From Nocardioides pocheonensis (GTDB lineage: Bacteria > Actinomycetota > Actinomycetes > Propionibacteriales > Nocardioidaceae), in assembly GCF_003725535.1 (NCBI RefSeq), contig NZ_RJSF01000038.1:447-64446 (forward strand): a stretch of 64,000 bases of DNA. Reading direction: 5' to 3'. Made by a program: the position numbers and the translations under genes. The notes beneath the pieces are model-generated. The model searched no databases. It had not been told where the DNA came from and worked only from the letters and a program-made list of their open reading frames with translations. Shown here piece after piece: positions 1-64,000 of this stretch. Numbering within the stretch: the stretch's first letter is position 1; every line of letters starts with the position of its first letter.

Positions 1-2759
1 GCATCAGCGGTCACGGTGAGCACGGCCTTGCTGGCCGCCACCGTCCGGACGACATCTGTTGCCGCGTTCCAGTTGCTGTCTCCGGCCTGGGACGCCGTCA
101 GCACGCAGCTGGTCGTGCCGCTGGTCATGGTGACGGTCCAGCCCGGTGTGGCGGGCGTGATCGAGCAGCCGCCGGTGGCGACCAGGCTGACCGGAAGGCC
201 CGAGCTGGCGGATGGGGTGACGTTGAACGACGAGCCGTAGACGGCAGGCGAGGTCGGCTGTGGGAAGTCGATGGTCTGGTTCTGCTGGGTGACCCGCGCG
301 AGGAAGGCGTTGTCGGAGCTGTACTGCGTCGCGTCGACGTTGTCGAAGAGGACGTTGATCCGGTCGTTGGTGTCCTTGACCGCGGTCGAGTGGTCGGTCC
401 CCACCGCGACTGTCTCGGAGACCGCGTTCGTCGAGGTGTAGCCGGACGGGTTGGTCCGGACGACGAAGTAGCGGGTGTTCTTCACGAGCCCGGACGTGAA
501 CGCCCACTGACCCGATGCCGGGGTGACCACAGGGCTACCGACCTGTAGGTCGGTCGCCCCTCCGTCGAAGCTGCCGTTGCTGTTCGTGTCCTTGTAGAGG
601 GTGACGGTGGCACCCGCGAGGCCGAGCTCGCCGGAGTCGAAGACACCGTTGCCGTTCGCGTCCAGGATCACCTGGCCGGAGATCAGCGCGGCGAACACCG
701 TCGTGGCCGCCGATGCGGTGTTGTTGGCCGTGTTCGAGTCGTCCTCCGCGCTCAGGATCTGCGCGGTGTTCGTCAGGGTCGTGCCGTTGTTGACGCCCGT
801 TCCGACGGTGACCTGGAAGGTTCTGCTGACGAGCGCCGAGTTCGCGAGCACCGTGCCCACGTTCCAGGTCAGCGTGTTGGTCAGCGAGTCGTAGACGCAG
901 CCGCCGGTGCAGCTGCCGGGCACGTAGGTCACGCCGGTCGGCAGGGTGTCGGTCAGCTGCGTGCCGGTGGCCTGGTTGGTGGTGCCGCTCCCGGAGGCCA
1001 GGTTCCTGTAGTTGACGGTGTAGGTCATCGACTGCCCGGGGCTCACGGCGGTCGGCCCCGTCTTGGTGACCTGGAGATCGGGAGACCCTGGTGCGGCGGC
1101 CGGCTTGAAGATGCCGAGCGTGCCGGCGCCCTTGATCTGCAGGGAGTTGCCGGAGAAAGCGTGTGCCCCGGCCCGCATCTTGGTGTTGAAGGTGATCGAG
1201 CCGGCACTGTCGTTGCTGATCGACGCCGTGAACGTGTACTTCCAGATGTCGCCACCGCTGGCCGTCGAGAAGGTGACCGCACCCATGCTGACGTTCGCCG
1301 ACGGAGTGAACCCGGTCAGGCTCTCGAGGCCGGCGGTGGCACCCGAGGCGTGGTCGATCTCGATCGTGAAGGTGTTGGGTGTGGAGTTCGCTTGTCCGGC
1401 GTCGAACGCCAGACGCAGCGGGATGGTTTGCAGCTCGGCCCAACCGTCCAGACTCGTGCTCTGCCACGGGCACGGCGCCGGGGACGCACAGGCGGGGTTG
1501 GACTGTCCCTGAAGGGCGCCCTTGAGCGCGCTTGCTGCGACGACGTACGGGCCCACGAACGGCCCACCGCTGCCGGCAACCCCCTGCGGGACGACCGCCG
1601 TCGTCGAGCTGTCGCCCAGCGCCCGCGCCAGGTTGACCCGGCCGTTGCCGGTGTCTGAGACGGAACCCGCGGGGTCGGCCGTGCGCGCGAGCCGCCCGAC
1701 GACGACACCGTTGGAGGCCGACGCGTCGTTCGCCTTCACCAGCGCCGCGGCACCGGCGACGATCGCGGCCGAGGCCGACGTGCCGGTGACCGAGCCGGAA
1801 CCGTCGGCGATGTCGACGCCGGGAGCGCCGAGGAAGGTGTCGTCGCCGGAGTTGGAGCTCGTCCAGAGCGAGTCGTCGCGGGTCGTGGCGGAGACACCGA
1901 CCACCTTGGCGGCGCCGGCCGGGTACGTCGCAGTCGAGCTGCCGTCGTTGCCGGTGGCGGCCACGAGGACGGCGCCCTTCGACCAGGCGTAGTCGACCGC
2001 AGCCTGGAGCGCGTCGCTGCGACCGGGGTTGGAGAACGACATCAGGATCACGTCCGCACCGTGATCGGCGGCGTAGACGACCCCCGCCACGATGTCGGAG
2101 TCCTGGCCGGTCCCGTCAGCGCCGAGCACCTTGACCGGCATGACCGAGACGCCCGAGTACGCGACGCCTGCTGTTCCGACTCCGTTGTCGGTCTTCGCAG
2201 CCACGATCGTGGCCATCGCGGTGCCGTGACCGTTGGGGTCGGCGGTGGTGTCGGAGCCCGCCAGCATCGAGGCGCCGGGGACGAGCTTGCCCGTGAGATC
2301 GTCGCTCGGGTCCACGCCGGTGTCGAGCACGGCGACCGTGGCCGTGCCGCCCGGGACCACCGTGCCGAAGGCCTGGTCCCAGCCGATCTTCGGCAGAGCC
2401 CACTGGTCGCCGTACGCCGGGTCGTCAGGCGTACCTTCCACGGCCCGCACGCGATCGGCTTCCACACTCTCGACGCGGGGGTCGGCTCGCAGGGCGTCCG
2501 CCCCTGCGGCGGTCACGTCGACGGCGTACATGTGCAGCTGCGGCACCGAGGAGAGCTGGACCGCCGCGACGTCGGAGAGCAATGCTTCCTGCTCGGCGCC
2601 GGACGTGGTGGCAGCGAAGGTCACGATCTCCGAGCTGGTCGGGTCGACGGTGTCCGTGCGTGGAGCCGCCGAGGCGGACACGGCCATGCCGACGGTGACC
2701 AGGGACAGTGCAGCTGCGGCCGCGACGATGCGCGGCACCGAACTCTTGCTCTCGAACAT
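1..2759 (-). CDS. Secreted S8 (subtilisin-like) serine protease with C-terminal DUF11, SdrD-B-like and Ig-like modules; 3' end outside window
   Basis: The reading frame stays open from the ATG at 2759 to the left edge, giving 919 codons with no stop, so the C-terminus is missing. Residues 1-32 form a signal peptide (hydrophobic run ending AVSASA). An I9-like propeptide follows, then the peptidase: catalytic Asp about residue 146 (VLDTG), His about 178 (NGHGT), oxyanion Asn about 271 (ATGND) and Ser about 328 (GTSAS). After the protease come a DUF11-like module (TYTVNYRN, TLPTGVTYVPGSC), an SdrD-B-like module (GQVILDANGNGVFDSGE) and an Ig/MBG-like module (QTIDFPQPTSPAVYG). This is the layout of large secreted or surface-attached actinobacterial proteases. 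The start is supported by GGGGGAC about 10 bases upstream. Natural substrate and surface anchoring cannot be judged here. Confidence 0.9.
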   Translation of the reverse strand, partial: MFESKSSVPRIVAAAAALSLVTVGMAVSASAAPRTDTVDPTSSEIVTFAATTSGAEQEALLSDVAAVQLSSVPQLHMYAVDVTAAGADALRADPRVESVEADRVRAVEGTPDDPAYGDQWALPKIGWDQAFGTVVPGGTATVAVLDTGVDPSDDLTGKLVPGASMLAGSDTTADPNGHGTAMATIVAAKTDNGVGTAGVAYSGVSVMPVKVLGADGTGQDSDIVAGVVYAADHGADVILMSFSNPGRSDALQAAVDYAWSKGAVLVAATGNDGSSTATYPAGAAKVVGVSATTRDDSLWTSSNSGDDTFLGAPGVDIADGSGSVTGTSASAAIVAGAAALVKANDASASNGVVVGRLARTADPAGSVSDTGNGRVNLARALGDSSTTAVVPQGVAGSGGPFVGPYVVAASALKGALQGQSNPACASPAPCPWQSTSLDGWAELQTIPLRLAFDAGQANSTPNTFTIEIDHASGATAGLESLTGFTPSANVSMGAVTFSTASGGDIWKYTFTASISNDSAGSITFNTKMRAGAHAFSGNSLQIKGAGTLGIFKPAAAPGSPDLQVTKTGPTAVSPGQSMTYTVNYRNLASGSGTTNQATGTQLTDTLPTGVTYVPGSCTGGCVYDSLTNTLTWNVGTVLANSALVSRTFQVTVGTGVNNGTTLTNTAQILSAEDDSNTANNTASAATTVFAALISGQVILDANGNGVFDSGELGLAGATVTLYKDTNSNGSFDGGATDLQVGSPVVTPASGQWAFTSGLVKNTRYFVVRTNPSGYTSTNAVSETVAVGTDHSTAVKDTNDRINVLFDNVDATQYSSDNAFLARVTQQNQTIDFPQPTSPAVYGSSFNVTPSASSGLPVSLVATGGCSITPATPGWTVTMTSGTTSCVLTASQAGDSNWNAATDVVRTVAASKAVLTVTAD

Positions 2760-2961
2760 GCGAAACCGTCCCCCATGAAGGCGCAGGAGGCCGAACCCCA
2801 TCGGCCACGAGTGCTGCACGTTCATCATCAGGTCGGCGCACCGTGCCACGCCGAGAGTGCCCGGATGGGCGACCGAATGGCCCCAACGGGTCAGGGAGTC
2901 CTAGTCAGGGCGCGACGTCCTCAACCGGACATACCTCGCGATTCAGCCGCCGCTGGTCTAG

Positions 2962-4428
2962 TCAGGCGTGCGCCGCGTGCCGCCCCGCACGGCGCCCGAA
3001 GTACGAACCCTCGGCGAGCTGGGTGCCCGAGGAGTAGCCCTTGCCGTCCTGGGCGATGTTCGCGGCGCAGGCGCCGGCGGCGTACAGGCCCGGGATCACC
3101 GATCCGTCGGGGCGCTCGGCCTCGCCGTCCACGCTCGTGCGCATGCCGCCCAGCGTGAAGCCGGCGTACAGCGCCTTGCCGAGGGTGAGGTCGTAGGCGC
3201 CCCACGGGCCCTGGTCCTGGGGCTCGACCCACTCCGGCGCCTTGTGGAAGTCGGGGTCCTCCTGGGCGCGCGCGTGCTCGTTGTAGCGGTCGAGCGTCGC
3301 GGCGAGCCGGCCGGCCGGGATGCCGAGCGCCTCCTCCATCTCCGCGACCGTCTCCCACCCGTCGATGAACGGGCACAGCGGCATCGAGGGGTGCTCGATG
3401 TGCGCCGAGTCCACGATCAGGTACGCCGCCTGGTCGGGCTGGTCCATCACGAAGCCCGACGTGCGGGCGTGATAGCTGTCCTCGGCGACGAAGCGGTCGC
3501 CGAACTTGTTCACGATGATCCCGGTGACCAGCTGCGACGGCGGGTAGAAGGGCGCGGTGATGAACGGCTGGTCCATGAACTTCAGCTCGGCCCCGACGGA
3601 CTCGCCGAGCCGGATGCCGAGCCCGTCGTCGTAGGTGTTGCCGAGCACGAACAGCTTCGACCCGAGGGCGGGGGTGTTCTCGGCGACCATCTCCGGGTTC
3701 ATCACGAAGCCGCCGGCGGCGACGATCACCGCCTTCGCCCGCAGGAACCCGGTCTCCTTGAACTTCCTCCACGCGACGCCGACGACCCTGGTTTCCTCGG
3801 TGGTTGAGCCTGCCGAAACCACGAGGTTGGTCACGCCGGTCTCGTAGCGGACCTCGACCCCGGCCTCCTCGACCCGCTTCGAGAGCAGGTCCATCACCAT
3901 CTGGGTCCCGCCGGTGTCGCCGGGCACGGGCACCTTGTGGCCGCGCGGGGCCGGCTTGGCGAGGTCGCGGAAGGGGTGGACCTTCTCGTTGCCGGTGTAC
4001 ATCAGGCCCTCGGTGTTGGGCTGGATCACCGCCTTGCCCGGGAAGAACGAGCGCTCGAACTCGAAGCCGAGGTCCTCGATCCAGTCGAAGTGCTCCACGC
4101 TGTCCTCGCAGAAGGCGCGGATCTTCTCCGGCTCGGGGTCGCGGCTGACCGCCATCAGGTACTGGTACATCTCCTCGGCGCTGTCCTCGTGGCCGGTCGC
4201 CTGCTGCACCGCGGTGCCGCCGCCGAGGTAGAAGTGCCCGCCCGACATCGCGCTGGTGCCGCCGTACGTCGCGGCGCGCTCGAGCAGCACCACCCGCGCG
4301 CCGGCCCGGGCCGCCTCGAGGGCGGCGCAGCCGCCGGCGATGCCGAAGCCGATCACGACGACATCGGTGGTCTCGACGTCCTCGGGCAGGGTGGAGGCCG
4401 CGACGACCGCGGGGAGCTCGGTGGTCAT
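2962..4428 (-). CDS. FAD-binding dehydrogenase of the fumarate reductase / 3-ketosteroid dehydrogenase flavoprotein family
   Basis: This 488-residue protein has an N-terminal Rossmann FAD motif (VVVIGFGIAGG, about residues 23-33) followed by ARVVLLE and GGTSAMSGG. The C-terminal FAD motif is GLYAAGACAANIAQDGKGYSSG. These fit FAD_binding_2 oxidoreductases such as KstD-like enzymes. The acceptor and substrate cannot be read from sequence. I chose the ATG at 4428 because translation further upstream is low-complexity and runs antisense to the neighbouring antiporter gene. A 22-bp interspersed repeat is embedded in frame at about residues 203-210 and is translated as VSAGSTT. It probably sits in a loop of the second domain. 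The gene is divergent from the antiporter, with 129 bp between them. Confidence 0.88.
   Translation of the reverse strand: MTTELPAVVAASTLPEDVETTDVVVIGFGIAGGCAALEAARAGARVVLLERAATYGGTSAMSGGHFYLGGGTAVQQATGHEDSAEEMYQYLMAVSRDPEPEKIRAFCEDSVEHFDWIEDLGFEFERSFFPGKAVIQPNTEGLMYTGNEKVHPFRDLAKPAPRGHKVPVPGDTGGTQMVMDLLSKRVEEAGVEVRYETGVTNLVVSAGSTTEETRVVGVAWRKFKETGFLRAKAVIVAAGGFVMNPEMVAENTPALGSKLFVLGNTYDDGLGIRLGESVGAELKFMDQPFITAPFYPPSQLVTGIIVNKFGDRFVAEDSYHARTSGFVMDQPDQAAYLIVDSAHIEHPSMPLCPFIDGWETVAEMEEALGIPAGRLAATLDRYNEHARAQEDPDFHKAPEWVEPQDQGPWGAYDLTLGKALYAGFTLGGMRTSVDGEAERPDGSVIPGLYAAGACAANIAQDGKGYSSGTQLAEGSYFGRRAGRHAAHA
3799..3820 (+). repeat. 22-bp interspersed repeat (GGTGGTTGAG / TGCCGAAACC family) inside the FAD dehydrogenase gene
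   Basis: The plus strand carries the full 22-bp unit with ends GGTGGTTGAG and TGCCGAAACC. The host gene is on the minus strand and reads it as VSAGSTT. Identical units occur at 7646, 16085 and 28864. Confidence 0.9.
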
Positions 4429-4557
4429 GGGCCAAGGGTAGGCGCAAACTAGAACGAGTTCTACATTCGGCGACCACGATTCTGCGCGGATCTGGTGGCA
4501 GGGCCGGTCGCCTGCCTTCACTAGACTCGGGCACACCGCCGACCGCCGAGGTGCCCT

Positions 4558-6066
4558 GTGACACTCGACGTCCACACGCTCAACCAGGCTCTGCTGGCGG
4601 GCTGTGGCGTCCTGCTGGTCGCGATCCTGGCCGTGCGCGGGTCGGTGCGCCTCGGTCTCCCGAGCCTGCTGCTGTACCTCCTGATCGGCGTCGGTCTGGG
4701 CGACGCCGGCCTGGGCGTCGAGTTCTCCGACGCGAAGCTCGCCAACGCGCTCGGCTTCGCCGCCCTCGTCGTGATCCTGGCCGAGGGCGGTCTGACCACC
4801 CACTGGCACGAGATGCGGCCGGTCATGCGGCTCGGTGCCGCGCTGGCCACGCTCGGCGTGGCCGTGAGCGTGGGCGTCATGGCCCTGGCCGCCCACTTCC
4901 TGCTCGGCATGAGCTGGGAGCTCGCGGTCCTGCTCGGCGCGGTGACCTCACCGACCGACGCGGCGGCGGTGTTCTCGGTGCTGCGCCGGGTGCCTCTGCC
5001 CCAGCGCCTCAACTCCACCCTCGAGGCGGAGTCCGGCCTCAACGACGCGCCGACCGTGGTGCTGGTCACCCTGGTCAGCGCGGGCGGCCACCACGGCGTG
5101 CTCGCCTTCGCCGGCGAGGTGGTCTGGGAGCTCGCGGTCGGCGTGCTCGTCGGCGTCGGGGTCGGGTACGCCGGCGCCTGGCTGATGCGCCGCGCGGCTC
5201 TCCCGGCCTCCGGGCTCTACCCGCTCGCCGTACTGTCGCTCAGCGTCTTCGCCTACGCCTCGAGCGCGACGCTGCACGGCTCCGGCTTCGCGAGCGTGTA
5301 CGTCGCCGCGCTGGTCCTGGGCAACTCCGAGCTGCCGCACCGGGCGGCCACGCGTTCCTTCGCCGAGGGCATGGCCTGGCTGGCGCAGATCGGCCTGTTC
5401 GTGATGCTCGGCCTCCTCGTCTCGCCGGGCCGGATCACGCTCGAGCACGTCGGGGTGGCGGTGGCGGCGGGCCTCGTCCTGACCTACGTCGCGCGACCGC
5501 TCTCGGTCCTCGCGTCCGCCCTCGTCCAGCCGCTGCCCTGGCCCGAGCTCGCGTTCATCAGCTGGGCCGGGCTGCGGGGCGCCGTACCGATCGTGCTGGC
5601 GACGATCCCGCTCTCCGAGGGCGTCCACGGTGCGACACGCCTGTTCGACATCGTGTTCGTGATGGTGGTGATCTACACCGTGCTGACCGCGCCCACCCTG
5701 CCGACGGTGGCGCGGGTGCTCCGGGTGGCCCGACGCAGCGAGCCGCGCGACCTCGACGTCGAGGCGGCGCCGCTGGAGCGGATCGCCGCCGACCTGCTCA
5801 TGGTGACGATCTCGCCGAAGTCGCTGATGCACGGCGTCGAGGTCGGGGAGCTCCGCCTCCCGAAGGGAGCGTCGGTCTCGCTGGTCGTGCGCGACGGGAG
5901 CACCTTCGTGCCGCAGCCGCGCACCGTGCTGCGCCACGGCGACGAGCTGCTCGTGGTCACGCCGCGCAAGATCCGGGAGAAGACCGAGGAGCGCCTGCGC
6001 GCGGTCTCCCTCGGCGGTCGCCTGGCCCAGTGGCTCGGGTCCGACCCGCACCCGCCGGCGCCCTGA
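4558..6066 (+). CDS. Potassium/proton (or sodium/proton) antiporter, CPA1 NhaP2/CvrA-like with TrkA_C domain
   Basis: This 502-residue membrane protein has about 12 hydrophobic segments in the first 390 residues, with the CPA family landmarks LLGAVTSPTDAAAVFSVL and ESGLNDAPTVVLV; the paired acidic residues carry the ion. The C-terminal 90 residues form a TrkA_C-like regulatory domain (SPKSLMHGVEVGELRLPKGA). This combination matches NhaP2/CvrA proteins, which exchange K+ or Na+ for protons in pH and osmotic homeostasis. The start is GTG at 4558. The gene converges on the LytR_C gene with only 6 bp between stop codons. Confidence 0.9.
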   Translation: MTLDVHTLNQALLAGCGVLLVAILAVRGSVRLGLPSLLLYLLIGVGLGDAGLGVEFSDAKLANALGFAALVVILAEGGLTTHWHEMRPVMRLGAALATLGVAVSVGVMALAAHFLLGMSWELAVLLGAVTSPTDAAAVFSVLRRVPLPQRLNSTLEAESGLNDAPTVVLVTLVSAGGHHGVLAFAGEVVWELAVGVLVGVGVGYAGAWLMRRAALPASGLYPLAVLSLSVFAYASSATLHGSGFASVYVAALVLGNSELPHRAATRSFAEGMAWLAQIGLFVMLGLLVSPGRITLEHVGVAVAAGLVLTYVARPLSVLASALVQPLPWPELAFISWAGLRGAVPIVLATIPLSEGVHGATRLFDIVFVMVVIYTVLTAPTLPTVARVLRVARRSEPRDLDVEAAPLERIAADLLMVTISPKSLMHGVEVGELRLPKGASVSLVVRDGSTFVPQPRTVLRHGDELLVVTPRKIREKTEERLRAVSLGGRLAQWLGSDPHPPAP

Positions 6067-6072
6067 CCGGGG

Positions 6073-6588
6073 TCAGCTGCAGGTGGCCTCGGGCTGCGGC
6101 AGCTCGATCTTCGTCGGCGCCTTCGGGTCGAGCCGCTTGAACCGGTCGCCGATCACGACGTCGACACCAGGACCCATCTCCTGGTCGCTGTGCACCACCT
6201 GCGTGGCCTTCCCGAGTGCCTTGGCGACCAGCTCGGCGGCCGGGTCGTCGGACTTCGTGGTGTACACCGCGGCCCGATCGGCCCGGATGCCGTCCGGGGC
6301 GTTGCCGACCTGCCCGGGTTTGAACCCGGCGCGCTCGAGGAGGTCCATGGTCGCCTGGGCGCGGCCCGAGAGCTTGCCGGAGTTGAAGACGCTCACGGTG
6401 ACGTCCGCGCGGCGGACGAAGCGGCTCACCTTCTGGTCGGTCGGCTGGCAGGTCGGCGAGGTCGACGTGGACGAGCCCAACCCCTCGAGCGGCGTGGTCG
6501 CTGCGTGGTAGCCCCAGACCGCCATCCCCACCAGCACGGCGAGCAGGACCAGCAGCGTGGCGCCGGTGGTCAGCCTGCGCTGCGTCAT
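6073..6588 (-). CDS. LytR C-terminal domain membrane protein (Cei-like)
   Basis: The protein has 171 residues. One N-terminal membrane anchor (TTGATLLVLLAVLVGMAVWGY) is followed by a Ser/Thr-rich linker and an extracytoplasmic LytR_C domain: VTVSVFNSGKLSGRAQATMDLLERAGFKPGQVGNA, then a VVIGDRF stretch near the end. Proteins with this layout, such as mycobacterial Cei, are linked to envelope integrity. The LytR_C domain stands alone here, without the LCP phosphotransferase domain. The start ATG at 6588 overlaps the stop of the upstream gene (ATGA), so the two are translationally coupled. Confidence 0.85.
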   Translation of the reverse strand: MTQRRLTTGATLLVLLAVLVGMAVWGYHAATTPLEGLGSSTSTSPTCQPTDQKVSRFVRRADVTVSVFNSGKLSGRAQATMDLLERAGFKPGQVGNAPDGIRADRAAVYTTKSDDPAAELVAKALGKATQVVHSDQEMGPGVDVVIGDRFKRLDPKAPTKIELPQPEATCS

Positions 6589-6881
6589 TCCTCCACCTCG
6601 AGCACCCGTGCGTGCACCACGTGCCGCTGCTGCAGCGCTGCCCGCAGCGCGCGGTGCAGGCCGTCCTCGAGGTACATCTCCTCGCGCCACAGCACCACGT
6701 GGGCGAACAGGTCGCCGAAGAAGGTCGAGTCCTCGTCCAGCAGCAGGTCGAGCTGGAGCGTGTCCTTCGTCGTGACCAGCTCGTCGAGGCGCACCGGCCG
6801 CGGTGGGAGCGCGGCCCAGTCGCGGGCCCCCAGACCGTGGTCCGGGTAGGGCCGTCCCTGGCCGACGCGCTTGAAGATCAC
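6585..6881 (-). CDS. Small conserved actinobacterial protein, ParB-like DGxHR motif (often annotated as VapB-family)
   Basis: This 98-residue protein starts at GTG 6881. It contains LDELVTTKDTLQLDLLL, then FAHVVLWREEMYLEDGLHRALRAALQ. The DGLHRALRAA segment resembles the DGHHR core of ParB/sulfiredoxin-fold proteins (inference). From memory, relatives are often labelled VapB antitoxins in databases. No toxin gene is adjacent; the partner is the LytR_C protein, coupled by a 4-nt overlap. The function is unknown. A role linked to the envelope protein is more likely than a toxin-antitoxin pair. Confidence 0.8.
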   Translation of the reverse strand: MIFKRVGQGRPYPDHGLGARDWAALPPRPVRLDELVTTKDTLQLDLLLDEDSTFFGDLFAHVVLWREEMYLEDGLHRALRAALQQRHVVHARVLEVEE

Positions 6882-6941
6882 CCCGCCATCATAGGAAGAC
6901 GAGTGCAACCGCCCGGGGGCGCTCTGTTCTAGGCTCCGGAC

Positions 6942-8510
6942 ATGGGTGAGGAGTCGATCAAGGCCGAGGTTGCCGCGGGCTACGCCTTCGAGGGCCCGGC
7001 CCTCGAGCTCGGCGGGCTGATGCTCGACGCCTCGCAGCTCTCCGACGTCCGGATCAGGATCCCGCTGTCCATGCTCAACCGGCACGGCCTGGTGGCCGGC
7101 GCCACCGGCACCGGCAAGACCAAGACGCTGCAGCTGATGGCCGAGCAGCTGAGCGCCGCGGGGGTGCCCGTGTTCGCCGCCGACATCAAGGGCGACCTCT
7201 CGGGGCTCTCCGTGGCGGGCGAGGACAACGAGAAGATCAAGGCGAGGGCGACCTCGGTCGGCCAGGACTGGAAGGCCACCGGCTACCCCGTCGAGTTCTT
7301 CGCCCTCGGCGGCCAGGGCACCGGCATCCCGCTGCGGGTCACGATGTCGGCGTTCGGCCCGACCCTGCTCAGCAAGGTGCTCGGCCTGAACGACACCCAG
7401 GAGTCCTCGCTGGGCCTGGTCTTCCACTACGCCGACAAGGCCGGCCTGCCGCTGCTCGACCTCGCCGATCTCCGCGAGGTGATCAAGTGGCTCACCTCCG
7501 ACGAGGGCAAGGCCGACCTCAAGGACCTCGGTGGCCTGTCCGCGTCGACCGCAGGCGTCCTGCTGCGTGAGCTGATCGCGTTCTCCGACCAGGGCGCCGA
7601 CGCGTTCTTCGGGGAGCCCGAGTTCGAGACCAGCGACTTCCTGCGGGTTTCGGCAGGCTCAACCACCGGCAAGGACGGGTACGGCCTGATCTCGCTCGTC
7701 GAGCTGCCCGATCTGCAGGACCGCCCCGCGGTGTTCTCGACCTTCCTGATGTGGCTGCTCGCCGACCTCTTCCACGACCTGCCCGAGGTCGGAGACGTCG
7801 ACCAGCCCAAGCTGGTGTTCTTCTTCGACGAGGCGCACCTGCTCTTCAAGGACGCCTCGTCGGCATTCCTCGACGCGATCGCCCAGACGGTACGGCTGAT
7901 CCGGTCCAAAGGCGTGGGCGTGTTCTTCGTGACCCAGTCGCCGACCGACGTACCCGACGACGTGCTGGGCCAGCTCGGCTCCCGCGTCCAGCACCAGCTG
8001 CGGGCGCACACGCCGAACGACGCCAAGGCGCTGAAGCAGACCGTCGACACCTACCCGACCAGCGGCTATCCCGACCTCGCCGAGGTGATCACCTCGCTCG
8101 GCATCGGCGAGGCGATCGTGACCGTGATGAACGAGAAGGGCGCACCGACCCCCGTCGCCTGGACCCGGCTGCGGGCACCGCAGTCACTGATGGCGGCCGC
8201 CGACCCAGCGGGGATGACCGCGGCGGTGAAGGCCTCACCCCTCTACGCCCGGTACGCCGAGCCGATCGACCGCGAGTCGGCCCGCGAGAAGCTCGCCGCC
8301 CGGCTCGAGCAGGGCGCTGCCAAGGCCGAGGCCGAGCAGCAGCAGGCCCCGGCGCCGCAGCAGCCGCCGGCGCCGCGCGCGCCCGCCCCGCGCCGCAAGC
8401 AGGAGAAGTCGGTGGTCGAGGAGGTGGTCACCTCGACGGCCTTCCGCCAGGTGATGCGCACCGCGGCCCGCGAGGTCGTGCGCGGCATCTTCAAGACCGG
8501 CCGGCGCTGA
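6942..8510 (+). CDS. HerA-like / DUF853 P-loop ATPase
   Basis: This 522-residue protein has a Walker A motif GATGTGKTKT (about residues 53-62) and Walker B VFFFDEAHLLF, followed by VRLIRSKGVGVFFVTQSP. This is the DUF853/HelA branch of HerA-FtsK ATPases. The C-terminus is Ala/Pro/Gln-rich (about 455-480) and ends in a basic helix. These proteins are widespread, and their DNA- or protein-translocation role is not well defined. A 22-bp interspersed repeat is inserted in frame at about residues 236-242 (VSAGSTT), between SDFLR and GKDGYGL. The start is ATG at 6942. A hairpin terminator follows the stop. Confidence 0.88.
   Translation: MGEESIKAEVAAGYAFEGPALELGGLMLDASQLSDVRIRIPLSMLNRHGLVAGATGTGKTKTLQLMAEQLSAAGVPVFAADIKGDLSGLSVAGEDNEKIKARATSVGQDWKATGYPVEFFALGGQGTGIPLRVTMSAFGPTLLSKVLGLNDTQESSLGLVFHYADKAGLPLLDLADLREVIKWLTSDEGKADLKDLGGLSASTAGVLLRELIAFSDQGADAFFGEPEFETSDFLRVSAGSTTGKDGYGLISLVELPDLQDRPAVFSTFLMWLLADLFHDLPEVGDVDQPKLVFFFDEAHLLFKDASSAFLDAIAQTVRLIRSKGVGVFFVTQSPTDVPDDVLGQLGSRVQHQLRAHTPNDAKALKQTVDTYPTSGYPDLAEVITSLGIGEAIVTVMNEKGAPTPVAWTRLRAPQSLMAAADPAGMTAAVKASPLYARYAEPIDRESAREKLAARLEQGAAKAEAEQQQAPAPQQPPAPRAPAPRRKQEKSVVEEVVTSTAFRQVMRTAAREVVRGIFKTGRR
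7646..7667 (-). repeat. 22-bp interspersed repeat inside the DUF853 ATPase gene
   Basis: This is the same 22-bp unit as at 3799 on the opposite genomic strand, but again read as VSAGSTT because the host gene lies on the plus strand. Confidence 0.9.
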
Positions 8511-8528
8511 CCTCACCCGCGGACGCAC

Positions 8529-8566
8529 GGAGCGGGGGCCGCCCCTCTCCGGTCGACCCCCGCTCC
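8529..8566 (+). terminator. Hairpin terminator after the DUF853 gene
   Basis: GGAGCGGGGG (8529-8538) pairs perfectly with CCCCCGCTCC (8557-8566) across an 18-nt loop, 19 bp after the stop codon. There is no U-tract, as is usual in high-GC actinobacteria. It may serve both converging units. Confidence 0.65.
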
Positions 8567-8605
8567 CACGACGCGGCGCCTGGCCCCGAGGTCAGGCGCA
8601 GCGCG

Positions 8606-8734
8606 TCAGGCGCACCAGCGGACGGCGTCGTCCATCATCGCTGCCAGCGGCAGCACGTGACGCAGCTCCGGACGCTCGCTGAGCACCTCGCTCAGGCCCA
8701 GCCGGAGACGGGCTTCGAAGTCGGACTGGCTCAT
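8606..8734 (-). CDS. Small hypothetical protein, 42 residues
   Basis: A short frame starts at ATG 8734 with GGGGG about 9 nt upstream. It encodes an acidic/amphipathic peptide (MSQSDFEARLRLGLSEVL, ending MMDDAVRWCA). The hydrophobic spacing suggests helices. I do not recognise the family, and expression is uncertain because the frame is short. Alternative upstream starts lack a ribosome-binding site. Confidence 0.4.
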   Translation of the reverse strand: MSQSDFEARLRLGLSEVLSERPELRHVLPLAAMMDDAVRWCA

Positions 8735-8952
8735 CGGAGACCCCCAATGTCGATTCGGCGGATTGTCACGTTCCAATCTGGCCGGATGACGTGTCGGGAC
8801 TGTTACGGGCGACGAAATCAGCGGTGAAGAAGCGCTCTCACCCCAGGACCTCCGGCGTCTAGCCCGCTCCGGTCCGAGCGTTGCCAACCCTCGGGGGCGG
8901 GCGTTGCATGGATCGGTGCGGAGACGCCGCACGGACTCGAGGAGGACAGACC

Positions 8953-9249
8953 ATGAGCGTGCTGATGACCCTGCGAGTCTCGGGTGACCCCAAGGCCGTC
9001 GAGGCTGCCGACCAGGACGTGCTGAGGATGGTTGCGGACCGCGGCCGCGAGTTCGGCGTGATCCGGCACCGGTTCTACGGCAACGACACCGAGGTGCTCG
9101 TCATCGACGAGTGGCCCGACGAGGCGTCCTTCCAGGCCTTCTTCGACTCCACGCCCGAGATCAAGGGGATCATGGACGCGGCCGGCGTGATGACACCTCC
9201 GACGATCGAGTTCTGGCGTCCGCTCGACACCGAGGACAACGTCGGCTGA
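8953..9249 (+). CDS. Small dimeric alpha/beta-barrel-like protein, 98 residues
   Basis: A strong ribosome-binding site (GAGGA) precedes the ATG at 8953. The sequence has the beta-alpha-beta rhythm of ABM/dimeric alpha-beta barrel proteins: SVLMTLRVSGDP, a helix rich in Asp/Ala/Val, FGVIRHRFYGNDTEVLVIDEWPDEASFQAFFDS, and a last helix. Such folds occur in antibiotic-biosynthesis monooxygenases and stress proteins, but no cofactor or substrate can be assigned. It stands alone between a possible small gene and the converging LysR gene. Confidence 0.75.
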   Translation: MSVLMTLRVSGDPKAVEAADQDVLRMVADRGREFGVIRHRFYGNDTEVLVIDEWPDEASFQAFFDSTPEIKGIMDAAGVMTPPTIEFWRPLDTEDNVG

Positions 9250-9269
9250 CCCCGGCGGGGCCGGCCGCC

Positions 9270-10193
9270 TCAGGTGGTGACCGGCTCCGCGACCGCCTGG
9301 ATCCTCCGGGTCGCCAGCTCGGTCATCAGGCGCGCCGCGGGGGAGAGGGTCGCGCCGGCGCGATGGACGATGGCGAGCGTGTCGAACTGCTTGGGGCGCA
9401 GAGACACGTAGCCGGCCTCGGGGGCCAGGCGGGGGATCAGCTGCGCCGCGACGCCGCGGTGCACCACCGAGTCGGCGAGGCCCATGCCGACCAGCTCGAC
9501 CGCGGTCTCGACGTCCTCGACCTCGATCCGCGTGGTCGGGGTGTAGCCGGTCTCGTGGAGCATCCGGCGCAGCACGACCCGCGTCGAGTCGGTCGCGCGC
9601 CACGTGGTCTCGGGCATCACCAGCGAGGCCCGGGCGAGCCGCTCGGCGGTAACCGGGCTCCGGAGCCGTGACGGGTCGGCGCTGAGGTAGACGAGCTCGT
9701 CGCGAGCCACGGGGGTCACCTGGAGGCCTTCGGTGTTGACCTGGGTCACCGCGATCATCGCCACCTCGAGGCGGCCGCGCCGCAGCTCCTCCTGCACGTC
9801 GGCGGAGTTCTGGCCGATCAGCTCGACCCGCACGCCCGGGTGGTCCTTGAGCATGTCGGCGACGAGTGCCGCGCCGGCGTACAGGCGAGCGGTGCCGAAG
9901 ATGCCGAAGCGCACGGTGCCGGTCTCGAGCGCGGTCACGCTCCGGACGGCGCGGCGGGCGTCCTCGGCCGCCGCCAGCGTGCGCTCGGCGTGCGGGCGGA
10001 GCGACTCGCCGGCCGCGGTGGGCACGACGCCGCGGCCGACGCGGGCGAACAGCTCGATGCCCAAGGAGCGCTCGAGCGTGCGGATCTGCTCGGAGATGCT
10101 CGGCTGCGCGTAGCCGAGCTGCTCGGCCGCGGCGGTCAGCGACCCGCGCTCGTAGACCGCCAGGAAGCAGCGCAGCTGGTGCAGGGAAACCAT
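9270..10193 (-). CDS. LysR-family transcriptional regulator
   Basis: This 307-residue protein has the classic N-terminal winged helix: LHQLRCFLAVYERGSLTAAAEQLGYAQPSISEQIRTLE, residues 4-41. The linker helix and a LysR substrate-binding domain from about residue 90 (TGTVRFGIFG) follow. The effector is unknown. It is divergent from a 58-residue Cys-rich protein gene, its most likely target besides its own promoter. An interrupted dyad lies in the shared 103-bp intergenic region. Confidence 0.9.
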   Translation of the reverse strand: MVSLHQLRCFLAVYERGSLTAAAEQLGYAQPSISEQIRTLERSLGIELFARVGRGVVPTAAGESLRPHAERTLAAAEDARRAVRSVTALETGTVRFGIFGTARLYAGAALVADMLKDHPGVRVELIGQNSADVQEELRRGRLEVAMIAVTQVNTEGLQVTPVARDELVYLSADPSRLRSPVTAERLARASLVMPETTWRATDSTRVVLRRMLHETGYTPTTRIEVEDVETAVELVGMGLADSVVHRGVAAQLIPRLAPEAGYVSLRPKQFDTLAIVHRAGATLSPAARLMTELATRRIQAVAEPVTT

Positions 10194-10237
10194 AGGGATC
10201 TCCTTGAGGTCATCTAGGAAAGAAAGGCTACCCCTAT
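10192..10237. promoter_or_regulatory. Possible LysR-site dyad between the LysR gene and a small Cys protein gene
   Basis: ATAGGG (10192-10197) and CCCTAT (10232-10237) form a perfect 6-bp inverted repeat with 34 bp between the arms. The first arm overlaps the LysR start codon. Its position in a divergent promoter suits autoregulation, but the spacing is long, so this is a weak call. Confidence 0.3.
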
Positions 10238-10296
10238 CGGTCCCGGCGTCCGAGAATGGAATCGGAAGAAATGGATCGAAGACCTGAGGAGGTCAC

Positions 10297-10473
10297 ATGT
10301 TCGCCAACGTCTGCACTTCATGCGGCAAGCGGGAGCTGGTCTTTTCCGACCAGATCCGCAACCTCCGGCAGACGGCGACGGGCTTCGACGTGCGCTACGA
10401 GTGCACCTGCGGCGCGAGCCAGGTCTGGCACGTCGAGCGCGCGGGCGCGAGCCCCGTCAGCGTAGCCGCCTGA
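10297..10473 (+). CDS. Small cysteine-containing protein, 58 residues (zinc-ribbon-like)
   Basis: The ATG at 10297 follows an excellent GAGGAGG ribosome-binding site. The peptide begins MFANVCTSCGKRELVF and has a second pair in YECTCGASQVW, giving a CxxC...CxC arrangement expected to bind zinc. The C-terminus is GASPVSVAA. I know of no defined function. It is transcribed divergently from the LysR gene with no other partner before the downstream hydrolase, so it may be the regulated target. Confidence 0.7.
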   Translation: MFANVCTSCGKRELVFSDQIRNLRQTATGFDVRYECTCGASQVWHVERAGASPVSVAA

Positions 10474-10548
10474 CCCTCCGTCAGCCCGTCCCCGGACAGG
10501 TCGGCACGGCCGGTTGACACCGGCCGGCACGCTCGCCAGCGTGTCGGC

Positions 10549-11415
10549 ATGGCCCCGCGCTTCGTGACGTCCTCCGACGGGGTCCGCCTGGCGGTCCACG
10601 AGTCGGGCAACCCTGAGGGACCGACGGTCGTGGCCGTGCACGGCTACCCCGACAACCACGCCGTCTGGGACGGCCTGGCCGCGCGGCTCGCGACGGAGGT
10701 GCGCTTCGTCGCCTACGACGTCCGCGGCGCCGGTGCCTCCGACAAGCCGCGGTCGCGGGCGGCGTACCGGAACGAGCGCCTGGCCGACGACCTCGCCGCC
10801 GTGATCGACGCGGTCAGCCCGGACGCACCGGTGCACCTCCTCGGCCACGACTGGGGCTCCTGCCAGCTGTGGCGTCCCCTGTCCGAGCCGCGGATCGCCG
10901 CCCGGGTGGCGACCTTCACCTCGATCTCCGGCCCTTCCTTCGACCACGCGGCGGTCTGGATGCGCGAGCGCTCGCATCGTGCGGCCTCGTTGCGCCAGCT
11001 GCTCGCGTCGTCGTACATGCTCGCCTTCCAGGTGCCCCGGCTGCCCGAGGCCGTCGTACGGCGCGCCCCGATCGAGCGGTCCGTCGGCGACCGCTTCCCG
11101 CGCAGCGAGGCCGACAAGGTCAACGGCATCAACCTGTACCGCGCGAACGTGCTCGGCGCGCTCCGCCGGCCGCGGCCGCCTCGCGTCGGCGTGCCGACGC
11201 TCGTGATCGTGCCTCTCGAGGACCCCTTTGTGCGCCCTGAGATCGCCATGCAGGCACCGGTGCCGTACGTCGCCGACCTCACCGTCGCGGAGGTGCCCGG
11301 CGGCCACTGGGTCGTGGCCGAGGAACCCGACGTGGTGGCGACGCCGTTCCGGGCCTTCCTCGCCCGGAACGTCAACTGGCGGAGGATGCGGGATTCGAAC
11401 CCGCGAGGGCGTTAA
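10549..11415 (+). CDS. Alpha/beta hydrolase (epoxide hydrolase / haloalkane dehalogenase-like fold)
   Basis: This 288-residue protein has VVAVHGYPDN (oxyanion region, HGxP), VRGAGASDKP, and the nucleophile elbow GHDWGS with Asp in the EphA/EphE manner. The late His is GGHWVVAE. An Asp nucleophile elbow points to the epoxide hydrolase or dehalogenase branch rather than a Ser esterase. The last residues (RRMRDSNPRGR) are translated from the antisense strand of tRNA-Ser, so the gene's stop at 11413 lies inside the tRNA gene. That tail is not part of the conserved fold and suggests loss of an earlier stop. Confidence 0.85.
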   Translation: MAPRFVTSSDGVRLAVHESGNPEGPTVVAVHGYPDNHAVWDGLAARLATEVRFVAYDVRGAGASDKPRSRAAYRNERLADDLAAVIDAVSPDAPVHLLGHDWGSCQLWRPLSEPRIAARVATFTSISGPSFDHAAVWMRERSHRAASLRQLLASSYMLAFQVPRLPEAVVRRAPIERSVGDRFPRSEADKVNGINLYRANVLGALRRPRPPRVGVPTLVIVPLEDPFVRPEIAMQAPVPYVADLTVAEVPGGHWVVAEEPDVVATPFRAFLARNVNWRRMRDSNPRGR

Positions 11416-11464
11416 CCCAACCCGCTTTCCAAGCGAGCGCCATAGGCCACTAGGCGAATCCTCC
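11377..11464 (-). tRNA. tRNA-Ser (anticodon GGA)
   Basis: On the minus strand the gene starts GGAGGATTCG at 11464 and ends ATCCTCC-G-CCA at 11377, with encoded CCA. The anticodon loop TTGGAAA gives GGA, reading UCC. The variable arm is long, as in class II serine tRNAs, and the T-loop is GGTTCGAATCC. It overlaps the 3' end of the alpha/beta hydrolase gene on the opposite strand. Confidence 0.95.
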
Positions 11465-11525
11465 GCCGCGAAGGTTACCTGCCCCGATTCGCCCGGGCGA
11501 ATCGGGATCCGTAGACTCGGGCCAA

Positions 11526-11608
11526 CCCCCCGTGCGGCGGTATCTCACTGAATCCCCCAGGGCCGGAAGGCAGCAAGGGCAGGTGGGCTCTTCCGGGTGC
11601 ACGGGGGG
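11526..11608 (+). ncRNA. ffs: Signal recognition particle RNA, small bacterial type (4.5S)
   Basis: The segment has the hallmark SRP tetraloop-helix core: GGGCCGGAAGGCAGCAAGGG near 11560-11579. It is flanked by a long outer stem pairing CCCCCCGTGC (11526-11535) with GCACGGGGGG (11599-11608). The length, about 83 nt, is that of the short bacterial form. The exact ends are uncertain by a few bases. Confidence 0.93.
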
Positions 11609-11665
11609 CCTTGTCGTTCCCGGAGCCTGCGGGTTACGCGCGGCGGTCCGACCTACGATCGGCGC

Positions 11666-12679
11666 ATGCGGGGGAACCGAGGGGGAGCGCGGTGGGGAGC
11701 AGCCGGCCCCACGCTCACTGCCCTCCTCCTGGTCGCCGCGGGATGCGGCGGCGCGCCGACCGCGGGACAGCACCCGGCGCCTCCCTCGGTGTCTGACCGT
11801 CCCGGGGTGACCAGCCGAGCGCCCGCGTCCGGGCCGCCCGCCAGCGAGGGCAACGGCTCCCTGGTGCCGCCGCTGCCGAACCTCAGCCGGACGCCGGCGG
11901 CGACCGGCACGACCCCGCCCGGCCCCCAGCGAACACCGGCCGAGCGGACCCCTGCCGGGGCCGTTTTCGGGGCCGACGTCAGCTGGCCGCAGTGCCCGAA
12001 GGGCATGGGCATCCCCCAGAAGCGCACCGAGGGTCGACCGATGCCGACCGGCGCAGCGAGATTCGTGGTGCTCGGGCTGACCAACGGGCCGTCGTTCGTG
12101 GCCAACCCCTGCCTGGAGGACCAGGTCCGCTGGGTGCAGGAGCGCCACCTGCTCGCCGCGGCGTACTCGGTCGTCAGCTACCCCGACGACCGCACGCTGG
12201 CCCAGCTGGGCTCGCAGGGCCCGTTCCCGGGAGGCACCCGGCTCGGCGCGCTGCGCAACGTCGGCTACCAGGCTGCGCTCTACAACGTGGACACCCTGCG
12301 TCGCGCGGGCCTGCAGACGCCGGCGATCTGGATCGACGTCGAGCCGGTGACCGGCTTCGACTGGAGCCCCGACGTGCAGGCGAACGCCGCGGTCGTCCAG
12401 GGCATGGCGCGCGGGTACCGCGACGCGGGGTTCCGGATCGGCTACTACTCCATCGGCTCGCTGTGGACCCGGGTGGTCGGCACGATGCGTACCGGGGCTC
12501 CGGAGTGGCGGCCTGCGGGCGAGCGCGGCCTCGCCGAGGCGTTGAACCGGTGCGGTGCCGACTGGTCCTTCCAGGGTGGTGCGGCGGTGATCGGGCAGTG
12601 GCTCGAGGACGGTCGCGACCGCAACGTGATCTGCCCGGGCGCCGCGCCCGACCTGCGGCAGTGGTTCCACCAGTACTGA
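11666..12679 (+). CDS. Lipoprotein with GH25-like (lysozyme-type TIM-barrel) domain
   Basis: This 337-residue protein has a lipoprotein signal peptide with lipobox LVAAGC (Cys about residue 27), then a Pro/Thr/Ser-rich linker to about residue 95. The globular domain starts FGADVSWPQCP, recalling the first GH25 strand (GxDVSxWQ). It contains VSYPDDR, LYNVDT, IWIDVEPV and IGYYSIGSLW; the IDVEP segment matches the catalytic Asp/Glu strand of GH25 lysozymes. Peptidoglycan hydrolysis or binding at the outer membrane face is a fair inference, but activity is not assured. It follows the SRP RNA on the same strand. Confidence 0.72.
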   Translation: MRGNRGGARWGAAGPTLTALLLVAAGCGGAPTAGQHPAPPSVSDRPGVTSRAPASGPPASEGNGSLVPPLPNLSRTPAATGTTPPGPQRTPAERTPAGAVFGADVSWPQCPKGMGIPQKRTEGRPMPTGAARFVVLGLTNGPSFVANPCLEDQVRWVQERHLLAAAYSVVSYPDDRTLAQLGSQGPFPGGTRLGALRNVGYQAALYNVDTLRRAGLQTPAIWIDVEPVTGFDWSPDVQANAAVVQGMARGYRDAGFRIGYYSIGSLWTRVVGTMRTGAPEWRPAGERGLAEALNRCGADWSFQGGAAVIGQWLEDGRDRNVICPGAAPDLRQWFHQY

Positions 12680-12705
12680 GCGACAGCTCGGGGCCGTGCC
12701 CGGAG

Positions 12706-14499
12706 TCAGGGAGTCGGGGTCCCTGTGCCCGGGGTCGTCGGGCTCGTGGTCGCCTGACCGGGCTGACCCCCCGGCAGGCCCACGTCCACGCGCCCGGAGA
12801 TCGAGCACCGTGCGTCCAGCTCGCACTGCACGGTGACGTAGCCGGTCTGCAGCCCGGACTTCACGTCGACGTACTGCAGGCGGACCATGAGCGGCTTCAA
12901 CGGAGCCGAGAACGGGGTGCTGAACCTGCTGAACGTCGGGGCGTTCTCCACCCCGCCGGCCGTGCCGAGCTGGTCGACCACCGTCCAGGTCACCCGGCCG
13001 CCGTCGGTGTTCCAGACCACCCACGGCCCCGCGGCCTGGTGCAGGTGGCCGTACTCCGCGATGCCCGGCGGGAGGTCGGCGATGCCGTCGTCGTACGGCG
13101 TGGTCCGCTGGGCCGCCGTCTGGGGATGGTCGCGCAGGATGCTCAGCGAGTCGAGGCCGAGGTAGGCGACCAGGGCGCTGGGCTGGTGGACGACGACGAT
13201 GCCGCCCTGATCGGCGAAGTGGTCACCGACCTTGTCGCGCAGGCGCTGGCCGAGCTGCTCCTCGCTGACGCCGCTGGGGTTCGTGATGCTCCCGCCGAAC
13301 AGCGTCTTGTGCTCACGGTCGTTCGCGCCGGCGACGTGGAGGTCGCCGACGGCGGTCGTGGTCAGGTCGGGGTCGTGGAACCCGGATCCCTTGACCTGCT
13401 TCCAGGTCTTCTCCGAGTCGTGGTCGCCGGCGATGGCGACGGCGGGCACGTCCGGCGCGACCTTCGACTCGGCCTTCACGAACGCCGACTCCGCCACGGT
13501 GCCGTTGGAGGTGATGTCGCCCGCGATCGTCCGCAGCGCGATCGCGTCCTTGCCGACCGCGTTCTGGAGGTCGGCGTAGAGCGCAGTGCGCACGTGCACG
13601 CCGACGTAGCTGCCCTGCGGGTCGGCCTCCGCGAGCACGATCTTCTCCCCGGGCCGGGGCGCCAGCGCCGTCCCCTGCTGGGCGAGGGCCGTCGCCAGGC
13701 TGGTCTTCGCCGCGGTCTCGTACTGGTCGGCGGCGGCGTCGATGCGGAGGGTGTTCTTCTCGATGAACGGCTTGACCTGGCCGACGATCTCGCTCATCTG
13801 CGGGCTGCTGAAGGTCGGGTTGCGCATGCCCGGAGCGCTGAACACGTCGGTCGGTGCGGTGCTGCAGGGCCAGGCGTCGAACATCTTCACCGCGGCGAAC
13901 GCCGACAGCCCGAGGGCCGCGTCGACCAGCAGCACCGACGCCACCACCGCGTGCGCCCGCGGCACGCCCTCCAGGCGTCGCCTCGGCACCACGAGGAACA
14001 GCACGAGCCCGCCGATCGCGGCCGCGAGCAGCTCCTCGCGCAGCAGCCGCGTCCACAGGTCCTCGCGGATCTCGGAGGAGTACGCCGCGACGACCGTGTC
14101 CGGGTGACGCAGGAACGCCACGTTGGTCTGGAAGAACGCCGGGTCGACGTACGACGCCAGGGTGCCGCCGGCTTCCGGCGGCCCGGTCGCGCGGGCGTAG
14201 GCCCCGAACCCGAGCGCCCCGGTCTGGTCCCAGAAGACCTTGCCCAGGATCCCGGTGTCCAGCGTGGACCGACCGTCGTGGCACAGGCCGACCTCGACCG
14301 GGAACGTGCCCAGCGTGTCCCGGAACCGCACTCCCTCGATGGCGCGCTCGACGGCCACCGGTGCCGCGACGAGCGCAGCGGCGACGACGCAGAGGACGGC
14401 GGTCCAGAGGGTCCGCCGGACGTCGTTCTCGAGGTGCGGGAGGGGGAGCCAGCGGAGGGCGCGGGACGCGGGGCGGGGCGGTCGTGGGCGCGGCTCCAT
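12706..14499 (-). CDS. Membrane protein with extracytoplasmic metallophosphoesterase-like domain
   Basis: This 597-residue protein has one TM segment near residues 30-50 (AVLCVVAAALVAAPVAV), an outside loop, two TM segments at about 160-205, then a large C-terminal domain. That domain holds late calcineurin-type motifs: GDITSNG, AIAGDHDS (in place of GNHD), VVVHQPS and YGHLHQ. The expected first DxH motif is not clear; VGVHVRTAL stands where it should be. The fold looks like a metallophosphoesterase with an altered first metal ligand, so activity is uncertain. The tail is Pro/Thr/Gly-rich. The ATG at 14499 was chosen because upstream codons overlap the dnaX promoter region. Confidence 0.7.
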   Translation of the reverse strand: MEPRPRPPRPASRALRWLPLPHLENDVRRTLWTAVLCVVAAALVAAPVAVERAIEGVRFRDTLGTFPVEVGLCHDGRSTLDTGILGKVFWDQTGALGFGAYARATGPPEAGGTLASYVDPAFFQTNVAFLRHPDTVVAAYSSEIREDLWTRLLREELLAAAIGGLVLFLVVPRRRLEGVPRAHAVVASVLLVDAALGLSAFAAVKMFDAWPCSTAPTDVFSAPGMRNPTFSSPQMSEIVGQVKPFIEKNTLRIDAAADQYETAAKTSLATALAQQGTALAPRPGEKIVLAEADPQGSYVGVHVRTALYADLQNAVGKDAIALRTIAGDITSNGTVAESAFVKAESKVAPDVPAVAIAGDHDSEKTWKQVKGSGFHDPDLTTTAVGDLHVAGANDREHKTLFGGSITNPSGVSEEQLGQRLRDKVGDHFADQGGIVVVHQPSALVAYLGLDSLSILRDHPQTAAQRTTPYDDGIADLPPGIAEYGHLHQAAGPWVVWNTDGGRVTWTVVDQLGTAGGVENAPTFSRFSTPFSAPLKPLMVRLQYVDVKSGLQTGYVTVQCELDARCSISGRVDVGLPGGQPGQATTSPTTPGTGTPTP

Positions 14500-14597
14500 C
14501 GCCACGAGGCTACCGCGCCGACGGGTGTGGCCCGCCTGCGCACGCGCCCGTGACCGCTGCCGTCCCGGATGTCGCCAGCGCCGTCTAGGGTTCACGT

Positions 14598-16721
14598 GTG
14601 GAGCACAGTTCCGATCTCCGGCTCGCCCTGTACCGCCGCTACCGCCCGGAGACGTTCGCCGAGGTCATCGGGCAGGACCACGTCACCGAGCCGCTGCGCG
14701 CGGCGCTGGCGAACAACCGCGTGAACCACGCCTACCTCTTCTCCGGGCCGCGCGGCTGCGGCAAGACCACCAGTGCCCGCATCCTGGCCCGCGCGCTCAA
14801 CTGCGAGAAGGCTCCGATCGCCGACCCGTGCGGGGAGTGCCAGTCCTGTCGCGACCTCGCCCGCGGCGGCCCGGGCTCGATCGACGTCATCGAGATCGAC
14901 GCGGCCAGCCACGGCGGCGTCGACGACGCCCGCGACCTGCGCGAGCGCGCGTTCTTCGCGCCGGTCAGCAGCCGCTACAAGATCTACATCATCGACGAGG
15001 CGCACATGGTCACCACGCAGGGCTTCAACGCCCTGCTCAAGCTGGTCGAGGAGCCGCCCGAGCACCTCAAGTTCATCTTCGCCACGACCGAGCCGGAGAA
15101 GGTCATCCCGACCATCCGCTCGCGCACGCACCACTACCCGTTCCGGTTGATCCCGCCGCGAGTGCTCTCCGACTACCTGGCCCAGATCTGCGAGACCGAG
15201 GGGGTGCCGATCGAGCCGGCCGCGCTCCCGCTCGTCGTACGCGCCGGCGCGGGGTCCGCCCGCGACTCGCTGTCCGTGCTCGACCAGCTGCTCGGCGGCG
15301 TCGGCGACACCGGCGTCACGTACGACGTGGCCGCCGGCCTGCTCGGCTACACCCCGGACACCCTGCTCGACGAGGTGGTCGACGCGTTCGCGGCCGGTGA
15401 CGGGGCGACGGTGTTCTCCGTGGTCGACAAGGTGATCGAGACCGGGCAGGACCCTCGTCGCTTCACCGAGGACCTGTTGCGCCGCCTGCGCGACCTCGTG
15501 ATCGTGGCGGCCGTGCCCGACGCGCCCGCGACGGGCCTGATCGACGCGCCGGAGGACCAGGGCGAGCGGTTGGTCGCCCAGGCCGCGCGCTTCGGCAAGG
15601 CCGAGCTGGTCCGGGCCGCGGACTGCGTGGCGTCCGGCCTGACCGAGATGCGCGGTGCGACCACGCCGCGGCTGCTGCTCGAGCTGATCTGCGCGCGGGT
15701 GCTGCTGCCCGCGGCCGACCACGCGACCGACGGGCTGGCGGCGCGGATGGACCGCCTGGAGCGGCGGGTCGGAGTGGCGGGGTCGGTGTCGCCGGAGCTC
15801 CCGCCCCAGGGAGCCGTCGGGCACGCCCCCGCGGGCCCAACCGCCCCTTCCGCTCGTTCCTCGCTCCAGGGGGGCCAGTCCCATCCACGGTCCCACGGGG
15901 GCGCGCCCGGCGACTCCCCGCAGCCCCAGCCTGTGGCCGGGTCGGAAGGTGCAGGCTCTTCACCCACCCGCCCACCCGGTGCTGCCGCGCCGCAGACCGA
16001 CGTTGCGCCGCAGACCACGCCGACCGACGCGGTCCCGGCCGCTCCCAGCGCGGACGTGCCGTCGTCGCCTGCGCCCCAACCCGCGGTGGTTGAGCCTGCC
16101 GAAACCACACCCCAGCCGCAGGCGGTCGAGCCCGCCCAGACCCCCGCGCCGCCGGCACCTCCGGCAGCCGGGGGGTTCGGTCTGGTCGACGTGCGGCGGA
16201 TCTGGCCCGACCTGCTGGAGCGGGTGCGCGAGATGCGGCGCTACACCTGGATCCTGCTGAGCCAGAACGCCCAGGTGATCGGGCTCGACAGCAACGTGCT
16301 GACCGTCGGGTTCAAGAACGCCGGTGCTCGCGACTCCTTCATCGGCGGGGGGAGCGAAGAGATCCTGCGCCAGGCGGCGATCGACGTGATCGGCGCCGAC
16401 TGGAGGGTCGAGGCGATCGTCGATCCCTCGGCCGACCCCGGTGCGGGCACGGCGCCGCGGGTGACCAGGCCCGCCACCGAGGCGGTGCCCGAGCCGTCGT
16501 TCGCACCGGAGCGCCCGGCAGCGCAGCCCGAGTCGATCGCGACGGCGCGCGGCCGGATCGAGCCGACCCGGGCCGGTGGCCCGCCGGTGGCCCGCACGGA
16601 CGAGCGCGACGCCGACGCCGATCCCGACGACCCGGATGCCGACGACAGCGGGCTCGACGGCGCCGAGCTGCTCCAGCGCGAGCTCGGCGCCACCGTGATC
16701 GACGAGATCCCCCACGACTAG
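14598..16721 (+). CDS. dnaX: DNA polymerase III gamma/tau subunit
   Basis: This 707-residue clamp-loader ATPase opens LALYRRYRPETFAEVIGQ, has Walker A GPRGCGKTT (about 48-56), a zinc site (CEKAP...CGECQSC) and Walker B YIIDEAHM, followed by SRC-like TIRSRTHHY. Domain III continues to about residue 380. A long Pro/Ala-rich linker (about 400-530) leads to a tau-type C-terminal domain starting VDVRRIWPDLLERV. The linker carries a 22-bp repeat read as VVEPAETT at about residues 497-504, and an unusual Ser/Gly/His-rich tract at about 405-435 that may be another repeat. The start is GTG at 14598. It heads the dnaX-ybaB-recR cluster. Confidence 0.96.
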   Translation: MEHSSDLRLALYRRYRPETFAEVIGQDHVTEPLRAALANNRVNHAYLFSGPRGCGKTTSARILARALNCEKAPIADPCGECQSCRDLARGGPGSIDVIEIDAASHGGVDDARDLRERAFFAPVSSRYKIYIIDEAHMVTTQGFNALLKLVEEPPEHLKFIFATTEPEKVIPTIRSRTHHYPFRLIPPRVLSDYLAQICETEGVPIEPAALPLVVRAGAGSARDSLSVLDQLLGGVGDTGVTYDVAAGLLGYTPDTLLDEVVDAFAAGDGATVFSVVDKVIETGQDPRRFTEDLLRRLRDLVIVAAVPDAPATGLIDAPEDQGERLVAQAARFGKAELVRAADCVASGLTEMRGATTPRLLLELICARVLLPAADHATDGLAARMDRLERRVGVAGSVSPELPPQGAVGHAPAGPTAPSARSSLQGGQSHPRSHGGAPGDSPQPQPVAGSEGAGSSPTRPPGAAAPQTDVAPQTTPTDAVPAAPSADVPSSPAPQPAVVEPAETTPQPQAVEPAQTPAPPAPPAAGGFGLVDVRRIWPDLLERVREMRRYTWILLSQNAQVIGLDSNVLTVGFKNAGARDSFIGGGSEEILRQAAIDVIGADWRVEAIVDPSADPGAGTAPRVTRPATEAVPEPSFAPERPAAQPESIATARGRIEPTRAGGPPVARTDERDADADPDDPDADDSGLDGAELLQRELGATVIDEIPHD
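16085..16106 (+). repeat. 22-bp interspersed repeat inside the dnaX linker
   Basis: This is the same 22-bp unit as at 3799, but in the opposite orientation relative to its host gene, so it is translated as VVEPAETT rather than VSAGSTT. It lies in the disordered linker, where insertion should be tolerated. Confidence 0.9.
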
Positions 16722-16737
16722 ACCCAGGAGAGCGACC

Positions 16738-17121
16738 ATGACCCACGACCCGAACTCCCTCGGCGGCTTCGACCTCGGCGCGATGCTCGAGCAGGCCCAG
16801 CAGATGCAGGCCCAGCTCATGAGCGCGCAGGCCGAGCTGGCCTCGCGCACCGTCGACGGCAGCTCCGGCGGCGTGCAGGTGACCCTGTCCGGCACCGGTG
16901 AGCTGGTCGGCGTCCGCTTCCCGACCGGCAGCTTCGACGCCGACGACGAGGAGTCCCTCGCCGACCTCGGTGACCTGGTGGTCGCCGCGTTCCGCGACGC
17001 GAAGGCCAAGGCCGACGCGCTGGCCAGCGACGCGCTCGGGCCGCTGGCCGGCGGACTGGGCGGCGGACTGGGCGGCGACGGTGGTCTCGGAGGATTGATG
17101 GGCGGCTCTCCCGGTGTATGA
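16738..17121 (+). CDS. ybaB: YbaB/EbfC-family nucleoid-associated protein
   Basis: This 127-residue protein has the YbaB core: an N-terminal helix [22 protein letters not shown], strands [18 protein letters not shown], then [22 protein letters not shown]. The C-terminus is Gly-rich. YbaB dimers bind DNA without strong sequence preference, and the gene usually sits between dnaX and recR, as here. The stop overlaps the recR start by 8 bp. The ATG at 16738 is 16 bp after the dnaX stop. Confidence 0.92.
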
Positions 17122-17713
17122 GGGCGTCGTCCAGGACCTCATCGACGAGCTCGGGCGGCTGCCCGGTGTCGGTCCGAAGGGCGCCCAGCGGATCGCCTTC
17201 CACCTGCTCGCCGCCGACCCGGCCGACGTACGCCGGCTCGCCGAGGTGCTGCTGGAGGTGAAGGCCAAGGCGCGGTTCTGCTCGGTGTGCGGCAACGTCG
17301 CCGAGGAGGAGATGTGCCGGATCTGCCGCGATCCGCGTCGTGACCCCGCGCTGATCTGCGTGGTCGAGGAGTCCAAGGACGTCGTGGCGATCGAGCGCAC
17401 CCGGGAGTTCCGCGGGCGCTACCACGTGCTCGGCGGCGCGATCTCGCCGCTCGAGGGCATCGGCCCCGAGCAGCTGAGGATCCGCGAGCTGCTCGCCCGG
17501 CTCGAGGACGGCAGCGTCACCGAGATCATCCTGGCCACCGACCCGAACATCGAGGGCGACGCCACCGCGGCGTACCTCACCCGGATGCTGCGGCCGATGG
17601 GCCTGCAGGTGACACGATTGGCCAGTGGCCTCCCCGTCGGTGGTGACCTCGAGTACGCCGACGAGGTGACCCTGGGCCGGGCCTTCGCCGGACGGCGGAG
17701 TGCGGGAGAATGA
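17114..17713 (+). CDS. recR: Recombination mediator protein RecR
   Basis: This 199-residue protein has the N-terminal HhH segment [17 protein letters not shown], a zinc finger [18 protein letters not shown], and a Toprim domain with [15 protein letters not shown] and [16 protein letters not shown]. The C-terminal [18 protein letters not shown] motif is standard. RecR acts with RecO (and RecF) to load RecA at gaps. The GTG start at 17114 overlaps the ybaB gene, indicating translational coupling. Confidence 0.97.
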
Positions 17714-17746
17714 CGCCCGAGTGTCGACCGAGCGGGGAGTGGCGAG

Positions 17747-18331
17747 ATGAGTGACAGCGAGTTCGAGGACTTCGGGCAGCAGATCGCCGACGCCTGCGAG
17801 GCGTTCCTGCTCGGGCTGCAGGCCATCGCCAGCGAGGACGACGGCGGCGCGGCCGTGCCGCTGCTGCTGCTCGAGGTGAGCCAGCTGCTGCTGGCCGGAG
17901 CCCGGCTCGGGGCGCAGCAGGACTTCGAGCCCGAGACCCAGTACCAGCCCGACGTGGGACCCGACCCCGACCTGGACCGCATGCGGATGCGGCTGGCGGA
18001 CAAGCTCGGCGACCTGGACACCTACGCGCACAACATCGAGCCCTACGACCCCGACACGGTCCCGTCGCTCATCTCCGACGACCTGACCCTCGTCGCCACC
18101 GATGTCGCCAACGGCCTGCGGCACTTCCGCGCCGGCAACGTCGAGGAGGCGCTGTGGTGGTGGCAGTTCTCCTATCTCGCCTCGTGGGGCAACAACGCGA
18201 TCGGCGTGCTCAGTGCGCTGCACTCGATCGTCGCCCACTCACGCCTCGACCGTGACGTCGAGGGCGAGGAGGAGCAGATCGAGGCGGCCGTGGCGGTCTT
18301 GGACGTCGCCGGGGACCCCCTCGCCCCATAG
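17747..18331 (+). CDS. DUF5063 family protein
   Basis: This 194-residue acidic protein is all-helical by pattern, with LLLLEVSQLLLAGARLG, DVGPDPDLDRMRMRLADKLG, YDPDTVPSLISDDLTLVATDVANGLRHF and ALWWWQFSYLASWGNNAIGVLSALH. This matches the actinobacterial DUF5063 family, which is usually found next to recR. The function is unknown. A purine-rich GGGGAG lies upstream of the ATG at 17747. It is followed by a 115-bp gap holding the probable lysC promoter. Confidence 0.85.
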   Translation: MSDSEFEDFGQQIADACEAFLLGLQAIASEDDGGAAVPLLLLEVSQLLLAGARLGAQQDFEPETQYQPDVGPDPDLDRMRMRLADKLGDLDTYAHNIEPYDPDTVPSLISDDLTLVATDVANGLRHFRAGNVEEALWWWQFSYLASWGNNAIGVLSALHSIVAHSRLDRDVEGEEEQIEAAVAVLDVAGDPLAP

Positions 18332-18446
18332 GTAGAATCTCGTTGGCGCGAGCGTCCCCGACCACGGGACGATTCGCGCGTGGCCCGCATCCTCGGGCCG
18401 ACGCACAACCCTTGAACCAGCCCAAGAAGCGACGAGGAGAACGGCC

Positions 18447-20806
<2,360 letters not shown>

Positions 20807-20833
20807 CGGCGCCGGTCGTCGGCACGCCGGGGC

Positions 20834-22111
20834 TCAGGCCCGGGCGTCCTCGTCGCGGTCGGTCGGGCTCTCCTGCGTGGTGTCCGCTTCCCCTGTGGAC
20901 TCCTGCTCGCCGCGCTCGGCGTCGACCTCGCTGGGCATCGGGTTCTCGTCGATGAAGCGCACCGTGACCCACCAGGAGAGCGCGAACCCGGCCGCGGTCA
21001 TCAGCGGGATGACGTAGAGCATCGACGGTGAGTCGATGTTGTCGAGGAAGCCGATCATCGCGATCGTCGTGACCAGGCCGACCCCGAGGAAGCTGGTGCT
21101 GTACGGGTCGGAGATCTGCCAGGCCTTGAGCAGGTTGGCGCCGATGAGCACCTCGAGCGCGAGGATCGCGACCAGGGCGACCAGGCCTGCCCCGCCACCG
21201 CAGCTGTCGGTGCCCCGCACCGACTCGCAACCTCGGGAGGCCCCGAAGGCCAGCAGCACGGTCGCGAGACCGGCGAGCAGGCCGCTGAGGATCGCCGCGT
21301 AGAGCGGCTTGATCGCGGGCAGGCGGGCGACCAGCGCCTCGGCAGGCGCGGCAGCGAGCGGCTCGGTCTCGTCCGCTCTCGACTCCGTGTAGGCCGTGCT
21401 CCGCTCCTGGTTCGCGGCGCGCCTGGCCTCGCGCTTCTCCGCCTTCCGCCGGGCCTTGTCCCCGCGGGACGCCCGGCGGCGCTCCCGGCGGCTCGGGGCG
21501 TCGAGCGCGGCGGCCGCCTGGTCGAGCGGGTCGATCGTGGTCGGCTCGGTGTCCGCCTGCGGGTCGGTCCAGGCGATCGGACTCGGCTCGGTGGGCGACG
21601 GCTCGGACGGCTGCACGACGGGCGACGGCGCGACGGATGCCGCCGGCAGGTCGGTGTCGGAGGCGGGGGGAGTCGCGGGCCGGGTGGGCGGCTTTGCGGC
21701 CGGAGGCCGGGCCGGTGCGGGCTGCGCCGCCGCGGGCGTCGGTGGGACCGCCGCCGCTGGTGGCGTGGGCGGGCGGGACGGGGGCCGGGCAGCGGGTCGC
21801 GCCGGCGGCCGGGCGGGCGGGCGTGCCGGGGTCGCAGCAGGCGTGGCCTCGAGCGGCGTACCGGCTCCGGCGGCGCGCGCTGCGGCCGGCGGTGCTGCGG
21901 CCGGGCGCGGGGGTGCGGGGGCAGGAGGGGTGGCGGGAGGGGTGGCTGACGGGGGCTCCTCGGCCGGGCCCGCGGCGGCCGCGTCGGCCTCGGCGGTCAC
22001 GTCGCCGGAAGCGTCCGAGGACTTCTTGCCGCGCTTCTTCTTGCGCCCGAACCCGAAGCTGGGCAGCTCGAGGTTCGGCTCGTTGCCGGGTGCGTCCGGG
22101 TCAGTGGGCAT
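20834..22111 (-). CDS. Proline/alanine-rich multi-spanning membrane protein
   Basis: The protein has 425 residues. The N-terminus has a basic cluster (GRKKKRGKK), then a disordered Pro/Ala-rich stretch from about 45 to 200 with repeats of the PARPPARPPARP type, then a charged Arg/Glu-rich region. The C-terminal 150 residues hold four hydrophobic helices (ILSGLLAGLATVLLAF, LVALVAILALEVLIGANLL, SFLGVGLVTTIAMIGFL, LYVIPLMTAAGFALSWWVTV) and an acidic tail. I do not recognise a named family. The low-complexity half is probably cytoplasmic. It converges on asd with 27 bp between stops. Confidence 0.8.
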   Translation of the reverse strand: MPTDPDAPGNEPNLELPSFGFGRKKKRGKKSSDASGDVTAEADAAAAGPAEEPPSATPPATPPAPAPPRPAAAPPAAARAAGAGTPLEATPAATPARPPARPPARPAARPPSRPPTPPAAAVPPTPAAAQPAPARPPAAKPPTRPATPPASDTDLPAASVAPSPVVQPSEPSPTEPSPIAWTDPQADTEPTTIDPLDQAAAALDAPSRRERRRASRGDKARRKAEKREARRAANQERSTAYTESRADETEPLAAAPAEALVARLPAIKPLYAAILSGLLAGLATVLLAFGASRGCESVRGTDSCGGGAGLVALVAILALEVLIGANLLKAWQISDPYSTSFLGVGLVTTIAMIGFLDNIDSPSMLYVIPLMTAAGFALSWWVTVRFIDENPMPSEVDAERGEQESTGEADTTQESPTDRDEDARA

Positions 22112-22221
22112 GTCGCGGATTCTGCCACTAGCGGCCCGACCGGGCGGGCATCCGGTCGTGGGGCGGCTCGCCGAGGATCCGGACGCGGGCTGCTGCTCGA
22201 GCTCGTCGGTAGGCTCCGCGC

Positions 22222-22929
22222 GTGACTGATGGTTCTCGGGCGAGCGGTTCCACCTCCGACAAGGCGGCACACAGATCCCTGCCGGTCTGGCAGGAGAGCC
22301 TGCTCCTCCTCGCGATCGCGCTCGTGCTCGCGATCGGCATCAAGTACTTCTTCGTCCAGGCGTTCTACATCCCGTCGCCGTCGATGGAGCCGATGTTCGT
22401 CAAGAACGACCGGATCCTGGTGCAGAAGGTCTCCTACTGGGGCAGCAAGGGGCCACGCCGGGGCGACATCGTGGTCTTCAAGGACCCGGGCGGGTGGCTT
22501 CCCGCGGAGGAGTCCCGTACGGCGAGCAACCCGGTCACCAAGGCCCTCGAGGCGGTCGGCCTCTACCCCTCCGGTGGACACCTGGTGAAGCGGGTGATCG
22601 GGATCGGCGGCGACCGGGTGAAGTGCTGCGACGCCCAGGGTCGGGTCACGGTGAACGGCAAGGCGCTCGACGAGACGTCGTACCTGCCGAACGGCACGGT
22701 GCCCTCCGACCAGCGCTTCGACGTGCACGTGCCCGCGGGGCACCTCTGGGTGATGGGCGACAACCGCGGCGACTCCGCGGACTCGCGCTTCCACCTCCGC
22801 GAGCCCGGCGGCGGCTTCGTCGCCGACGATCTCGTGGTCGGCAAGGTCTGGGCCCTGATCTGGCCGGTCAAGCGCGCGCGGTGGGCGCGCACCCCGGCGA
22901 CCTTCGCGAGAATCCCGGCGTCGGGCTGA
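22222..22929 (+). CDS. lepB: Signal peptidase I
   Basis: This 235-residue protein has one N-terminal TM segment (LLLLAIALVLAIGIKYFFVQAF). The nucleophile Ser is in IPSPSMEPMF and the general-base Lys in KRVIGIGGDRVKC; the signature GDNRGDSADSR follows. It cleaves Sec/Tat signal peptides on the outer face of the membrane. The GTG start is at 22222. The stop codon (GGC TGA) lies within a 57-bp copy of the tRNA-Pro 3' part, so the last residues (ASG) may come from the integration event. rnhB, a common neighbour of lepB in actinobacteria, is absent, so this could be one of several paralogues. Confidence 0.93.
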   Translation: MTDGSRASGSTSDKAAHRSLPVWQESLLLLAIALVLAIGIKYFFVQAFYIPSPSMEPMFVKNDRILVQKVSYWGSKGPRRGDIVVFKDPGGWLPAEESRTASNPVTKALEAVGLYPSGGHLVKRVIGIGGDRVKCCDAQGRVTVNGKALDETSYLPNGTVPSDQRFDVHVPAGHLWVMGDNRGDSADSRFHLREPGGGFVADDLVVGKVWALIWPVKRARWARTPATFARIPASG

Positions 22930-22976
22930 CAGGCTTCGAACCTGCGGCCTCCTCGTCCCGAACGAAGCGCGCTACC
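22920..22976 (-). pseudogene. 3' fragment of tRNA-Pro (attachment-site duplicate)
   Basis: These 57 bp match the 3' portion of the intact tRNA-Pro(CGG) gene (23384-23440) at 54 positions, covering the 3' acceptor strand, T-arm, anticodon arm and part of the D-arm. The 5' end is missing and the next bases do not match, so it cannot be a tRNA. It lies 464 bp beyond the 3' end of the intact gene in the same orientation, the arrangement left by tRNA-site integration. Confidence 0.85.
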
Positions 22977-23026
22977 GTCGCGACGAGCGCCGCGCGTGCG
23001 TGCTCGGGCGCCGGAGGGGGCAAGTG

Positions 23027-23329
23027 ATGACAGCAGATCGAGTCATCGTCCTGGTGGTCATGGTTGCCGGGTTCGTCGTTGTCACGGTCTTCAACCGCAG
23101 GAAGCTCGCACGGATGAATCCGGAGGAGCGTGCGCAATTCGATCGCAACATCGCTCCTGTCGCGAGGTTCCTGAAGGCATTCATGTGGTTCTGGGTCGTC
23201 GTGTGCATTGCGGCCAGCATCCTCGCTGCGGTCGATGGAGTGTGGCCGATCTCGGTTGCCTTGCTCGTGCTCGCAGTCGGACTCGGTTTCGGGGTCGCCC
23301 ATCACAGCCGCTGGTGGATCGGGAGCTGA
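23027..23329 (+). CDS. Small membrane protein, 100 residues, inside the tRNA-Pro-flanked remnant
   Basis: The ATG at 23027 follows GGAGGGGG. The protein has an N-terminal TM segment (VIVLVVMVAGFVVVTVF), a basic/acidic stretch (NRRKLARMNPEERAQFDRN), and two more hydrophobic segments (FLKAFMWFWVVVCIAASILAA; ISVALLVLAVGLGFGVA). I do not recognise the family. Codon and base usage looks less GC-rich by eye than the neighbours, which fits arrival with a mobile element. It is the only gene between the two tRNA-Pro copies, and a terminator hairpin follows it directly. Confidence 0.7.
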   Translation: MTADRVIVLVVMVAGFVVVTVFNRRKLARMNPEERAQFDRNIAPVARFLKAFMWFWVVVCIAASILAAVDGVWPISVALLVLAVGLGFGVAHHSRWWIGS

Positions 23330-23334
23330 ACGGC

Positions 23335-23366
23335 AGAGGCCCCCTCCGTCGCCGGAGAGGGCCTCT
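23335..23366 (+). terminator. Hairpin terminator after the remnant gene
   Basis: AGAGGCCC (23335-23342) pairs with GGGCCTCT (23359-23366), and an inner CTCC/GGAG stem extends it around a short loop. It starts 5 bp after the stop codon of the small membrane protein. Confidence 0.75.
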
Positions 23367-23384
23367 GACCTGCAGCATCTCGAG

Positions 23385-23458
<74 letters not shown>

Positions 23459-23508
23459 ATGCAACCTGCGCGAGTCTAGCGGGTGGGTTCGGGCCGGATG
23501 AAATCGGC

Positions 23509-24435
23509 TCAGGGCGTCCGCGGGACGAGGGTCAGGAGGGTCGCCTCGGGCCGGCAGCAGAACCGCACCGGCGCGTACGGCGAGGTCCCCGCACCGGCCG
23601 AGACGTGCAGCCACGACGAGCCCGGGTCGCCGGGCTTGGACGATGCCGGGTGGCGGTGCAGGCCCTTCGCGCGGGCGGTGTCGAGGTCGCAGTTCGTGAC
23701 CAGCGCACCCTTGATCGGCAGGCACAGCTGACCGCCGTGGGTGTGGCCGGCGAACACGAGCTCGTGGCCGTCGCGGGCGAACTGGTCGAGCACCCGCAGG
23801 TACGGCGCGTGGGTCACCCCGACGCGCAGGTCGGCGTCCTGGGGAGCAGGACCCGCGACGGCGGCGAGGTCGTCGTACTCGAGGTGGGGGTCGTCGACAC
23901 CGGTGAAGGCGAGGTCGACGCCACCGACCGTGAGCCGGTCGGTGGTGTTGCTCAGGTCGAGCCACCCCGACTCGACGAACCCGGCGCGCAGGTCCTTCCA
24001 GGGAAGCTGGGGGCTGTGCACGTTGCGCTTCCCGTCGTCCGGCAGCAGGTAGCGCACCGGGTTGCGCAGCGTCGGGGCGAAGTAGTCGTTGGACCCGAAC
24101 ACGAACACGCCGGGCACGTCGCGCAGCCGGCCGAGCGCGGCGAGCAGGGGCTCGATGCTGTCGGGGTGGGCGATGTTGTCGCCGGTGTTCACGACCAGGT
24201 CGGGCTCGAGGCGCGACAGGGAGTCCAGCCAGGCGAGCTTGTGCGCCTGCCGCGGGGTCAGGTGCAGGTCGCTGAGGTGGAGCACCCGCAGCGGTCGGCT
24301 GCCGGGCGGCAGCACGGGCACCTCGACGCGACGCAGGGTGAAGGCGCGGACCTCGACGCCGGCGGCGTACCCGACGCCCGCCAGACCGGCCAGGACGCCG
24401 GCGCCGAGCACGCGAACGAGGGGGGAAGGGGCCAC
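23509..24435 (-). CDS. Membrane-anchored metallophosphoesterase
   Basis: This 308-residue protein has an N-terminal hydrophobic segment (VLGAGVLAGLAGVGYAAGV), then a complete calcineurin-type metal site: HLSDLHLTPR, VVNTGDNIA, FGSNDYF (in place of GNHD), THAPYL and FAGHTHGGQLCLP. This is the YaeI-like family. M. tuberculosis Rv3683, next to ponA2, is the likely counterpart. The substrate is unknown; YaeI-type relatives have been linked to UDP-sugar-lipid pyrophosphatase or phosphodiesterase activity. I prefer GTG at 24435; an upstream TTG at 24453 is possible. Confidence 0.85.
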   Translation of the reverse strand: MAPSPLVRVLGAGVLAGLAGVGYAAGVEVRAFTLRRVEVPVLPPGSRPLRVLHLSDLHLTPRQAHKLAWLDSLSRLEPDLVVNTGDNIAHPDSIEPLLAALGRLRDVPGVFVFGSNDYFAPTLRNPVRYLLPDDGKRNVHSPQLPWKDLRAGFVESGWLDLSNTTDRLTVGGVDLAFTGVDDPHLEYDDLAAVAGPAPQDADLRVGVTHAPYLRVLDQFARDGHELVFAGHTHGGQLCLPIKGALVTNCDLDTARAKGLHRHPASSKPGDPGSSWLHVSAGAGTSPYAPVRFCCRPEATLLTLVPRTP

Positions 24436-24461
24436 GCGACAAGGCTGCCACAATGGGCCAC

Positions 24462-24488
24462 ATGAGCGAGCGCAGCGAGCGAATCATC
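24462..24488 (+). repeat. Actinobacterial interspersed repeat (GAGCGAGCGCAGCGAGCGAA type)
   Basis: The segment begins ATGAGCGAGCGCAGCGAGC and ends GAATCATC, a sequence I recall as recurring at many actinobacterial gene starts. It opens a 28-codon frame that ends in TGA at 24545, overlapping the start of the YqeY gene, so it could act as a leader peptide or simply as a dispersed repeat. A related GCGAGCGCAGCGAGC core recurs at 52440. Confidence 0.6.
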
Positions 24489-24540
24489 GGCACAGCGCAC
24501 ATCGGGCCCCGCGTGCGCCCGCAGCGGAGCGAGGACGCAC

Positions 24541-24999
24541 GTGGGTGACCTGAAGGACCGTCTGCGTGCCGATCTGACCACCGCGATCAAGGCGCGCGAC
24601 GAGGTCCGGTCCTCGACCCTGCGGATGGTGCTCACCGCGATCACCAACGCCGAGGTCGCCGGCAAGCAGGCCCGCGAGCTGACCGACGAGGACGTCCTCG
24701 GCGTCCTCACCAGCGAGGGCAAGAAGCGCCGCGAGGCCGCCGAGGCCTTCGACGACGCCGGCCGCACCGAGCAGGCGGCGAAGGAGCGGGCCGAGTTCGA
24801 GGTGCTCGCCGACTACCTGCCCGAGCAGCTCGGTGACGACGAGATCGCCGCGCTGGTGACGGAGGCGATCGAGTCGACGGGCGCGCGCGACGAGGGCATG
24901 CGGGCGATGGGCAAGGTCATGGGCGTGCTGCAGCCGAAGGTGAAGGGGCGCGCGGACGGCGGTGCCGTGGCCGCGGAGGTCCGTCGCCAGCTCGGCTGA
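24541..24999 (+). CDS. GatB/YqeY domain protein
   Basis: This 152-residue protein starts at GTG 24541: LKDRLRADLTTAIKARDEVRSSTLRMVLTAI, then an AEVAGKQARELTDEDV region. The C-terminus is ARDEGMRAMGKVMGVLQPKVKGRADGGAVAAEVRRQL. The two helical parts match YqeY, which resembles the tail of the GatB amidotransferase subunit. It has no catalytic site, and its precise role (tRNA-related or other) is unclear. Its start overlaps a short upstream frame in an interspersed repeat. It converges on the PBP gene with 12 bp between stops. Confidence 0.9.
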   Translation: MGDLKDRLRADLTTAIKARDEVRSSTLRMVLTAITNAEVAGKQARELTDEDVLGVLTSEGKKRREAAEAFDDAGRTEQAAKERAEFEVLADYLPEQLGDDEIAALVTEAIESTGARDEGMRAMGKVMGVLQPKVKGRADGGAVAAEVRRQLG

Positions 25000-25011
25000 G
25001 GCCGAGACCGG

Positions 25012-27390
25012 TCAGTGACCAGGACCGGGCCCGTGCCCGTTGCCGTTCCCGTTGCCCGGGCCGGGTGACGGCTGCGTCGTGCCGCCCGGCGGGGTCTGCG
25101 TCGCCGGCGGGGCGACCGGGGCGGGGCCTGCCGAGGTGTAGAGCGAGATCGTCGAGCCGGCGTACGTCGTGGACCCGCCGGCGGGGCTGGTCTGCGCGAC
25201 CAGCCCGACCGGTACGTCGGAGTACGCCTGTCCGACCGTGGTCACGGTGAAGCCGGCGTCCTGCAGGGTCTTCTGGGCGTCCTGAGGGGTCATGCCGACG
25301 ACGTTCGGGACCACCGTGAGGTTCGGCGAGGACTGGATCTTGATCGGCGTCACGAAGTTGAGGTCGGGCAGGAGGTCCTGGATCGCGCGCATCGCGTCGG
25401 CCCACATCGGCCCGGCGGTCGTGGAGCCGTGCGCCGTGGCGATGTAGGCGCCGCCCACGGTCTGCCCGTTCAGCGTGATCGGCTGCCCGTCCTGGTTCGC
25501 GCCGGCGATCATCGAGGCCGTCGCGAGCGCGGGGGTGTAGCCGTCGAACCACACGGCCTTGTTCTCCGACCGGGTGCCGGTCTTGCCGGCCGACGGCTTG
25601 TCGAGCACCAGTCCGGCGCCGAACCCGCCGGGGGCCATCACGCCCTTGAGGATGTCGTTGATGGTGTCGGCGGTGTTCTGCTGCATCACCTGCTGGCACT
25701 TCTTGGCGTAGGTCTTGAACACCCGGCCGTCGGCGTTCAGGATCCGGGTCACCGGTCGGTTGTCGCAGTGCAGTCCACGCGCGGCGACGGTGGCGTACGC
25801 GCCGGCCATCTCCAGCGGGCTGACGTCGGCGACGCCGAGGGTGAAGCTCGGGACCATCTCGGTGGCGGGGCTGCCGAGGTCCACGCCCATCGCCTTGGCC
25901 AGCTGGAACGGCTTGCACAGGCCGGTCTTCTTCTCGAGCTGGGCGAAGTAGGTGTTCACCGACTGCTGCATGCCCTTGTACATGTCGAAGTTGCCCGTGC
26001 CGGTGGAGTTGTTGACGTCCCAGGGCGCGGTGTTGGGGTAGGGGCCGTCGCAGGTCTGGTACTCGTTCTGCGGGATGTGCATGGTCTGCGGCGAGTTGAA
26101 CCGGGTGCTCGTCGGCAGCCCCTGCTCGAGCGCGGCAGCGAGCGTGAAGAGCTTGAAGGTCGACCCGGCCTGGAAGCCGTTGGAGTCGCCGTACTTGCTG
26201 TCCACGACGTAGTTGAGGAAGGTCTCGCCCTTCTTCTTCTTGCGCCCCATCGGTCGCGACTGGCTGATCGCGCGCACGTCACCCGTGCCCGGCTCGACCA
26301 TCGCCAGGGCGCCGATCGCCTGGTCCGTGGGCTTCACGTGCGCAGCGGTCGCGCGGTCGGCCGCCTCCTGGAAGCGCAGGTCCAGCGTGGTCTTGATGGT
26401 GAGGCCGCCGGAGTTCAGCAGCGTCTGCCGGTCCTGCACGGTCTTGCCCAGGGACGGGTCGGCGAGCAGGTAGCGCCGCACGTAGTCGCAGAAGAACGCG
26501 GCCTTGGAGCCCAGGCAGCCGTTGCGGGACGGACTGACCTTGAGGCCGAGGTCGGTGGCGGCCAGCTGGTCGGCCTCCGCCTGGCTGATGTCACCGGCGG
26601 CCGCCATCCGGTTGAGCACCGTGTTGCGGCGGGAGAGCGCGCGGTCCGGGAACGTCGTGGGGTCGTAGCCGACCGGGTTCTTGACCAGCCCTCCCAGCAG
26701 CGCGGCCTCGGCCGTGGTCAGCTCGCTGGCGTCCTTGCTGAAGTAGTGCCGGGACGCGGACTGGATGCCGTAGGTGCCGTCGCCGAAGTAGGCGATGTTG
26801 AGGTAGCGCTCGAGGATCCAGTCCTTGGAGTAGTTCTTCTCGAAGGCCACCGCGAGCCGCAGCTCCTGGAGCTTGCGCTTGTAGGTGTCGGCGGTCGCCG
26901 CCTCCTGCTCCTTCTTGTTCTTGGCCTGGTTGAGCTGGGTCATCTTGGCCAGCTGCTGGGTGATCGACGACCCGCCCTGCGTCACGCCGGAGCTGGCCTG
27001 GTTCTTCAGGAACGCGCGGATGGTGCCCTTCACGTCGAGCGCACCGTGCTGGTAGAAGCGCGCGTCCTCGATGTCGACGACGGCCTTGCGCATGATCGGC
27101 GCGATCTTGTCCAGGGGCACGTACACGCGGTTCTGGTCGTAGAAGGTGGCGATCAGGTGGCCGTGCGCGTCGAGCAGCCGGGTCCGCTGGGCGAGCGGTT
27201 CGGGAGCGACCTTGATCGGGAAGTTCTTCATGGACTTCGAGACCGCCTTGGTGCCGAAGCCGAGTGCCCCGGCGAACGGGATCACCAGCCCGGCGACCAG
27301 CACGCCCATGACGGCGGAGAGCGCGACCAGCACGACGACCTGCGAGGTCACGGAGCCGTAGGTCAGGGATTTCGCGCGCGGTCTCGGCAT
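25012..27390 (-). CDS. ponA2: Class A penicillin-binding protein with PASTA domain (PonA2-like)
   Basis: This 792-residue bifunctional enzyme makes and crosslinks peptidoglycan. One TM segment lies near residues 17-42. The GT51 transglycosylase domain has VDIEDARFYQHGALD and TQGGSSITQQLAKMTQ. The transpeptidase domain has GSTFK (SxxK Ser), SVN and AGKTGT. One PASTA domain (VPNVVGMTPQDAQKTLQDAGF) begins about residue 690, then a Pro/Gly-rich tail. PonA2 in M. tuberculosis has the same layout and lies next to whiB4, as here. A 9-bp inverted repeat lies in the divergent promoter region. Confidence 0.93.
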   Translation of the reverse strand: MPRPRAKSLTYGSVTSQVVVLVALSAVMGVLVAGLVIPFAGALGFGTKAVSKSMKNFPIKVAPEPLAQRTRLLDAHGHLIATFYDQNRVYVPLDKIAPIMRKAVVDIEDARFYQHGALDVKGTIRAFLKNQASSGVTQGGSSITQQLAKMTQLNQAKNKKEQEAATADTYKRKLQELRLAVAFEKNYSKDWILERYLNIAYFGDGTYGIQSASRHYFSKDASELTTAEAALLGGLVKNPVGYDPTTFPDRALSRRNTVLNRMAAAGDISQAEADQLAATDLGLKVSPSRNGCLGSKAAFFCDYVRRYLLADPSLGKTVQDRQTLLNSGGLTIKTTLDLRFQEAADRATAAHVKPTDQAIGALAMVEPGTGDVRAISQSRPMGRKKKKGETFLNYVVDSKYGDSNGFQAGSTFKLFTLAAALEQGLPTSTRFNSPQTMHIPQNEYQTCDGPYPNTAPWDVNNSTGTGNFDMYKGMQQSVNTYFAQLEKKTGLCKPFQLAKAMGVDLGSPATEMVPSFTLGVADVSPLEMAGAYATVAARGLHCDNRPVTRILNADGRVFKTYAKKCQQVMQQNTADTINDILKGVMAPGGFGAGLVLDKPSAGKTGTRSENKAVWFDGYTPALATASMIAGANQDGQPITLNGQTVGGAYIATAHGSTTAGPMWADAMRAIQDLLPDLNFVTPIKIQSSPNLTVVPNVVGMTPQDAQKTLQDAGFTVTTVGQAYSDVPVGLVAQTSPAGGSTTYAGSTISLYTSAGPAPVAPPATQTPPGGTTQPSPGPGNGNGNGHGPGPGH

Positions 27391-27416
27391 GCCAGCGATT
27401 CTAGGTCGGGACCTCT

Positions 27417-27447
27417 GGACTACCCGATGGGACCAGCGGGGTAGTCC
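27417..27447. promoter_or_regulatory. Inverted repeat in the ponA2-whiB4 divergent region
   Basis: GGACTACCC (27417-27425) and GGGTAGTCC (27439-27447) form a perfect 9-bp dyad with a 13-bp spacer, 27 bp upstream of the ponA2 start and 124 bp upstream of whiB4. It could be an operator for either gene. The remainder of the 180-bp gap is AT-richer than its surroundings and should hold both promoters. Confidence 0.45.
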
Positions 27448-27570
27448 TTTCGAACCATCTGAATTGGTACGGACGGCCCTGTTTCCGAGACGGTTCAGAA
27501 CCTTAAGTTCTTGTATGTGGGGGGAGCTGGTCTAGAGGACCGGCCCACTGCTTTGAAGTTGGGGGTTTCC

Positions 27571-27867
27571 ATGAGCTGGAACGAAGAGTGGGCAGCAGCA
27601 GCCACGTGCAAGCAGTCTCGGCCCGACGAGCTGTTCGTGCGGGGTGCCGAGCAGCACAAGGCCAAGGTCGTCTGCGCCGGTTGCCCGGTGCGCGCCGAGT
27701 GCCTTGCCGAGGCGCTGGACAACCGGATCGAGTGGGGGGTCTGGGGAGGCATGACCGAGCGCGAGCGCCGGGCCGTCCTCCGCAAGCGCCCGAACGTGAC
27801 CTCGTGGCGTGCCCTCCTGGCCGCCGCGAAGGAAGCCCACCTCGGCACCTCCTCCGTCACCGCCTGA
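27571..27867 (+). CDS. whiB4: WhiB-family iron-sulfur transcription factor (WhiB4-like)
   Basis: This 98-residue protein has four conserved Cys (CKQSRPDELF, VVCAGCPVRAEC) that hold a 4Fe-4S cluster, the GVWGG turn, and a basic C-terminal tail (ERERRAVLRKRP) for DNA contact. WhiB proteins sense redox state or NO and work through the sigma factor. The choice of WhiB4 rests on synteny with ponA2 and the Get3-like pair, as in Rv3679-Rv3682. The ATG at 27571 is preceded by GGGGG; an in-frame upstream ATG at 27511 would add 20 residues lacking WhiB similarity. Confidence 0.88.
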   Translation: MSWNEEWAAAATCKQSRPDELFVRGAEQHKAKVVCAGCPVRAECLAEALDNRIEWGVWGGMTERERRAVLRKRPNVTSWRALLAAAKEAHLGTSSVTA

Positions 27868-27933
27868 CCTGCCCTTTCCGGTAGGCGCGCCGGTCGTGCG
27901 CGCCGTCGTGCGCCCGGTCCCGGGTACGCCGGT

Positions 27934-29163
27934 TCACGCCGCGTCGTCGCCGCCGAGCAGCGCGCCGATCCGGCGCAGGCCGTCGAGGTCGTGGACGTCG
28001 GTCGGCAGGGCCGGCAGCACCACGGTGGCGACGTGGGGGTGCGCCGTCGCGAACCGACTCCGCAACCGGGTCTCGCGCTCGACGAGAAGCTTGCGGTCGG
28101 CGTGCAGCCGGAGCAGCCCCGCGGCCATCCGGCTCGCGTCGTCGGAGGAGTCGCGCAGCTTCTCGTAGCCCGACATCGCCGCGGCCTCGGACAGCTCCAC
28201 CTCCGGATCGACGCTCGCCCGGTTGACCACCAGCCCGGCGAGCGGCATGTTCTCCGCGCTCAGCCGCTCGACGAAGTACGCCGCCTCCCGCAGGGCGTCC
28301 GGCTCGGGGGCGGCGACGACGAGGAACGACGTACCGTCGGCCTGGAGCAGCTCGAAGGTCCGCTGCGCCCGCTGCCGGAACCCGCCGAACAGCGTGTCGA
28401 AGGCGGAGACGAACGCCTGCATGTCGCTGAGCACCTGGCCGCCGATGATCGTGGTGACCGCCTTGGTCACCATGTTGAACCCGGCGGTCATCAGCCGTGC
28501 CGGACCGCGGGCGGGCGCGAGCAGCAGGCGCATGAACTTGCCGTCGAGGAAGCTGGAGAGCCGCTCGGGCGCGTCGAGGAAGTCCAGCGCGCTGCGCGAG
28601 GGCGGCGTGTCGACGACGATGAGGTCCCAGCGACCCGAGGCGCGGGCGTCCTTGTCGAGCTGCCCGAGCTTCTCCATCGCCATGTACTCCTGCGTGCCCG
28701 CGAACGAGCTCGAGACGGCGATGTAGAAGGGGTTGTTGAGGATCTGCCTGGCCTTCTCGGGGCTGGCCTGGCTCTCGACCACCTCGTCGAAGGTGCGCTT
28801 CATGTCGAGCATCATCGCGTCGAGGGAACCGGCGCCTCCGCCGGTGGTTGAGCCGCCGCCGCTGGTGGTTGAGCCTGCCGAAACCCCCGGCACCGGCCGC
28901 GGGGTGTTGTCGAGCGCCTCGATGCCCATCGACTGCGCGAGCCGCCGGGCCGGGTCGATGGTGAGCACGACCACCTTGCGGCCGCGCTCGGCGGCACGCA
29001 GCGCCAGCGACGCCGCGGTCGTGGTCTTGCCGACGCCGCCCGACCCGCAGCAGACGATGATCCGCCGCTTCGGGTCGTCGAGCAGGGCGTCGACGTCGAG
29101 CAGCCGGGTCGGCTCGTGGGAGGCGGTCATCGGACCGACGCGGGGGTTCGACCGGGTGGGCAT
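27934..29163 (-). CDS. Get3/ArsA-like ATPase, second of a pair (Rv3680-like)
   Basis: This 409-residue protein has a deviant Walker A motif GSGGVGKTTTAASLAL (about residues 40-55), TIDPARRLAQSMG, and a switch region DTPPSRSALDFLDAP. It resembles the mycobacterial anion-transporting-ATPase-like pair near whiB4, homologous to eukaryotic Get3 and bacterial ArsA. It is interrupted by an in-frame 22-bp repeat (VSAGSTT, about residues 94-100) and a partial second copy (GGSTTGGG), just before LDAMMLDMKRTFDEVV, a loop that is shorter in relatives. The start overlaps the upstream gene's stop by one base (TGATG), so the pair is co-translated. Confidence 0.88.
   Translation of the reverse strand: MPTRSNPRVGPMTASHEPTRLLDVDALLDDPKRRIIVCCGSGGVGKTTTAASLALRAAERGRKVVVLTIDPARRLAQSMGIEALDNTPRPVPGVSAGSTTSGGGSTTGGGAGSLDAMMLDMKRTFDEVVESQASPEKARQILNNPFYIAVSSSFAGTQEYMAMEKLGQLDKDARASGRWDLIVVDTPPSRSALDFLDAPERLSSFLDGKFMRLLLAPARGPARLMTAGFNMVTKAVTTIIGGQVLSDMQAFVSAFDTLFGGFRQRAQRTFELLQADGTSFLVVAAPEPDALREAAYFVERLSAENMPLAGLVVNRASVDPEVELSEAAAMSGYEKLRDSSDDASRMAAGLLRLHADRKLLVERETRLRSRFATAHPHVATVVLPALPTDVHDLDGLRRIGALLGGDDAA
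28843..28885 (+). repeat. Interspersed repeat, one full and one partial copy, inside the second Get3-like gene
   Basis: The full 22-bp unit spans 28864-28885. Immediately upstream on the plus strand a partial copy (GGTGGTTGAGCC, 28843-28854) leads into a GCC-rich tract. The host gene (minus) reads them as VSAGSTT-SGGGSTT. The tandem suggests repeat expansion after insertion. Confidence 0.85.
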
Positions 29164-30164
29164 CAGGCCAGCCCCTGCGCGCAGAGCGACTCGGCCAGCT
29201 CGTAGAGGCCGCCCAGGTCGACGCCGCCGGCCAGCTTGGCCAGCTCGTACGTCGGGACGCCGATCTTCTCGACCAGGGCCCGCTGGCTGTCCTCGAGCTG
29301 ACGGCGCTCGGCGTGGTCGCGGCCCTCGGCGACCAGGCTGTGCACCAGCGCCTTGTCGGCGTCGATGCCGGCGGACGCCAGCGCCTTGGCCAGGGCGGAC
29401 TCGTCGACCGTGCCCTCGAGCAGCGCCGCCCGGGCCTCGGCGTCGAGGTCCTGGGGCCGGACCAGGTTGACCACGACGCCGCCGACCGGAAGGCCGGCCT
29501 CGCGCAGCTCCCGGACCCCGTCGATCGTCTCCTGCACGGGCATCTCCTCGAGCACGGTCACCAGGTGCACCGCCGTGCGCGGCGACCGCAGCAGCGTCAT
29601 CACCGTGTCTGCCTGCGCCTTGATCGGACCCATCCGGGCGAGGCCGGCCAGCTCGCTGTTCACGTTGAGGAACTGCGCGATCCGGCCGGTGGGTGGCGCG
29701 TCGAGCACGATCGCGTCGTACTGGCGGGCGCCCTTGTTGCGGGAGTTGCGCTGCGCGGCCTCGTAGACCTTGCCGGTCAGGAGCACGTCGCGCACGCCGG
29801 GAGCGATGGTCGTCGCGAAGTCGATCACGCCGAACCGGTCGAGCGCCTTGCCGGCGCGGCCGAGCCGGTAGTACATGGAGAGGTACTCCAGCAGGGCCGC
29901 CTCGGCGTCGACCGCGAGCGCGTAGACGTCGCCCGCGCCGTGCTCGGTGGCCTTGGCCAGGAGCCGCTCCTCGTAGGGCAGCGGGGACACGTCGAACATC
30001 TGCGCGATGCCCTGCCGCCCCTCGACCTCGCAGAGCAGCACGGTCTTGCCGCGGGACGCGTGCGCCAGCGCCAGACCGGCGGCGACCGTGGACTTCCCGG
30101 TGCCACCCTTGCCGGTGACGACGTGCAGCTGCACCTCGGGGAAGTCGGAGCTCGCCGGGGCCAT
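29163..30164 (-). CDS. Get3/ArsA-like ATPase, first of a pair (Rv3679-like)
   Basis: This 333-residue protein has Walker A LHVVTGKGGTGKSTVAAGLAL (about 14-34), LLCEVEGRQGIAQMFD, and a switch-like LDAPPTGRIAQFLNV. It matches the first member of the actinobacterial Get3-like pair; the two ATPases probably form a heteromer. A role in redox homeostasis or membrane-protein handling has been proposed for mycobacterial relatives. The ATG at 30164 was chosen over upstream codons, which are low-complexity. It is divergent from the CoA-transferase operon. Confidence 0.88.
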   Translation of the reverse strand: MAPASSDFPEVQLHVVTGKGGTGKSTVAAGLALAHASRGKTVLLCEVEGRQGIAQMFDVSPLPYEERLLAKATEHGAGDVYALAVDAEAALLEYLSMYYRLGRAGKALDRFGVIDFATTIAPGVRDVLLTGKVYEAAQRNSRNKGARQYDAIVLDAPPTGRIAQFLNVNSELAGLARMGPIKAQADTVMTLLRSPRTAVHLVTVLEEMPVQETIDGVRELREAGLPVGGVVVNLVRPQDLDAEARAALLEGTVDESALAKALASAGIDADKALVHSLVAEGRDHAERRQLEDSQRALVEKIGVPTYELAKLAGGVDLGGLYELAESLCAQGLA

Positions 30165-30273
30165 GCAGGGCAGCCTAGAACGTGAGTCCTCGCCTCGGGC
30201 AGTTCTCCGAACGGCCTCGTGACTAGGATCACGGCAGGCCCGGTCCCGCCGGGCGACCGGGAGGTGGCAGAGC

Positions 30274-31047
30274 GTGGACAAGGTCGTCGCGAGCGCGGCC
30301 GAGGCGGTGGCCGACATCACGAGCGGGTCGACGATCGCGGTCGGTGGGTTCGGGCTCTGCGGGATCCCGTCGGTGCTGATCGACGCGCTCCTGGAGACCG
30401 GGGCGACCGATCTCCAGGCGGTGTCGAACAACTGCGGCGTCGACGAATGGGGGCTGGGCAAGCTCCTGATGGCCAAGCGGCTGCGCAGGATGATCTCTTC
30501 CTACGTCGGGGAGAACCGCGAGTTCGCCCGCCAGTACCTCCACGGCGAGCTCGAGGTCGAGCTGACCCCGCAGGGCACGTTGGCCGAGCGGATGCGGGCC
30601 GGCGGCTCGGGGATCGCCGCGTTCTTCACCGCGACCGGCGGCGGCACCCAGGTTGCGGAGGGCGGTCTGCCCTGGCGGTACGACGACGCCGGCAACGTGG
30701 TCGTCGCGAGCCCGCCCAAGGAGACCAGGCTGTTCGGCGAGGGCGACGACCGCCGGGAGTACGTCCTCGAGGAGGCTATCGTCGCTGACTTCGGACTCGT
30801 GCGGGCCTGGAAGGGCGACCGGCACGGCAACCTCGTGTACCGCGACTCGGCCCGCAACTTCAACCCGCTGGCAGCGATGTGCGGCCGGCTCACCATCGCC
30901 GAGGTCGAGCACCTCGTCGAGCCCGGCGAGATCGACCCCAACGACGTACACACTCCGGGGGTGTTCGTGCAGCGCGTGGTGGCCCTGACGCCCGAGCAGG
31001 CCGCCGAGAAGCGGATCGAGAAGCACACGGTGAGGGAGCGCGCCTGA
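30274..31047 (+). CDS. scoA: 3-oxoacid CoA-transferase subunit A
   Basis: This 257-residue subunit begins with [22 protein letters not shown], then a [21 protein letters not shown] stretch, [42 protein letters not shown] and [15 protein letters not shown], the standard class I CoA-transferase A pattern. With subunit B it moves CoA between succinyl-CoA (or another donor) and acetoacetate-type acids. The GTG start at 30274 has GGGAGGTGG upstream. It overlaps subunit B by one base. This pair is not part of the remembered mycobacterial synteny, so it is a local addition. Confidence 0.93.
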
Positions 31048-31685
31048 TGGCCCAGAACAAGGGGTGGACACGAGAGGGCATGGCTGCCCGCGCCGCCTCG
31101 GAGCTGACCGACGGGTCCTACGTGAACCTCGGCATCGGGCTCCCGACGTTGGTGCCGAACTACGTCGCCGACGACGTCGAGCTGGTGCTGCAGTCGGAGA
31201 ACGGGATCCTCGGGGTCGGCCCGTACCCGTACGCCGGGGAGGAGGACCCCGACTTGATCAACGCCGGCAAGGAGACCGTCACGGTGCGCCGTGGCGCGTC
31301 CTTCTTCGACTCCGCGACCAGCTTCGGGATGATCCGCGGCGGCAAGATCGACGCCGCGATCCTCGGGGCGATGCAGGTCTCCGCGACCGGTGACATCGCC
31401 AACTGGATGATCCCCGGGAAGATGGTCAAGGGCATGGGCGGTGCCATGGACCTCGTCCACGGCGCCAAACGAGTGATCGTGCTGATGGAGCACGTCGCCC
31501 GCGACGGCTCGTACAAGATCGTCAACGAGTGCTCGCTGCCCTACACCGGCCGCGCCGTCGTCCAGCGGATCATCACCGACCTCTGCGTCATCGACGTCAC
31601 GCCCGCCGGCCTGGCGCTCGTGGAGCTGGCCCCGGACGTCACCGAGGACGAGGTGCGGCAGAAGACCGAGCCGGACCTGGTCTGA
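31047..31685 (+). CDS. scoB: 3-oxoacid CoA-transferase subunit B
   Basis: This 212-residue subunit has [14 protein letters not shown], the catalytic Glu in [12 protein letters not shown], and [46 protein letters not shown], the hallmark of the B subunit. The Glu forms the CoA thioester intermediate. The TGATG overlap with subunit A implies balanced synthesis. It converges on an esterase-like gene, 6 bp away. Confidence 0.94.
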
Positions 31686-31691
31686 GAAGCG

Positions 31692-32408
31692 TCAGCCGGC
31701 GAGCGCGTCGAGCACCGTGGGCCAGGCGACCGAACCCGGCTCGATCGGCTCGAAGTGGCCGCCCGGCACCTCCTCGAGGACGACCCAGGGATGCCGGGCC
31801 ACGAGCCGGCGGGCGAGGTCGACCGGTACGACGTCGTCGTCCACGCCGTGCACGACCCGGATCTCGGCTCGGGGCCGGGCGCCGAGCAGCACCATCGGGT
31901 CGGCGGTGTCCGGGTCGATCTCGCCGAGGAACGCGCGGGCCGCGTCGCTGCCGAGGCCCAGTCGGATCGCCTCACGCAGGTCGCACACCGGAGCCAGCGC
32001 GACCACGCGGTCGGCCGGCACGTCCTGGGTCGCCAGCCAGAGGGCGAGGTGGCCGCCGGCCGAGTGGCCGGTCACCCGCAGGGTGCCCGTCGAGAGCCCC
32101 ACGCCCTCGAGCAGCTCCGGCAGGCGCGTCGCGGCCCGGAGCACGTCGGCTCCGGTGAGCGGCCAGCCGCCCGCGCTGCCGGGCCCGACGCGGCGGTACT
32201 CCGGGGTCGCCACCAGGAAGCCCTCCCGGGCGAGCGCGACCGCCATCTCGCGGGTGTGGGTGCGGTCGTAGGCGGTCTTCCAGAACCCCCCGTGCAGCAG
32301 GAGCACGGTGATGCCGTTGCCCGTCTCCGGCACGTGCAGGTCGAGCACGGCGTCGTCGTGGTCGTCGTAGCGGAGGACGACGTCGGGCAGGTCGGTCGGC
32401 ACGGCCAT
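31692..32408 (-). CDS. Alpha/beta hydrolase (esterase/lipase, kynurenine-formamidase-like)
   Basis: This 238-residue protein has VLLLHGGFWK (HGG oxyanion motif), VATPEYRRVGP, the Ser nucleophile in VTGHSAGGHLALWLA, an acidic residue in VHGVDDDVVPVD and the His in EEVPGGHFEPIEP. The HGG plus GHSAGGH pair is typical of small esterases and arylformamidase-like proteins. The substrate is not assignable. The ATG at 32408 was preferred because upstream codons are arginine-rich and antisense to nothing conserved. Confidence 0.85.
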   Translation of the reverse strand: MAVPTDLPDVVLRYDDHDDAVLDLHVPETGNGITVLLLHGGFWKTAYDRTHTREMAVALAREGFLVATPEYRRVGPGSAGGWPLTGADVLRAATRLPELLEGVGLSTGTLRVTGHSAGGHLALWLATQDVPADRVVALAPVCDLREAIRLGLGSDAARAFLGEIDPDTADPMVLLGARPRAEIRVVHGVDDDVVPVDLARRLVARHPWVVLEEVPGGHFEPIEPGSVAWPTVLDALAG

Positions 32409-32486
32409 GTGCCGACAGTACTGAGCGCGCGAAGGACGCTCCGGTGGGCGTGTCCCGCCCGATCGGTCGCGCACTAGAGTCGCGGC

Positions 32487-32642
32487 ATGACGAAATGGGA
32501 GTACATGACCGCCCCCGTGCTGGTGCACGCCACGAAGCAGATCCTCGACAACTTCGGCGCCGACGGCTGGGAGCTGGTGCAGGTCGTCCCCGGCATGAAC
32601 CCGGAGAACCTCGTCGCCTACTTCAAGCGCCCGGTCGCCTGA
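32487..32642 (+). CDS. DUF4177-like small protein, 51 residues (Rv3678A-like)
   Basis: The frame starts at ATG 32487 and encodes MTKWEYMTAPVLVHATKQI, then LDNFGADGWELVQVV and VAYFKRPVA. This is the WEY...GxxGWELV...YFKR pattern of DUF4177-type proteins. The stop overlaps the ridA start (TGATG), so the two are coupled. A small gene precedes the RidA-like gene in M. tuberculosis too, from memory. The function is unknown. Confidence 0.85.
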   Translation: MTKWEYMTAPVLVHATKQILDNFGADGWELVQVVPGMNPENLVAYFKRPVA

Positions 32643-33100
32643 TGAGCACCCCCGAGGAGCGCCTGGCCGAGCTCGGTCTGTCCGTCCCGGAGGTCGCGGC
32701 CCCCGTCGCGGCGTACATCCCGGCGGTGCGCAGCGGCAACCACGTCTTCACCTCCGGCCAGCTGCCGATGCAGTCGGGCCAGCTGATGGCCACCGGCAAG
32801 GTCGGCGGAGAGGTCACCCAGGAGGAGGCCGTCGCGTGCGCCCGGCAGTGCGGGCTGAACGCGCTCGCCGCCATCCGTGCCGAGATCGGTGAGCTGTCCG
32901 CGATCAAGCGCGTCGTCAAGGTGGTCGCGTACGTCGCCTCGACCCCCGACTTCACCGGACAGCCGCTGGTGGCGAACGGCGTCTCCGAGCTGCTCGGCGA
33001 GGTGTTCGGCGACGCCGGTCGGCACGCCCGGTCCGCGGTCGGCGTACCCGTGCTGCCGCTGGACGCGCCGGTCGAGGTCGAGCTGGTCGTCGAGATCTGA
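32642..33100 (+). CDS. ridA: RidA-family protein (Rv3678c-like)
   Basis: This 152-residue protein has the RidA/YjgF core: VRSGNHVFTSGQLPM, GKVGGEVTQEEAVACARQCGLNALAAIRAEIGEL, RVVKVVAYVASTPDFTGQPLVANGVSELLGEVFG and ARSAVGVPVLPLDAPVEVELVVEI. The Arg of the RSAVGV motif, which deaminates reactive enamines and imines in true RidA, is present. The divergent N-terminus places it in a RidA subgroup. It is co-translated with the DUF4177-like gene and followed by a NUDIX gene after 13 bp. Confidence 0.92.
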   Translation: MSTPEERLAELGLSVPEVAAPVAAYIPAVRSGNHVFTSGQLPMQSGQLMATGKVGGEVTQEEAVACARQCGLNALAAIRAEIGELSAIKRVVKVVAYVASTPDFTGQPLVANGVSELLGEVFGDAGRHARSAVGVPVLPLDAPVEVELVVEI

Positions 33101-33113
33101 TGGGCGGTCGCTG

Positions 33114-33995
33114 ATGGCCGGCCTGGTGCACCTGCCGGCGGAGTTCGCCGAGCAGGCGGCCGCGTTCGCCGACGGCACGAAGGAGCCGGCCGAGCCGCGT
33201 GACGCGGCCACGGTCGTGCTTCTGCGACGCGGCGCCGACGGACCCGAGGTCTACCTGCTCCGCCGCCACGTCTCGATGGAGTTCGCCGGCGGGATGTGCG
33301 TGTTCCCGGGTGGCGGCGTCGACCGGCGCGACTTCGACCACACCGTGGCCTGGGCCGGACCTTCGCCCGCCGCGTGGGCGGCGCGCCTCGGCGTGGACGA
33401 GGCCAAGGCCCGCGCGCTGGTCTGCGCGGCCGTGCGGGAGACGTTCGAGGAGTCGGGAGTGCTGCTGGCCGGGGAGTCCGCGGACTCGGTGGTCGCCGAC
33501 ACCACGGCCGACGACTGGGAGGCCGACCGGGTCGCGCTGGAGAAGCGCGAGCTGGCGCTGACCGAGTTCCTGGACCGGCGCGGCCTGGTGCTGCGCACCG
33601 ACCTCCTCGGCGCGTGGTCCGGCTGGCTCACCCCGGTCTTCGAGCCGAAGCGCTACCGCACCTGGTTCTTCGTCGCCGAGCTGCCCGAGGGCCAGCGCAC
33701 CCGCGACGTGTCCACGGAGTCCGACCACGTGGTCTGGCTGCCGGTGCTGCGCGCGCTCGAGCAGGCCGAGGCGCGCGAGATCCTGATGCTCCCGCCGACC
33801 TACATCACCAGCCTCGAGGTCGCCCAGTACGCCGACCCGCAGGCCGTGATCGACGCGGCGGCCGACCGCACCGTCGAGATGTTCTGCCCCGCGGTGGTCG
33901 AGGACGGCGAGGGCTTCACGCTCAGCCGGCCGCCGCACGCCGACGGGCTGCTCGAGGCGCGCGCGAGGAACGCGACCTGGGGCTCCCGGTCGTGA
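33114..33995 (+). CDS. NUDIX hydrolase
   Basis: This 293-residue protein has an N-terminal NUDIX domain start (AATVVLLRRGADGPEVYLLRRH) and FAGGMCVFPGGGVDRRD. The helix ARALVCAAVRETFEESGVLL carries the REtfEEsG Nudix residues, with an unusually long spacer between the GG loop and the RExxEE helix. This is the large NUDIX type similar to NUDT19-like acyl-CoA-associated hydrolases. The substrate is unknown. The stop overlaps the GTG start of the MBL gene by 4 bp. Confidence 0.88.
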   Translation: MAGLVHLPAEFAEQAAAFADGTKEPAEPRDAATVVLLRRGADGPEVYLLRRHVSMEFAGGMCVFPGGGVDRRDFDHTVAWAGPSPAAWAARLGVDEAKARALVCAAVRETFEESGVLLAGESADSVVADTTADDWEADRVALEKRELALTEFLDRRGLVLRTDLLGAWSGWLTPVFEPKRYRTWFFVAELPEGQRTRDVSTESDHVVWLPVLRALEQAEAREILMLPPTYITSLEVAQYADPQAVIDAAADRTVEMFCPAVVEDGEGFTLSRPPHADGLLEARARNATWGSRS

Positions 33996-34828
33996 GCCCG
34001 GCGTCGTCCGGGTGGGCGGGCGGGTCCTTCGGCGAGCGCGCCCGGTGCGTGCTCGCGCCGAACGCGAACATCATGACGCTCGACGGCACCAACACCTGGG
34101 TGCTCCACGAGCCGGGTGCGCGCCGGTCCGTCGTGATCGACCCCGGTCCGCCCGACCCCGGCCACCTCGCGGCGGTCGAGGCTGCCTCCGAGGAGCTGGG
34201 GGCCGGGTCGGTCGGGGTGGTGCTGCTGACCCACCACCACGTCGACCACTCCGAGTCGGCCCGCGGGTTCGCCAAGCGGATGGGTTGCGGGGTCCGGGCG
34301 CTCGACCCGGCGTACCGGCTGGGGGAGGAGGGGCTCGGCGACGGCGACGTCGTCGAGGTCGACGGGCTGGAGATCCGGGTGGTCGGCACCCCCGGGCACA
34401 CCGCCGACTCGCTGTCCTTCCTGCTGCCTGCCGAGCAGGCCGTGCTCACCGGCGACACGGTGCTCGGCCGCGGCACCACGGTGGTGGCCCACCCCGACGG
34501 CCAGCTGGGCGCCTACCTGGACTCCCTCGACCGGCTGCACGCCCTCGCCGAGCGCCACGAGGTCGAGCGGATCTGGCCGGGCCACGGACCGGCGATCGAC
34601 CAGGCCCTCGGCGCCCTCGACTACTACATCGCCCACCGCCACGAGCGCCTCGACCAGGTCCGCGCCGCCCTCGCCCAGCTCGAGTCCGCCCCCCACCCCG
34701 AGGGCATCTCCGTCGACGAGCTCCCCCGCCGCGTCGTCGAGATCGTCTACACCGACGTCGACCCCGTCCTCTGGGGCGCCGCCGAGCTCTCCGTCCGCGC
34801 CCAGCTGGCCTACCTCCAAGCTCGTTGA
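33992..34828 (+). CDS. MBL-fold metallo-hydrolase (Rv3677c / LACTB2-like)
   Basis: This 278-residue protein has PNANIMTLDGTNTWVL, the metal motif LLTHHHVDHSES (THxHxDH), VVGTPGHTADSLSFLL, LTGDTVLGRGTTVV and IWPGHGP. This is the LACTB2-like group; some members cleave RNA. The GTG start overlaps the NUDIX stop. The stop codon at 34826 lies within the first copy of a 22-bp iteron, and the final residues (QAR) are encoded within or next to the terminal inverted repeat of the downstream cassette. Confidence 0.9.
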   Translation: MSPASSGWAGGSFGERARCVLAPNANIMTLDGTNTWVLHEPGARRSVVIDPGPPDPGHLAAVEAASEELGAGSVGVVLLTHHHVDHSESARGFAKRMGCGVRALDPAYRLGEEGLGDGDVVEVDGLEIRVVGTPGHTADSLSFLLPAEQAVLTGDTVLGRGTTVVAHPDGQLGAYLDSLDRLHALAERHEVERIWPGHGPAIDQALGALDYYIAHRHERLDQVRAALAQLESAPHPEGISVDELPRRVVEIVYTDVDPVLWGAAELSVRAQLAYLQAR

Positions 34829-34909
34829 GTTGGGGGTTCGTCCCCGTCGAGTTGGGCCTTGGTTCCGTCGAGTGGGGGATTTGTGCCGCACCAGTGGCGA
34901 GTTCGTTCC
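34823..34909 (+). repeat. Left iteron array of the AbiEi/DUF559 cassette
   Basis: There are four direct copies of a 21-23 bp unit: 34823-34844, 34845-34865, 34866-34886 and a degenerate 34887-34909. The consensus is CGTYGAGTTGGGG followed by GTTCGTKCC. The first copy contains the MBL gene's TGA stop. The outermost 37 bp (34820-34856) match the inverted right end (36037-36001) at 35 positions. Confidence 0.88.
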
Positions 34910-34988
34910 CGGTGACCCCGTAGAACACGGTCCCTGATCCGGCCGGTACGCCTCCACAGGCCCCGTACCACGCCCAGCGTCCACCGCA

Positions 34989-35954
34989 ATGAAGCCACGC
35001 ATGGCCTCACCTGGAGGCCCGGTCGAACCTGCCCGAATGGTGCCCACGTTCCCGCAGCGACCCTTCACGACCCGCCACGCCCAAGCTCGGGGGATCCCGC
35101 GCAAACGACTCGTGGCGGCTGAGCAGGTGGGCGTCCTCCGCCGGGTGCTCCGCGGCGTCTACGTGCCTGCGGACCTGGACGACACGCTCGAGCTGCGAGC
35201 GACGTGCGCGTCCCTGGTGGTGGCTCCTGGCTCCGTCGTGCGTGATCGCACGGCTGCCTGGATCCATGGTGTCGACGTCCTCACCCACACCGAGCACGAG
35301 CTGCTTCCCCCGGTAGAGACGTGTGTGCCGCGCTTCCGCGCACCCAGCGACCGCCTCGGTGTGGACGGCGGCACCCGGGATCTTGCTCCCCAGGACGTCA
35401 TGACGGTGCACGGTCTGTCCGTCACCACCCCACTCCGGACCGCGCTCGACCTGGGATGCAACCTACGCCGTCGGGATGCGCTCGCCGCGCTCGATCAGTT
35501 CGTGCGGTTGCACGAGCTCACTCGGGAGGAGATGGCCCGCACTGCGCAGCGCTATTTCCGGAGGCGCGGGGTGGTGCAGCTGCGCAGGCTGATCCCGCTC
35601 GCCGACGGCCGGGCGGAGTCGCACCGGGAGTCGTGGACGCGGCTGGAGATCCTCGATGCCGGACTGCCTGCGCCCGAGCTCCAGTACTGGATCGAGGTCG
35701 ACGGCGTCCCGACCTACCGGCTAGATCATGCCTATCCGCGGCATCGGGTCGCGGTCGAGTACGACGGCGAGGACTTCCACGACCGCACCGAGGCACAGAG
35801 ACGGCACGACCGCGAACGCCGCGCCTGGCTCGAAGCACACGGCTGGACCGTGATCGTCGTGCGCAAGGGCGACTTCACCGGCGGAAGCTGCGACCGCTGG
35901 CTGCGCGAGCTGCGGCGAGCCCTCCGGCCGACGTACACGAATCGGCGCTGGTGA
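34989..35954 (+). CDS. AbiEi-type winged-helix plus DUF559 (restriction-endonuclease-like) protein, solitary
   Basis: The protein has up to 321 residues. Residues about 18-75 look like the AbiEi antitoxin winged helix (FTTRHAQARGIPRKRLVAAEQVGVLRRVLRGVYV). The middle region is helical. The C-terminus (about 225-310) has ESHRESWTRLEILDAGLPAPELQYWI, YRLDHAYPRHRVAVEYDGEDFH and RDRERRAWLEAHGW, the DUF559/Vsr-like nuclease pattern with acidic candidates in YRLD and VEYDG. No AbiEii toxin gene is present. Starts at 34989, 35001 and 35037 are all possible; none has an ideal ribosome site. It is the sole cargo of a 1218-bp unit bounded by inverted iteron arrays. Confidence 0.82.
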   Translation: MKPRMASPGGPVEPARMVPTFPQRPFTTRHAQARGIPRKRLVAAEQVGVLRRVLRGVYVPADLDDTLELRATCASLVVAPGSVVRDRTAAWIHGVDVLTHTEHELLPPVETCVPRFRAPSDRLGVDGGTRDLAPQDVMTVHGLSVTTPLRTALDLGCNLRRRDALAALDQFVRLHELTREEMARTAQRYFRRRGVVQLRRLIPLADGRAESHRESWTRLEILDAGLPAPELQYWIEVDGVPTYRLDHAYPRHRVAVEYDGEDFHDRTEAQRRHDRERRAWLEAHGWTVIVVRKGDFTGGSCDRWLRELRRALRPTYTNRRW

Positions 35955-35967
35955 GCGGAGCCCTCCC

Positions 35968-36034
35968 GGCAACGAAGTCCCAACTCAACAGGAACGAACC
36001 CCCAGCTCGACGGGCACGAACCCCCAACTCAACG
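35968..36034 (-). repeat. Right iteron array of the AbiEi/DUF559 cassette
   Basis: On the minus strand there are three direct copies: 36034-36013, 36012-35991 and 35990-about 35968. They share the consensus of the left array and are inverted relative to it. The first copy contains the crp TGA stop (36029-36031). Confidence 0.88.
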
Positions 36035-36706
36035 AGCGCGGCGCTTCATCCGTTCGACGTCCATGATCACGACGGAGCGGGGCTCGAGGCGGAGCCAGCC
36101 GCGGGAGGCGAAGTCGGCGAGGGCCTTGTTCACGGTCTCGCGGGAGGCGCCGACCAGCTGGGCGAGCTCCTCCTGGGTGAGGTCGTGGTGCACGTGCACG
36201 CCGTCGTCGGCGGTGCGGCCGAAGCGGTCGGCGAGGTCGAGCAGCGCCTTGGCGACGCGGCCGGGCACGTCGGAGAAGACCAGGTCGGCGTTGACGTCGT
36301 TGGCCTTGCGCAGCCGGCCGGCGATCTGCGAGAGCAGGCCGAGCGCCACCGCGGGGCGGCCCTCGAGCCAGCGCATCAGGTCGTCGTGAGCCAGGGAGAG
36401 CAGGGTGGTCTCGGTCACCGCGGTCACCGTCGCGGAGCGCGGGCCGGGGTCGAAGAGCGACAGCTCGCCGAACATCTGGCCCGGGCCGAGGATCGCGAGG
36501 AGGTTCTCCCGGCCGTCGGAGGAGGTGCGCCCCAGCTTCACCTTGCCGTCGGTCACCAGGTAGAGCTTGTCGCCGGAGTCCCCTTCGTGGAAGAGCACCT
36601 CACCGCGACGAAGCCGCGCCTCCGTCATCGACGAGCGCAGAGCCATGGCGGCTTCGTCGTCGAGGGCGCCGAACAGCGGGGCCTGACGCAGTACGTCGTT
36701 GTCCAC
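36029..36706 (-). CDS. crp: Crp/Fnr-family transcriptional regulator
   Basis: This 225-residue protein has a cyclic-nucleotide-binding domain ([42 protein letters not shown]) and a C-terminal HTH ([29 protein letters not shown]). Size and sequence match mycobacterial Crp (Rv3676), a cAMP-responsive global regulator. The GTG at 36706 is chosen because AAGGA lies 8 nt upstream; an ATG at 36733 would bypass it. The protein ends KRRAR, as I recall for mycobacterial Crp, so the downstream iteron insertion abuts the native stop rather than truncating the gene. Confidence 0.94.
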
Positions 36707-36896
36707 GGCCAATCCTTCCAATGGTGCGGCCATCCACGATGAGGGCGGCCGGAACCGGCCAACCCCCAGTGTTTCAGGTCACAGTCTGGCCCATCGGCGC
36801 GTTCCACGTCACGGGACCCCGCCTTCGCGCCCGTCCGGGGGACCCGCAAGCCCTGTGGCGGAGGCCGTTCACGCGCGCCCGCGTACTCTTCTCCTC

Positions 36897-37622
36897 GTGC
36901 CCAAGACCGCCGTCGCGACGCCCGCCGCGCCCCCGGACACCGCGCTGGTACGCCGGGCCCGCAAGGTCGACCGGGTGCTGGCCGAGACCTATCCCGAGGC
37001 CACCATCGAGCTGGACTTCGACGACCCCTTCCAGCTCCTCGTGGTCACGGTGCTGAGCGCCCAGACCACCGACCGCCGCGTCAACGCCGTCCGGCCGACC
37101 CTGTTCGCGAAGTACCCCGACGCCAGGGCGATGGCCGCGGCCCCGCGCGAGGACCTCGAGCGGATCGTCGGCCCGCTCGGGTTCTTCCGCGCGAAGACCG
37201 AGTCCCTGCTGAAGCTGTCCGCCGCACTCGTCGAGCGGTACGACGGCCAGGTGCCGCCCCGCCTCGACGACCTCGTCACCCTGCCCGGCGTGGGCCGCAA
37301 GACCGCCAACGTGGTCCTCGGCAACGGGTTCGGCGTCCCCGGCATCACGGTCGACACGCACTTCGGGCGCCTGGTCCGCCGCCTGGGCTGGACGACCGAG
37401 ACCGACCCGGTCAATGTCGAGCACGCGGTCGGCGCGCTCTTCCCGAAGCGTGACTGGACGATGCTCAGCCACCACCTGATCTGGCACGGCCGCCGCATCT
37501 GCCACGCCAAGAAGCCGGCCTGCGGCGCGTGCCCGGTCGCCCGGTTGTGCCCGTCGTACGGCGAGGGTCCGACCGATCCCGAGCTGGCCGCGAAGCTGGT
37601 GAAGACGCAGGGGCCCGCGTGA
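36897..37622 (+). CDS. nth: Endonuclease III
   Basis: This 241-residue base-excision glycosylase/AP-lyase has the HhH motif [13 protein letters not shown] with catalytic Lys, Asp in TVDTHFGRL, and the 4Fe-4S ligands [17 protein letters not shown] (C-x6-C-x2-C-x5-C). It removes oxidised pyrimidines. The GTG at 36897 gives the normal family length but has no clear ribosome site, and an upstream in-frame start cannot be excluded. The stop overlaps the tlpA-like start (GTGA). It is divergent from crp, as in M. tuberculosis. Confidence 0.95.
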
Positions 37623-38104
37623 GCAGAGTCGCGGCGCTGCTCCTGGTCGCCCTGCTGCTCACCGGTTGTGGCTCCGCGCCGAAGCAGGCGGCGCCCGCCC
37701 GGCTGCCCGACGTCACGCTCGCCAGCCTCACCGGCGGGCCGGGCGTCGACCTCGGCTCGTTGCGCGGGCCCGCCGTGGTGAACCTGTGGGCGCAGTGGTG
37801 CAAGCCGTGCAAGCGCGAGCTGCCGATCTACGAGTCGTTCTACCAGCGCCACGGCGCTCAGGTCTCCGTGCTCGGCGTCGACTGGCAGGACGTGCAGGCC
37901 GACCGTGCCCGCGCACTCGCGCAACGCTCCGGTGTCACCTACCCGCTCGTGGTCGACAGCAAGCCGGCGATCCGCAACCGGTTCCTCCCCCAGCTCCTGC
38001 TGGTCGACTCCCAGGGCCGGATCGCCTTCCACGAGTACATCGAGATCACCTCGCTCGACCAGCTCGAGCGGCTCGTCGAGAAGCACCTCGGGGTGAGCCT
38101 GTGA
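37619..38104 (+). CDS. TlpA-like thioredoxin-fold lipoprotein (Rv3673c-like)
   Basis: This 161-residue protein has a lipoprotein signal with lipobox LLTGC. The thioredoxin-fold domain has the redox motif [43 protein letters not shown], and the cis-Pro region [15 protein letters not shown]. It is probably a membrane-anchored thiol-disulfide reductase on the outer face, as in cytochrome maturation or oxidative-protection pathways. It overlaps nth upstream and the CoA-NUDIX gene downstream by 4 bp each, forming a tight operon. Confidence 0.9.
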
Positions 38105-38769
38105 GCGAGCACGAGATCCCCGAGTGGCTGGCGACGATCCGCGACGCCGCACGCACGATCAGCGGCGCCGACCTCACCAGGTTCCTGCCTCCCGAGGACT
38201 CCGACGCCCGCCCGGGGGCCGTGCTGATGCTGTTCGGCGAGGGCGACCGCGGGCCCGACCTGCTCCTCACCGAGCGGGCCCACGACATGCGCTCCCACCC
38301 CGGGCAGGTGTCCTTCCCCGGCGGTTCCGTGGACGAGACCGACGAGTCGCCGACCGCCGCCGCGCTCCGCGAGGCCCAGGAGGAGGTCGGCCTGGACCCG
38401 GCCGGGGTCGACGTCCTGGCCACGCTGCCCGAGCTGTGGCTGCCGCCCAGCAACTTCGCCGTCACGCCGGTCGTGGCCTGGTGGCGGGAGGAGTCGCCGG
38501 TCGGCGTGGTCGACCCGCGCGAGGTCCACGCGGTATACCGGGTCCCGATCGAGGAGCTGCTCGACCCGGCGCACCGGATCACGGTCACCCACCCCTCCGG
38601 CTACTCCAGCCCGGGGTTCCTGATCGGCGACGACAAGGACCTGATCCTGTGGGGGTTCACCGCGGGCCTGATCACGCGGCTCTTCGACTACGTCGGGCTG
38701 ACCAGGGAGTGGGATCCCTCGGTCACCCGCCCGCTGCCCGCACACATGCTGGGGATACGTCAGGATTGA
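38101..38769 (+). CDS. NUDIX hydrolase, CoA pyrophosphatase-like (Rv3672c-like)
   Basis: This 222-residue protein has RSHPGQVSFPGGSVDETDESPT followed by AALREAQEEVGLDP. This is the Nudix box preceded by the UPF0035 element (HxGQxxFPGG) that marks CoA pyrophosphatases such as NUDT7/YeaB. It cleaves CoA derivatives to phosphopantetheine and adenosine bisphosphate in characterised members. The GTG start overlaps the tlpA-like stop. The marP-like gene follows after a 43-bp gap. Confidence 0.92.
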   Translation: MSEHEIPEWLATIRDAARTISGADLTRFLPPEDSDARPGAVLMLFGEGDRGPDLLLTERAHDMRSHPGQVSFPGGSVDETDESPTAAALREAQEEVGLDPAGVDVLATLPELWLPPSNFAVTPVVAWWREESPVGVVDPREVHAVYRVPIEELLDPAHRITVTHPSGYSSPGFLIGDDKDLILWGFTAGLITRLFDYVGLTREWDPSVTRPLPAHMLGIRQD

Positions 38770-38812
38770 CCCGCCCCGACCTGTCCGGCCGACCGCTGAC
38801 CCGAAGGTGACG

Positions 38813-39982
38813 ATGAACCTCCTCGACTGGTGCCTCGTGCTCATCGTCGTCGCGTACGCCCTCTCGGGGTACTGGCAGGGCTTCATCACCGGAGCCTTCG
38901 CCACGGTCGGCCTGCTGCTCGGTGGCCTGCTCGGCATCTGGCTGGCGCCGCACCTGCTCGGCGAGGCCAGCCCGTCCCTGTGGGTGTCGCTGGCCGCCCT
39001 GTTCGTCGTACTCGTCTGCGCGTCGTTCGGCCAGGCCGTGCTCCAGTACGCCGGCACGCGGATGCGCGACCAGATCACCTGGCAGCCGGTCCGCGCGCTC
39101 GACGCGGTCGGCGGAGCACTGCTCAGCGTGGTCGCCGTGCTGATCGTGACCTGGATGCTCGGCGTCGCGGTGAGCGGCTCCCGCATCCCGGGCATCGGGC
39201 CCATGGTGCGCGACTCCAAGGTGCTCACCGAGGTCAACGACGTGATGCCGGCGGAGGCGCAGGGCCTGCTGCGCGGGTTCGACCGGGTGGTCGGGTCCAG
39301 CTTCTTCCCGCGCTACCTCGAGCCGTTCGCACCGGAGCGGATCGTCGACGTCAGCCCGGCGCCCGGCAACGTCGTCAAGGACCCCGAGGTCCAGAAGGCC
39401 GAGCTGAGCGTCTTCAAGATCCGGGGCAACAACCGCTGCGGCGACGGGATCGAGGGCAGCGGCTTCCTCTACTCCCCGCACCGGCTGATGACCAACGCCC
39501 ACGTGGTCGCCGGCGTCACCAACCCGCAGGTGCGGGTCGGCACCCGCACCCTGGACGCGACCGTCGTCTACTACAACTCCGACATCGACATCGCCGTGCT
39601 GGACGTGGACATCAACGGTCCGGTCGTGCACTTCAACCACGACGGTGCCGCGCAGGACCCGGCGGTGATCCTCGGCTACCCCAACGACGGGCCGTTCGAC
39701 GCCCAGCCGGCCCGCATCCGTGCCGAGCAGCGGCTCCGCTCGCCGGACATCTACGGCCGCGGCACGGTCACCCGCGAGGTGTTCTCGCTGCGCGGGCTGG
39801 TCCGGCCCGGCAACTCGGGCGGCCCGCTGGTCTCACGGTCCGGGGACGTCCTCGGCGTGATCTTCGCGGCCTCGGTCAGCGACAAGCAGACCGGCTACGC
39901 GCTGACCGCCGACCAGGTCTCCGACGCGGCCGCCCGTGGCCTGCAGGCGTCGGGCCGGGTGTCCAGCGGCAACTGTGCGTGA
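38813..39982 (+). CDS. marP: MarP-like membrane serine protease (CvpA domain plus trypsin domain)
   Basis: This 389-residue protein has four TM segments forming an N-terminal CvpA domain (about 1-130), then a periplasmic chymotrypsin-fold protease: His in MTNAHVVAGV, Asp in NSDIDIAVLD and Ser in RPGNSGGPLVS. A Cys pair (NNRCGDG and the late SGNCA) may give the redox-sensitive disulfide known in MarP (Rv3671c), which protects M. tuberculosis against acid. GAAGG upstream supports ATG 38813; GTG at 38807 is also possible. It forms the end of the nth-tlpA-nudix-marP run. Confidence 0.92.
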   Translation: MNLLDWCLVLIVVAYALSGYWQGFITGAFATVGLLLGGLLGIWLAPHLLGEASPSLWVSLAALFVVLVCASFGQAVLQYAGTRMRDQITWQPVRALDAVGGALLSVVAVLIVTWMLGVAVSGSRIPGIGPMVRDSKVLTEVNDVMPAEAQGLLRGFDRVVGSSFFPRYLEPFAPERIVDVSPAPGNVVKDPEVQKAELSVFKIRGNNRCGDGIEGSGFLYSPHRLMTNAHVVAGVTNPQVRVGTRTLDATVVYYNSDIDIAVLDVDINGPVVHFNHDGAAQDPAVILGYPNDGPFDAQPARIRAEQRLRSPDIYGRGTVTREVFSLRGLVRPGNSGGPLVSRSGDVLGVIFAASVSDKQTGYALTADQVSDAAARGLQASGRVSSGNCA

Positions 39983-40011
39983 GCGAGGACGCGTCAGCGG
40001 ACTCGCTCGAA

Positions 40012-40069
40012 GGTGGTTGAGCAGCGAGCCCGACCGAGGAACGAGGTCGGGACCGAGCGTGCCGAAACC
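40012..40069 (+). repeat. Long-form interspersed repeat after marP
   Basis: This 58-bp segment has the family ends GGTGGTTGAG and GTGCCGAAACC, with a 36-bp interior that contains its own inverted stem (CCCGACC / GGTCGGG). It is placed between the convergent marP and holin-like genes and may also act as a terminator. Confidence 0.85.
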
Positions 40070-40094
40070 TGGTGAGTGACGCGCAGACGCTCGC

Positions 40095-40493
40095 TCAGGC
40101 CCCGGGCTTGAGTGCGCGCATCTCCCGCGCCTCCGCCATCGTGCGCTCGGGAGCGCGCACCTTGCGGATCTTGCGGTAGCCGATCAGGCCGAGCAGGGCG
40201 GCGAGGAGCAGGTAGGCGCCGAACACGATCAGGAAGCACCAGGCCAGGCCCAGGCCGGTCATGTGGATGAAGAACGCGATCGCGATCGAGACCATGATGA
40301 TCGCGAGCAGCGAGATGAACCCGGCGAGCAGGAACAGCACGATCGCCATGCCGCCGGCCCGCACGCTCACCCGGAGCTCGGACTTGGCCAGCTCGATCAT
40401 GTGCCGGACGAGGGTGCCGAAGTCGTCGAAGGCATCGACGACGAGCTTCCCGATCGTCGGCTCCTGCTCGTCGGCCGGCTCGCGGTGCGCCAT
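40095..40493 (-). CDS. Phage-holin-superfamily / DUF1469-like membrane protein (Rv3669-like)
   Basis: This 132-residue protein has an N-terminal acidic stretch, an amphipathic helix (LVVDAFDDFGTLVRHMIELAKSELRVSV), two long TM helices (MAIVLFLLAGFISLLAIIMVSIAIAFF; LGLAWCFLIVFGAYLLLAALLGLIGY) and a basic tail. The pattern fits Actinobacteria holin-X/DUF1469 proteins found next to marP. Despite the name, a lysis role is not implied. It converges on marP across a repeat. Confidence 0.82.
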   Translation of the reverse strand: MAHREPADEQEPTIGKLVVDAFDDFGTLVRHMIELAKSELRVSVRAGGMAIVLFLLAGFISLLAIIMVSIAIAFFIHMTGLGLAWCFLIVFGAYLLLAALLGLIGYRKIRKVRAPERTMAEAREMRALKPGA

Positions 40494-40670
40494 GCGCGGG
40501 TTCCCTTCGTGTGCGTCAACGACCCCTGAGTCAGCGACCCTCGAGGCGGCCCTCGGTGCTCTCCGGGCCGACCCTGCGCACCTTACCGTCACGCCGCACG
40601 GCGTACGCGGCCGCGCCGTACCGCGACTCGACCTGCCCGGTCCGGGCGCCGGCGCGCTGTGCAAGAATCG

Positions 40671-40811
40671 ACCTGTTGGAGGGGAGTATTCCTTCGCGAC
40701 GGCATCGTCATCACGGGCGCCCGCACCACCGGCGCCCCGGGGCCGTCGGTCCGTACGACGCGGCGCACCACGGCCGTCGTACCGGGCGGAAGAGACCTCC
40801 GGACGAAGACC
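40671..40811 (+). promoter_or_regulatory. Probable yybP-ykoY (Mn2+) riboswitch leader of terC
   Basis: The 140-nt untranslated leader upstream of terC carries the sequence landmarks I associate with actinobacterial yybP-ykoY elements: TTGGAGGGGAGTATTCC at the start, CATCGTCATCACGGGC in the middle, and AGAGACCTCCGGACGAAGACC-like sequence closing it, so that GGAGG and CCTCC pair as P1. In other bacteria this switch turns on TerC/MntP-type Mn exporters when Mn2+ is high. A -10-like AAGAAT lies just before it. Exact limits are approximate. Confidence 0.72.
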
Positions 40812-40838
40812 CTGTCCAGCCGTCCGGAGGTACGCACC

Positions 40839-41849
40839 ATGCACGTCTCACCGCTGGTCTGGTGGCTGACGCTCTCGATCACCACCGTCCTGCTGCTCGT
40901 CGACGTCGTCGTGATCGGCCGCCGGCCCCACGAGCCGAGCCGGCGGGAGGTGTCGATCGCCCTCGCCTGCTTCATCGGCCTGGCCGTGCTCTTCGGCGTC
41001 GGCGTCTTCGTGTTCTCCGGCAACCGCTACGGCACGGAGTTCTTCGCCGGGTGGCTGACCGAGTACTCCCTGTCGGTCGACAACCTGTTCATCTTCCTGG
41101 TGATCATGAGCAAGTTCGGTGTCCCCCGGGCCTACCAGCAGACCGCCCTGCTGATCGGCATCGTGATCGCCCTGGTGATGCGCGGTGTCTTCATCGCGGT
41201 CGGCGCCGCCGCGATCGACAACTTCAGCTGGGTGTTCTACCTGTTCGGGCTCTTCCTCGTGTACACCGCGATCAAGCTCGCCCGCGAGGGCGCCGAGGAT
41301 GAGGACGAGTACGAGGAGAGCGCGCTGGTGAAGTGGGTGGAGCGGCACCTCCCGGCGACCTCGAGCTGGCACGCGACCCGGATGCTGCTGCGGGTCGACG
41401 ACCGGCTGGTGATCACCCCGATGTTCATCGTGGTGCTGGCGCTGGGCACCACCGACCTGCTGTTCGCGCTCGACTCGATCCCGGCGATCTACGGGCTCAC
41501 CAGCGAGCCGTACCTGGTGATGACCGCGAACATCTTCGCGCTGATGGGCCTGCGCCAGCTCTACTTCCTGATCGGCGGCCTGCTCGAGCGGCTGGTCTAC
41601 CTGTCCTACGGGCTGTCGGTCCTGCTCGGCTTCATCGGGGTCAAGCTGATCCTGCACGCGCTCCACGGCAACGAGCTGCCCTTCGTCAACGGCGGCGAGC
41701 ACGTCGACTGGGCACCGGACATCCCCACCTGGTTCTCGCTGGTGGTGATCGTGGGCACCCTGTCGATCACCACCGTGGCGAGCCTGGTGGCGTCGCGCCG
41801 GCTGGACCCCGCTGCACGCGACGAGGCCACCGGTCCACGCGGCCACTGA
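40839..41849 (+). CDS. terC: TerC-family integral membrane protein (probable Mn2+ exporter/metallation factor)
   Basis: This 336-residue protein has about nine TM helices. TerC motifs include EYSLSVDNLFIFLVIMSKFGVP and ALGTTDLLFALDSIPAIYG, whose Asp residues are the likely metal ligands. Gram-positive TerC proteins supply or export Mn2+ during extracytoplasmic enzyme maturation. A probable Mn2+ riboswitch in the leader supports this over a tellurite role. The ATG at 40839 has GGAGG about 8 bp upstream. Confidence 0.92.
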   Translation: MHVSPLVWWLTLSITTVLLLVDVVVIGRRPHEPSRREVSIALACFIGLAVLFGVGVFVFSGNRYGTEFFAGWLTEYSLSVDNLFIFLVIMSKFGVPRAYQQTALLIGIVIALVMRGVFIAVGAAAIDNFSWVFYLFGLFLVYTAIKLAREGAEDEDEYEESALVKWVERHLPATSSWHATRMLLRVDDRLVITPMFIVVLALGTTDLLFALDSIPAIYGLTSEPYLVMTANIFALMGLRQLYFLIGGLLERLVYLSYGLSVLLGFIGVKLILHALHGNELPFVNGGEHVDWAPDIPTWFSLVVIVGTLSITTVASLVASRRLDPAARDEATGPRGH

Positions 41850-41937
41850 GGCCCGGCGGGGCGGGGTGTGATCCAGTACTCGGGAGTTTTCCGGCCAAAT
41901 CGCCTAACCGGGGGTGGGCTGCGTCGTTGACGTGACC

Positions 41938-42528
41938 ATGGAGTGGTTCCGACGCAATCCCAAGAAGGCCGCCGGCCTGTCCGCGCTGGCGGTGCTGTGC
42001 CTGGTGATCCTCGTCTGGGGCATGTCCGGCGGGTCGGCCAAGCCCGCCGAGGACCCCACGCTCGGACTGCCCAGCAGCCCCGGTGCCCTGGCCACCCCGA
42101 CGAAGTCGCCGACCCACGCGCTCACCGGGCTCGCCGCGCCGTCGGCGACCCCGACCTCCGTCGAGCAGGCGATCGCGGCGTTCCCCTCTGCCGGCATGGG
42201 CAACATCGGCCCGGGGCTGGCCGGCTCCGGCGGTTCCTTCGGGCTGCCGCCGCACCGCGTCGTGATCGAGGCCGGTTCCGACGGCCCGCTCCTCGGTGTC
42301 GGCTGGCGGATCCCCACGGCCAACGGGCCCCGCAAGGGCAAGGACCTCAGCTACAAGAACTGGTTCCGCCACTCCACCACGGCCTTCGGCAAGCCCGACT
42401 ACGCCCAGCTCTACACCCGGGTCGGCCCCGACTCCTCCGTGGTGTGGTGCACGGTCACCGTCGACGGCAAGGTCACCGAGCACCAGGAGTCCCACGGCCC
42501 CTGGGGCGGCGTCTTCTGCCAGGGCTGA
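41938..42528 (+). CDS. Hypothetical membrane-anchored exported protein
   Basis: The protein has 196 residues. An N-terminal basic stretch (WFRRNPKKAAG) and TM helix (LSALAVLCLVILVWGMSG) are followed by a Thr/Pro/Ser-rich linker (about 35-85) and a small C-terminal domain of about 90 residues with two Cys (VVWCTVTVDG and GGVFCQG) likely to form a disulfide outside the cell. I do not recognise the family. It is a single gene between terC and the repeat/terminator zone before acs. A GTG at 41932 is an alternative start. Confidence 0.7.
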   Translation: MEWFRRNPKKAAGLSALAVLCLVILVWGMSGGSAKPAEDPTLGLPSSPGALATPTKSPTHALTGLAAPSATPTSVEQAIAAFPSAGMGNIGPGLAGSGGSFGLPPHRVVIEAGSDGPLLGVGWRIPTANGPRKGKDLSYKNWFRHSTTAFGKPDYAQLYTRVGPDSSVVWCTVTVDGKVTEHQESHGPWGGVFCQG

Positions 42529-42531
42529 CGA

Positions 42532-42651
42532 GCGCCGTCATCCGCCGCACCTGGCGGCGTTGTCCTCGCTCGACGTCCGCTCCGCTGCGCTCCGCCGAAG
42601 GACGGCACGACGTCTGACGACGCTCGAAGACAGCGCCGCCATCCGCCGCAC
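42532..42651. repeat. Direct repeats in the gap before the acs terminator
   Basis: A 19-bp segment, GCGCCGTCATCCGCCGCAC (42532-42550), recurs with one mismatch at 42633-42651. Between them lies a GACGTC-bounded, partly self-complementary stretch rich in TCCGCTGCGCTCCG. No coding potential is seen. This looks like another dispersed repeat family placed at a convergent 3' end. Confidence 0.55.
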
Positions 42652-42654
42652 GAA

Positions 42655-42686
42655 GAGGCGCGGGACCCGTCCGGGTCCCGCGCCTC
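42655..42686. terminator. Perfect hairpin terminator between convergent genes
   Basis: GAGGCGCGGGACCC (42655-42668) pairs with GGGTCCCGCGCCTC (42673-42686) over a 4-nt loop. This 14-bp perfect stem is expected to terminate both the exported-protein gene and acs. Confidence 0.85.
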
Positions 42687-42699
42687 TCGCGTGCCGGGC

Positions 42700-44676
<1,977 letters not shown>

Positions 44677-44739
44677 GTTGCACTCCTCGAACGGGTGAGT
44701 CAGGGGTGGGGCCGGCTCCTCTCGAGCCAGCCTAGGCGC

Positions 44740-44776
44740 GCATCCTCCCGGCGACGAGGGGTCGCCGGGAGGATGC
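44740..44776 (-). terminator. Perfect hairpin terminator after actP
   Basis: GCATCCTCCCGGCGAC (44740-44755) and GTCGCCGGGAGGATGC (44761-44776) form a 16-bp perfect stem with a 5-nt loop, between the actP stop and the acs start. Confidence 0.88.
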
Positions 44777-44828
44777 AACAGGGTGGGACGTTGCGACCGG
44801 GTTGCGCCCGGCCCGCATGCAGGACCGA

Positions 44829-46457
44829 TCAGTGCAGGATGGCCCCCTCGGCGCCGGCTCCGGTGAAGGCGCGCACCTCCAGCTCGGTGTACCGGTCCTC
44901 GGTCTCCGGCTCCTTCGAGGTGATCGTGCCCAGCCAGCCGAGCAGGAACCCGAGCGGGATCGAGACGATGCCCGGGTTCTCCAGCGGGAACCAGGAGATG
45001 TCGATGCTCGTCGGCAGCAGCGACAGGTTCTTGCCGGTGGGGTCGACGCCCTTGCCGGAGACGACCGGCGAGAAGATCACCAGCCCCACCGACGAGATCA
45101 GGCCGCCGTAGATCGCCCACACCGCCCCGCGGGTGTTGAACCGTCGCCAGAAGAGGTTGTAGAGCAGCGACGGCAGGTTCGCCGACGCCGCGACCGCGAA
45201 CGCCAGCGCCACCAGGAAGGCGATGTTCAGCTTCTGCGCCGGGATCGCCAGGGCGATCGCGATGGCGCCGATCACCAGGGCCGCGATCCGCGCCACCTTG
45301 ACCTCGTTCTCCTCCGTCGCAGCACCCCGCTTGAACACGGTGGCGTAGAGGTCGTGGGCGACCGACGACGCAGAGGTGAGGGTCAGGCCGGCGACGACCG
45401 CGAGGATCGTGGCGAACGCAACCGCCGCGATCAGCGCCAGCAGGATCGCCCCGCCGTTGGTGCCGGAGCCTCCACCGACCTCCTCGGCCAGCAGCGGTGA
45501 GGCCAGGTTGCCGCCCGATGCGGCGACCTTGCTGCCCGGGCCGGTGTCGAGCAGCGCTGCGGCGCCGAACCCGAGCGCCAGCGTCATCAGGTAGAAGCTG
45601 CCGATCAGCCCGATCGCCCAGAGCACCGACTTGCGCGCGGCCTTGGCCGACGGGACGGTGTAGAAGCGGATCAGGATGTGCGGCAGGCCCGCCGTTCCGA
45701 GCACCAGCGCCAGGCCCAGGGACAGGAAGTCGATCTTGCTCGTGGTGCTCACGCCGTACTTCAGGCCGGGCTGGAGGAACGCCTCACCCTTGCCGGTGTT
45801 CGTCGAGGCCGTGTGCAGCATGTCGGAGATGTTGAAGTTGAACTTCGCGAGCACCAGCACGGTGATCAGCACGGTGCCGCTCATCAGCAGCACCGCCTTG
45901 ACGATCTGGATCCAGGTGGTGCCCTTCATGCCCCCGACGGTCACGTAGAAGATCATCAGCGCGCCGACGCCGGCGATCGTGAGCGCCTTCAACGAGTCGG
46001 ACTGCACGTCGAGCAGCAGGGCGACCAGGGCGCCGGCGCCGACCATCTGCGCCAGCAGGTAGAAGATCGACACGACGACCGTCGAGGTGGCCGCCGCGGT
46101 GCGCACGGGCCGCTGTCGCATCCGGAACGCCAGCTGGTCGGCCATCGTGTAACGGCCGGAGTTCCTCAGCAGCTCGGCCACCAGGAGCAGCGCGACCAGC
46201 CAGGCCACGAGGAACCCGATCGAGTAGAGGAACCCGTCGTAGCCGTTCAGCGCGATGAGCCCCGAAATGCCCAGGAACGATGCCGCCGACATGTAGTCGC
46301 CCGAGACCGCCATGCCGTTCTGGAAGCCGGTGAAGCTGCGTCCGCCGGCGTAGTAGTCGGTGGTCCCGGCGGTGGCGCGGCTGGCCCAGAACGTGATCGC
46401 GATCGTGATCGCGACGACGACGATGAACAGCACCGCCGACAGGGTGTGTGCACTCAT
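44829..46457 (-). CDS. actP: Cation/acetate symporter (SSS family)
   Basis: This 542-residue membrane protein has about 13 TM helices. SSS landmarks are TDYYAGGRSFTGFQNGMAVSGDYMSAASFLGI, VTVGGMKGTTWIQIVKA, and GTAGLPHILIRFYTVPSAKAARKSV. The sequence follows ActP/MctC-type Na+(H+)-coupled acetate or pyruvate carriers. The ATG at 46457 overlaps the DUF485 stop by 4 bp. It is located just upstream of acs, forming an uptake-and-activation pair for acetate. Confidence 0.93.
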   Translation of the reverse strand: MSAHTLSAVLFIVVVAITIAITFWASRATAGTTDYYAGGRSFTGFQNGMAVSGDYMSAASFLGISGLIALNGYDGFLYSIGFLVAWLVALLLVAELLRNSGRYTMADQLAFRMRQRPVRTAAATSTVVVSIFYLLAQMVGAGALVALLLDVQSDSLKALTIAGVGALMIFYVTVGGMKGTTWIQIVKAVLLMSGTVLITVLVLAKFNFNISDMLHTASTNTGKGEAFLQPGLKYGVSTTSKIDFLSLGLALVLGTAGLPHILIRFYTVPSAKAARKSVLWAIGLIGSFYLMTLALGFGAAALLDTGPGSKVAASGGNLASPLLAEEVGGGSGTNGGAILLALIAAVAFATILAVVAGLTLTSASSVAHDLYATVFKRGAATEENEVKVARIAALVIGAIAIALAIPAQKLNIAFLVALAFAVAASANLPSLLYNLFWRRFNTRGAVWAIYGGLISSVGLVIFSPVVSGKGVDPTGKNLSLLPTSIDISWFPLENPGIVSIPLGFLLGWLGTITSKEPETEDRYTELEVRAFTGAGAEGAILH

Positions 46458-46825
46458 CGGGTCTTCTCCTCGTTGTAGCGCACGTCGAGGTCGTGCGCGA
46501 GGTCGTCGACGTTGTTGTTCATGTGCCGGGCGTAGAGCCAGGCGATCAGGAACGTGGACACGAACTGGAGCAGGCCGAAGATCAGCGCGACGTTCACGTG
46601 GCCGAAGACCTTCTGGCTCATGAAGCCGTGTGCCCAGTTCGACATCACGACGAAGAGCAGGTACCAGCCGAGGAACGCGGCCGTCGCCGGGATCGTGAAG
46701 ATGCCGGTACGCCGGCGTACCTCCTTGAACTCGGCGGTCTGGACGAGCTCGTCGTAGATCGGGTCGTGGCGCGCGGCCTGGTCGTGTGCCCGGCGGTCCG
46801 CCGGTACGGGTGAGCGTGTGGACAT
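46454..46825 (-). CDS. DUF485 small membrane protein, partner of actP
   Basis: This 123-residue protein has the DUF485 signature: FKEVRRRTGIFTIPATAAFLGWYLLFVVMSNWAHGFM, then VALIFGLLQFVSTFLIAWLYARHMN, giving two TM helices. DUF485 proteins (YjcH in E. coli) are nearly always encoded immediately upstream of actP and are thought to assist it. GGAGG lies 9 nt before the ATG at 46825. Its stop overlaps the actP start. Confidence 0.93.
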   Translation of the reverse strand: MSTRSPVPADRRAHDQAARHDPIYDELVQTAEFKEVRRRTGIFTIPATAAFLGWYLLFVVMSNWAHGFMSQKVFGHVNVALIFGLLQFVSTFLIAWLYARHMNNNVDDLAHDLDVRYNEEKTR

Positions 46826-46919
46826 GGTCAGCAACCTCCGTGTGTGGGCAGCCATGCGTGTGATGGCGGTCACGCTAGGAACCTCGTACCCAGGGGAGGC
46901 AGTCCTGGAACCGCTTGGT

Positions 46920-46955
46920 GCGGTCGGTGGCGGTCGGCATTCGCCGAGCGGTCGG
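46920..46955. promoter_or_regulatory. Direct repeats upstream of the DUF485-actP operon
   Basis: GCGGTCGG occurs at 46920-46927, 46930-46937 and 46948-46955, the first pair one helical turn apart, about 95-130 bp upstream of the DUF485 start; looser copies continue toward 46985. LytTR-type regulators bind spaced direct repeats, and one is encoded nearby, so these are candidate sites. The evidence is positional only. Confidence 0.3.
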
Positions 46956-46972
46956 TTCGGTACGACGAACGG

Positions 46973-48490
46973 TCACGAGCGGTCGAGCTGGACCGCCTCC
47001 GGCGTGTGCAGCCGGACCATGAACCGGCCGACGTGGGCGGGCACGCGATGCCGGGTGAGGCGGGAGACGATCACCATGGTCAGCACGCTGGCCGGCACCG
47101 CCCACGCGGCCGGCTGGGCGACCAGGGCGGCGAACCACCCGCTGTCGCGGCCGACGACGAGCCGGTCGACGACGGCGAAGCCGGTGAGGCCACCGCCGAG
47201 GACGAGCCCCGCGAACGCTCCGGCGGCGGTCAGCCCGCGCCACCAGATCCCGAGCACTAGCAGCGGGCAGAACGTCGCCGCGGCCATCGCGAACGCGAGG
47301 CCGACGACCGTGGCCACCGAGACGTCGCGGGCGACCAGGGCCATCGCGAGCGGGACGGCGACGGCGACCGCCGCGGAGATCCGGAACGACGTGACCCCCT
47401 CGAATCGACGGCTCACCACGTCCTGGGAGATGACGCCGGCGACGGCCACCGTGAGACCGGAGGACGTGGCCAGGAACGCTGCGAACGCACCGCCCGTGAG
47501 CAGTGCGGTGAGGACATCGCCGCCGACGCCGCCGACCATCCGCTGCGGCAGCTCGAGGACCACGCTGTCGGTCGCGCCGCGCGACACGAGGTCCGGGGCG
47601 TAGAGCCGCCCGAGGGCGCCGTACACGGGCGGCAGCACGTAGAAGAGGCCCAGCAGGGCCAGCACGACCAGGGTCGTCTGCCGAGCGGCCCGGCCGTCGG
47701 GGTTGGTGTAGTACCGGACGACCACGTGCGGCAGGCCCATCGTCCCGAGGAACGTCGCCACCATCAGGGAGTACGTCGTGTAGAGCGGGTGGTCGCCCGC
47801 CACGTCGAGCGGGTTCGCCCAGTCGAACCCCGAGGCACCGCCGACGACCGTCGACGAGGCAGCCGGGGAGGTCCCCCCGTCGTGCAGCCAGACCACGAGC
47901 AGGAACATCAGCGGCACCAGCAGTGCGGTCAGCTTCAGCCAGTACTGGAAGGCCTGCACGAACGTGATCGAGCGCATGCCGCCGGCCAGCACGTTCGCGA
48001 GGACGACGCCTGCCACGACCGCGCCACCGGCCCACGGCGCCATCCCGGTCGCCGAGCGCAGGGCCACCCCGGCGCCGCGGAACTGCGGCATCAGGTAGAG
48101 CCAGCCGATCGCCACGACCAGCACCGACGAGAGCGTGCGGACCACGCGGGAGTCCAGCCGCGCCTCGGCGAAGTCCGGCAGCGTGTAGGCGCCGGAGCGG
48201 CGCAGCGGCGCGGCGACCAGTGCGAGCAGGACCAGGTAGCCGGCGGTCCAGCCGACCGGGTACCAGAGCATCTCGCCGCCGTAGGCGAGCACCAGACCGG
48301 CGACCCCGAGGAACGACGCTCCGGAGAGGTACTCGCCGCTGATCGCCCACGCGTTCAGCCCGGGGCGCACCGACCGGGAGGCGACGAAGAAGTCCGACGT
48401 GGTGCGGCTGAACCGCAACCCCCACGTGCCGATCACCAGCGTCGCGACGGTGACGACGGCGACCGCGCCGATGCCGTAGGCGATGTTCAC
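46973..48490 (-). CDS. Second SSS-family sodium/solute (carboxylate) symporter
   Basis: This 505-residue protein has about 13 TM helices. It has TSDFFVASRSVRPGLNAWAISGEYLSGASFLGVAG, VLAGGMRSITFVQAFQYWLK and GTMGLPHVVVRYYTNPDGRAARQT, the same signature positions as actP, so it belongs to the same acetate/monocarboxylate branch but is clearly diverged. The GTG start is 4 bp after the stop of a 132-residue membrane protein. It lies at the end of the operon that also encodes the LytS/LytTR pair. Confidence 0.9.
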   Translation of the reverse strand: MNIAYGIGAVAVVTVATLVIGTWGLRFSRTTSDFFVASRSVRPGLNAWAISGEYLSGASFLGVAGLVLAYGGEMLWYPVGWTAGYLVLLALVAAPLRRSGAYTLPDFAEARLDSRVVRTLSSVLVVAIGWLYLMPQFRGAGVALRSATGMAPWAGGAVVAGVVLANVLAGGMRSITFVQAFQYWLKLTALLVPLMFLLVVWLHDGGTSPAASSTVVGGASGFDWANPLDVAGDHPLYTTYSLMVATFLGTMGLPHVVVRYYTNPDGRAARQTTLVVLALLGLFYVLPPVYGALGRLYAPDLVSRGATDSVVLELPQRMVGGVGGDVLTALLTGGAFAAFLATSSGLTVAVAGVISQDVVSRRFEGVTSFRISAAVAVAVPLAMALVARDVSVATVVGLAFAMAAATFCPLLVLGIWWRGLTAAGAFAGLVLGGGLTGFAVVDRLVVGRDSGWFAALVAQPAAWAVPASVLTMVIVSRLTRHRVPAHVGRFMVRLHTPEAVQLDRS

Positions 48491-48494
48491 GCGG

Positions 48495-48893
48495 TCACCA
48501 GCGCTCGACCACCTGCGTGAACTCCCGTTCGTTGCGCTCGGCCGAGCGCACGTAGCGCCAGGCGAGCAGCACCAGCACCGGGTAGCAGCCGAAGGCGAGG
48601 ACCACCCACGACACCGGCATCCCGAGCACGTGGTGGGACGTGAGGCCGGGAACGAGCCAGAACAGGACCGGGAGGGCGCCGATGGTGAGGCCGAGCACCG
48701 ACACGGTGCTCACCGCGAGCCGCAGCTGTGCGCGGAGCAGCGCGGCGAGATAGATCTCGCCGAGCTCGCTCTGCGCATCGATCTCGGACGCGACGGTGGG
48801 CCGGGGGCCGCGCCGGGGACGCTCGGTGTGCGGGCTGGTGACCCGGACCCGGGCCGGCCGGCCGACCGGCCGCGGCTCGCCCCGGTCGCTCAT
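48495..48893 (-). CDS. Small two-TM membrane protein, partner of the second symporter
   Basis: This 132-residue protein has a basic, disordered N-terminus (about 1-40), then IDAQSELGEIYLAALLRAQLRLAVSTVSVLGLTIGALPVLFWLV and VSWVVLAFGCYPVLVLLAWRYVRSAERNEREFTQVVE, giving two TM helices with an acidic tail. Its position immediately before an SSS symporter parallels DUF485-actP, so it is probably the accessory subunit of that carrier (inference). Its ATG overlaps the response-regulator stop (ATGA). Confidence 0.8.
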   Translation of the reverse strand: MSDRGEPRPVGRPARVRVTSPHTERPRRGPRPTVASEIDAQSELGEIYLAALLRAQLRLAVSTVSVLGLTIGALPVLFWLVPGLTSHHVLGMPVSWVVLAFGCYPVLVLLAWRYVRSAERNEREFTQVVERW

Positions 48894-49645
48894 GACTCGC
48901 TGCGCCGCGGGTCGCGGACGAGCAGGTCGCGCAGCTGCCGCGTGTGCCGGCGGCTGACGGCGAGCTCGACCTGCCCTCCCCGACCGCCGATGACCACGCT
49001 GCACCGGCCGGCGTCGACCCGCAGCTCCTCGACGTACGGGAGGGCCACCAGCAGCGACCGGTGGATCCGCACGAACCCGGCGCCGGCCCACTGCTGCTCG
49101 AGCTGGCTGAGGGGGATCCGGACCAGGTGGCTCTCGGCGTCGGTGTGCAGCCGCGCGTAGTCGCCCTCGGCCTCGACGTACCGGATCTCCGAGATGGGTA
49201 CGAAGCGGGTCACCCCGCCGCGCTCGACCGGCACCTGGTCGACGGTGGTGTCGGTGCGGGTCCCGCCGAGCACCCGGCGCACCGCCTCGGCGATCCGGTC
49301 CGGGCGCACCGGCTTGAGCACGTAGTCGACGGCGTCGAGCTCGAACGCCTCGACGGCGTGCTTCTCGTGCGCGGTCACGAACACCACCGCCGGCGGGCTC
49401 TTGAACCGGGCCAGCACCGAGGCGAGCTCGATCCCGTCGAGTCCGGGCATCTGGATGTCGAGGAAGACCGCGTCGATCTCGCGCTCCTTGAGCATCCGCA
49501 GCGCCTCGGTCGGGGAGTCCGTCGCGTGGACCTCGGCGATGCGGGGGTCCTGGCGCAACAGCCAGCCGAGCTCGTCGAGGGCGGGGGTCTCGTCGTCGAG
49601 CACGAGCACCCGGAGCCCGCCGACGGCCGCGGACCCGCCGGTCAC
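48890..49645 (-). CDS. LytTR-family response regulator
   Basis: This 251-residue protein has a receiver domain with acidic pocket (LVLDDETPALDELGWLL), phospho-acceptor Asp in AVFLDIQMPGLDG, Thr in VFVTAHEKHAVEAF and Lys in YVLKPVRPDRI. The LytTR DNA-binding domain follows (IRYVEAEGDYARLHTD, FVRIHRSLLVALPYVEEL). The GTG start overlaps the kinase stop by 4 bp. By analogy with the E. coli BtsSR and YpdAB systems, which control pyruvate carriers, it likely controls the neighbouring symporters. Confidence 0.93.
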   Translation of the reverse strand: MTGGSAAVGGLRVLVLDDETPALDELGWLLRQDPRIAEVHATDSPTEALRMLKEREIDAVFLDIQMPGLDGIELASVLARFKSPPAVVFVTAHEKHAVEAFELDAVDYVLKPVRPDRIAEAVRRVLGGTRTDTTVDQVPVERGGVTRFVPISEIRYVEAEGDYARLHTDAESHLVRIPLSQLEQQWAGAGFVRIHRSLLVALPYVEELRVDAGRCSVVIGGRGGQVELAVSRRHTRQLRDLLVRDPRRSES

Positions 49646-50790
49646 GGATGCACCCCGGGCGCGTACTTCGGCACGCGCACGAGCACCTTGGTGCCTGCGC
49701 CGGGTGCGGTCTCCACGACCAGACCGTACGCGTCCCCGAACGTGTTGCGGAGCCGCTCGTCGACGTTGGCCAGGCCCACGGAGTCCGAGCTCGGGTCGCC
49801 GGCCAGCACCCGACGAACCCGCTCGGGGTCCTCGCCCTCCCCGTCGTCCTCGACGGTGATCTCGCACTCCCGGTCCCGATCGCGGGCCTCGATCGTGATG
49901 GTGCCGCCTGCGGCACGTCGCTCCAGGCCGTGGCGCACGGCGTTCTCGACCAGCGGCTGCAGGCACAGGAAGGGAACCCGTACGCCGAGCACCTCCGGAG
50001 CGATCTTCAGCGTCACCGTGAGCCGGTCGCCGAACCGGGCCTGCTCGAGCAGCAGGTAGCGCTCGACGGAGCGCAGCTCCTCCGCCAGCGTCGTGAACTC
50101 ACCGTGCTGCCGGAAGGAGTAGCGAGTGAAGTCGGCGAACTCCAGCAGCAGCTCACGGGCCCGGTCGGGATCCGTGCGCACGAAGGAGGCGATCGCGCCC
50201 AGGGAGTTGTAGATGAAGTGCGGGCTGATCTGTGCGCGCAGCGCACGCACCTCCGCCTGCACCAGCCGGTGTCGCGACTGGTCGAGCTCGGCGAGCTCGA
50301 GCTGCCCGGAGACCCAGTTGGCGACCTCCTCGGTGGCACGCAGCAGGCCCGCGGAGCGCTCCTCGGCGAGCGCCACCAGGGCACCCGCGACCCGGTCCTC
50401 GATCACCAGCGGGCTGGCGATCGCGTGCCGGACCGGACAACCGGGGTGCTCGCAGGCCAGCTCCGCCCGACCGGCCACGGCGGTGCCGCCCTCGCGGATG
50501 ACCCGCTGTGCCAGGGCGCGGGCCTGGTCGGCGTGGTGGTCGGCCTGCCCGTCGTACCCGAGCAGGCCCTCGGTGTCGGCGATCGCGACCGCCGGCGTGC
50601 CGAGCAGGACCCGCAGGTGCCGCAGGCTGCGCTCGACGGACGCGGCGTTGAGCCCTTCGCGCAGGGCGGGCGAGGCCAGTGCGGCGGTGTGCAGCGTGCG
50701 GAAGGTCGCCCGGTCGGCCTCGGTGCCGAGGTGCCGCGAGGCCCGGGGCGTGCGTCCGAGGCCGGGAAGCCGCCAGCGCCGCGGTGCCAT
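49642..50790 (-). CDS. LytS-type sensor histidine kinase
   Basis: This 382-residue protein has an N-terminal GAF-like sensory region (about 40-170, VAIADTEGLLGYDG... CEHPGCPVRHAIASPLVIEDRVAGALVAL), no TM segments, then the His_kinase core RALRAQISPHFIYNSLGAIASFVR and a HATPase domain (PFLCLQPLVENAVRHGLE, VEDDGEG, SVGLANVDERLRNTFG). The Cys/His pair in the GAF part could hold a ligand. It acts with the downstream LytTR regulator. A cytoplasmic sensor implies an intracellular signal. Confidence 0.93.
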   Translation of the reverse strand: MAPRRWRLPGLGRTPRASRHLGTEADRATFRTLHTAALASPALREGLNAASVERSLRHLRVLLGTPAVAIADTEGLLGYDGQADHHADQARALAQRVIREGGTAVAGRAELACEHPGCPVRHAIASPLVIEDRVAGALVALAEERSAGLLRATEEVANWVSGQLELAELDQSRHRLVQAEVRALRAQISPHFIYNSLGAIASFVRTDPDRARELLLEFADFTRYSFRQHGEFTTLAEELRSVERYLLLEQARFGDRLTVTLKIAPEVLGVRVPFLCLQPLVENAVRHGLERRAAGGTITIEARDRDRECEITVEDDGEGEDPERVRRVLAGDPSSDSVGLANVDERLRNTFGDAYGLVVETAPGAGTKVLVRVPKYAPGVHP

Positions 50791-50797
50791 CAACCGG

Positions 50798-51673
50798 CTA
50801 CCGGAAGTCGAAGAGGAGGGTGCCGGAGTCCTCCGGCGGACCGGCCTGGTGGGGCACCCGGACGAGCGGCTGGGTCGAGTCGGGGTCGACCAGGTCGGCC
50901 CAGTCCACCCGGCCCGGCGACGGCGGCGGGGGAGGTACGACGTGCCGGACCTCGGCCCGGTAGCACCGGGTGAGGTAGGGCAGCTGCATGCCGTCGGGGC
51001 CGCGGCCGTAGTCGTCGTACAGGGCGCCGACACGGGCGAGCAGCTCCTCGCGCTCCTGCTCCTCGAGCAGCGCGACGTACGAGCGGGAGCGGACCAGGTC
51101 GAAGAGCTCGGGACGGCGCAGGCTCTGCCAGAACCGGAACTCCTGGTGCGCGACCGGGCCGAAGTGCTCCGACTGCGCGGCGGGCCAGGACAGGTCGGTG
51201 GCGTTCTCGGCGCTGCCGATGATGGCGCCGAGCTTGCGCACCCACGGGATGCCCTCGTCGCGGGCGTTCCAGACCAGCGCGAGCACGCCGCCGGGGCGCA
51301 GCACGCGCGCGATCTCCGGGAGGGCGGTCGCGTGGTCGAACCAGTGGAACGACTGCGCGCACACCACCACGTCGACCGACTGGGAGGCGACCGGGATGTG
51401 CTCGGCCGTGGCGACCGCCGCGCGGGCCCGGGGCACGCGGGCACGCAGGTGGGCGAGCATCTGCGGGAGCGGGTCGGTCGCGATCACGTCGTGACCGGCG
51501 GCGACCAGCAGCTCGGTGAGCTTGCCGGTGCCGGCGCCGAGCTCGACGACGGTCGACCGGCTGGTGCCGACGAGCCATTCCGCGGCCTCGGGCGGGTACG
51601 AGGGACGCGCACGATCGTAGGCCTCGGCCACTGTGGCGAAGGAGAGGGCGTGCTCACGCATCTCGTCGCTCAT
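50798..51673 (-). CDS. Class I SAM-dependent methyltransferase
   Basis: This 291-residue protein has motif I VVELGAGTGKLTELLVAAGHDVIATDPL, VVVCAQSFHWFDHATALPEIARVLRPGGVLALVWN and the usual Rossmann order. The C-terminal 90 residues are Pro-rich at the end. The HWFD motif is common in the UbiE-like group acting on small molecules. The substrate is unknown. It precedes the kinase gene with 7 bp between and may share its transcript. The ATG at 51673 was chosen as the first codon before the conserved helix. Confidence 0.88.
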   Translation of the reverse strand: MSDEMREHALSFATVAEAYDRARPSYPPEAAEWLVGTSRSTVVELGAGTGKLTELLVAAGHDVIATDPLPQMLAHLRARVPRARAAVATAEHIPVASQSVDVVVCAQSFHWFDHATALPEIARVLRPGGVLALVWNARDEGIPWVRKLGAIIGSAENATDLSWPAAQSEHFGPVAHQEFRFWQSLRRPELFDLVRSRSYVALLEEQEREELLARVGALYDDYGRGPDGMQLPYLTRCYRAEVRHVVPPPPPSPGRVDWADLVDPDSTQPLVRVPHQAGPPEDSGTLLFDFR

Positions 51674-51707
51674 CGTGCGCTCGAAACTACCCGATAGCCT
51701 TCCCCGT

Positions 51708-52436
51708 GTGCCTGACGCCGCGCCCGACCCGCTGACCTGGCTGACCGAGCTGGAGGGGGTCCCGTCGGCGTTCGCCGCCGCGCGCGACGGCATCGACGCG
51801 CTGCTGCGCGACCGGGGCCTTCGGCGCACCAGCCCCGACCAGACCACGGAGTCGTTGCTGCGTGGTGCGCACGCCTCGGGGGTGCTCGAGGGCTCCACCT
51901 CGTCGCTCGAGGAGGTGCGCGACGGCAGCGGGGACGAGATCGCCCAGGCGGCGGTCCGGGTGAGCACCGGCGTGCTCGGTCTGGTGCCGGTGATCGGCAC
52001 GTCGCCGCTGCAGGCGTTCGCCCGGCTGCACGCTCTCGCCGGCAAGGGAGTCGTCGAGGACGAGCGGCTCGGTCGCCCGGTCTCGGCGGAGGGGGCCGAG
52101 CGGCTCAACGCCCTCGCGACCACCCTGCTCGGCACCTCGGTTCCGGCCCTGATCGTGGCCGCCCTCGTGCACGCCGAGATCGTCACGGTCGCGCCGTTCG
52201 CCTCGCACAACGGCATCGTCGCGCGGGCGGCCGAGCGGCTCGTCATGGTCGCCCGCGGCGTCGACCCGGCGTCGGTCGTCGTACCGGAGGCGGGGCACCT
52301 GGCGCTGCGGCCGCAGTACGAGTCGAACCTCCGGGGCTACCGCGACGGCGGCCGAGGGGGACTGCACGCCTGGCTGCTGTACGCCGCCGAGGCCGTCACC
52401 GCGGGCGTGGAGCACTCACCGCTCTCAGGTGGTTGA
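51708..52436 (+). CDS. Fic-fold protein with degenerate active-site motif
   Basis: This 242-residue protein carries a SLLRGAHASGVLEGSTSSLEEV segment like the Fic N-terminal inhibitory/helix region. Near residue 165 it has HAEIVTVAPFASHNGIVARAAERLV. In active Fic proteins this position is HxFx(D/E)GNGRxxR; here it reads APFASHNGIVAR, so the catalytic His, the acidic residue, one Gly and the first Arg are replaced. AMP transfer by the usual mechanism is therefore unlikely. It resembles the Rv3662c-type neighbour of the ssd locus (from memory). The stop codon lies in an interspersed repeat, and the last residues (SGG) are encoded by it. Confidence 0.72.
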   Translation: MPDAAPDPLTWLTELEGVPSAFAAARDGIDALLRDRGLRRTSPDQTTESLLRGAHASGVLEGSTSSLEEVRDGSGDEIAQAAVRVSTGVLGLVPVIGTSPLQAFARLHALAGKGVVEDERLGRPVSAEGAERLNALATTLLGTSVPALIVAALVHAEIVTVAPFASHNGIVARAAERLVMVARGVDPASVVVPEAGHLALRPQYESNLRGYRDGGRGGLHAWLLYAAEAVTAGVEHSPLSGG

Positions 52437-52463
52437 GGTGCGAGCGCAGCGAGCCTCGAAACC
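52428..52463 (+). repeat. 36-bp interspersed repeat at the 3' end of the Fic-like gene
   Basis: The ends match the family (GGTGGTTGAG and CTCGAAACC), but the interior is GTGCGAGCGCAGCGAGC, itself an inverted GCGAGC/GCTCGC-type sequence. The TGA inside GGTTGAG is the Fic gene's stop codon. Confidence 0.85.
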
Positions 52464-52474
52464 CCGGAAAGGCT

Positions 52475-52506
52475 GAGCGGCATCGAAGAGATCCTCGATG
52501 CCGCTC
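52475..52506 (+). terminator. Hairpin after the Fic-like gene
   Basis: GAGCGGCATCGA (52475-52486) pairs perfectly with TCGATGCCGCTC (52495-52506) over an 8-nt loop. The rest of the 270-bp gap to the HAD gene holds no gene I can support. Confidence 0.75.
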
Positions 52507-52706
52507 GAACACATGGGCACGGGTACCAAGCTGCACGGAATCCAACTGTTGCCCCGGGAGTGTCCCGGATGCAAGCGCCCTGTAGGAAGGGTAGATCGGA
52601 GCGTGGGTTCCGCATCCATGTGCTGGTCTTGAGTTGTTCTGCCTGACTCCTGTCTACGCCCGGTGCCGGAGCACTTCAAGGACCTTCGAGGGTTGACTTT
52701 TCGGCG

Positions 52707-53522
52707 TTACAGCCTGAACCCACGGCGCCGCCCGCGTCGTGCGTTGATCCACACGGCCGCGCCCACTCCGGCGATCCCGGCGACGGCCAGGGCCGCCAGC
52801 GTGGGCTTCGCCGGGGGCAGCCGGACCCGGCTGCCGAGTGCCACGGGGCGCTCGAAGACGAGGACCGGCCAGCCGCGCTCCTTCGCGATCCGGCGCAGCT
52901 CCTTGTCGGGGTTGACCGCGAACGGGTGGCCGACGATCTCGAGCATGTGCACGTCGGTGATCGAGTCGCTGTAGGCGTAGGAGCCGTCGAGGTCGTAGCC
53001 GCGCTTGCGGGCCAGGTCGCTGATCGCCTTGGCCTTGTTCTCGGCGTACGCGTAGAAGCGGATCTTGCCGGTGTACTTGCCGTCGGCGACCTCCATCCGG
53101 GTCGCGACGACGTGGTCGGCGCCGAGCATCTCGCCGATCGGCTCGACCATCTCCGCGCCGCTCGTCGACACGATGATCACGTCGCGACCGGCCGCGTGGT
53201 GCTCCTCGATCAGGTCGACGGCCTCGTCGTACACGAGCGGCTCGACGATGTTGTGCAGCGTGTCGGCGACGATGTCGCGCACGGTCTGCACGTCCCAACC
53301 GGTGACCAGCTGCGACATGAACTGCCGCATCTTCTCCATCTGGTCGTGGTCGGCGCCGCCGACCAGGTAGACGAACTGCGCGTACGCCGAGCGGAGCACC
53401 GCCCCGCGCGAGATCAGCCCACTCGCCTGGAACTCCTTGCTGAACGCGAACGTGCTCGACCTGGCGATGATCGTCTTGTCCAGGTCGAAGAACGCCGCGG
53501 TGGGCCGAGCGACGGGGCTCAT
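52707..53522 (-). CDS. HAD-IB family hydrolase (SerB-like phosphatase)
   Basis: This 271-residue protein has the nucleophile motif FFDLDKTIIA (about 11-20), motif II VIIVSTSGAEMVEPI and motif III/IV YAYSDSITDVHMLEIVG. A C-terminal hydrophobic segment (LAALAVAGIAGVGAAVWI) with a basic tail suggests membrane attachment. This layout matches Rv3661, next to ssd. The substrate is not known; some relatives act on phospholipid-type phosphates. It is divergent from the TSUP carrier with 23 bp between. Confidence 0.9.
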   Translation of the reverse strand: MSPVARPTAAFFDLDKTIIARSSTFAFSKEFQASGLISRGAVLRSAYAQFVYLVGGADHDQMEKMRQFMSQLVTGWDVQTVRDIVADTLHNIVEPLVYDEAVDLIEEHHAAGRDVIIVSTSGAEMVEPIGEMLGADHVVATRMEVADGKYTGKIRFYAYAENKAKAISDLARKRGYDLDGSYAYSDSITDVHMLEIVGHPFAVNPDKELRRIAKERGWPVLVFERPVALGSRVRLPPAKPTLAALAVAGIAGVGAAVWINARRGRRRGFRL

Positions 53523-53545
53523 GCCGGGAAGTCTAGGGTCGGTCG

Positions 53546-54319
53546 GTGCCCGACCCGACGACGCTCGTCCTGCTCGCGCTCGCCGCGGTGGCGGCGGGGT
53601 TCGTCGACGCGGTCGTCGGTGGCGGTGGCCTGATCCAGCTGCCCGCCCTGGTCCTGGGCCTGCCCGGCGCGAGCCCGGTCCAGGTGCTCGCGACGAACAA
53701 GCTCGGGTCGATCTGCGGCACGTCGGTCAGCTCGGTCACCTACTACCGGCGGGTGCGCCCGCACGCCGGGACGTTCGTGCCGCTGATGGCGTTCGCGTTC
53801 GTGGGCTCGTTCGGTGGTGCGCTGCTGGCCTCGCACATCCCGAAGGCCGCGTTCCAGCCGATCGTGCTGGTCGTGCTGGTCGCCGTCGGCGGCTACGTGC
53901 TGCTCCGTCCCGAGCTCGGGTCGGCGACGCGGCTCCGGTTCACCGGCCACCGGCACACGGCGGCGGCGATGGGCGCCGGGCTCGTGGTCGGCGCCTACGA
54001 CGGGGCGCTGGGGCCGGGCACCGGTTCCTTCTTCGTGTTCACCCTGGTCGGCCTGCTCGGCTACGCCTTCCTCGAGGCGTCGGCGAAGGCGCGGATGGCG
54101 AACTGGGCGACCAACCTGGCCGCGCTGTGCGTCTTCGCGCCCCAGGACGCCGTGCTGTGGCGGGTCGGGCTGGTGATGGGCGCGGCCAACCTCGTCGGCG
54201 GGTACGTCGGCGCCCGGGTCGCGGTCTCGCGCGGGGCCCGGTTCGTGCGGGTGTTCTTCATCGTCGTGGTCGGGGCCTTCGTGGTCCGGATCGGCGGGGG
54301 ACTGCTCGGCGTCTGGTGA
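53546..54319 (+). CDS. TSUP (TauE/SafE) family sulfite/anion exporter-like carrier
   Basis: This 257-residue protein has eight TM helices. The two-fold repeat is visible as AAGFVDAVVGGGGLIQLPAL and, in the second half, VGAYDGALGPGTGSFFVFTLVG. TSUP proteins move sulfite, sulfonates or other organic anions; the substrate is not readable. The GTG start is at 53546. It is followed by a 96-bp gap before ssd. Confidence 0.9.
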   Translation: MPDPTTLVLLALAAVAAGFVDAVVGGGGLIQLPALVLGLPGASPVQVLATNKLGSICGTSVSSVTYYRRVRPHAGTFVPLMAFAFVGSFGGALLASHIPKAAFQPIVLVVLVAVGGYVLLRPELGSATRLRFTGHRHTAAAMGAGLVVGAYDGALGPGTGSFFVFTLVGLLGYAFLEASAKARMANWATNLAALCVFAPQDAVLWRVGLVMGAANLVGGYVGARVAVSRGARFVRVFFIVVVGAFVVRIGGGLLGVW

Positions 54320-54415
54320 GGCCGTTTCGTCTCCACAGCCCGGGGCGCCCGGTGTCCGCCCACAGGGTCGCGGTCGCGGGTCGTCGTACCGGCTCGGGGT
54401 GCGGAGGCTCGGGGC

Positions 54416-55480
54416 ATGGACGACGTGCGCGCTGCCCTGCTGGTGACCGACGACGAGCTCCTGCTCGCCGACGTCGTGCGCCTCGCGGCGGCGGCCGGGG
54501 TGGCGCCCGAGGTGGCCCGCGGCGGAGGAGCGGCGTTGCGCGCGTGGTCGGCGGCTCCCGTCGTCCTGGTCGGCGCCGACCGGGCGCACGACCTGGCCGC
54601 GTGCCACCCGCCTCGCCGCGACCGGGTGCACGTGGTCGCTCGTGGCCCCCTGGCCGACGACCTGTTCCGGGTCGCGCTCCAGGTCGGTGCGGAGTCGGTC
54701 GTGCCCCTGCCGGCCTCGGAGTCCTGGCTCGTCGAGGTGCTCACCGACGTCGGTGACGGTGGTGGCCGGGTCGGGGTCACGGTGGGTGTCGTGGGCGGTG
54801 CGGGCGGGGTCGGAGCGACGGTCTTCGCCGCCGCGCTCGCCCAGACCTGCGCGCGCGACGGCAGCACGCTGCTCGTGGATGCCGACGCACTCGGTGCGGG
54901 AGCGGACCGGGTGCTCGGCCTCGAGGACGTCGACGGGATCCGCTGGGACGCCCTGCTGCAGGCGACCGGTCGGCTCAGCGCCCGGTCGCTGCGCGAGGCG
55001 CTCCCGCGACGGGACCGCCTCTCCGTCCTGACCTGGCCGGTCGACCGCGCGGCCAGCCTGCAGGCCGATGCGTTGCGCGAGGCCCTGTCGGCCGGGCGGC
55101 GCGGGTTCGGCACGCTGGTCGTCGACGTACCCCGCCAGCCCGACCCCGTGGTCGACGAGGTGCTGGCGCGCTGCGACCACCTGTTCGTCGTGTCCACCCT
55201 CACCGTGCCGGCGGTCAGTGCCGCCGCACGGGTGGTCCGCAGGCTGCCGCCCGCCGTGCCGGCGGGGCTGGTCCTGCGCGGTGGCGTCGCCGGCGTGGCT
55301 CCGGGCGAGGCGGCGAGCGTCCTCGGCCTGCCTGTCGTCGCGACGATGGGCGACCAGCGCGGGCTCGACGAGGCGGTGAGCCTGGGCATCGGACCGTTGA
55401 GGTCGGGGCGTGGTCCGCTGGCCCGGGCGGCTCGCGAGGCGGTGGCCGTGGTGCACGGGCGCGTCGGGGCGGTCGCGTGA
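54416..55480 (+). CDS. ssd: Septum-site-determining / CpaE-like protein of the Tad locus
   Basis: This 354-residue protein has an N-terminal receiver-like domain without a phospho-Asp (about 1-120), then a MinD/CpaE-like domain with a deviant Walker A region VVGGAGGVGATVFAAALAQ that lacks the usual Lys, followed by LLVDADALGAGADRVLG. This is the actinobacterial Ssd (Rv3660c) group, which sits at the head of the tad genes. In M. tuberculosis Ssd affects septum formation; in other Tad systems CpaE helps place the pilus machine. The stop overlaps tadA. Confidence 0.9.
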   Translation: MDDVRAALLVTDDELLLADVVRLAAAAGVAPEVARGGGAALRAWSAAPVVLVGADRAHDLAACHPPRRDRVHVVARGPLADDLFRVALQVGAESVVPLPASESWLVEVLTDVGDGGGRVGVTVGVVGGAGGVGATVFAAALAQTCARDGSTLLVDADALGAGADRVLGLEDVDGIRWDALLQATGRLSARSLREALPRRDRLSVLTWPVDRAASLQADALREALSAGRRGFGTLVVDVPRQPDPVVDEVLARCDHLFVVSTLTVPAVSAAARVVRRLPPAVPAGLVLRGGVAGVAPGEAASVLGLPVVATMGDQRGLDEAVSLGIGPLRSGRGPLARAAREAVAVVHGRVGAVA

Positions 55481-56637
55481 GCACGGCCGGCCGCGTCCCG
55501 GACGATCTCCTGGTCGCGGTGCGCGACCAGCTCGCGCGGGGCGGAGCCGAGCTCTCGCCCGAACGCGTCGCGCGGGCACTGCGCGAGGACGGCCGCCCGG
55601 TCGGTGACGCCACGGTGCTGGCGGTCCACGACGCGCTGCGGCGCGAGGTCCACGGCGCGGGCCCGCTGGAGCCCTACCTCACGCTGCCGGGCGTCACCGA
55701 CGTGCTGGTCAACGGCGCCGGACAGGTCTGGGTCGACCGGGGCGACGGCCTGGAGCTCGCGCCCCTGACGTTCGCGGACGACGAGGCCGTGCGCCGGCTG
55801 GCCCAGCGGCTCGCCGCCTCGGGTGGCCGCCGTCTCGACGACGCCGCGCCCTACCTCGACCTCCGGCTCCCCGACGGCACCCGCTTCCACGCCGTCCTGG
55901 CCCCGATCGCCCGGCCCGGCACGCTGCTGTCGCTGCGCGTGCCGCGACGGCGGGTGTTCGACCTCGGCGACCTGCAGGCGGCGGGTGCGCTGAGCGCCGA
56001 GGGCGCACGGCTGGTGGTCCGGATCGTCGACCGGCGGCTGGCGTTCCTGGTCAGTGGCGGCACCGGGTCGGGCAAGACGACGCTGCTCAACGCGCTGCTC
56101 ACCCTGTGCGATCCGGGCGAGCGCCTGGTGATCGTCGAGGACTCGAGCGAGCTGCGTCCGGACCATCCGCACGTGGTCGCCCTGGAGGCGCGTCCTCCGA
56201 ACATCGAGGGGTCCGGTGAGGTCACCGTGCGCACCCTCGTGCGCCAGGCGCTGCGGATGCGGCCGGACAGGCTGGTCGTGGGTGAGGTGCGGGGGGCCGA
56301 GGTCGTCGACCTGCTCGCCGCGATGAACACGGGTCACGAGGGTGGGTGCGGCACGCTGCACGCGAACTCTGCGGTCGACGTGCCGAACCGCGTCGCCAGC
56401 CTCGCGATGGCGGCAGGCCTCCCGCGCGAGGCCGCCCTGAGCCAGCTCGCGTCGGCGGTCGACCTCGTGCTGCACCTGGACCGTCCGCGCGGGGGTGCGC
56501 GGCGGGTCCGGGAGGTGGGCGTTCTGCAGGGGCACGGGCCGGACGTCTCGGTCGTGCCGGCAGTGACCTTCGACCCGGACCTGGAGGCGCTCCCCGGTCC
56601 GGGCTTCGACCGCCTGGAGGAGCTGCTCGGCCGATGA
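55477..56637 (+). CDS. tadA: TadA/CpaF secretion ATPase
   Basis: This 386-residue protein has [31 protein letters not shown], Walker [18 protein letters not shown], the Asp box [20 protein letters not shown] and [38 protein letters not shown]. This is the type II/IV secretion-type hexameric ATPase that powers Flp/Tad pilus assembly. The GTG start overlaps ssd by 4 bp and the stop overlaps tadB by 4 bp, so ssd-tadA-tadB-tadC are translationally coupled. Confidence 0.95.
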
Positions 56638-57428
56638 GCCCTGCCGCCGCCTCCGCCGCCGTGTGCGCCGCGGCCGCCGGTGCCCTGCTGGTGCGTGCGC
56701 CTGCGCTGCTACGTCCGGTCCGCCCGCGGCCGTGGCCTCGCCGGGCAGCCCCGGTCGCCCTGCTCGTGGCGGGCGCGGCGGCCTCGGTCGCCCTGCTGGA
56801 CGGCGTCCGGCTGGTCCTCGTGCTGATCGTGGGCGCGGCGTCCTGGGCGGCGGCGCGGGAGGTGCGCCGTGCCCGAAGGCGGGTCTCGGCCGACCGTCGC
56901 GCGGACCTCGTCCTCGGCCTGTGCGACGGCTTGGCGGCCGACCTCCGCGCCGGCCAGCCACCCGTCTCGGCGGTCACGGCTGCCGTGGAGGACTGGCCCG
57001 AGCTCGCTCCGGTGGCGGCCGCGGCGCGCCTCGGCGCCGACGTCCCGCACGCCTTCAGGGAGCTCTCCCGGCAGCCGGGTGCGGCCCAGCTCCGCGTCGT
57101 GGCAGCGGCCTGGCACGTGGGCCAACGATCCGGCGCGGGCCTGGCCGACAGTCTCGCCGCAGCCGCTGACCAGGTCCGCGCCGAGCGTTCCACCTCGCGC
57201 ACCGTGGCGACCGAGCTGGCTGCAGCCCAGGCGACCGCGCGCCTCCTCGCCGCGCTCCCGCTCGGGGTCCTGCTGCTCGGCAGCGGGCTCGGTGGCGATC
57301 CGATCGGCTTCCTCCTCGGCACCGCTCCCGGGCTGGCCTGCCTGGGCGTCGGCCTCTCGCTGGAGTACGCCGGACTCTGCTGGCTCGCGCGCATCGGCGA
57401 CCAAGTGACCGGGCGTGGCCGGCGATGA
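56634..57428 (+). CDS. tadB: TadB-like type II secretion F inner-membrane protein
   Basis: This 264-residue protein has N-terminal TM segments (AAVCAAAAGALLV, APVALLVAGAAASVALL, LVLVLIVGAASWAA), a cytoplasmic T2SSF domain (LCDGLAADLRAGQPPVSAVTAAVEDWPELAPVAAAARLG, WHVGQRSGAGLADSLAAAADQV) and two TM segments at the end. It forms the membrane platform with TadC. It overlaps tadA and tadC by 4 bp each. Confidence 0.9.
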   Translation: MSPAAASAAVCAAAAGALLVRAPALLRPVRPRPWPRRAAPVALLVAGAAASVALLDGVRLVLVLIVGAASWAAAREVRRARRRVSADRRADLVLGLCDGLAADLRAGQPPVSAVTAAVEDWPELAPVAAAARLGADVPHAFRELSRQPGAAQLRVVAAAWHVGQRSGAGLADSLAAAADQVRAERSTSRTVATELAAAQATARLLAALPLGVLLLGSGLGGDPIGFLLGTAPGLACLGVGLSLEYAGLCWLARIGDQVTGRGRR

Positions 57429-58177
57429 GTGCCGCAACGGTCGCCGCAGCGCTGCTCGCGGCAGGCTCGGCCGCCTTCCTGGCCGGTCCGTCGTACCCCA
57501 CGAGGCGGGGCGGCCGGCCGGCTCGGCAGACCCCGGGCCTTCGACCGGTCGTCCCGCCCGACGAGCGGGCGTTGCTGCTGCGGCTGCGGCCCGTGCTGGT
57601 CGGGCTCGGCTTCCTCGGTGGGTGGCTCTTCGTCGGCGGCCTCGTCGGGGTGGTGGCCGGCATCGCCGTCTCGGTCCTCGCCTGGCGGGTGCTGGGGCGC
57701 GCGGAGAGCCCGGCGGACCGCAGGCGGCGCGAGGAGCTCGAGCGCGACCTCCCGACGGCGGTCCACCTGCTCGGAGCCTGCCTGGCCGCAGGCGCGGCGA
57801 CCTCCGTGGCCTTCGAGACGGTCGCGTCGGCGCTTCCCGGTGCGGTCGCCGAGGAGTTCGACGGTGTGCAGCACCGCCTCGCGCTCGGCGCCGATCCCGC
57901 CTCGGTGTGGCGCGACCTCGCGGCGCACCCGCAGCTGCGGCCCCTCGGCCGGGCCCTCGCCCGCGGGCAGCAGTCGGGGGCCTCGGTGCGCACGGCGGTC
58001 GAGGCGCTCGCCGTCGAGCTCGCGGCGCAGTCACGGAGCCGGACCGACGCCCTCGCTCGCAGCGTCGAGGTGCGGGCCGCAGCACCGCTCGGCGCCTGCT
58101 TCCTGCCCGCGTTCGTCCTGGTCGGGGTGGTCCCGATGGTGGTCGGGGTGTTCTCGGCGATGAGGTTCTTCGGATGA
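57425..58177 (+). CDS. tadC: TadC-like type II secretion F inner-membrane protein
   Basis: This 250-residue protein has N-terminal TM segments (about 60-90, VGLGFLGGWLFVGGLVGVVAGIAVSVLAWRVL), then the T2SSF domain (ERDLPTAVHLLGACLAAGAATSVAFETVA, ARGQQSGASVRTAVEALAVELAAQ) and a C-terminal TM (LGACFLPAFVLVGVVPMVVGVF). It is the second platform protein of the Tad machine. A 143-bp gap follows before the pilin-like gene and should carry a separate promoter or processing site. Confidence 0.9.
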   Translation: MSAATVAAALLAAGSAAFLAGPSYPTRRGGRPARQTPGLRPVVPPDERALLLRLRPVLVGLGFLGGWLFVGGLVGVVAGIAVSVLAWRVLGRAESPADRRRREELERDLPTAVHLLGACLAAGAATSVAFETVASALPGAVAEEFDGVQHRLALGADPASVWRDLAAHPQLRPLGRALARGQQSGASVRTAVEALAVELAAQSRSRTDALARSVEVRAAAPLGACFLPAFVLVGVVPMVVGVFSAMRFFG

Positions 58178-58320
58178 CCCGGTGTCGTCCACACGGCGAC
58201 CCCCGCGGCTCTTGTCCACCGCTCGCGGAGCGGTGCTCGCGGCGGGCCGCCGTGGCGAGAAACCTCATGTCTGCAAGCGAAATCGCCACTGCGGGTGGCC
58301 GGAGATGTAGGGAGACTGTG

Positions 58321-58500
58321 ATGCGCAAGACCACGATCCAGCGGCGCGGCGAAGCCGGCGCGACGACCGCCGAGTACGCCGTCTGCACGGGCGCGGGGGT
58401 CGGCTTCGCCGGCCTCCTGTTCAAGTTCCTCACGAGCGACACGGGACAGCACATCGTCAAGACGGTGTTCGACCACGTCCTGAACATGCTGCCGTTCTGA
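58321..58500 (+). CDS. DUF4244 Flp-pilin-like protein
   Basis: This 59-residue protein starts at ATG 58321 with GGGAGA upstream. The basic leader MRKTTIQRRGEAG precedes a prepilin-like junction G/ATTAEYAVCTGAGVGFAG, with Glu at +5, and a hydrophobic stretch up to LLFKFLT. The C-terminus is amphipathic. This is the DUF4244 family, the likely Flp-like pilin of the actinobacterial Tad system. No prepilin peptidase (TadV) gene is seen in the window. Confidence 0.88.
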   Translation: MRKTTIQRRGEAGATTAEYAVCTGAGVGFAGLLFKFLTSDTGQHIVKTVFDHVLNMLPF

Positions 58501-58574
58501 GGACACCCAGACGCGGCCGGTGGGAGCGACGGGGCATGCTCCCGCCGGCCGTCCCAGGAAGGAGGAGGCGGCCG

Positions 58575-58937
58575 ATGCATCGCATGCGCACCGAGGCCGG
58601 CGCCGTGACCGCGGAGGCTGCGGTCGTGCTGCCGCTGCTCGTGCTGTTCACCGTCGGGCTCGTCTGGCTGGTCGCCGTCGGCGCGACCGAGGTCCGGGCG
58701 CTCGACGCGGCTCGCGAGACCGCCCGTGCGGCCGCGCGCGGTGAGGCGCCCGAGGCGAGCGTCGGTCTGGGCCGCCGGGTCGCCACCGCCGACGCCGAGA
58801 TCGAGGTGCTCGACGAGGGCGAGACGATCCTGGTGACCGTGGACGCGCCGGTCCGCGGGCCGGGCGGGATCTTCGCCTTCGTGCCGACCTACCACGTCCG
58901 GGCCCGGGCGGTCGCGGCCCAGGAGCCGGGCCCGTGA
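58575..58937 (+). CDS. tadE: TadE-like pseudopilin
   Basis: This 120-residue protein begins RTEAGAVTAEAAVVLPLLVLFTVGLVWLV, the TadE motif with Glu at +5 of the hydrophobic run, then a small extracytoplasmic domain (VRALDAARETARAAARGEAPE, ETILVTVDAPVRGPGG). GGAGGAGG precedes the ATG at 58575. The stop overlaps the next gene's GTG by 4 bp. It is a minor pilin-like component of the Tad apparatus. Confidence 0.9.
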   Translation: MHRMRTEAGAVTAEAAVVLPLLVLFTVGLVWLVAVGATEVRALDAARETARAAARGEAPEASVGLGRRVATADAEIEVLDEGETILVTVDAPVRGPGGIFAFVPTYHVRARAVAAQEPGP

Positions 58938-59293
58938 GCCGGACCTCCCGACCCCGCGACGAGCGCGGTGTGGCCACGGTCGTCGCGATCGGCCTGCTCG
59001 GGCTCCTGGTGCTCGTCGCCGGCGCGTGCGTCGCCGTCACCGCCCTCGTGCTGTCCCACCGGCGCGCCCAGGTCGCGGCCGACCTCGCGGCCCTCGCCGG
59101 TGCCGCGGCGCTGCAACGAGGCGCGGATCCGTGTGCCGCGGCGGCGGCGATCGCCCAGCGTCAGGACGCCCGCGTCTCCCGCTGCGACGTCGACGGCCCG
59201 GACGTCGTGGTCGTCACCGGGGTCCGCTTGCTGCCCGCGCTCGGCGGAGCCGAGCTGCCGGCACGAGCGCGAGCCGGCCCGGTCCGTCCCTGA
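58934..59293 (+). CDS. TadE-like protein of the helicase/secretion neighbourhood family (Rv3654c-like)
   Basis: This 119-residue protein has DERGVATVVAIGLLGLLVLVAGACVAVTALVLSHRRAQVAADLAALAGAAAL, an N-terminal TM followed by the TadG-like AADLAALAGA motif, two Cys (PCAAAA, SRCDVDGP), and a short C-terminal domain. It matches the small pilus-locus protein that sits beside a DEAH helicase in many actinobacteria; the helicase here begins further right, beyond an inserted block. GTG start at 58934. Confidence 0.88.
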   Translation: MSRTSRPRDERGVATVVAIGLLGLLVLVAGACVAVTALVLSHRRAQVAADLAALAGAAALQRGADPCAAAAAIAQRQDARVSRCDVDGPDVVVVTGVRLLPALGGAELPARARAGPVRP

Positions 59294-59365
59294 CCCGGCG
59301 CACCTGTCAGGACGCAGCCTGATACCTGAACGAGCTGTGCAGGATCAGGAACAGGTACCCGGCGC

Positions 59366-60238
59366 TCAGTGGGAGAACCGGTCGACGTACGCGACCACCC
59401 GGTTCATCAGCGTGGTGGCGCCGGCGATGTCCGCCACGGCCCCGGAGGGCTCGTCGGCGAGCTCGTAGAGCAGCCCCTGCGCCTCGTTGATCCCCGCCTC
59501 CTGAGCGGTTCGCGCGCAGACACGGGCCGCGTCCCGGACGGCGCGGTGGTCCACCGTCCAGACCGACTCGAAGATCCGGTGCGGGTCGGGCACGTCGCCC
59601 TGCCCGGGCAGCTCCCATGCGGCCAGGCAGGCAGAGAGGTCCGGGGCGTCGCAGACCACGACCCACTCGCGTCGCATCGGGGCATCGGCCGCCAGGGGCA
59701 CCGGGATCGGCCCGCCCCGGGGGAACTCCTCCGGGGCGTCGAAGTCGCCGAGCACCATCGTGGACCGCGCGACCCGGGCGAGCTCGCGCCACCGCGCTGC
59801 GGCGGGCCGGTAGAAGCGCTCCTCCTGGAAGGCGCCGAACAGGACCGGCCGCTCAGCACGGGCGCAGAACTCGTCCTCGATCGCCCACGAGAGGGCGAGC
59901 AGGGTGGACTTGTGGAGGCGGTTCGGGCCGAGCGCCGGGTGACGCCGGCGCAGCTCGGCGAACACCGACGGCGCTCCGGGTGCCCGCGTGCCGACGGCCT
60001 CGGCGATGGCGACGTCGAGCCGGATCCCCGCGTCGCGCCGACGAAGCACCTGGCGGACCAGGTCGACGTCCTCGCGGGTGTACCGGCGGTGGCCGCTCGG
60101 GAGGCGCTGCGGGGTCGGGAACCCGTGGCGCGACTCCCACATCCGCAGCACGGCAGGGGTGAGCCCGGTCGCGGCGCCGAGGTCGCCGATCGTGAGGTTC
60201 GGCTCCAGGACTTGCGCATCCGCCTCTGTTGTGGTCAC
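59366..60238 (-). CDS. MerR-type regulator with C-terminal DICT sensory domain
   Basis: This 290-residue protein has a MerR winged helix (LTIGDLGAATGLTPAVLRMWESRHGFPTPQRLPSGHRRYTREDVDLVRQVL, about 15-65), then a DICT-like domain from about 115 (KSTLLALSWAIEDEF, PVLFGAFQEERFYR, ARWRELARVARSTMVLGDF). DICT domains occur with light- or redox-response systems. The GTG start is at 60238. It is divergent from a four-gene operon, with an 8-3-8 palindrome in the short gap, so autoregulation and control of that operon are likely. Confidence 0.88.
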   Translation of the reverse strand: MTTTEADAQVLEPNLTIGDLGAATGLTPAVLRMWESRHGFPTPQRLPSGHRRYTREDVDLVRQVLRRRDAGIRLDVAIAEAVGTRAPGAPSVFAELRRRHPALGPNRLHKSTLLALSWAIEDEFCARAERPVLFGAFQEERFYRPAAARWRELARVARSTMVLGDFDAPEEFPRGGPIPVPLAADAPMRREWVVVCDAPDLSACLAAWELPGQGDVPDPHRIFESVWTVDHRAVRDAARVCARTAQEAGINEAQGLLYELADEPSGAVADIAGATTLMNRVVAYVDRFSH

Positions 60239-60252
60239 CCTAGGAGCATAAA

Positions 60253-60271
60253 CCTAAACAAAGTGTTTAGG
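60253..60271. promoter_or_regulatory. Perfect palindromic operator between the MerR-DICT gene and its operon
   Basis: CCTAAACA-AAG-TGTTTAGG is a perfect 8-bp inverted repeat with a 3-bp spacer, in a conspicuously AT-rich 59-bp gap. It lies 15 bp upstream of the MerR-DICT start and 27 bp upstream of the facing gene, so it should overlap both promoters. Confidence 0.75.
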
Positions 60272-60297
60272 AATCTGTTCACTTCAGGAGGTGTGCG

Positions 60298-60528
60298 ATG
60301 AGCCAGAGCCCCACCCCGCCCGTCCAGGAGGAGTCGGTCGTCGACTGGACCGACCTCGGCCGCGAGATGTGGTCCTTCCTCACCGGCCGCCAGGCCGAGA
60401 TCAACTACCGGTTCATCGACATGTCCGTCGAGGTCCCCCGCGACACCGGCCCGGACGCACCCCGTGCGGTGTGGAAGGTCGACGGGACGCTGCAGGTCAC
60501 GACCCGCGACCAGACCACCGGGCACTGA
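60298..60528 (+). CDS. Small hypothetical protein, first gene of the MerR-DICT-linked operon
   Basis: This 76-residue protein has an AGGAGGTG ribosome site before ATG 60298. It has WTDLGREMWSFLTGRQAEINYRFIDMSVEVP and VWKVDGTLQVTTRDQ, an amphipathic helix and two or three strands. I do not recognise the family. Its position right behind the operator makes it the first transcribed gene of the unit. Confidence 0.8.
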   Translation: MSQSPTPPVQEESVVDWTDLGREMWSFLTGRQAEINYRFIDMSVEVPRDTGPDAPRAVWKVDGTLQVTTRDQTTGH

Positions 60529-60531
60529 CCG

Positions 60532-61410
60532 ATGGCGGCGAGCGTGGAGCTGCGCGCCGATCTCTGCTTCAGCGCGGACGTGCCGGGCTTCGGCAAGGTC
60601 ACCGGAGAGCTGACCGGTTCCGGGCGTGAGCTCGAGCTCAGGGTCAGCGACCCGGTCTTCTTTGCCGGCCGACACGACGCCGGGCGCGTCCGCGGGCTGG
60701 CTGCGGCGCTCGCCGGTCTCGGCATCCGGCTGTCGGTGACGGCAGGCGGCCACCGGCTCCTCGAGCTCGGCGCGACCCGCTCGGGGTGGCTCCACCGTCG
60801 CCTGACCGGGTCACCCCACCTGCGCGTGGCCGGAGTGCGCGGGGCGGTCGCCGGTCTGCGCGGTCGTGGGCGCTCCGGGGCCGGGGTCCTGCCTGGACGG
60901 GAGCTGCTCCCTCCGCCGACGCTGTTCCCGCTCGCGCCGACGTTCCGGCGTCCGTCCTGGACTCCCGTGACGACCACCCACGATCCCCGCCGCGGCGGCA
61001 GTCCCCGGTTGGCGCTCACCGTCGGCCAGCACGGCCGGTCGGGCGACGGCCGGGTGGTGTTCCCGCTGCGCGGGCGCACGACGATCGGCTCCGACCCGTC
61101 CTGCGACCTGCGCTTGCGGGGCCTCGCTCCCCTGCAGGCCGTGGTGGTGCACGACGAGGACGACGAGCTCGTGCTGGTCGACCAGTCCTGCGTGGGCACG
61201 ACGCGTGTCGACGGGCTGCCGGTGGAGCGCAAGGTCCTCCGGACCGGCAATCGGGTCGAGCTCGGGTCGTGGACGCTGGTCTACTGGCGCGCCGAGTACG
61301 CCGACCACGGCCGGCCGTTCGGCGGCCGGATCGGCGGCGAGCTGGGCCACCAGCAGCCGCAGCCCGGCCGCCACGGCCTCGCCGCCCGGGCGCCGGAGAA
61401 CAGCCCGTGA
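60532..61410 (+). CDS. FHA-domain protein with novel N-terminal domain
   Basis: This 292-residue protein has an N-terminal part (about 1-100) with a beta-rich domain I do not recognise (FGKVTGELTGSGRELELRVSDP, SVTAGGHRLLELGAT), then a basic/Pro-rich linker. The C-terminal FHA domain (about 175-265) has LRGRTTIGSDPSCDLRLRGLAPLQAVVVHDE and GTTRVDGLPVERKVLRTGNRVELGSWTLVY, including the phosphothreonine-binding loop residues. No Ser/Thr kinase gene is present nearby. It starts 3 bp after the 76-residue gene and overlaps the SDR gene by 4 bp. Confidence 0.85.
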   Translation: MAASVELRADLCFSADVPGFGKVTGELTGSGRELELRVSDPVFFAGRHDAGRVRGLAAALAGLGIRLSVTAGGHRLLELGATRSGWLHRRLTGSPHLRVAGVRGAVAGLRGRGRSGAGVLPGRELLPPPTLFPLAPTFRRPSWTPVTTTHDPRRGGSPRLALTVGQHGRSGDGRVVFPLRGRTTIGSDPSCDLRLRGLAPLQAVVVHDEDDELVLVDQSCVGTTRVDGLPVERKVLRTGNRVELGSWTLVYWRAEYADHGRPFGGRIGGELGHQQPQPGRHGLAARAPENSP

Positions 61411-62300
61411 GCGGGCCGCTCCTGGTCGCCGGCGGCACCGGGTTCGTCGGTCGACGCCTGGCGCGCGCCCTCGTCGACGACGGGCACGAGGTGCGGGTGA
61501 TGACCCGCTCACCCGAGCGCTACCGAGGCCCGGGGACCGCGGTGCACGGCGACGTCGCCGATCCCGCGTCGCTGACCGAGGCGATCGAGGGCTGCGTGGC
61601 GGCGTACTACCTCGTCCACTCGCTGGACAGCGCCGACTTCGAGCAGCGCGACGCCGCGGCGGCCCGCGCCTTCGGGCAGGTCAGCGCGGCCGCCGGCGTC
61701 GGGCAGATCATCTACCTCGGCGGGCTCGGGGACGACGGGGACACGCTCTCCGCCCACCTCCGCAGCCGGCGCGAGGTCGAGACGCTCCTCGCAGCGGACG
61801 GCGTCCCGGTCACCGTGCTGCGGGCCGGCATCGTCGTCGGGCACGGCGGTATCTCCTGGGAGATCACCCGCCAGCTCGTCGAGCACCTGCCGGCGATGGT
61901 GACCCCGCGCTGGGTGCACACGCGGACCCAGCCGATCGCCGTTGCCGACGTCGTCCGCTACCTGGTCGGCGTGCTCGGCAACCCCGCCGCCGTCGGCCGC
62001 GTCTTCGAGGTCGGCGGCCCCGACGTCCTGGAGTACCGCGAGATGCTCACGCGTGTCGCCGCCCTCGAGGGCCGGCGGCTGCCGATCGTGCCCGTGCCGC
62101 TGCTCTCGCCCGGTCTCTCCTCCCGGTGGCTGGCGTTCGTCACGGACGTCGACACCCGGGCGGGGCGCAACCTCGTGGACTCGATGGTCAACGAGGTGGT
62201 CGTGCGCGATCCGTCGATCCGGGAGGTGGTGCCGTTCCCCCTCACCGGGTACGACGACGCCGTCCGCCAGGCCCTCGACGAGCGGAGAGGAGCACGATGA
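61407..62300 (+). CDS. NAD(P)-binding SDR/NmrA-like protein
   Basis: This 297-residue protein has the dinucleotide motif LLVAGGTGFVGRRLARALVDDGHEVRVMTRSP, then HGDVADPASLTEAIEG, AAYYLVHSLD and a C-terminal region (VGGPDVLEYREMLTRVAAL). It resembles the atypical SDR group (DUF2867-type and NmrA-like) that lack the YxxxK pair of classical enzymes, so it may be a redox sensor or act on quinones. The GTG start is coupled to the FHA gene. Confidence 0.87.
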   Translation: MSGPLLVAGGTGFVGRRLARALVDDGHEVRVMTRSPERYRGPGTAVHGDVADPASLTEAIEGCVAAYYLVHSLDSADFEQRDAAAARAFGQVSAAAGVGQIIYLGGLGDDGDTLSAHLRSRREVETLLAADGVPVTVLRAGIVVGHGGISWEITRQLVEHLPAMVTPRWVHTRTQPIAVADVVRYLVGVLGNPAAVGRVFEVGGPDVLEYREMLTRVAALEGRRLPIVPVPLLSPGLSSRWLAFVTDVDTRAGRNLVDSMVNEVVVRDPSIREVVPFPLTGYDDAVRQALDERRGAR

Positions 62301-63019
62301 GGCTGGCCCGCCGCCTGCCGATGCCGCTCAGCCACGTGGTCCGCGTCGACCACCGCGAGTCCGCCACCGTCGTACGGCGACGCCGCCGGGTGGTCGCCGG
62401 CACCTCGGTCGCCGGAGCCGCGCTCCTCGGCGCCTCGCTGTCCACGGCGCCCGGGTCGCGTGAGTTCTACCTCTCCACGGGCGCGGTGGCCGGACTCTGG
62501 ACCCTCGGCGGTGCGCTGTCCGGCCCGCTGCACCTGGGGTGGATCGAGAGCCGCGACGCGACGCTGCGCCGCCCGGTCGTGACTCCCGTCCTCACCGGAG
62601 TGGGAGCGTTCGGCGTCTTCTACGCCGGCGCGCTGGTCGTCCAGCGGATCGAGGTGCTCGACCGTGCCGTCGCGCGCGTCCTCGCGTACGCCGATGCCGG
62701 TGACTCCCGCCTGGTGCTCGCCACGACGCTGGCCAACGGCCTGGGCGAGGAGGTCTTCTTCCGGGGCGCGCTCTACTCCGCCCTGGGCGGCGCGTACCCG
62801 GTCGCCTCCTCGACCGCCGTCTACACGCTCGCCACCACGACCACCCGCAACCCGGCCCTGGTGCTCGCCGCCGCTGTGATGGGCACGCTCTTCGGCCTCC
62901 AGCGGCGCGCCTCCGGCGGCGTCCAGGCGCCGCTGCTCACCCACCTGACCTGGTCGGCCCTGATGGTCCGCTTCCTGCCGCCGCTCTTCCGACGCTCCCA
63001 CCGCACGCAGGAGCGATGA
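62297..63019 (+). CDS. CPBP-family intramembrane metalloprotease
   Basis: This 240-residue membrane protein has about six TM helices and the CPBP/Abi motifs GLGEEVFFRGALYSALG (EExxxR), TLFGLQRRASGG, and a late His in LLTHLTWSALMV. The Glu/Glu/His set binds zinc in Rce1/CPBP proteases. The substrate is unknown; in the operon it follows an FHA and an SDR protein, suggesting a regulated membrane response. It overlaps the SDR gene by 4 bp and converges on the PPOX gene. Confidence 0.88.
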   Translation: MRLARRLPMPLSHVVRVDHRESATVVRRRRRVVAGTSVAGAALLGASLSTAPGSREFYLSTGAVAGLWTLGGALSGPLHLGWIESRDATLRRPVVTPVLTGVGAFGVFYAGALVVQRIEVLDRAVARVLAYADAGDSRLVLATTLANGLGEEVFFRGALYSALGGAYPVASSTAVYTLATTTTRNPALVLAAAVMGTLFGLQRRASGGVQAPLLTHLTWSALMVRFLPPLFRRSHRTQER

Positions 63020-63037
63020 GTCGCAACCGCTGCCCGG

Positions 63038-63442
63038 TCAGCCCACGTTGCCCAGCACGCGCGTCACCGAGATCCGCACGGCCACGCGGAGGGGGTTCTC
63101 CCGGGGCACCTTGTAGCGGGCGGCGTACCTCTGCTCCGCCTCGCGCACCGACGCCTCGTCGTCGAGCAGGAGAGCGCGTCCCTCGACCGTCGACCAGTGC
63201 CGCCCGTCGACCTGGCACGCGGCGATCGGCGCACCCTCGGGTCCCGCGGCCCGGATGTTGCGCGCCTTGCGCGACTGCCGCGACGTGATCGCCCAGGCGA
63301 GGTCGGCCTCGACGTCGAGAACGACCCCCATCGGCACGACGTGCGGGGTGCCGTCCGGGCGCACGGTCGACACCGTGCAGAGCCGACGCTCGCGCCAGAA
63401 GTCGAGGAACGCGGCGGTGTCCGGGAGGACGAGGGCGGTCAT
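63038..63442 (-). CDS. PPOX-class (F420/FMN-binding, pyridoxamine-oxidase-like) protein
   Basis: This 134-residue protein has a split-barrel core: FWRERRLCTVSTVRPDGTPHVVPMGVVLDVEADLAWAITSRQSRKARNI, then VDGRHWSTVEGRALLLDDEASVREAEQRYAARY. Small split-barrel proteins of this type in actinobacteria often use F420. The substrate is unknown. The ATG at 63442 is chosen because upstream codons are low-complexity. It is downstream of and on the same strand as the helicase gene. Confidence 0.85.
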   Translation of the reverse strand: MTALVLPDTAAFLDFWRERRLCTVSTVRPDGTPHVVPMGVVLDVEADLAWAITSRQSRKARNIRAAGPEGAPIAACQVDGRHWSTVEGRALLLDDEASVREAEQRYAARYKVPRENPLRVAVRISVTRVLGNVG

Positions 63443-63464
63443 GGGCTCATCCTGCCCGTCGCCC

Positions 63465-64000
63465 TCAACCGGGCGGTGCCGCCGCCGAGAGCAGCAGGTC
63501 GAGCAGCCGGACCGCACCGGCCTTGTCGAGCGGGTTGTTCTGGTTGCCGCACTTGGGGGACTGCACGCAGGAGGGGCAGCCGTCCGCGCACGCGCAGGAG
63601 TCGATCGCCTCGCGGGTGGCCTCCAGCCAGTCGACCGCGGTGTGGAAACCGCGCTCGGAGAAGCCGGCGCCGCCCGGGTGGCCGTCGTGCACGAAGACGG
63701 TGAGCTGACCGGTGTCCGCGTGCCGGGCGGTCGAGACGCCGCCGATGTCCCACCGGTCGCAGGTCGCGAACAGCGGCAGCAGGCCGATCGACGCGTGCTC
63801 GGCGGCGTGGGCGGCGCCCGGGAGGTCCTCCGGGTCGATGCCGCAGTCGTCGAGCACGTCGTCGGGGAGGGTCCACCACACCGCCGCCGTCTCGAGGGTG
63901 CGCTCGGGGAGGTCGAGCGGGTGCTCGCCGAGCACTTCGCCGGACGGCACCCGGCGCTTGAGGAAGGACACCACCTGGTGGGTCACCCGCACCGAGCCGA
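63465..64000 (-). CDS. C-terminal part of a DEAD/DEAH-box helicase (DUF1998/MrfA-like); 5' end outside window
   Basis: The frame stays open to the right edge, so the protein continues beyond it. The visible C-terminus (about 177 residues) has VTHQVVSFLKRR, PLDLPERTLETAAVWWTLP, HASIGLLPLFATCDRWDIGG, VFVHDGHPGGAGFSERGF and a zinc cluster CACADGCPSCVQSPKCGNQNNPLDK. This is the DUF1998 zinc-binding tail of MrfA/YprA-type repair helicases. The helicase gene normally flanks the ssd-tad locus (Rv3649-like); here a 3.7-kb MerR-CPBP block and a PPOX gene lie between. Confidence 0.9.
   Translation of the reverse strand, partial: GSVRVTHQVVSFLKRRVPSGEVLGEHPLDLPERTLETAAVWWTLPDDVLDDCGIDPEDLPGAAHAAEHASIGLLPLFATCDRWDIGGVSTARHADTGQLTVFVHDGHPGGAGFSERGFHTAVDWLEATREAIDSCACADGCPSCVQSPKCGNQNNPLDKAGAVRLLDLLLSAAAPPG

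Follow-up and report, generated by a model that had tools for sequence, protein, structure and literature searches.

Tn7-type elements have 22-bp TnsB sites in their ends, with TnsA as nuclease, and EDxHD is the class name for homing endonucleases of the I-Bth0305I type. RAYTs, the enzymes of REPIN-RAYT systems, are present in single copy and, at the species level, mostly follow the species tree (PMC3116915). One class of REP sequences has been reported without a dedicated transposase (PMC3733652). In AbiE systems the DNA is bent by AbiEi monomers, which bind in pairs to 23-bp repeats, and AbiEi proteins are known autoregulators (PMC7319586). How REP-type repeats spread and why they are kept is an open question, on which the system proposed here bears. 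The literature searched holds no description of an AbiEi-DUF559 protein with dispersed matched iterons, in line with an earlier note on this DNA, which knew of none.

Results

The locus and its iterons

The window, a 64-kb stretch of Nocardioides pocheonensis DNA, contains two genes that the earlier note named MBL and crp from the sequence. As that note had claimed, they are separated by one gene only, the single coding-like open reading frame at 34989–35954. The gene is bounded by arrays of a 22-bp iteron. The left array (34823–34909, forward strand) has iterons at 34823, 34845, 34866 and 34888, with profile scores of 35.4, 28.3, 27.4 and 10.4 and the core pattern count as evidence; the right array (35969–36034, reverse strand) has iterons at 35969, 35991 and 36013, scoring 29.6, 30.1 and 35.8. 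The earlier count of four iterons on the left and three on the right, in mutually inverted sets, was borne out, the fourth on the left being weak (10.4, versus 27.4 to 35.8 for the other six). Recounting also gave the same figure for the 37-bp termini: 35 of 37 bases on the left (34820–34856, forward strand) equal the reverse complement of those on the right (36001–36037, reverse strand). The inverted arms as a whole are 47 nt long (34820–34866 and 35991–36037) and 89% complementary. By eye, the iteron consensus is non-palindromic; many copies start with CGTC, without a REP stem.

With up to three mismatches allowed, the core GTYGAGTTGGGGGTTCGT has six matches in the window, all at this locus, and in 100 shuffles of the window the mean was 0.06 and the maximum 1. 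A chance origin of the iterons was ruled out by these shuffles, together with the match count in the own genome and the reversed-pattern controls given below.

At either end, the arrays extend over the stop codon of the adjacent gene. The TGA of the upstream MBL-type gene (34826–34828, forward strand; ORF ending at 34828) lies within the first iteron, and the stop codon of the crp-type gene (36029–36031, reverse strand; ORF 36029–36733) within the outermost right one. Whether or not an array follows, the tail of the crp-type protein before the stop is RRAR in 23 of the 24 genomes; the remaining one has RRSR.

The AbiEi-DUF559 protein

The gene lies on the forward strand and encodes 321 aa from the first ATG, as judged from the ORF, Pfam, relatives and alignment, with homology beginning near 35040. 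DUF559 is the sole Pfam match above its cut-off (24.3 bits, cut-off 20.6), since the MTES_1575 REase (29.9 bits, cut-off 38.2) and AbiEi_4 (24.6, cut-off 25) matches fall below theirs. AbiEi models of PADLOC also match the protein (best E 3.1e-15). In the structure model, residues 1–189 (35040–35606, forward strand), a winged helix and a second domain, are predicted to take the AbiEi fold, in agreement with the AbiEi-like domain recognised earlier; they are joined to a Vsr/I-Bth0305I-type nuclease domain at residues 194–300 (35619–35939, forward strand). Six residues, E197, D229, E240, H247, D257 and R260, are invariant in 20 aligned proteins and, from their position, are probably catalytic. 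Two Gordonia genes are under purifying selection (dN 0.05, dS 0.48; dN 0.025 for the nuclease part), and in the three closest relatives no other part of the protein is as well conserved as the nuclease.

No AbiEii toxin gene was found between the two neighbours, and no transposase model is among the profile matches of the locus's only gene; on both absences the earlier note was right. Its remark that AbiEi members bind 23-bp repeats agrees with PMC7319586.

Distribution of the gene

In its own genome the gene is single-copy, with a 47% paralogue elsewhere. Of 24 genomes of the genus, this one among them, nine have it next to crp. The earlier note would have given up its reading had all relatives carried the gene at this locus with no empty site; the other 15 genomes have no gene match beside crp. 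Inverted arrays are present at six of the eight testable crp-adjacent copies, and their iterons differ by species.

Significant inverted repeats flank the gene at 33 of 47 distinct fetched loci and were not detected at 14, the count covering the testable loci among those fetched (many weaker gene matches had no locus) and leaving out L067, L085 and L088 (contig edges) and L068 (a duplicate of L034). L046 was scored as a miss since its array was lost outside the match range; under other settings it scored 37, versus at most 16. Control loci had inverted flanks in 0 of 24 cases for the TK gene and 1 of 24 for crp. Among distant relatives 10 loci were positive, five of them inspected by reading, and 18 of 28 were without significant inverted flanks. 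Palindromes are present at distant relatives, for example at L354.

In a sample of 60 Actinomycetota genomes, counting the present one, 17 gave a match at E 1e-20. A phage collection of 50,697 records gave no gene match at E 1e-5, and a plasmid collection of 72,556 records gave one at E 1e-20, on a record of 11.85 Mb.

Dispersed arrays

Iterons of the window family (family A) have 29 matches in the own genome (G000) and 0–5 in the other 23 genomes. Nine gene-less arrays of these iterons occur in the own genome, seven of them two-armed and inverted, mostly beside stop codons. Iterons of the paralogue (family B) number 17 there and 0–1 elsewhere. The pattern of another genome, G010, has 69 matches in G010 and 1–8 in the other genomes, where the reversed pattern gives 0–3, so that its background is not zero. 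Two Gordonia genomes have 62 and 51 matches, with 0 and 0 for the reversed controls, and the Gordonia iterons have 1 and 0 in two Nocardioides genomes. The dispersal test covered families A, B, G010, Gordonia and G043. One lone match inside an ORF (C42:26033) was excluded from the site count. L313 is a lone match only.

The earlier note had named ordinary repeats found without DUF559 genes as what would refute it. Gene-less arrays do exist, so that, taken literally, it is half refuted; but these iterons are no ordinary repeats, being most abundant where the matching gene is present.

With gene sites included, 8 of 10 loci are two-armed in family A, 5 of 8 in family B and 13 of 25 in G010; one-armed arrays also occur. 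Among 143 array arms, 61 lie beside a gene 3' end, 11 beside a 5' end, and 71 beside neither, meaning that no called gene end is within 60 bases. Four inverted arrays, all of family A, were folded, and each gave a better fold than its shuffled versions (z between −3.9 and −6.2). The spacers of different arrays have no common sequence by eye, so that the arrays did not arise as copies of a single unit. A single MITE copied genome-wide was also considered, and is weakened by these unlike spacers and by the one-armed arrays.

On reading, arrays were seen to bracket stretches in L201, L262, L281, L315 and L259. Ordinary genes can be bracketed too: the gene in L201 is presumably a ribulose-phosphate 3-epimerase and that in L262 and L281 we take to be a uracil-DNA glycosylase, so that brackets need not mean cargo.

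Matching of protein and iterons, and array turnover

Protein identity and array similarity are correlated over 33 loci (Spearman 0.25, with 0 of 2000 permutations as high), locus relatedness being only partly controlled. These 33 were kept from 38 loci, L038, L070, L073, L090 and L091 having been dropped for want of significant flanks; L003, L004, L044, L045, L047, L049, L050, L067, L068 and L085–L088 never entered. One pair, L079/L081, was aligned over 7 residues only, and L079 and L072 carry a stop. Behind the TK gene, the repeats of G000, G019 and G020 best match the flanks of their own gene; in several relatives that gene is followed by a short gap in which, by eye, no array is visible. 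That iterons and protein belong together, as first suggested from the window, is upheld by the match between gene and dispersed iterons within a genome.

No direct evidence of movement emerged. Many array sites are common to two Gordonia species, and array turnover is therefore slow. Three Gordonia sites are filled in one species and iteron-free in the other, and no clear target duplication was seen by eye at these three. This comparison (G024 and G025) left 17 G024 sites and 10 G025 sites unpaired, and covers queries in G025 with 12 of the 17. When array flanks of G000 and G010 were compared, with crude gene calls, one pair, L053/L206, matched strongly (80% over 444 aa) and three matched weakly. 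Since the L053/L206 gene is on different sides and the rest are weak, we take it that no gene-less site is common to these two genomes.

Discussion

The locus is probably the site that carries the gene of a dispersed-repeat system made up of two parts. It is best read as REPIN-RAYT-like, with an unrelated enzyme that would maintain and spread arrays of its own predicted binding sites. The association of protein and arrays is observed; binding, cutting, copying and spread we infer. One part would be a solitary chromosomal protein, apparently inherited vertically, which joins an AbiEi-type DNA-binding module to a nuclease of the Vsr/homing-endonuclease type. The other would be short arrays of sites of about 22 bp, typically two to four, directed inward from one side or from both, which mostly follow stop codons immediately and often lie where two genes converge. 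One iteron may be bound by each AbiEi module, and inverted arms would pair two sets of protein, or form a hairpin in single strands. Pairing would bring the nuclease domains together and the DNA would be nicked or cut; repair templated by another array could then copy, lengthen and spread the iterons. The protein would keep only the sites that it recognises, so that site and protein would drift together, which would account for species-specific iterons.

The earlier note had proposed a self-mobilising cassette. As the gene is present once and nine of the 24 genomes have it beside crp, and given the phage and plasmid results, this was set aside as the main reading; the dispersed part is the gene-less arrays. 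The broader idea of a transposon-like element, of which the gene-less arrays would be MITE-like derivatives produced by cutting or copying at the ends, would explain the inverted ends on both sides, the two-armed arrays without the gene and the three sites that only one of the Gordonia species has filled. We hold it to be quite improbable, on account of the same position and copy number of the gene, the absence of phage matches, the single plasmid match, the one-armed arrays, and the fact that no target duplication was established.

A genome-wide DNA-binding factor, whose arrays act as roadblocks, terminators or mRNA-end hairpins and are kept by host benefit rather than by spread, with the nuclease rarely active, would fit the position of arms with a called neighbour (61 versus 11 in favour of 3' ends), the long hairpins, the autoregulation known for AbiEi proteins and the many sites common to two Gordonia species. 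It is rather unlikely, however, since the iteron sequence at one locus varies from species to species, several relatives have array-free gaps behind the TK gene, unlike needed terminators, and the nuclease is so well conserved. As for a defence role, in which an anti-phage nuclease derived from AbiE would have its flanking repeats for regulation only and the dispersed arrays would be incidental, the PADLOC matches agree with it, but the AbiEii partner was not found between the neighbours and dispersal follows the gene's own iteron, which is hard to call incidental; we consider it very improbable.

The dispersed-repeat reading can be extended, with chances that we put at somewhat under even, to a further route to interspersed repeats. 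An AbiEi-guided nuclease of homing-endonuclease type would amplify and spread arrays of its own sites by break-and-repair, perhaps from half sites that resemble iterons by chance and lie behind stop codons, the specificities of protein and site chasing each other. Such a counterpart of REPIN-RAYT would operate in many Actinomycetota, possibly as more than one independent system per genome. The gene and its species-private repeats suggest a so far undescribed route by which bacteria gain and retain short repeats in their genomes. If this is true, a second, unrelated enzyme class would mean that the arrangement of an enzyme plus matched repeats arose more than once, and the joint change of protein and site would supply naturally occurring pairs for the study of DNA recognition. 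A possible function would also emerge for a group of actinobacterial AbiEi/DUF559 proteins, now profile-matched to antitoxin, defence or unknown-function families.

Among known systems, Tn7-type ends are one of the closest, and the terminal inverted repeats (35 of 37 bases) recall DNA transposons and MITEs. The AbiE type IV toxin-antitoxin systems share the AbiEi fold and the inverted repeats of about 23 bp as binding sites (PMC7319586), whereas here no AbiEii lies beside the gene, a nuclease domain is added, and repeats flank both sides and occur genome-wide. With Vsr and I-Bth0305I the protein shares, in the model, the type of catalytic domain and its conserved catalytic-type residues; unlike these enzymes, it is encoded by a free-standing ORF, has an AbiEi-like recognition part, and its presumed targets are many and kept. 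Homing endonucleases of this class cut alleles without them and are then copied in; 15 of the 24 genomes have no match to the gene beside crp. The REPIN-RAYT likeness consists of a single-copy enzyme gene flanked by its own repeat, and of extragenic repeats that are matched to the enzyme and come in inverted pairs able to form hairpins. The differences are that RAYTs are IS200/IS605-like tyrosine transposases acting with palindromic REPs tagged by GTAG (or CGTC), whereas the present locus combines AbiEi and a Vsr-type nuclease with arrays of non-palindromic iterons free of the GTAG tag.

Inverted iteron arrays and their dispersal

Around the AbiEi-DUF559 gene (34989..35954, forward strand), the earlier note had placed two mutually inverted sets of iterons, at 34823-34909 and 35968-36034, and a terminal inverted pair; both were confirmed at these positions, with 35 of 37 terminal bases matching. 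Three strong iterons and a weak one lie to the left of the gene and three to its right, and a single coding-like ORF is found between the two arrays. The stop codon of each neighbouring gene, one MBL-type and the other crp-type, is overlapped by an array end. With up to three mismatches, the core iteron has six matches in the window, all at the gene site, for 0.06 expected. An isolated weak iteron-like match at 23679 (score 14.3) is probably due to chance.

In the N. pocheonensis genome, the core of this iteron (family A) matched 29 times with up to two mismatches, versus 2 for the reversed pattern; 0–5 matches were found in each of 23 other genomes. The matches fell at the window site and nine other sites, plus a lone match inside an ORF. 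At seven of these nine sites the array is two-armed and inverted, with a length of 96–375 bp, and at the other two it is one-armed; none of the four gene matches in this genome, the window gene apart, was located at any of the nine. A paralogue of the window gene (C40:880819, 47% identity) is flanked by an iteron unlike that of the window, with a spacing of 32 bp. This second iteron had 17 matches, at the paralogue and seven more sites, and 0–1 in each other genome. Two iteron families, A and B, therefore coexist in this genome. Among 18 scanned loci of the two families, the longest arm was a one-armed array of nine family B iterons (L220, C36:65.9 kb).

Dispersal was similarly found elsewhere. 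The iteron of genome G010, with up to three mismatches, matched 69 times in G010, many of the matches being clustered at 22-bp spacing, and 1–8 times in the others, where the reversed pattern matched 0–3 times. An exact 14-base core from Gordonia was present 62 and 51 times in two Gordonia genomes, and 1 and 0 times in two Nocardioides; its reversed form gave 0, 0, 0 and 1 in the same four genomes.

The crp locus and relatives of the window gene

The crp gene was present in all 24 genomes of the genus, and an AbiEi-DUF559 gene lay beside it in nine (G000, the window's own genome, G003, G010, G011, G012, G015, G016, G019 and G023). The MBL-type gene end, sought by motif on the far side, was identified in G000, G012, G016 and G019, the motif having failed in the remaining five. 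The G011 copy was left out of the array test because of a contig edge. Inverted arrays were clearly above shuffles at six of the eight testable copies (G000, G003, G010, G015, G019, G023); G016 (score 16 versus a null maximum of 14) was not clearly above shuffles, and G012 (14 versus 15) was not above them. The iterons at this locus vary between species (that of G010, for instance, is CGCCGAATCCGGCCTTCTGGCC and that of G015 CGTTGACTTGGGCCTCCGTCAC), and those of G023 resemble the window iterons on one side. Arm similarity among the six same-locus copies ranged from 0.12 to 0.45. In four genomes devoid of the gene, the stops of the two neighbours were separated by 31 (G002), 37 (G009), 75 (G017) and 1177 (G014) bases.

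Over 33 loci, array similarity increased with protein identity (Spearman 0.25, with 0 of 2000 permutations as high). Mean arm similarity was 0.17 below 45% identity (109 + 233 pairs), 0.20 at 45–55% (153 pairs), 0.28 at 55–65% (26 pairs) and 0.56 above 65% (7 pairs).

Significant inverted flanks were detected at 33 of 47 distinct testable fetched loci of window-gene relatives, and at 0 of 24 thymidine kinase (TK) and 1 of 24 crp control loci. In a phylum sample of 60 genomes, 17, including G000, had a window-gene match at E 1e-20, and 10 of 28 AbiEi-DUF559 loci had significant inverted flanks; of five positives inspected by eye, four were palindrome-like and one resembled a 37-bp tandem repeat. 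At one locus (L355, G084:C9), 37-bp tandem repeats with a hairpin-like core in each unit lie on both sides of the gene. The 6.2-Mb genome G065 contains thirteen AbiEi-DUF559 matches (L341, L358 and others); one of two loci tested had significant inverted flanks and the other did not. In a distant actinobacterium (L354, G043:C1:412 kb), a perfect or near-perfect 48-base palindrome lies on either side of the gene. With up to two mismatches, its 16-base half matched 12 times there, eight of the matches being away from the gene and four beside it, versus 2 for the reversed control; three further genomes had 1, 1 and 4 matches, so that a dispersal matched to this gene is suggestive only.

Turnover between two Gordonia genomes

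Sites with the exact 14-base core numbered 39 in genome G024 and 32 in G025, with at least two iterons at 34 and 28 of them, respectively. Flanks, about 84–94% identical in the main alignments, paired 22 sites of each genome. Counterparts in G025 were sought for 12 of the 17 G024 sites left unpaired, and 11 were located: five counterparts had at least two iterons (L326, L330, L331, L335, L336), two had one (L329, L334) and three had none (L328, L332, L333), and one queried site was a lone match (L313/L327). By eye, the three iteron-free counterparts have a half-iteron-like core at the junction, which may represent a seed, a target or the trace of a lost array. Iteron number per arm (score of at least 15, orientation handled manually) was equal in six pairs and unequal in 16, two of which are cut by contig ends (L260, L305). 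Many sites are thus stable, with a variable iteron number.

Placement of the arrays and comparison with known systems

By crude gene calls, which wrongly counted the left window arm as 5', 61 of 143 arms of at least two iterons lay within 60 bases after a coding-like ORF end, 11 beside a 5' end and 71 at neither (3', 5' and neither: 38, 4 and 21 of 63 in the families of the genus; 23, 7 and 50 of 80 in Gordonia). Some arrays also bracket ordinary-looking genes, presumably epimerase-like at L201 (G010:C7:1351 kb) and uracil-DNA-glycosylase-like at L262 and L281. In the gap 3' of TK (L223–L246), repeats of three different sequences were found in G000, G019 and G020, each best matched, by more than 4 points, by the flanks of its own AbiEi-DUF559 gene. 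Own-gene flanks were not the best match by this margin behind TK in 20 other genomes; in G010 its own paralogue scored 31 and one from G000 36. TK was not found in G015, and a short gap with no visible array was seen by eye in G011 and several others.

The placement at gene 3' ends and the array hairpins fit a regulatory role, in which the arrays would be 3'-end elements, an explanation that we consider less probable. The AbiEi-DUF559 protein likely binds its own iterons; that its nuclease drives the copying of the arrays is proposed most tentatively. A HEPN survey classifies MTES_1575 itself as a Vsr-type REase domain (PMC3710099). Among the papers listed by literature searches, with subscription papers and preprints mostly outside them, titles and abstract openings gave no description of an AbiEi-DUF559 gene with matched repeats. 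The closest likeness is with REPIN-RAYT, in which dispersed inverted repeats are matched to one enzyme gene (PMC3116915): here also, dispersed inverted site arrays are matched to a single enzyme gene per family. However, the enzyme has no relation to that of REPIN-RAYT and the repeats differ in construction, and we therefore class these elements as a separate system working in a similar way.
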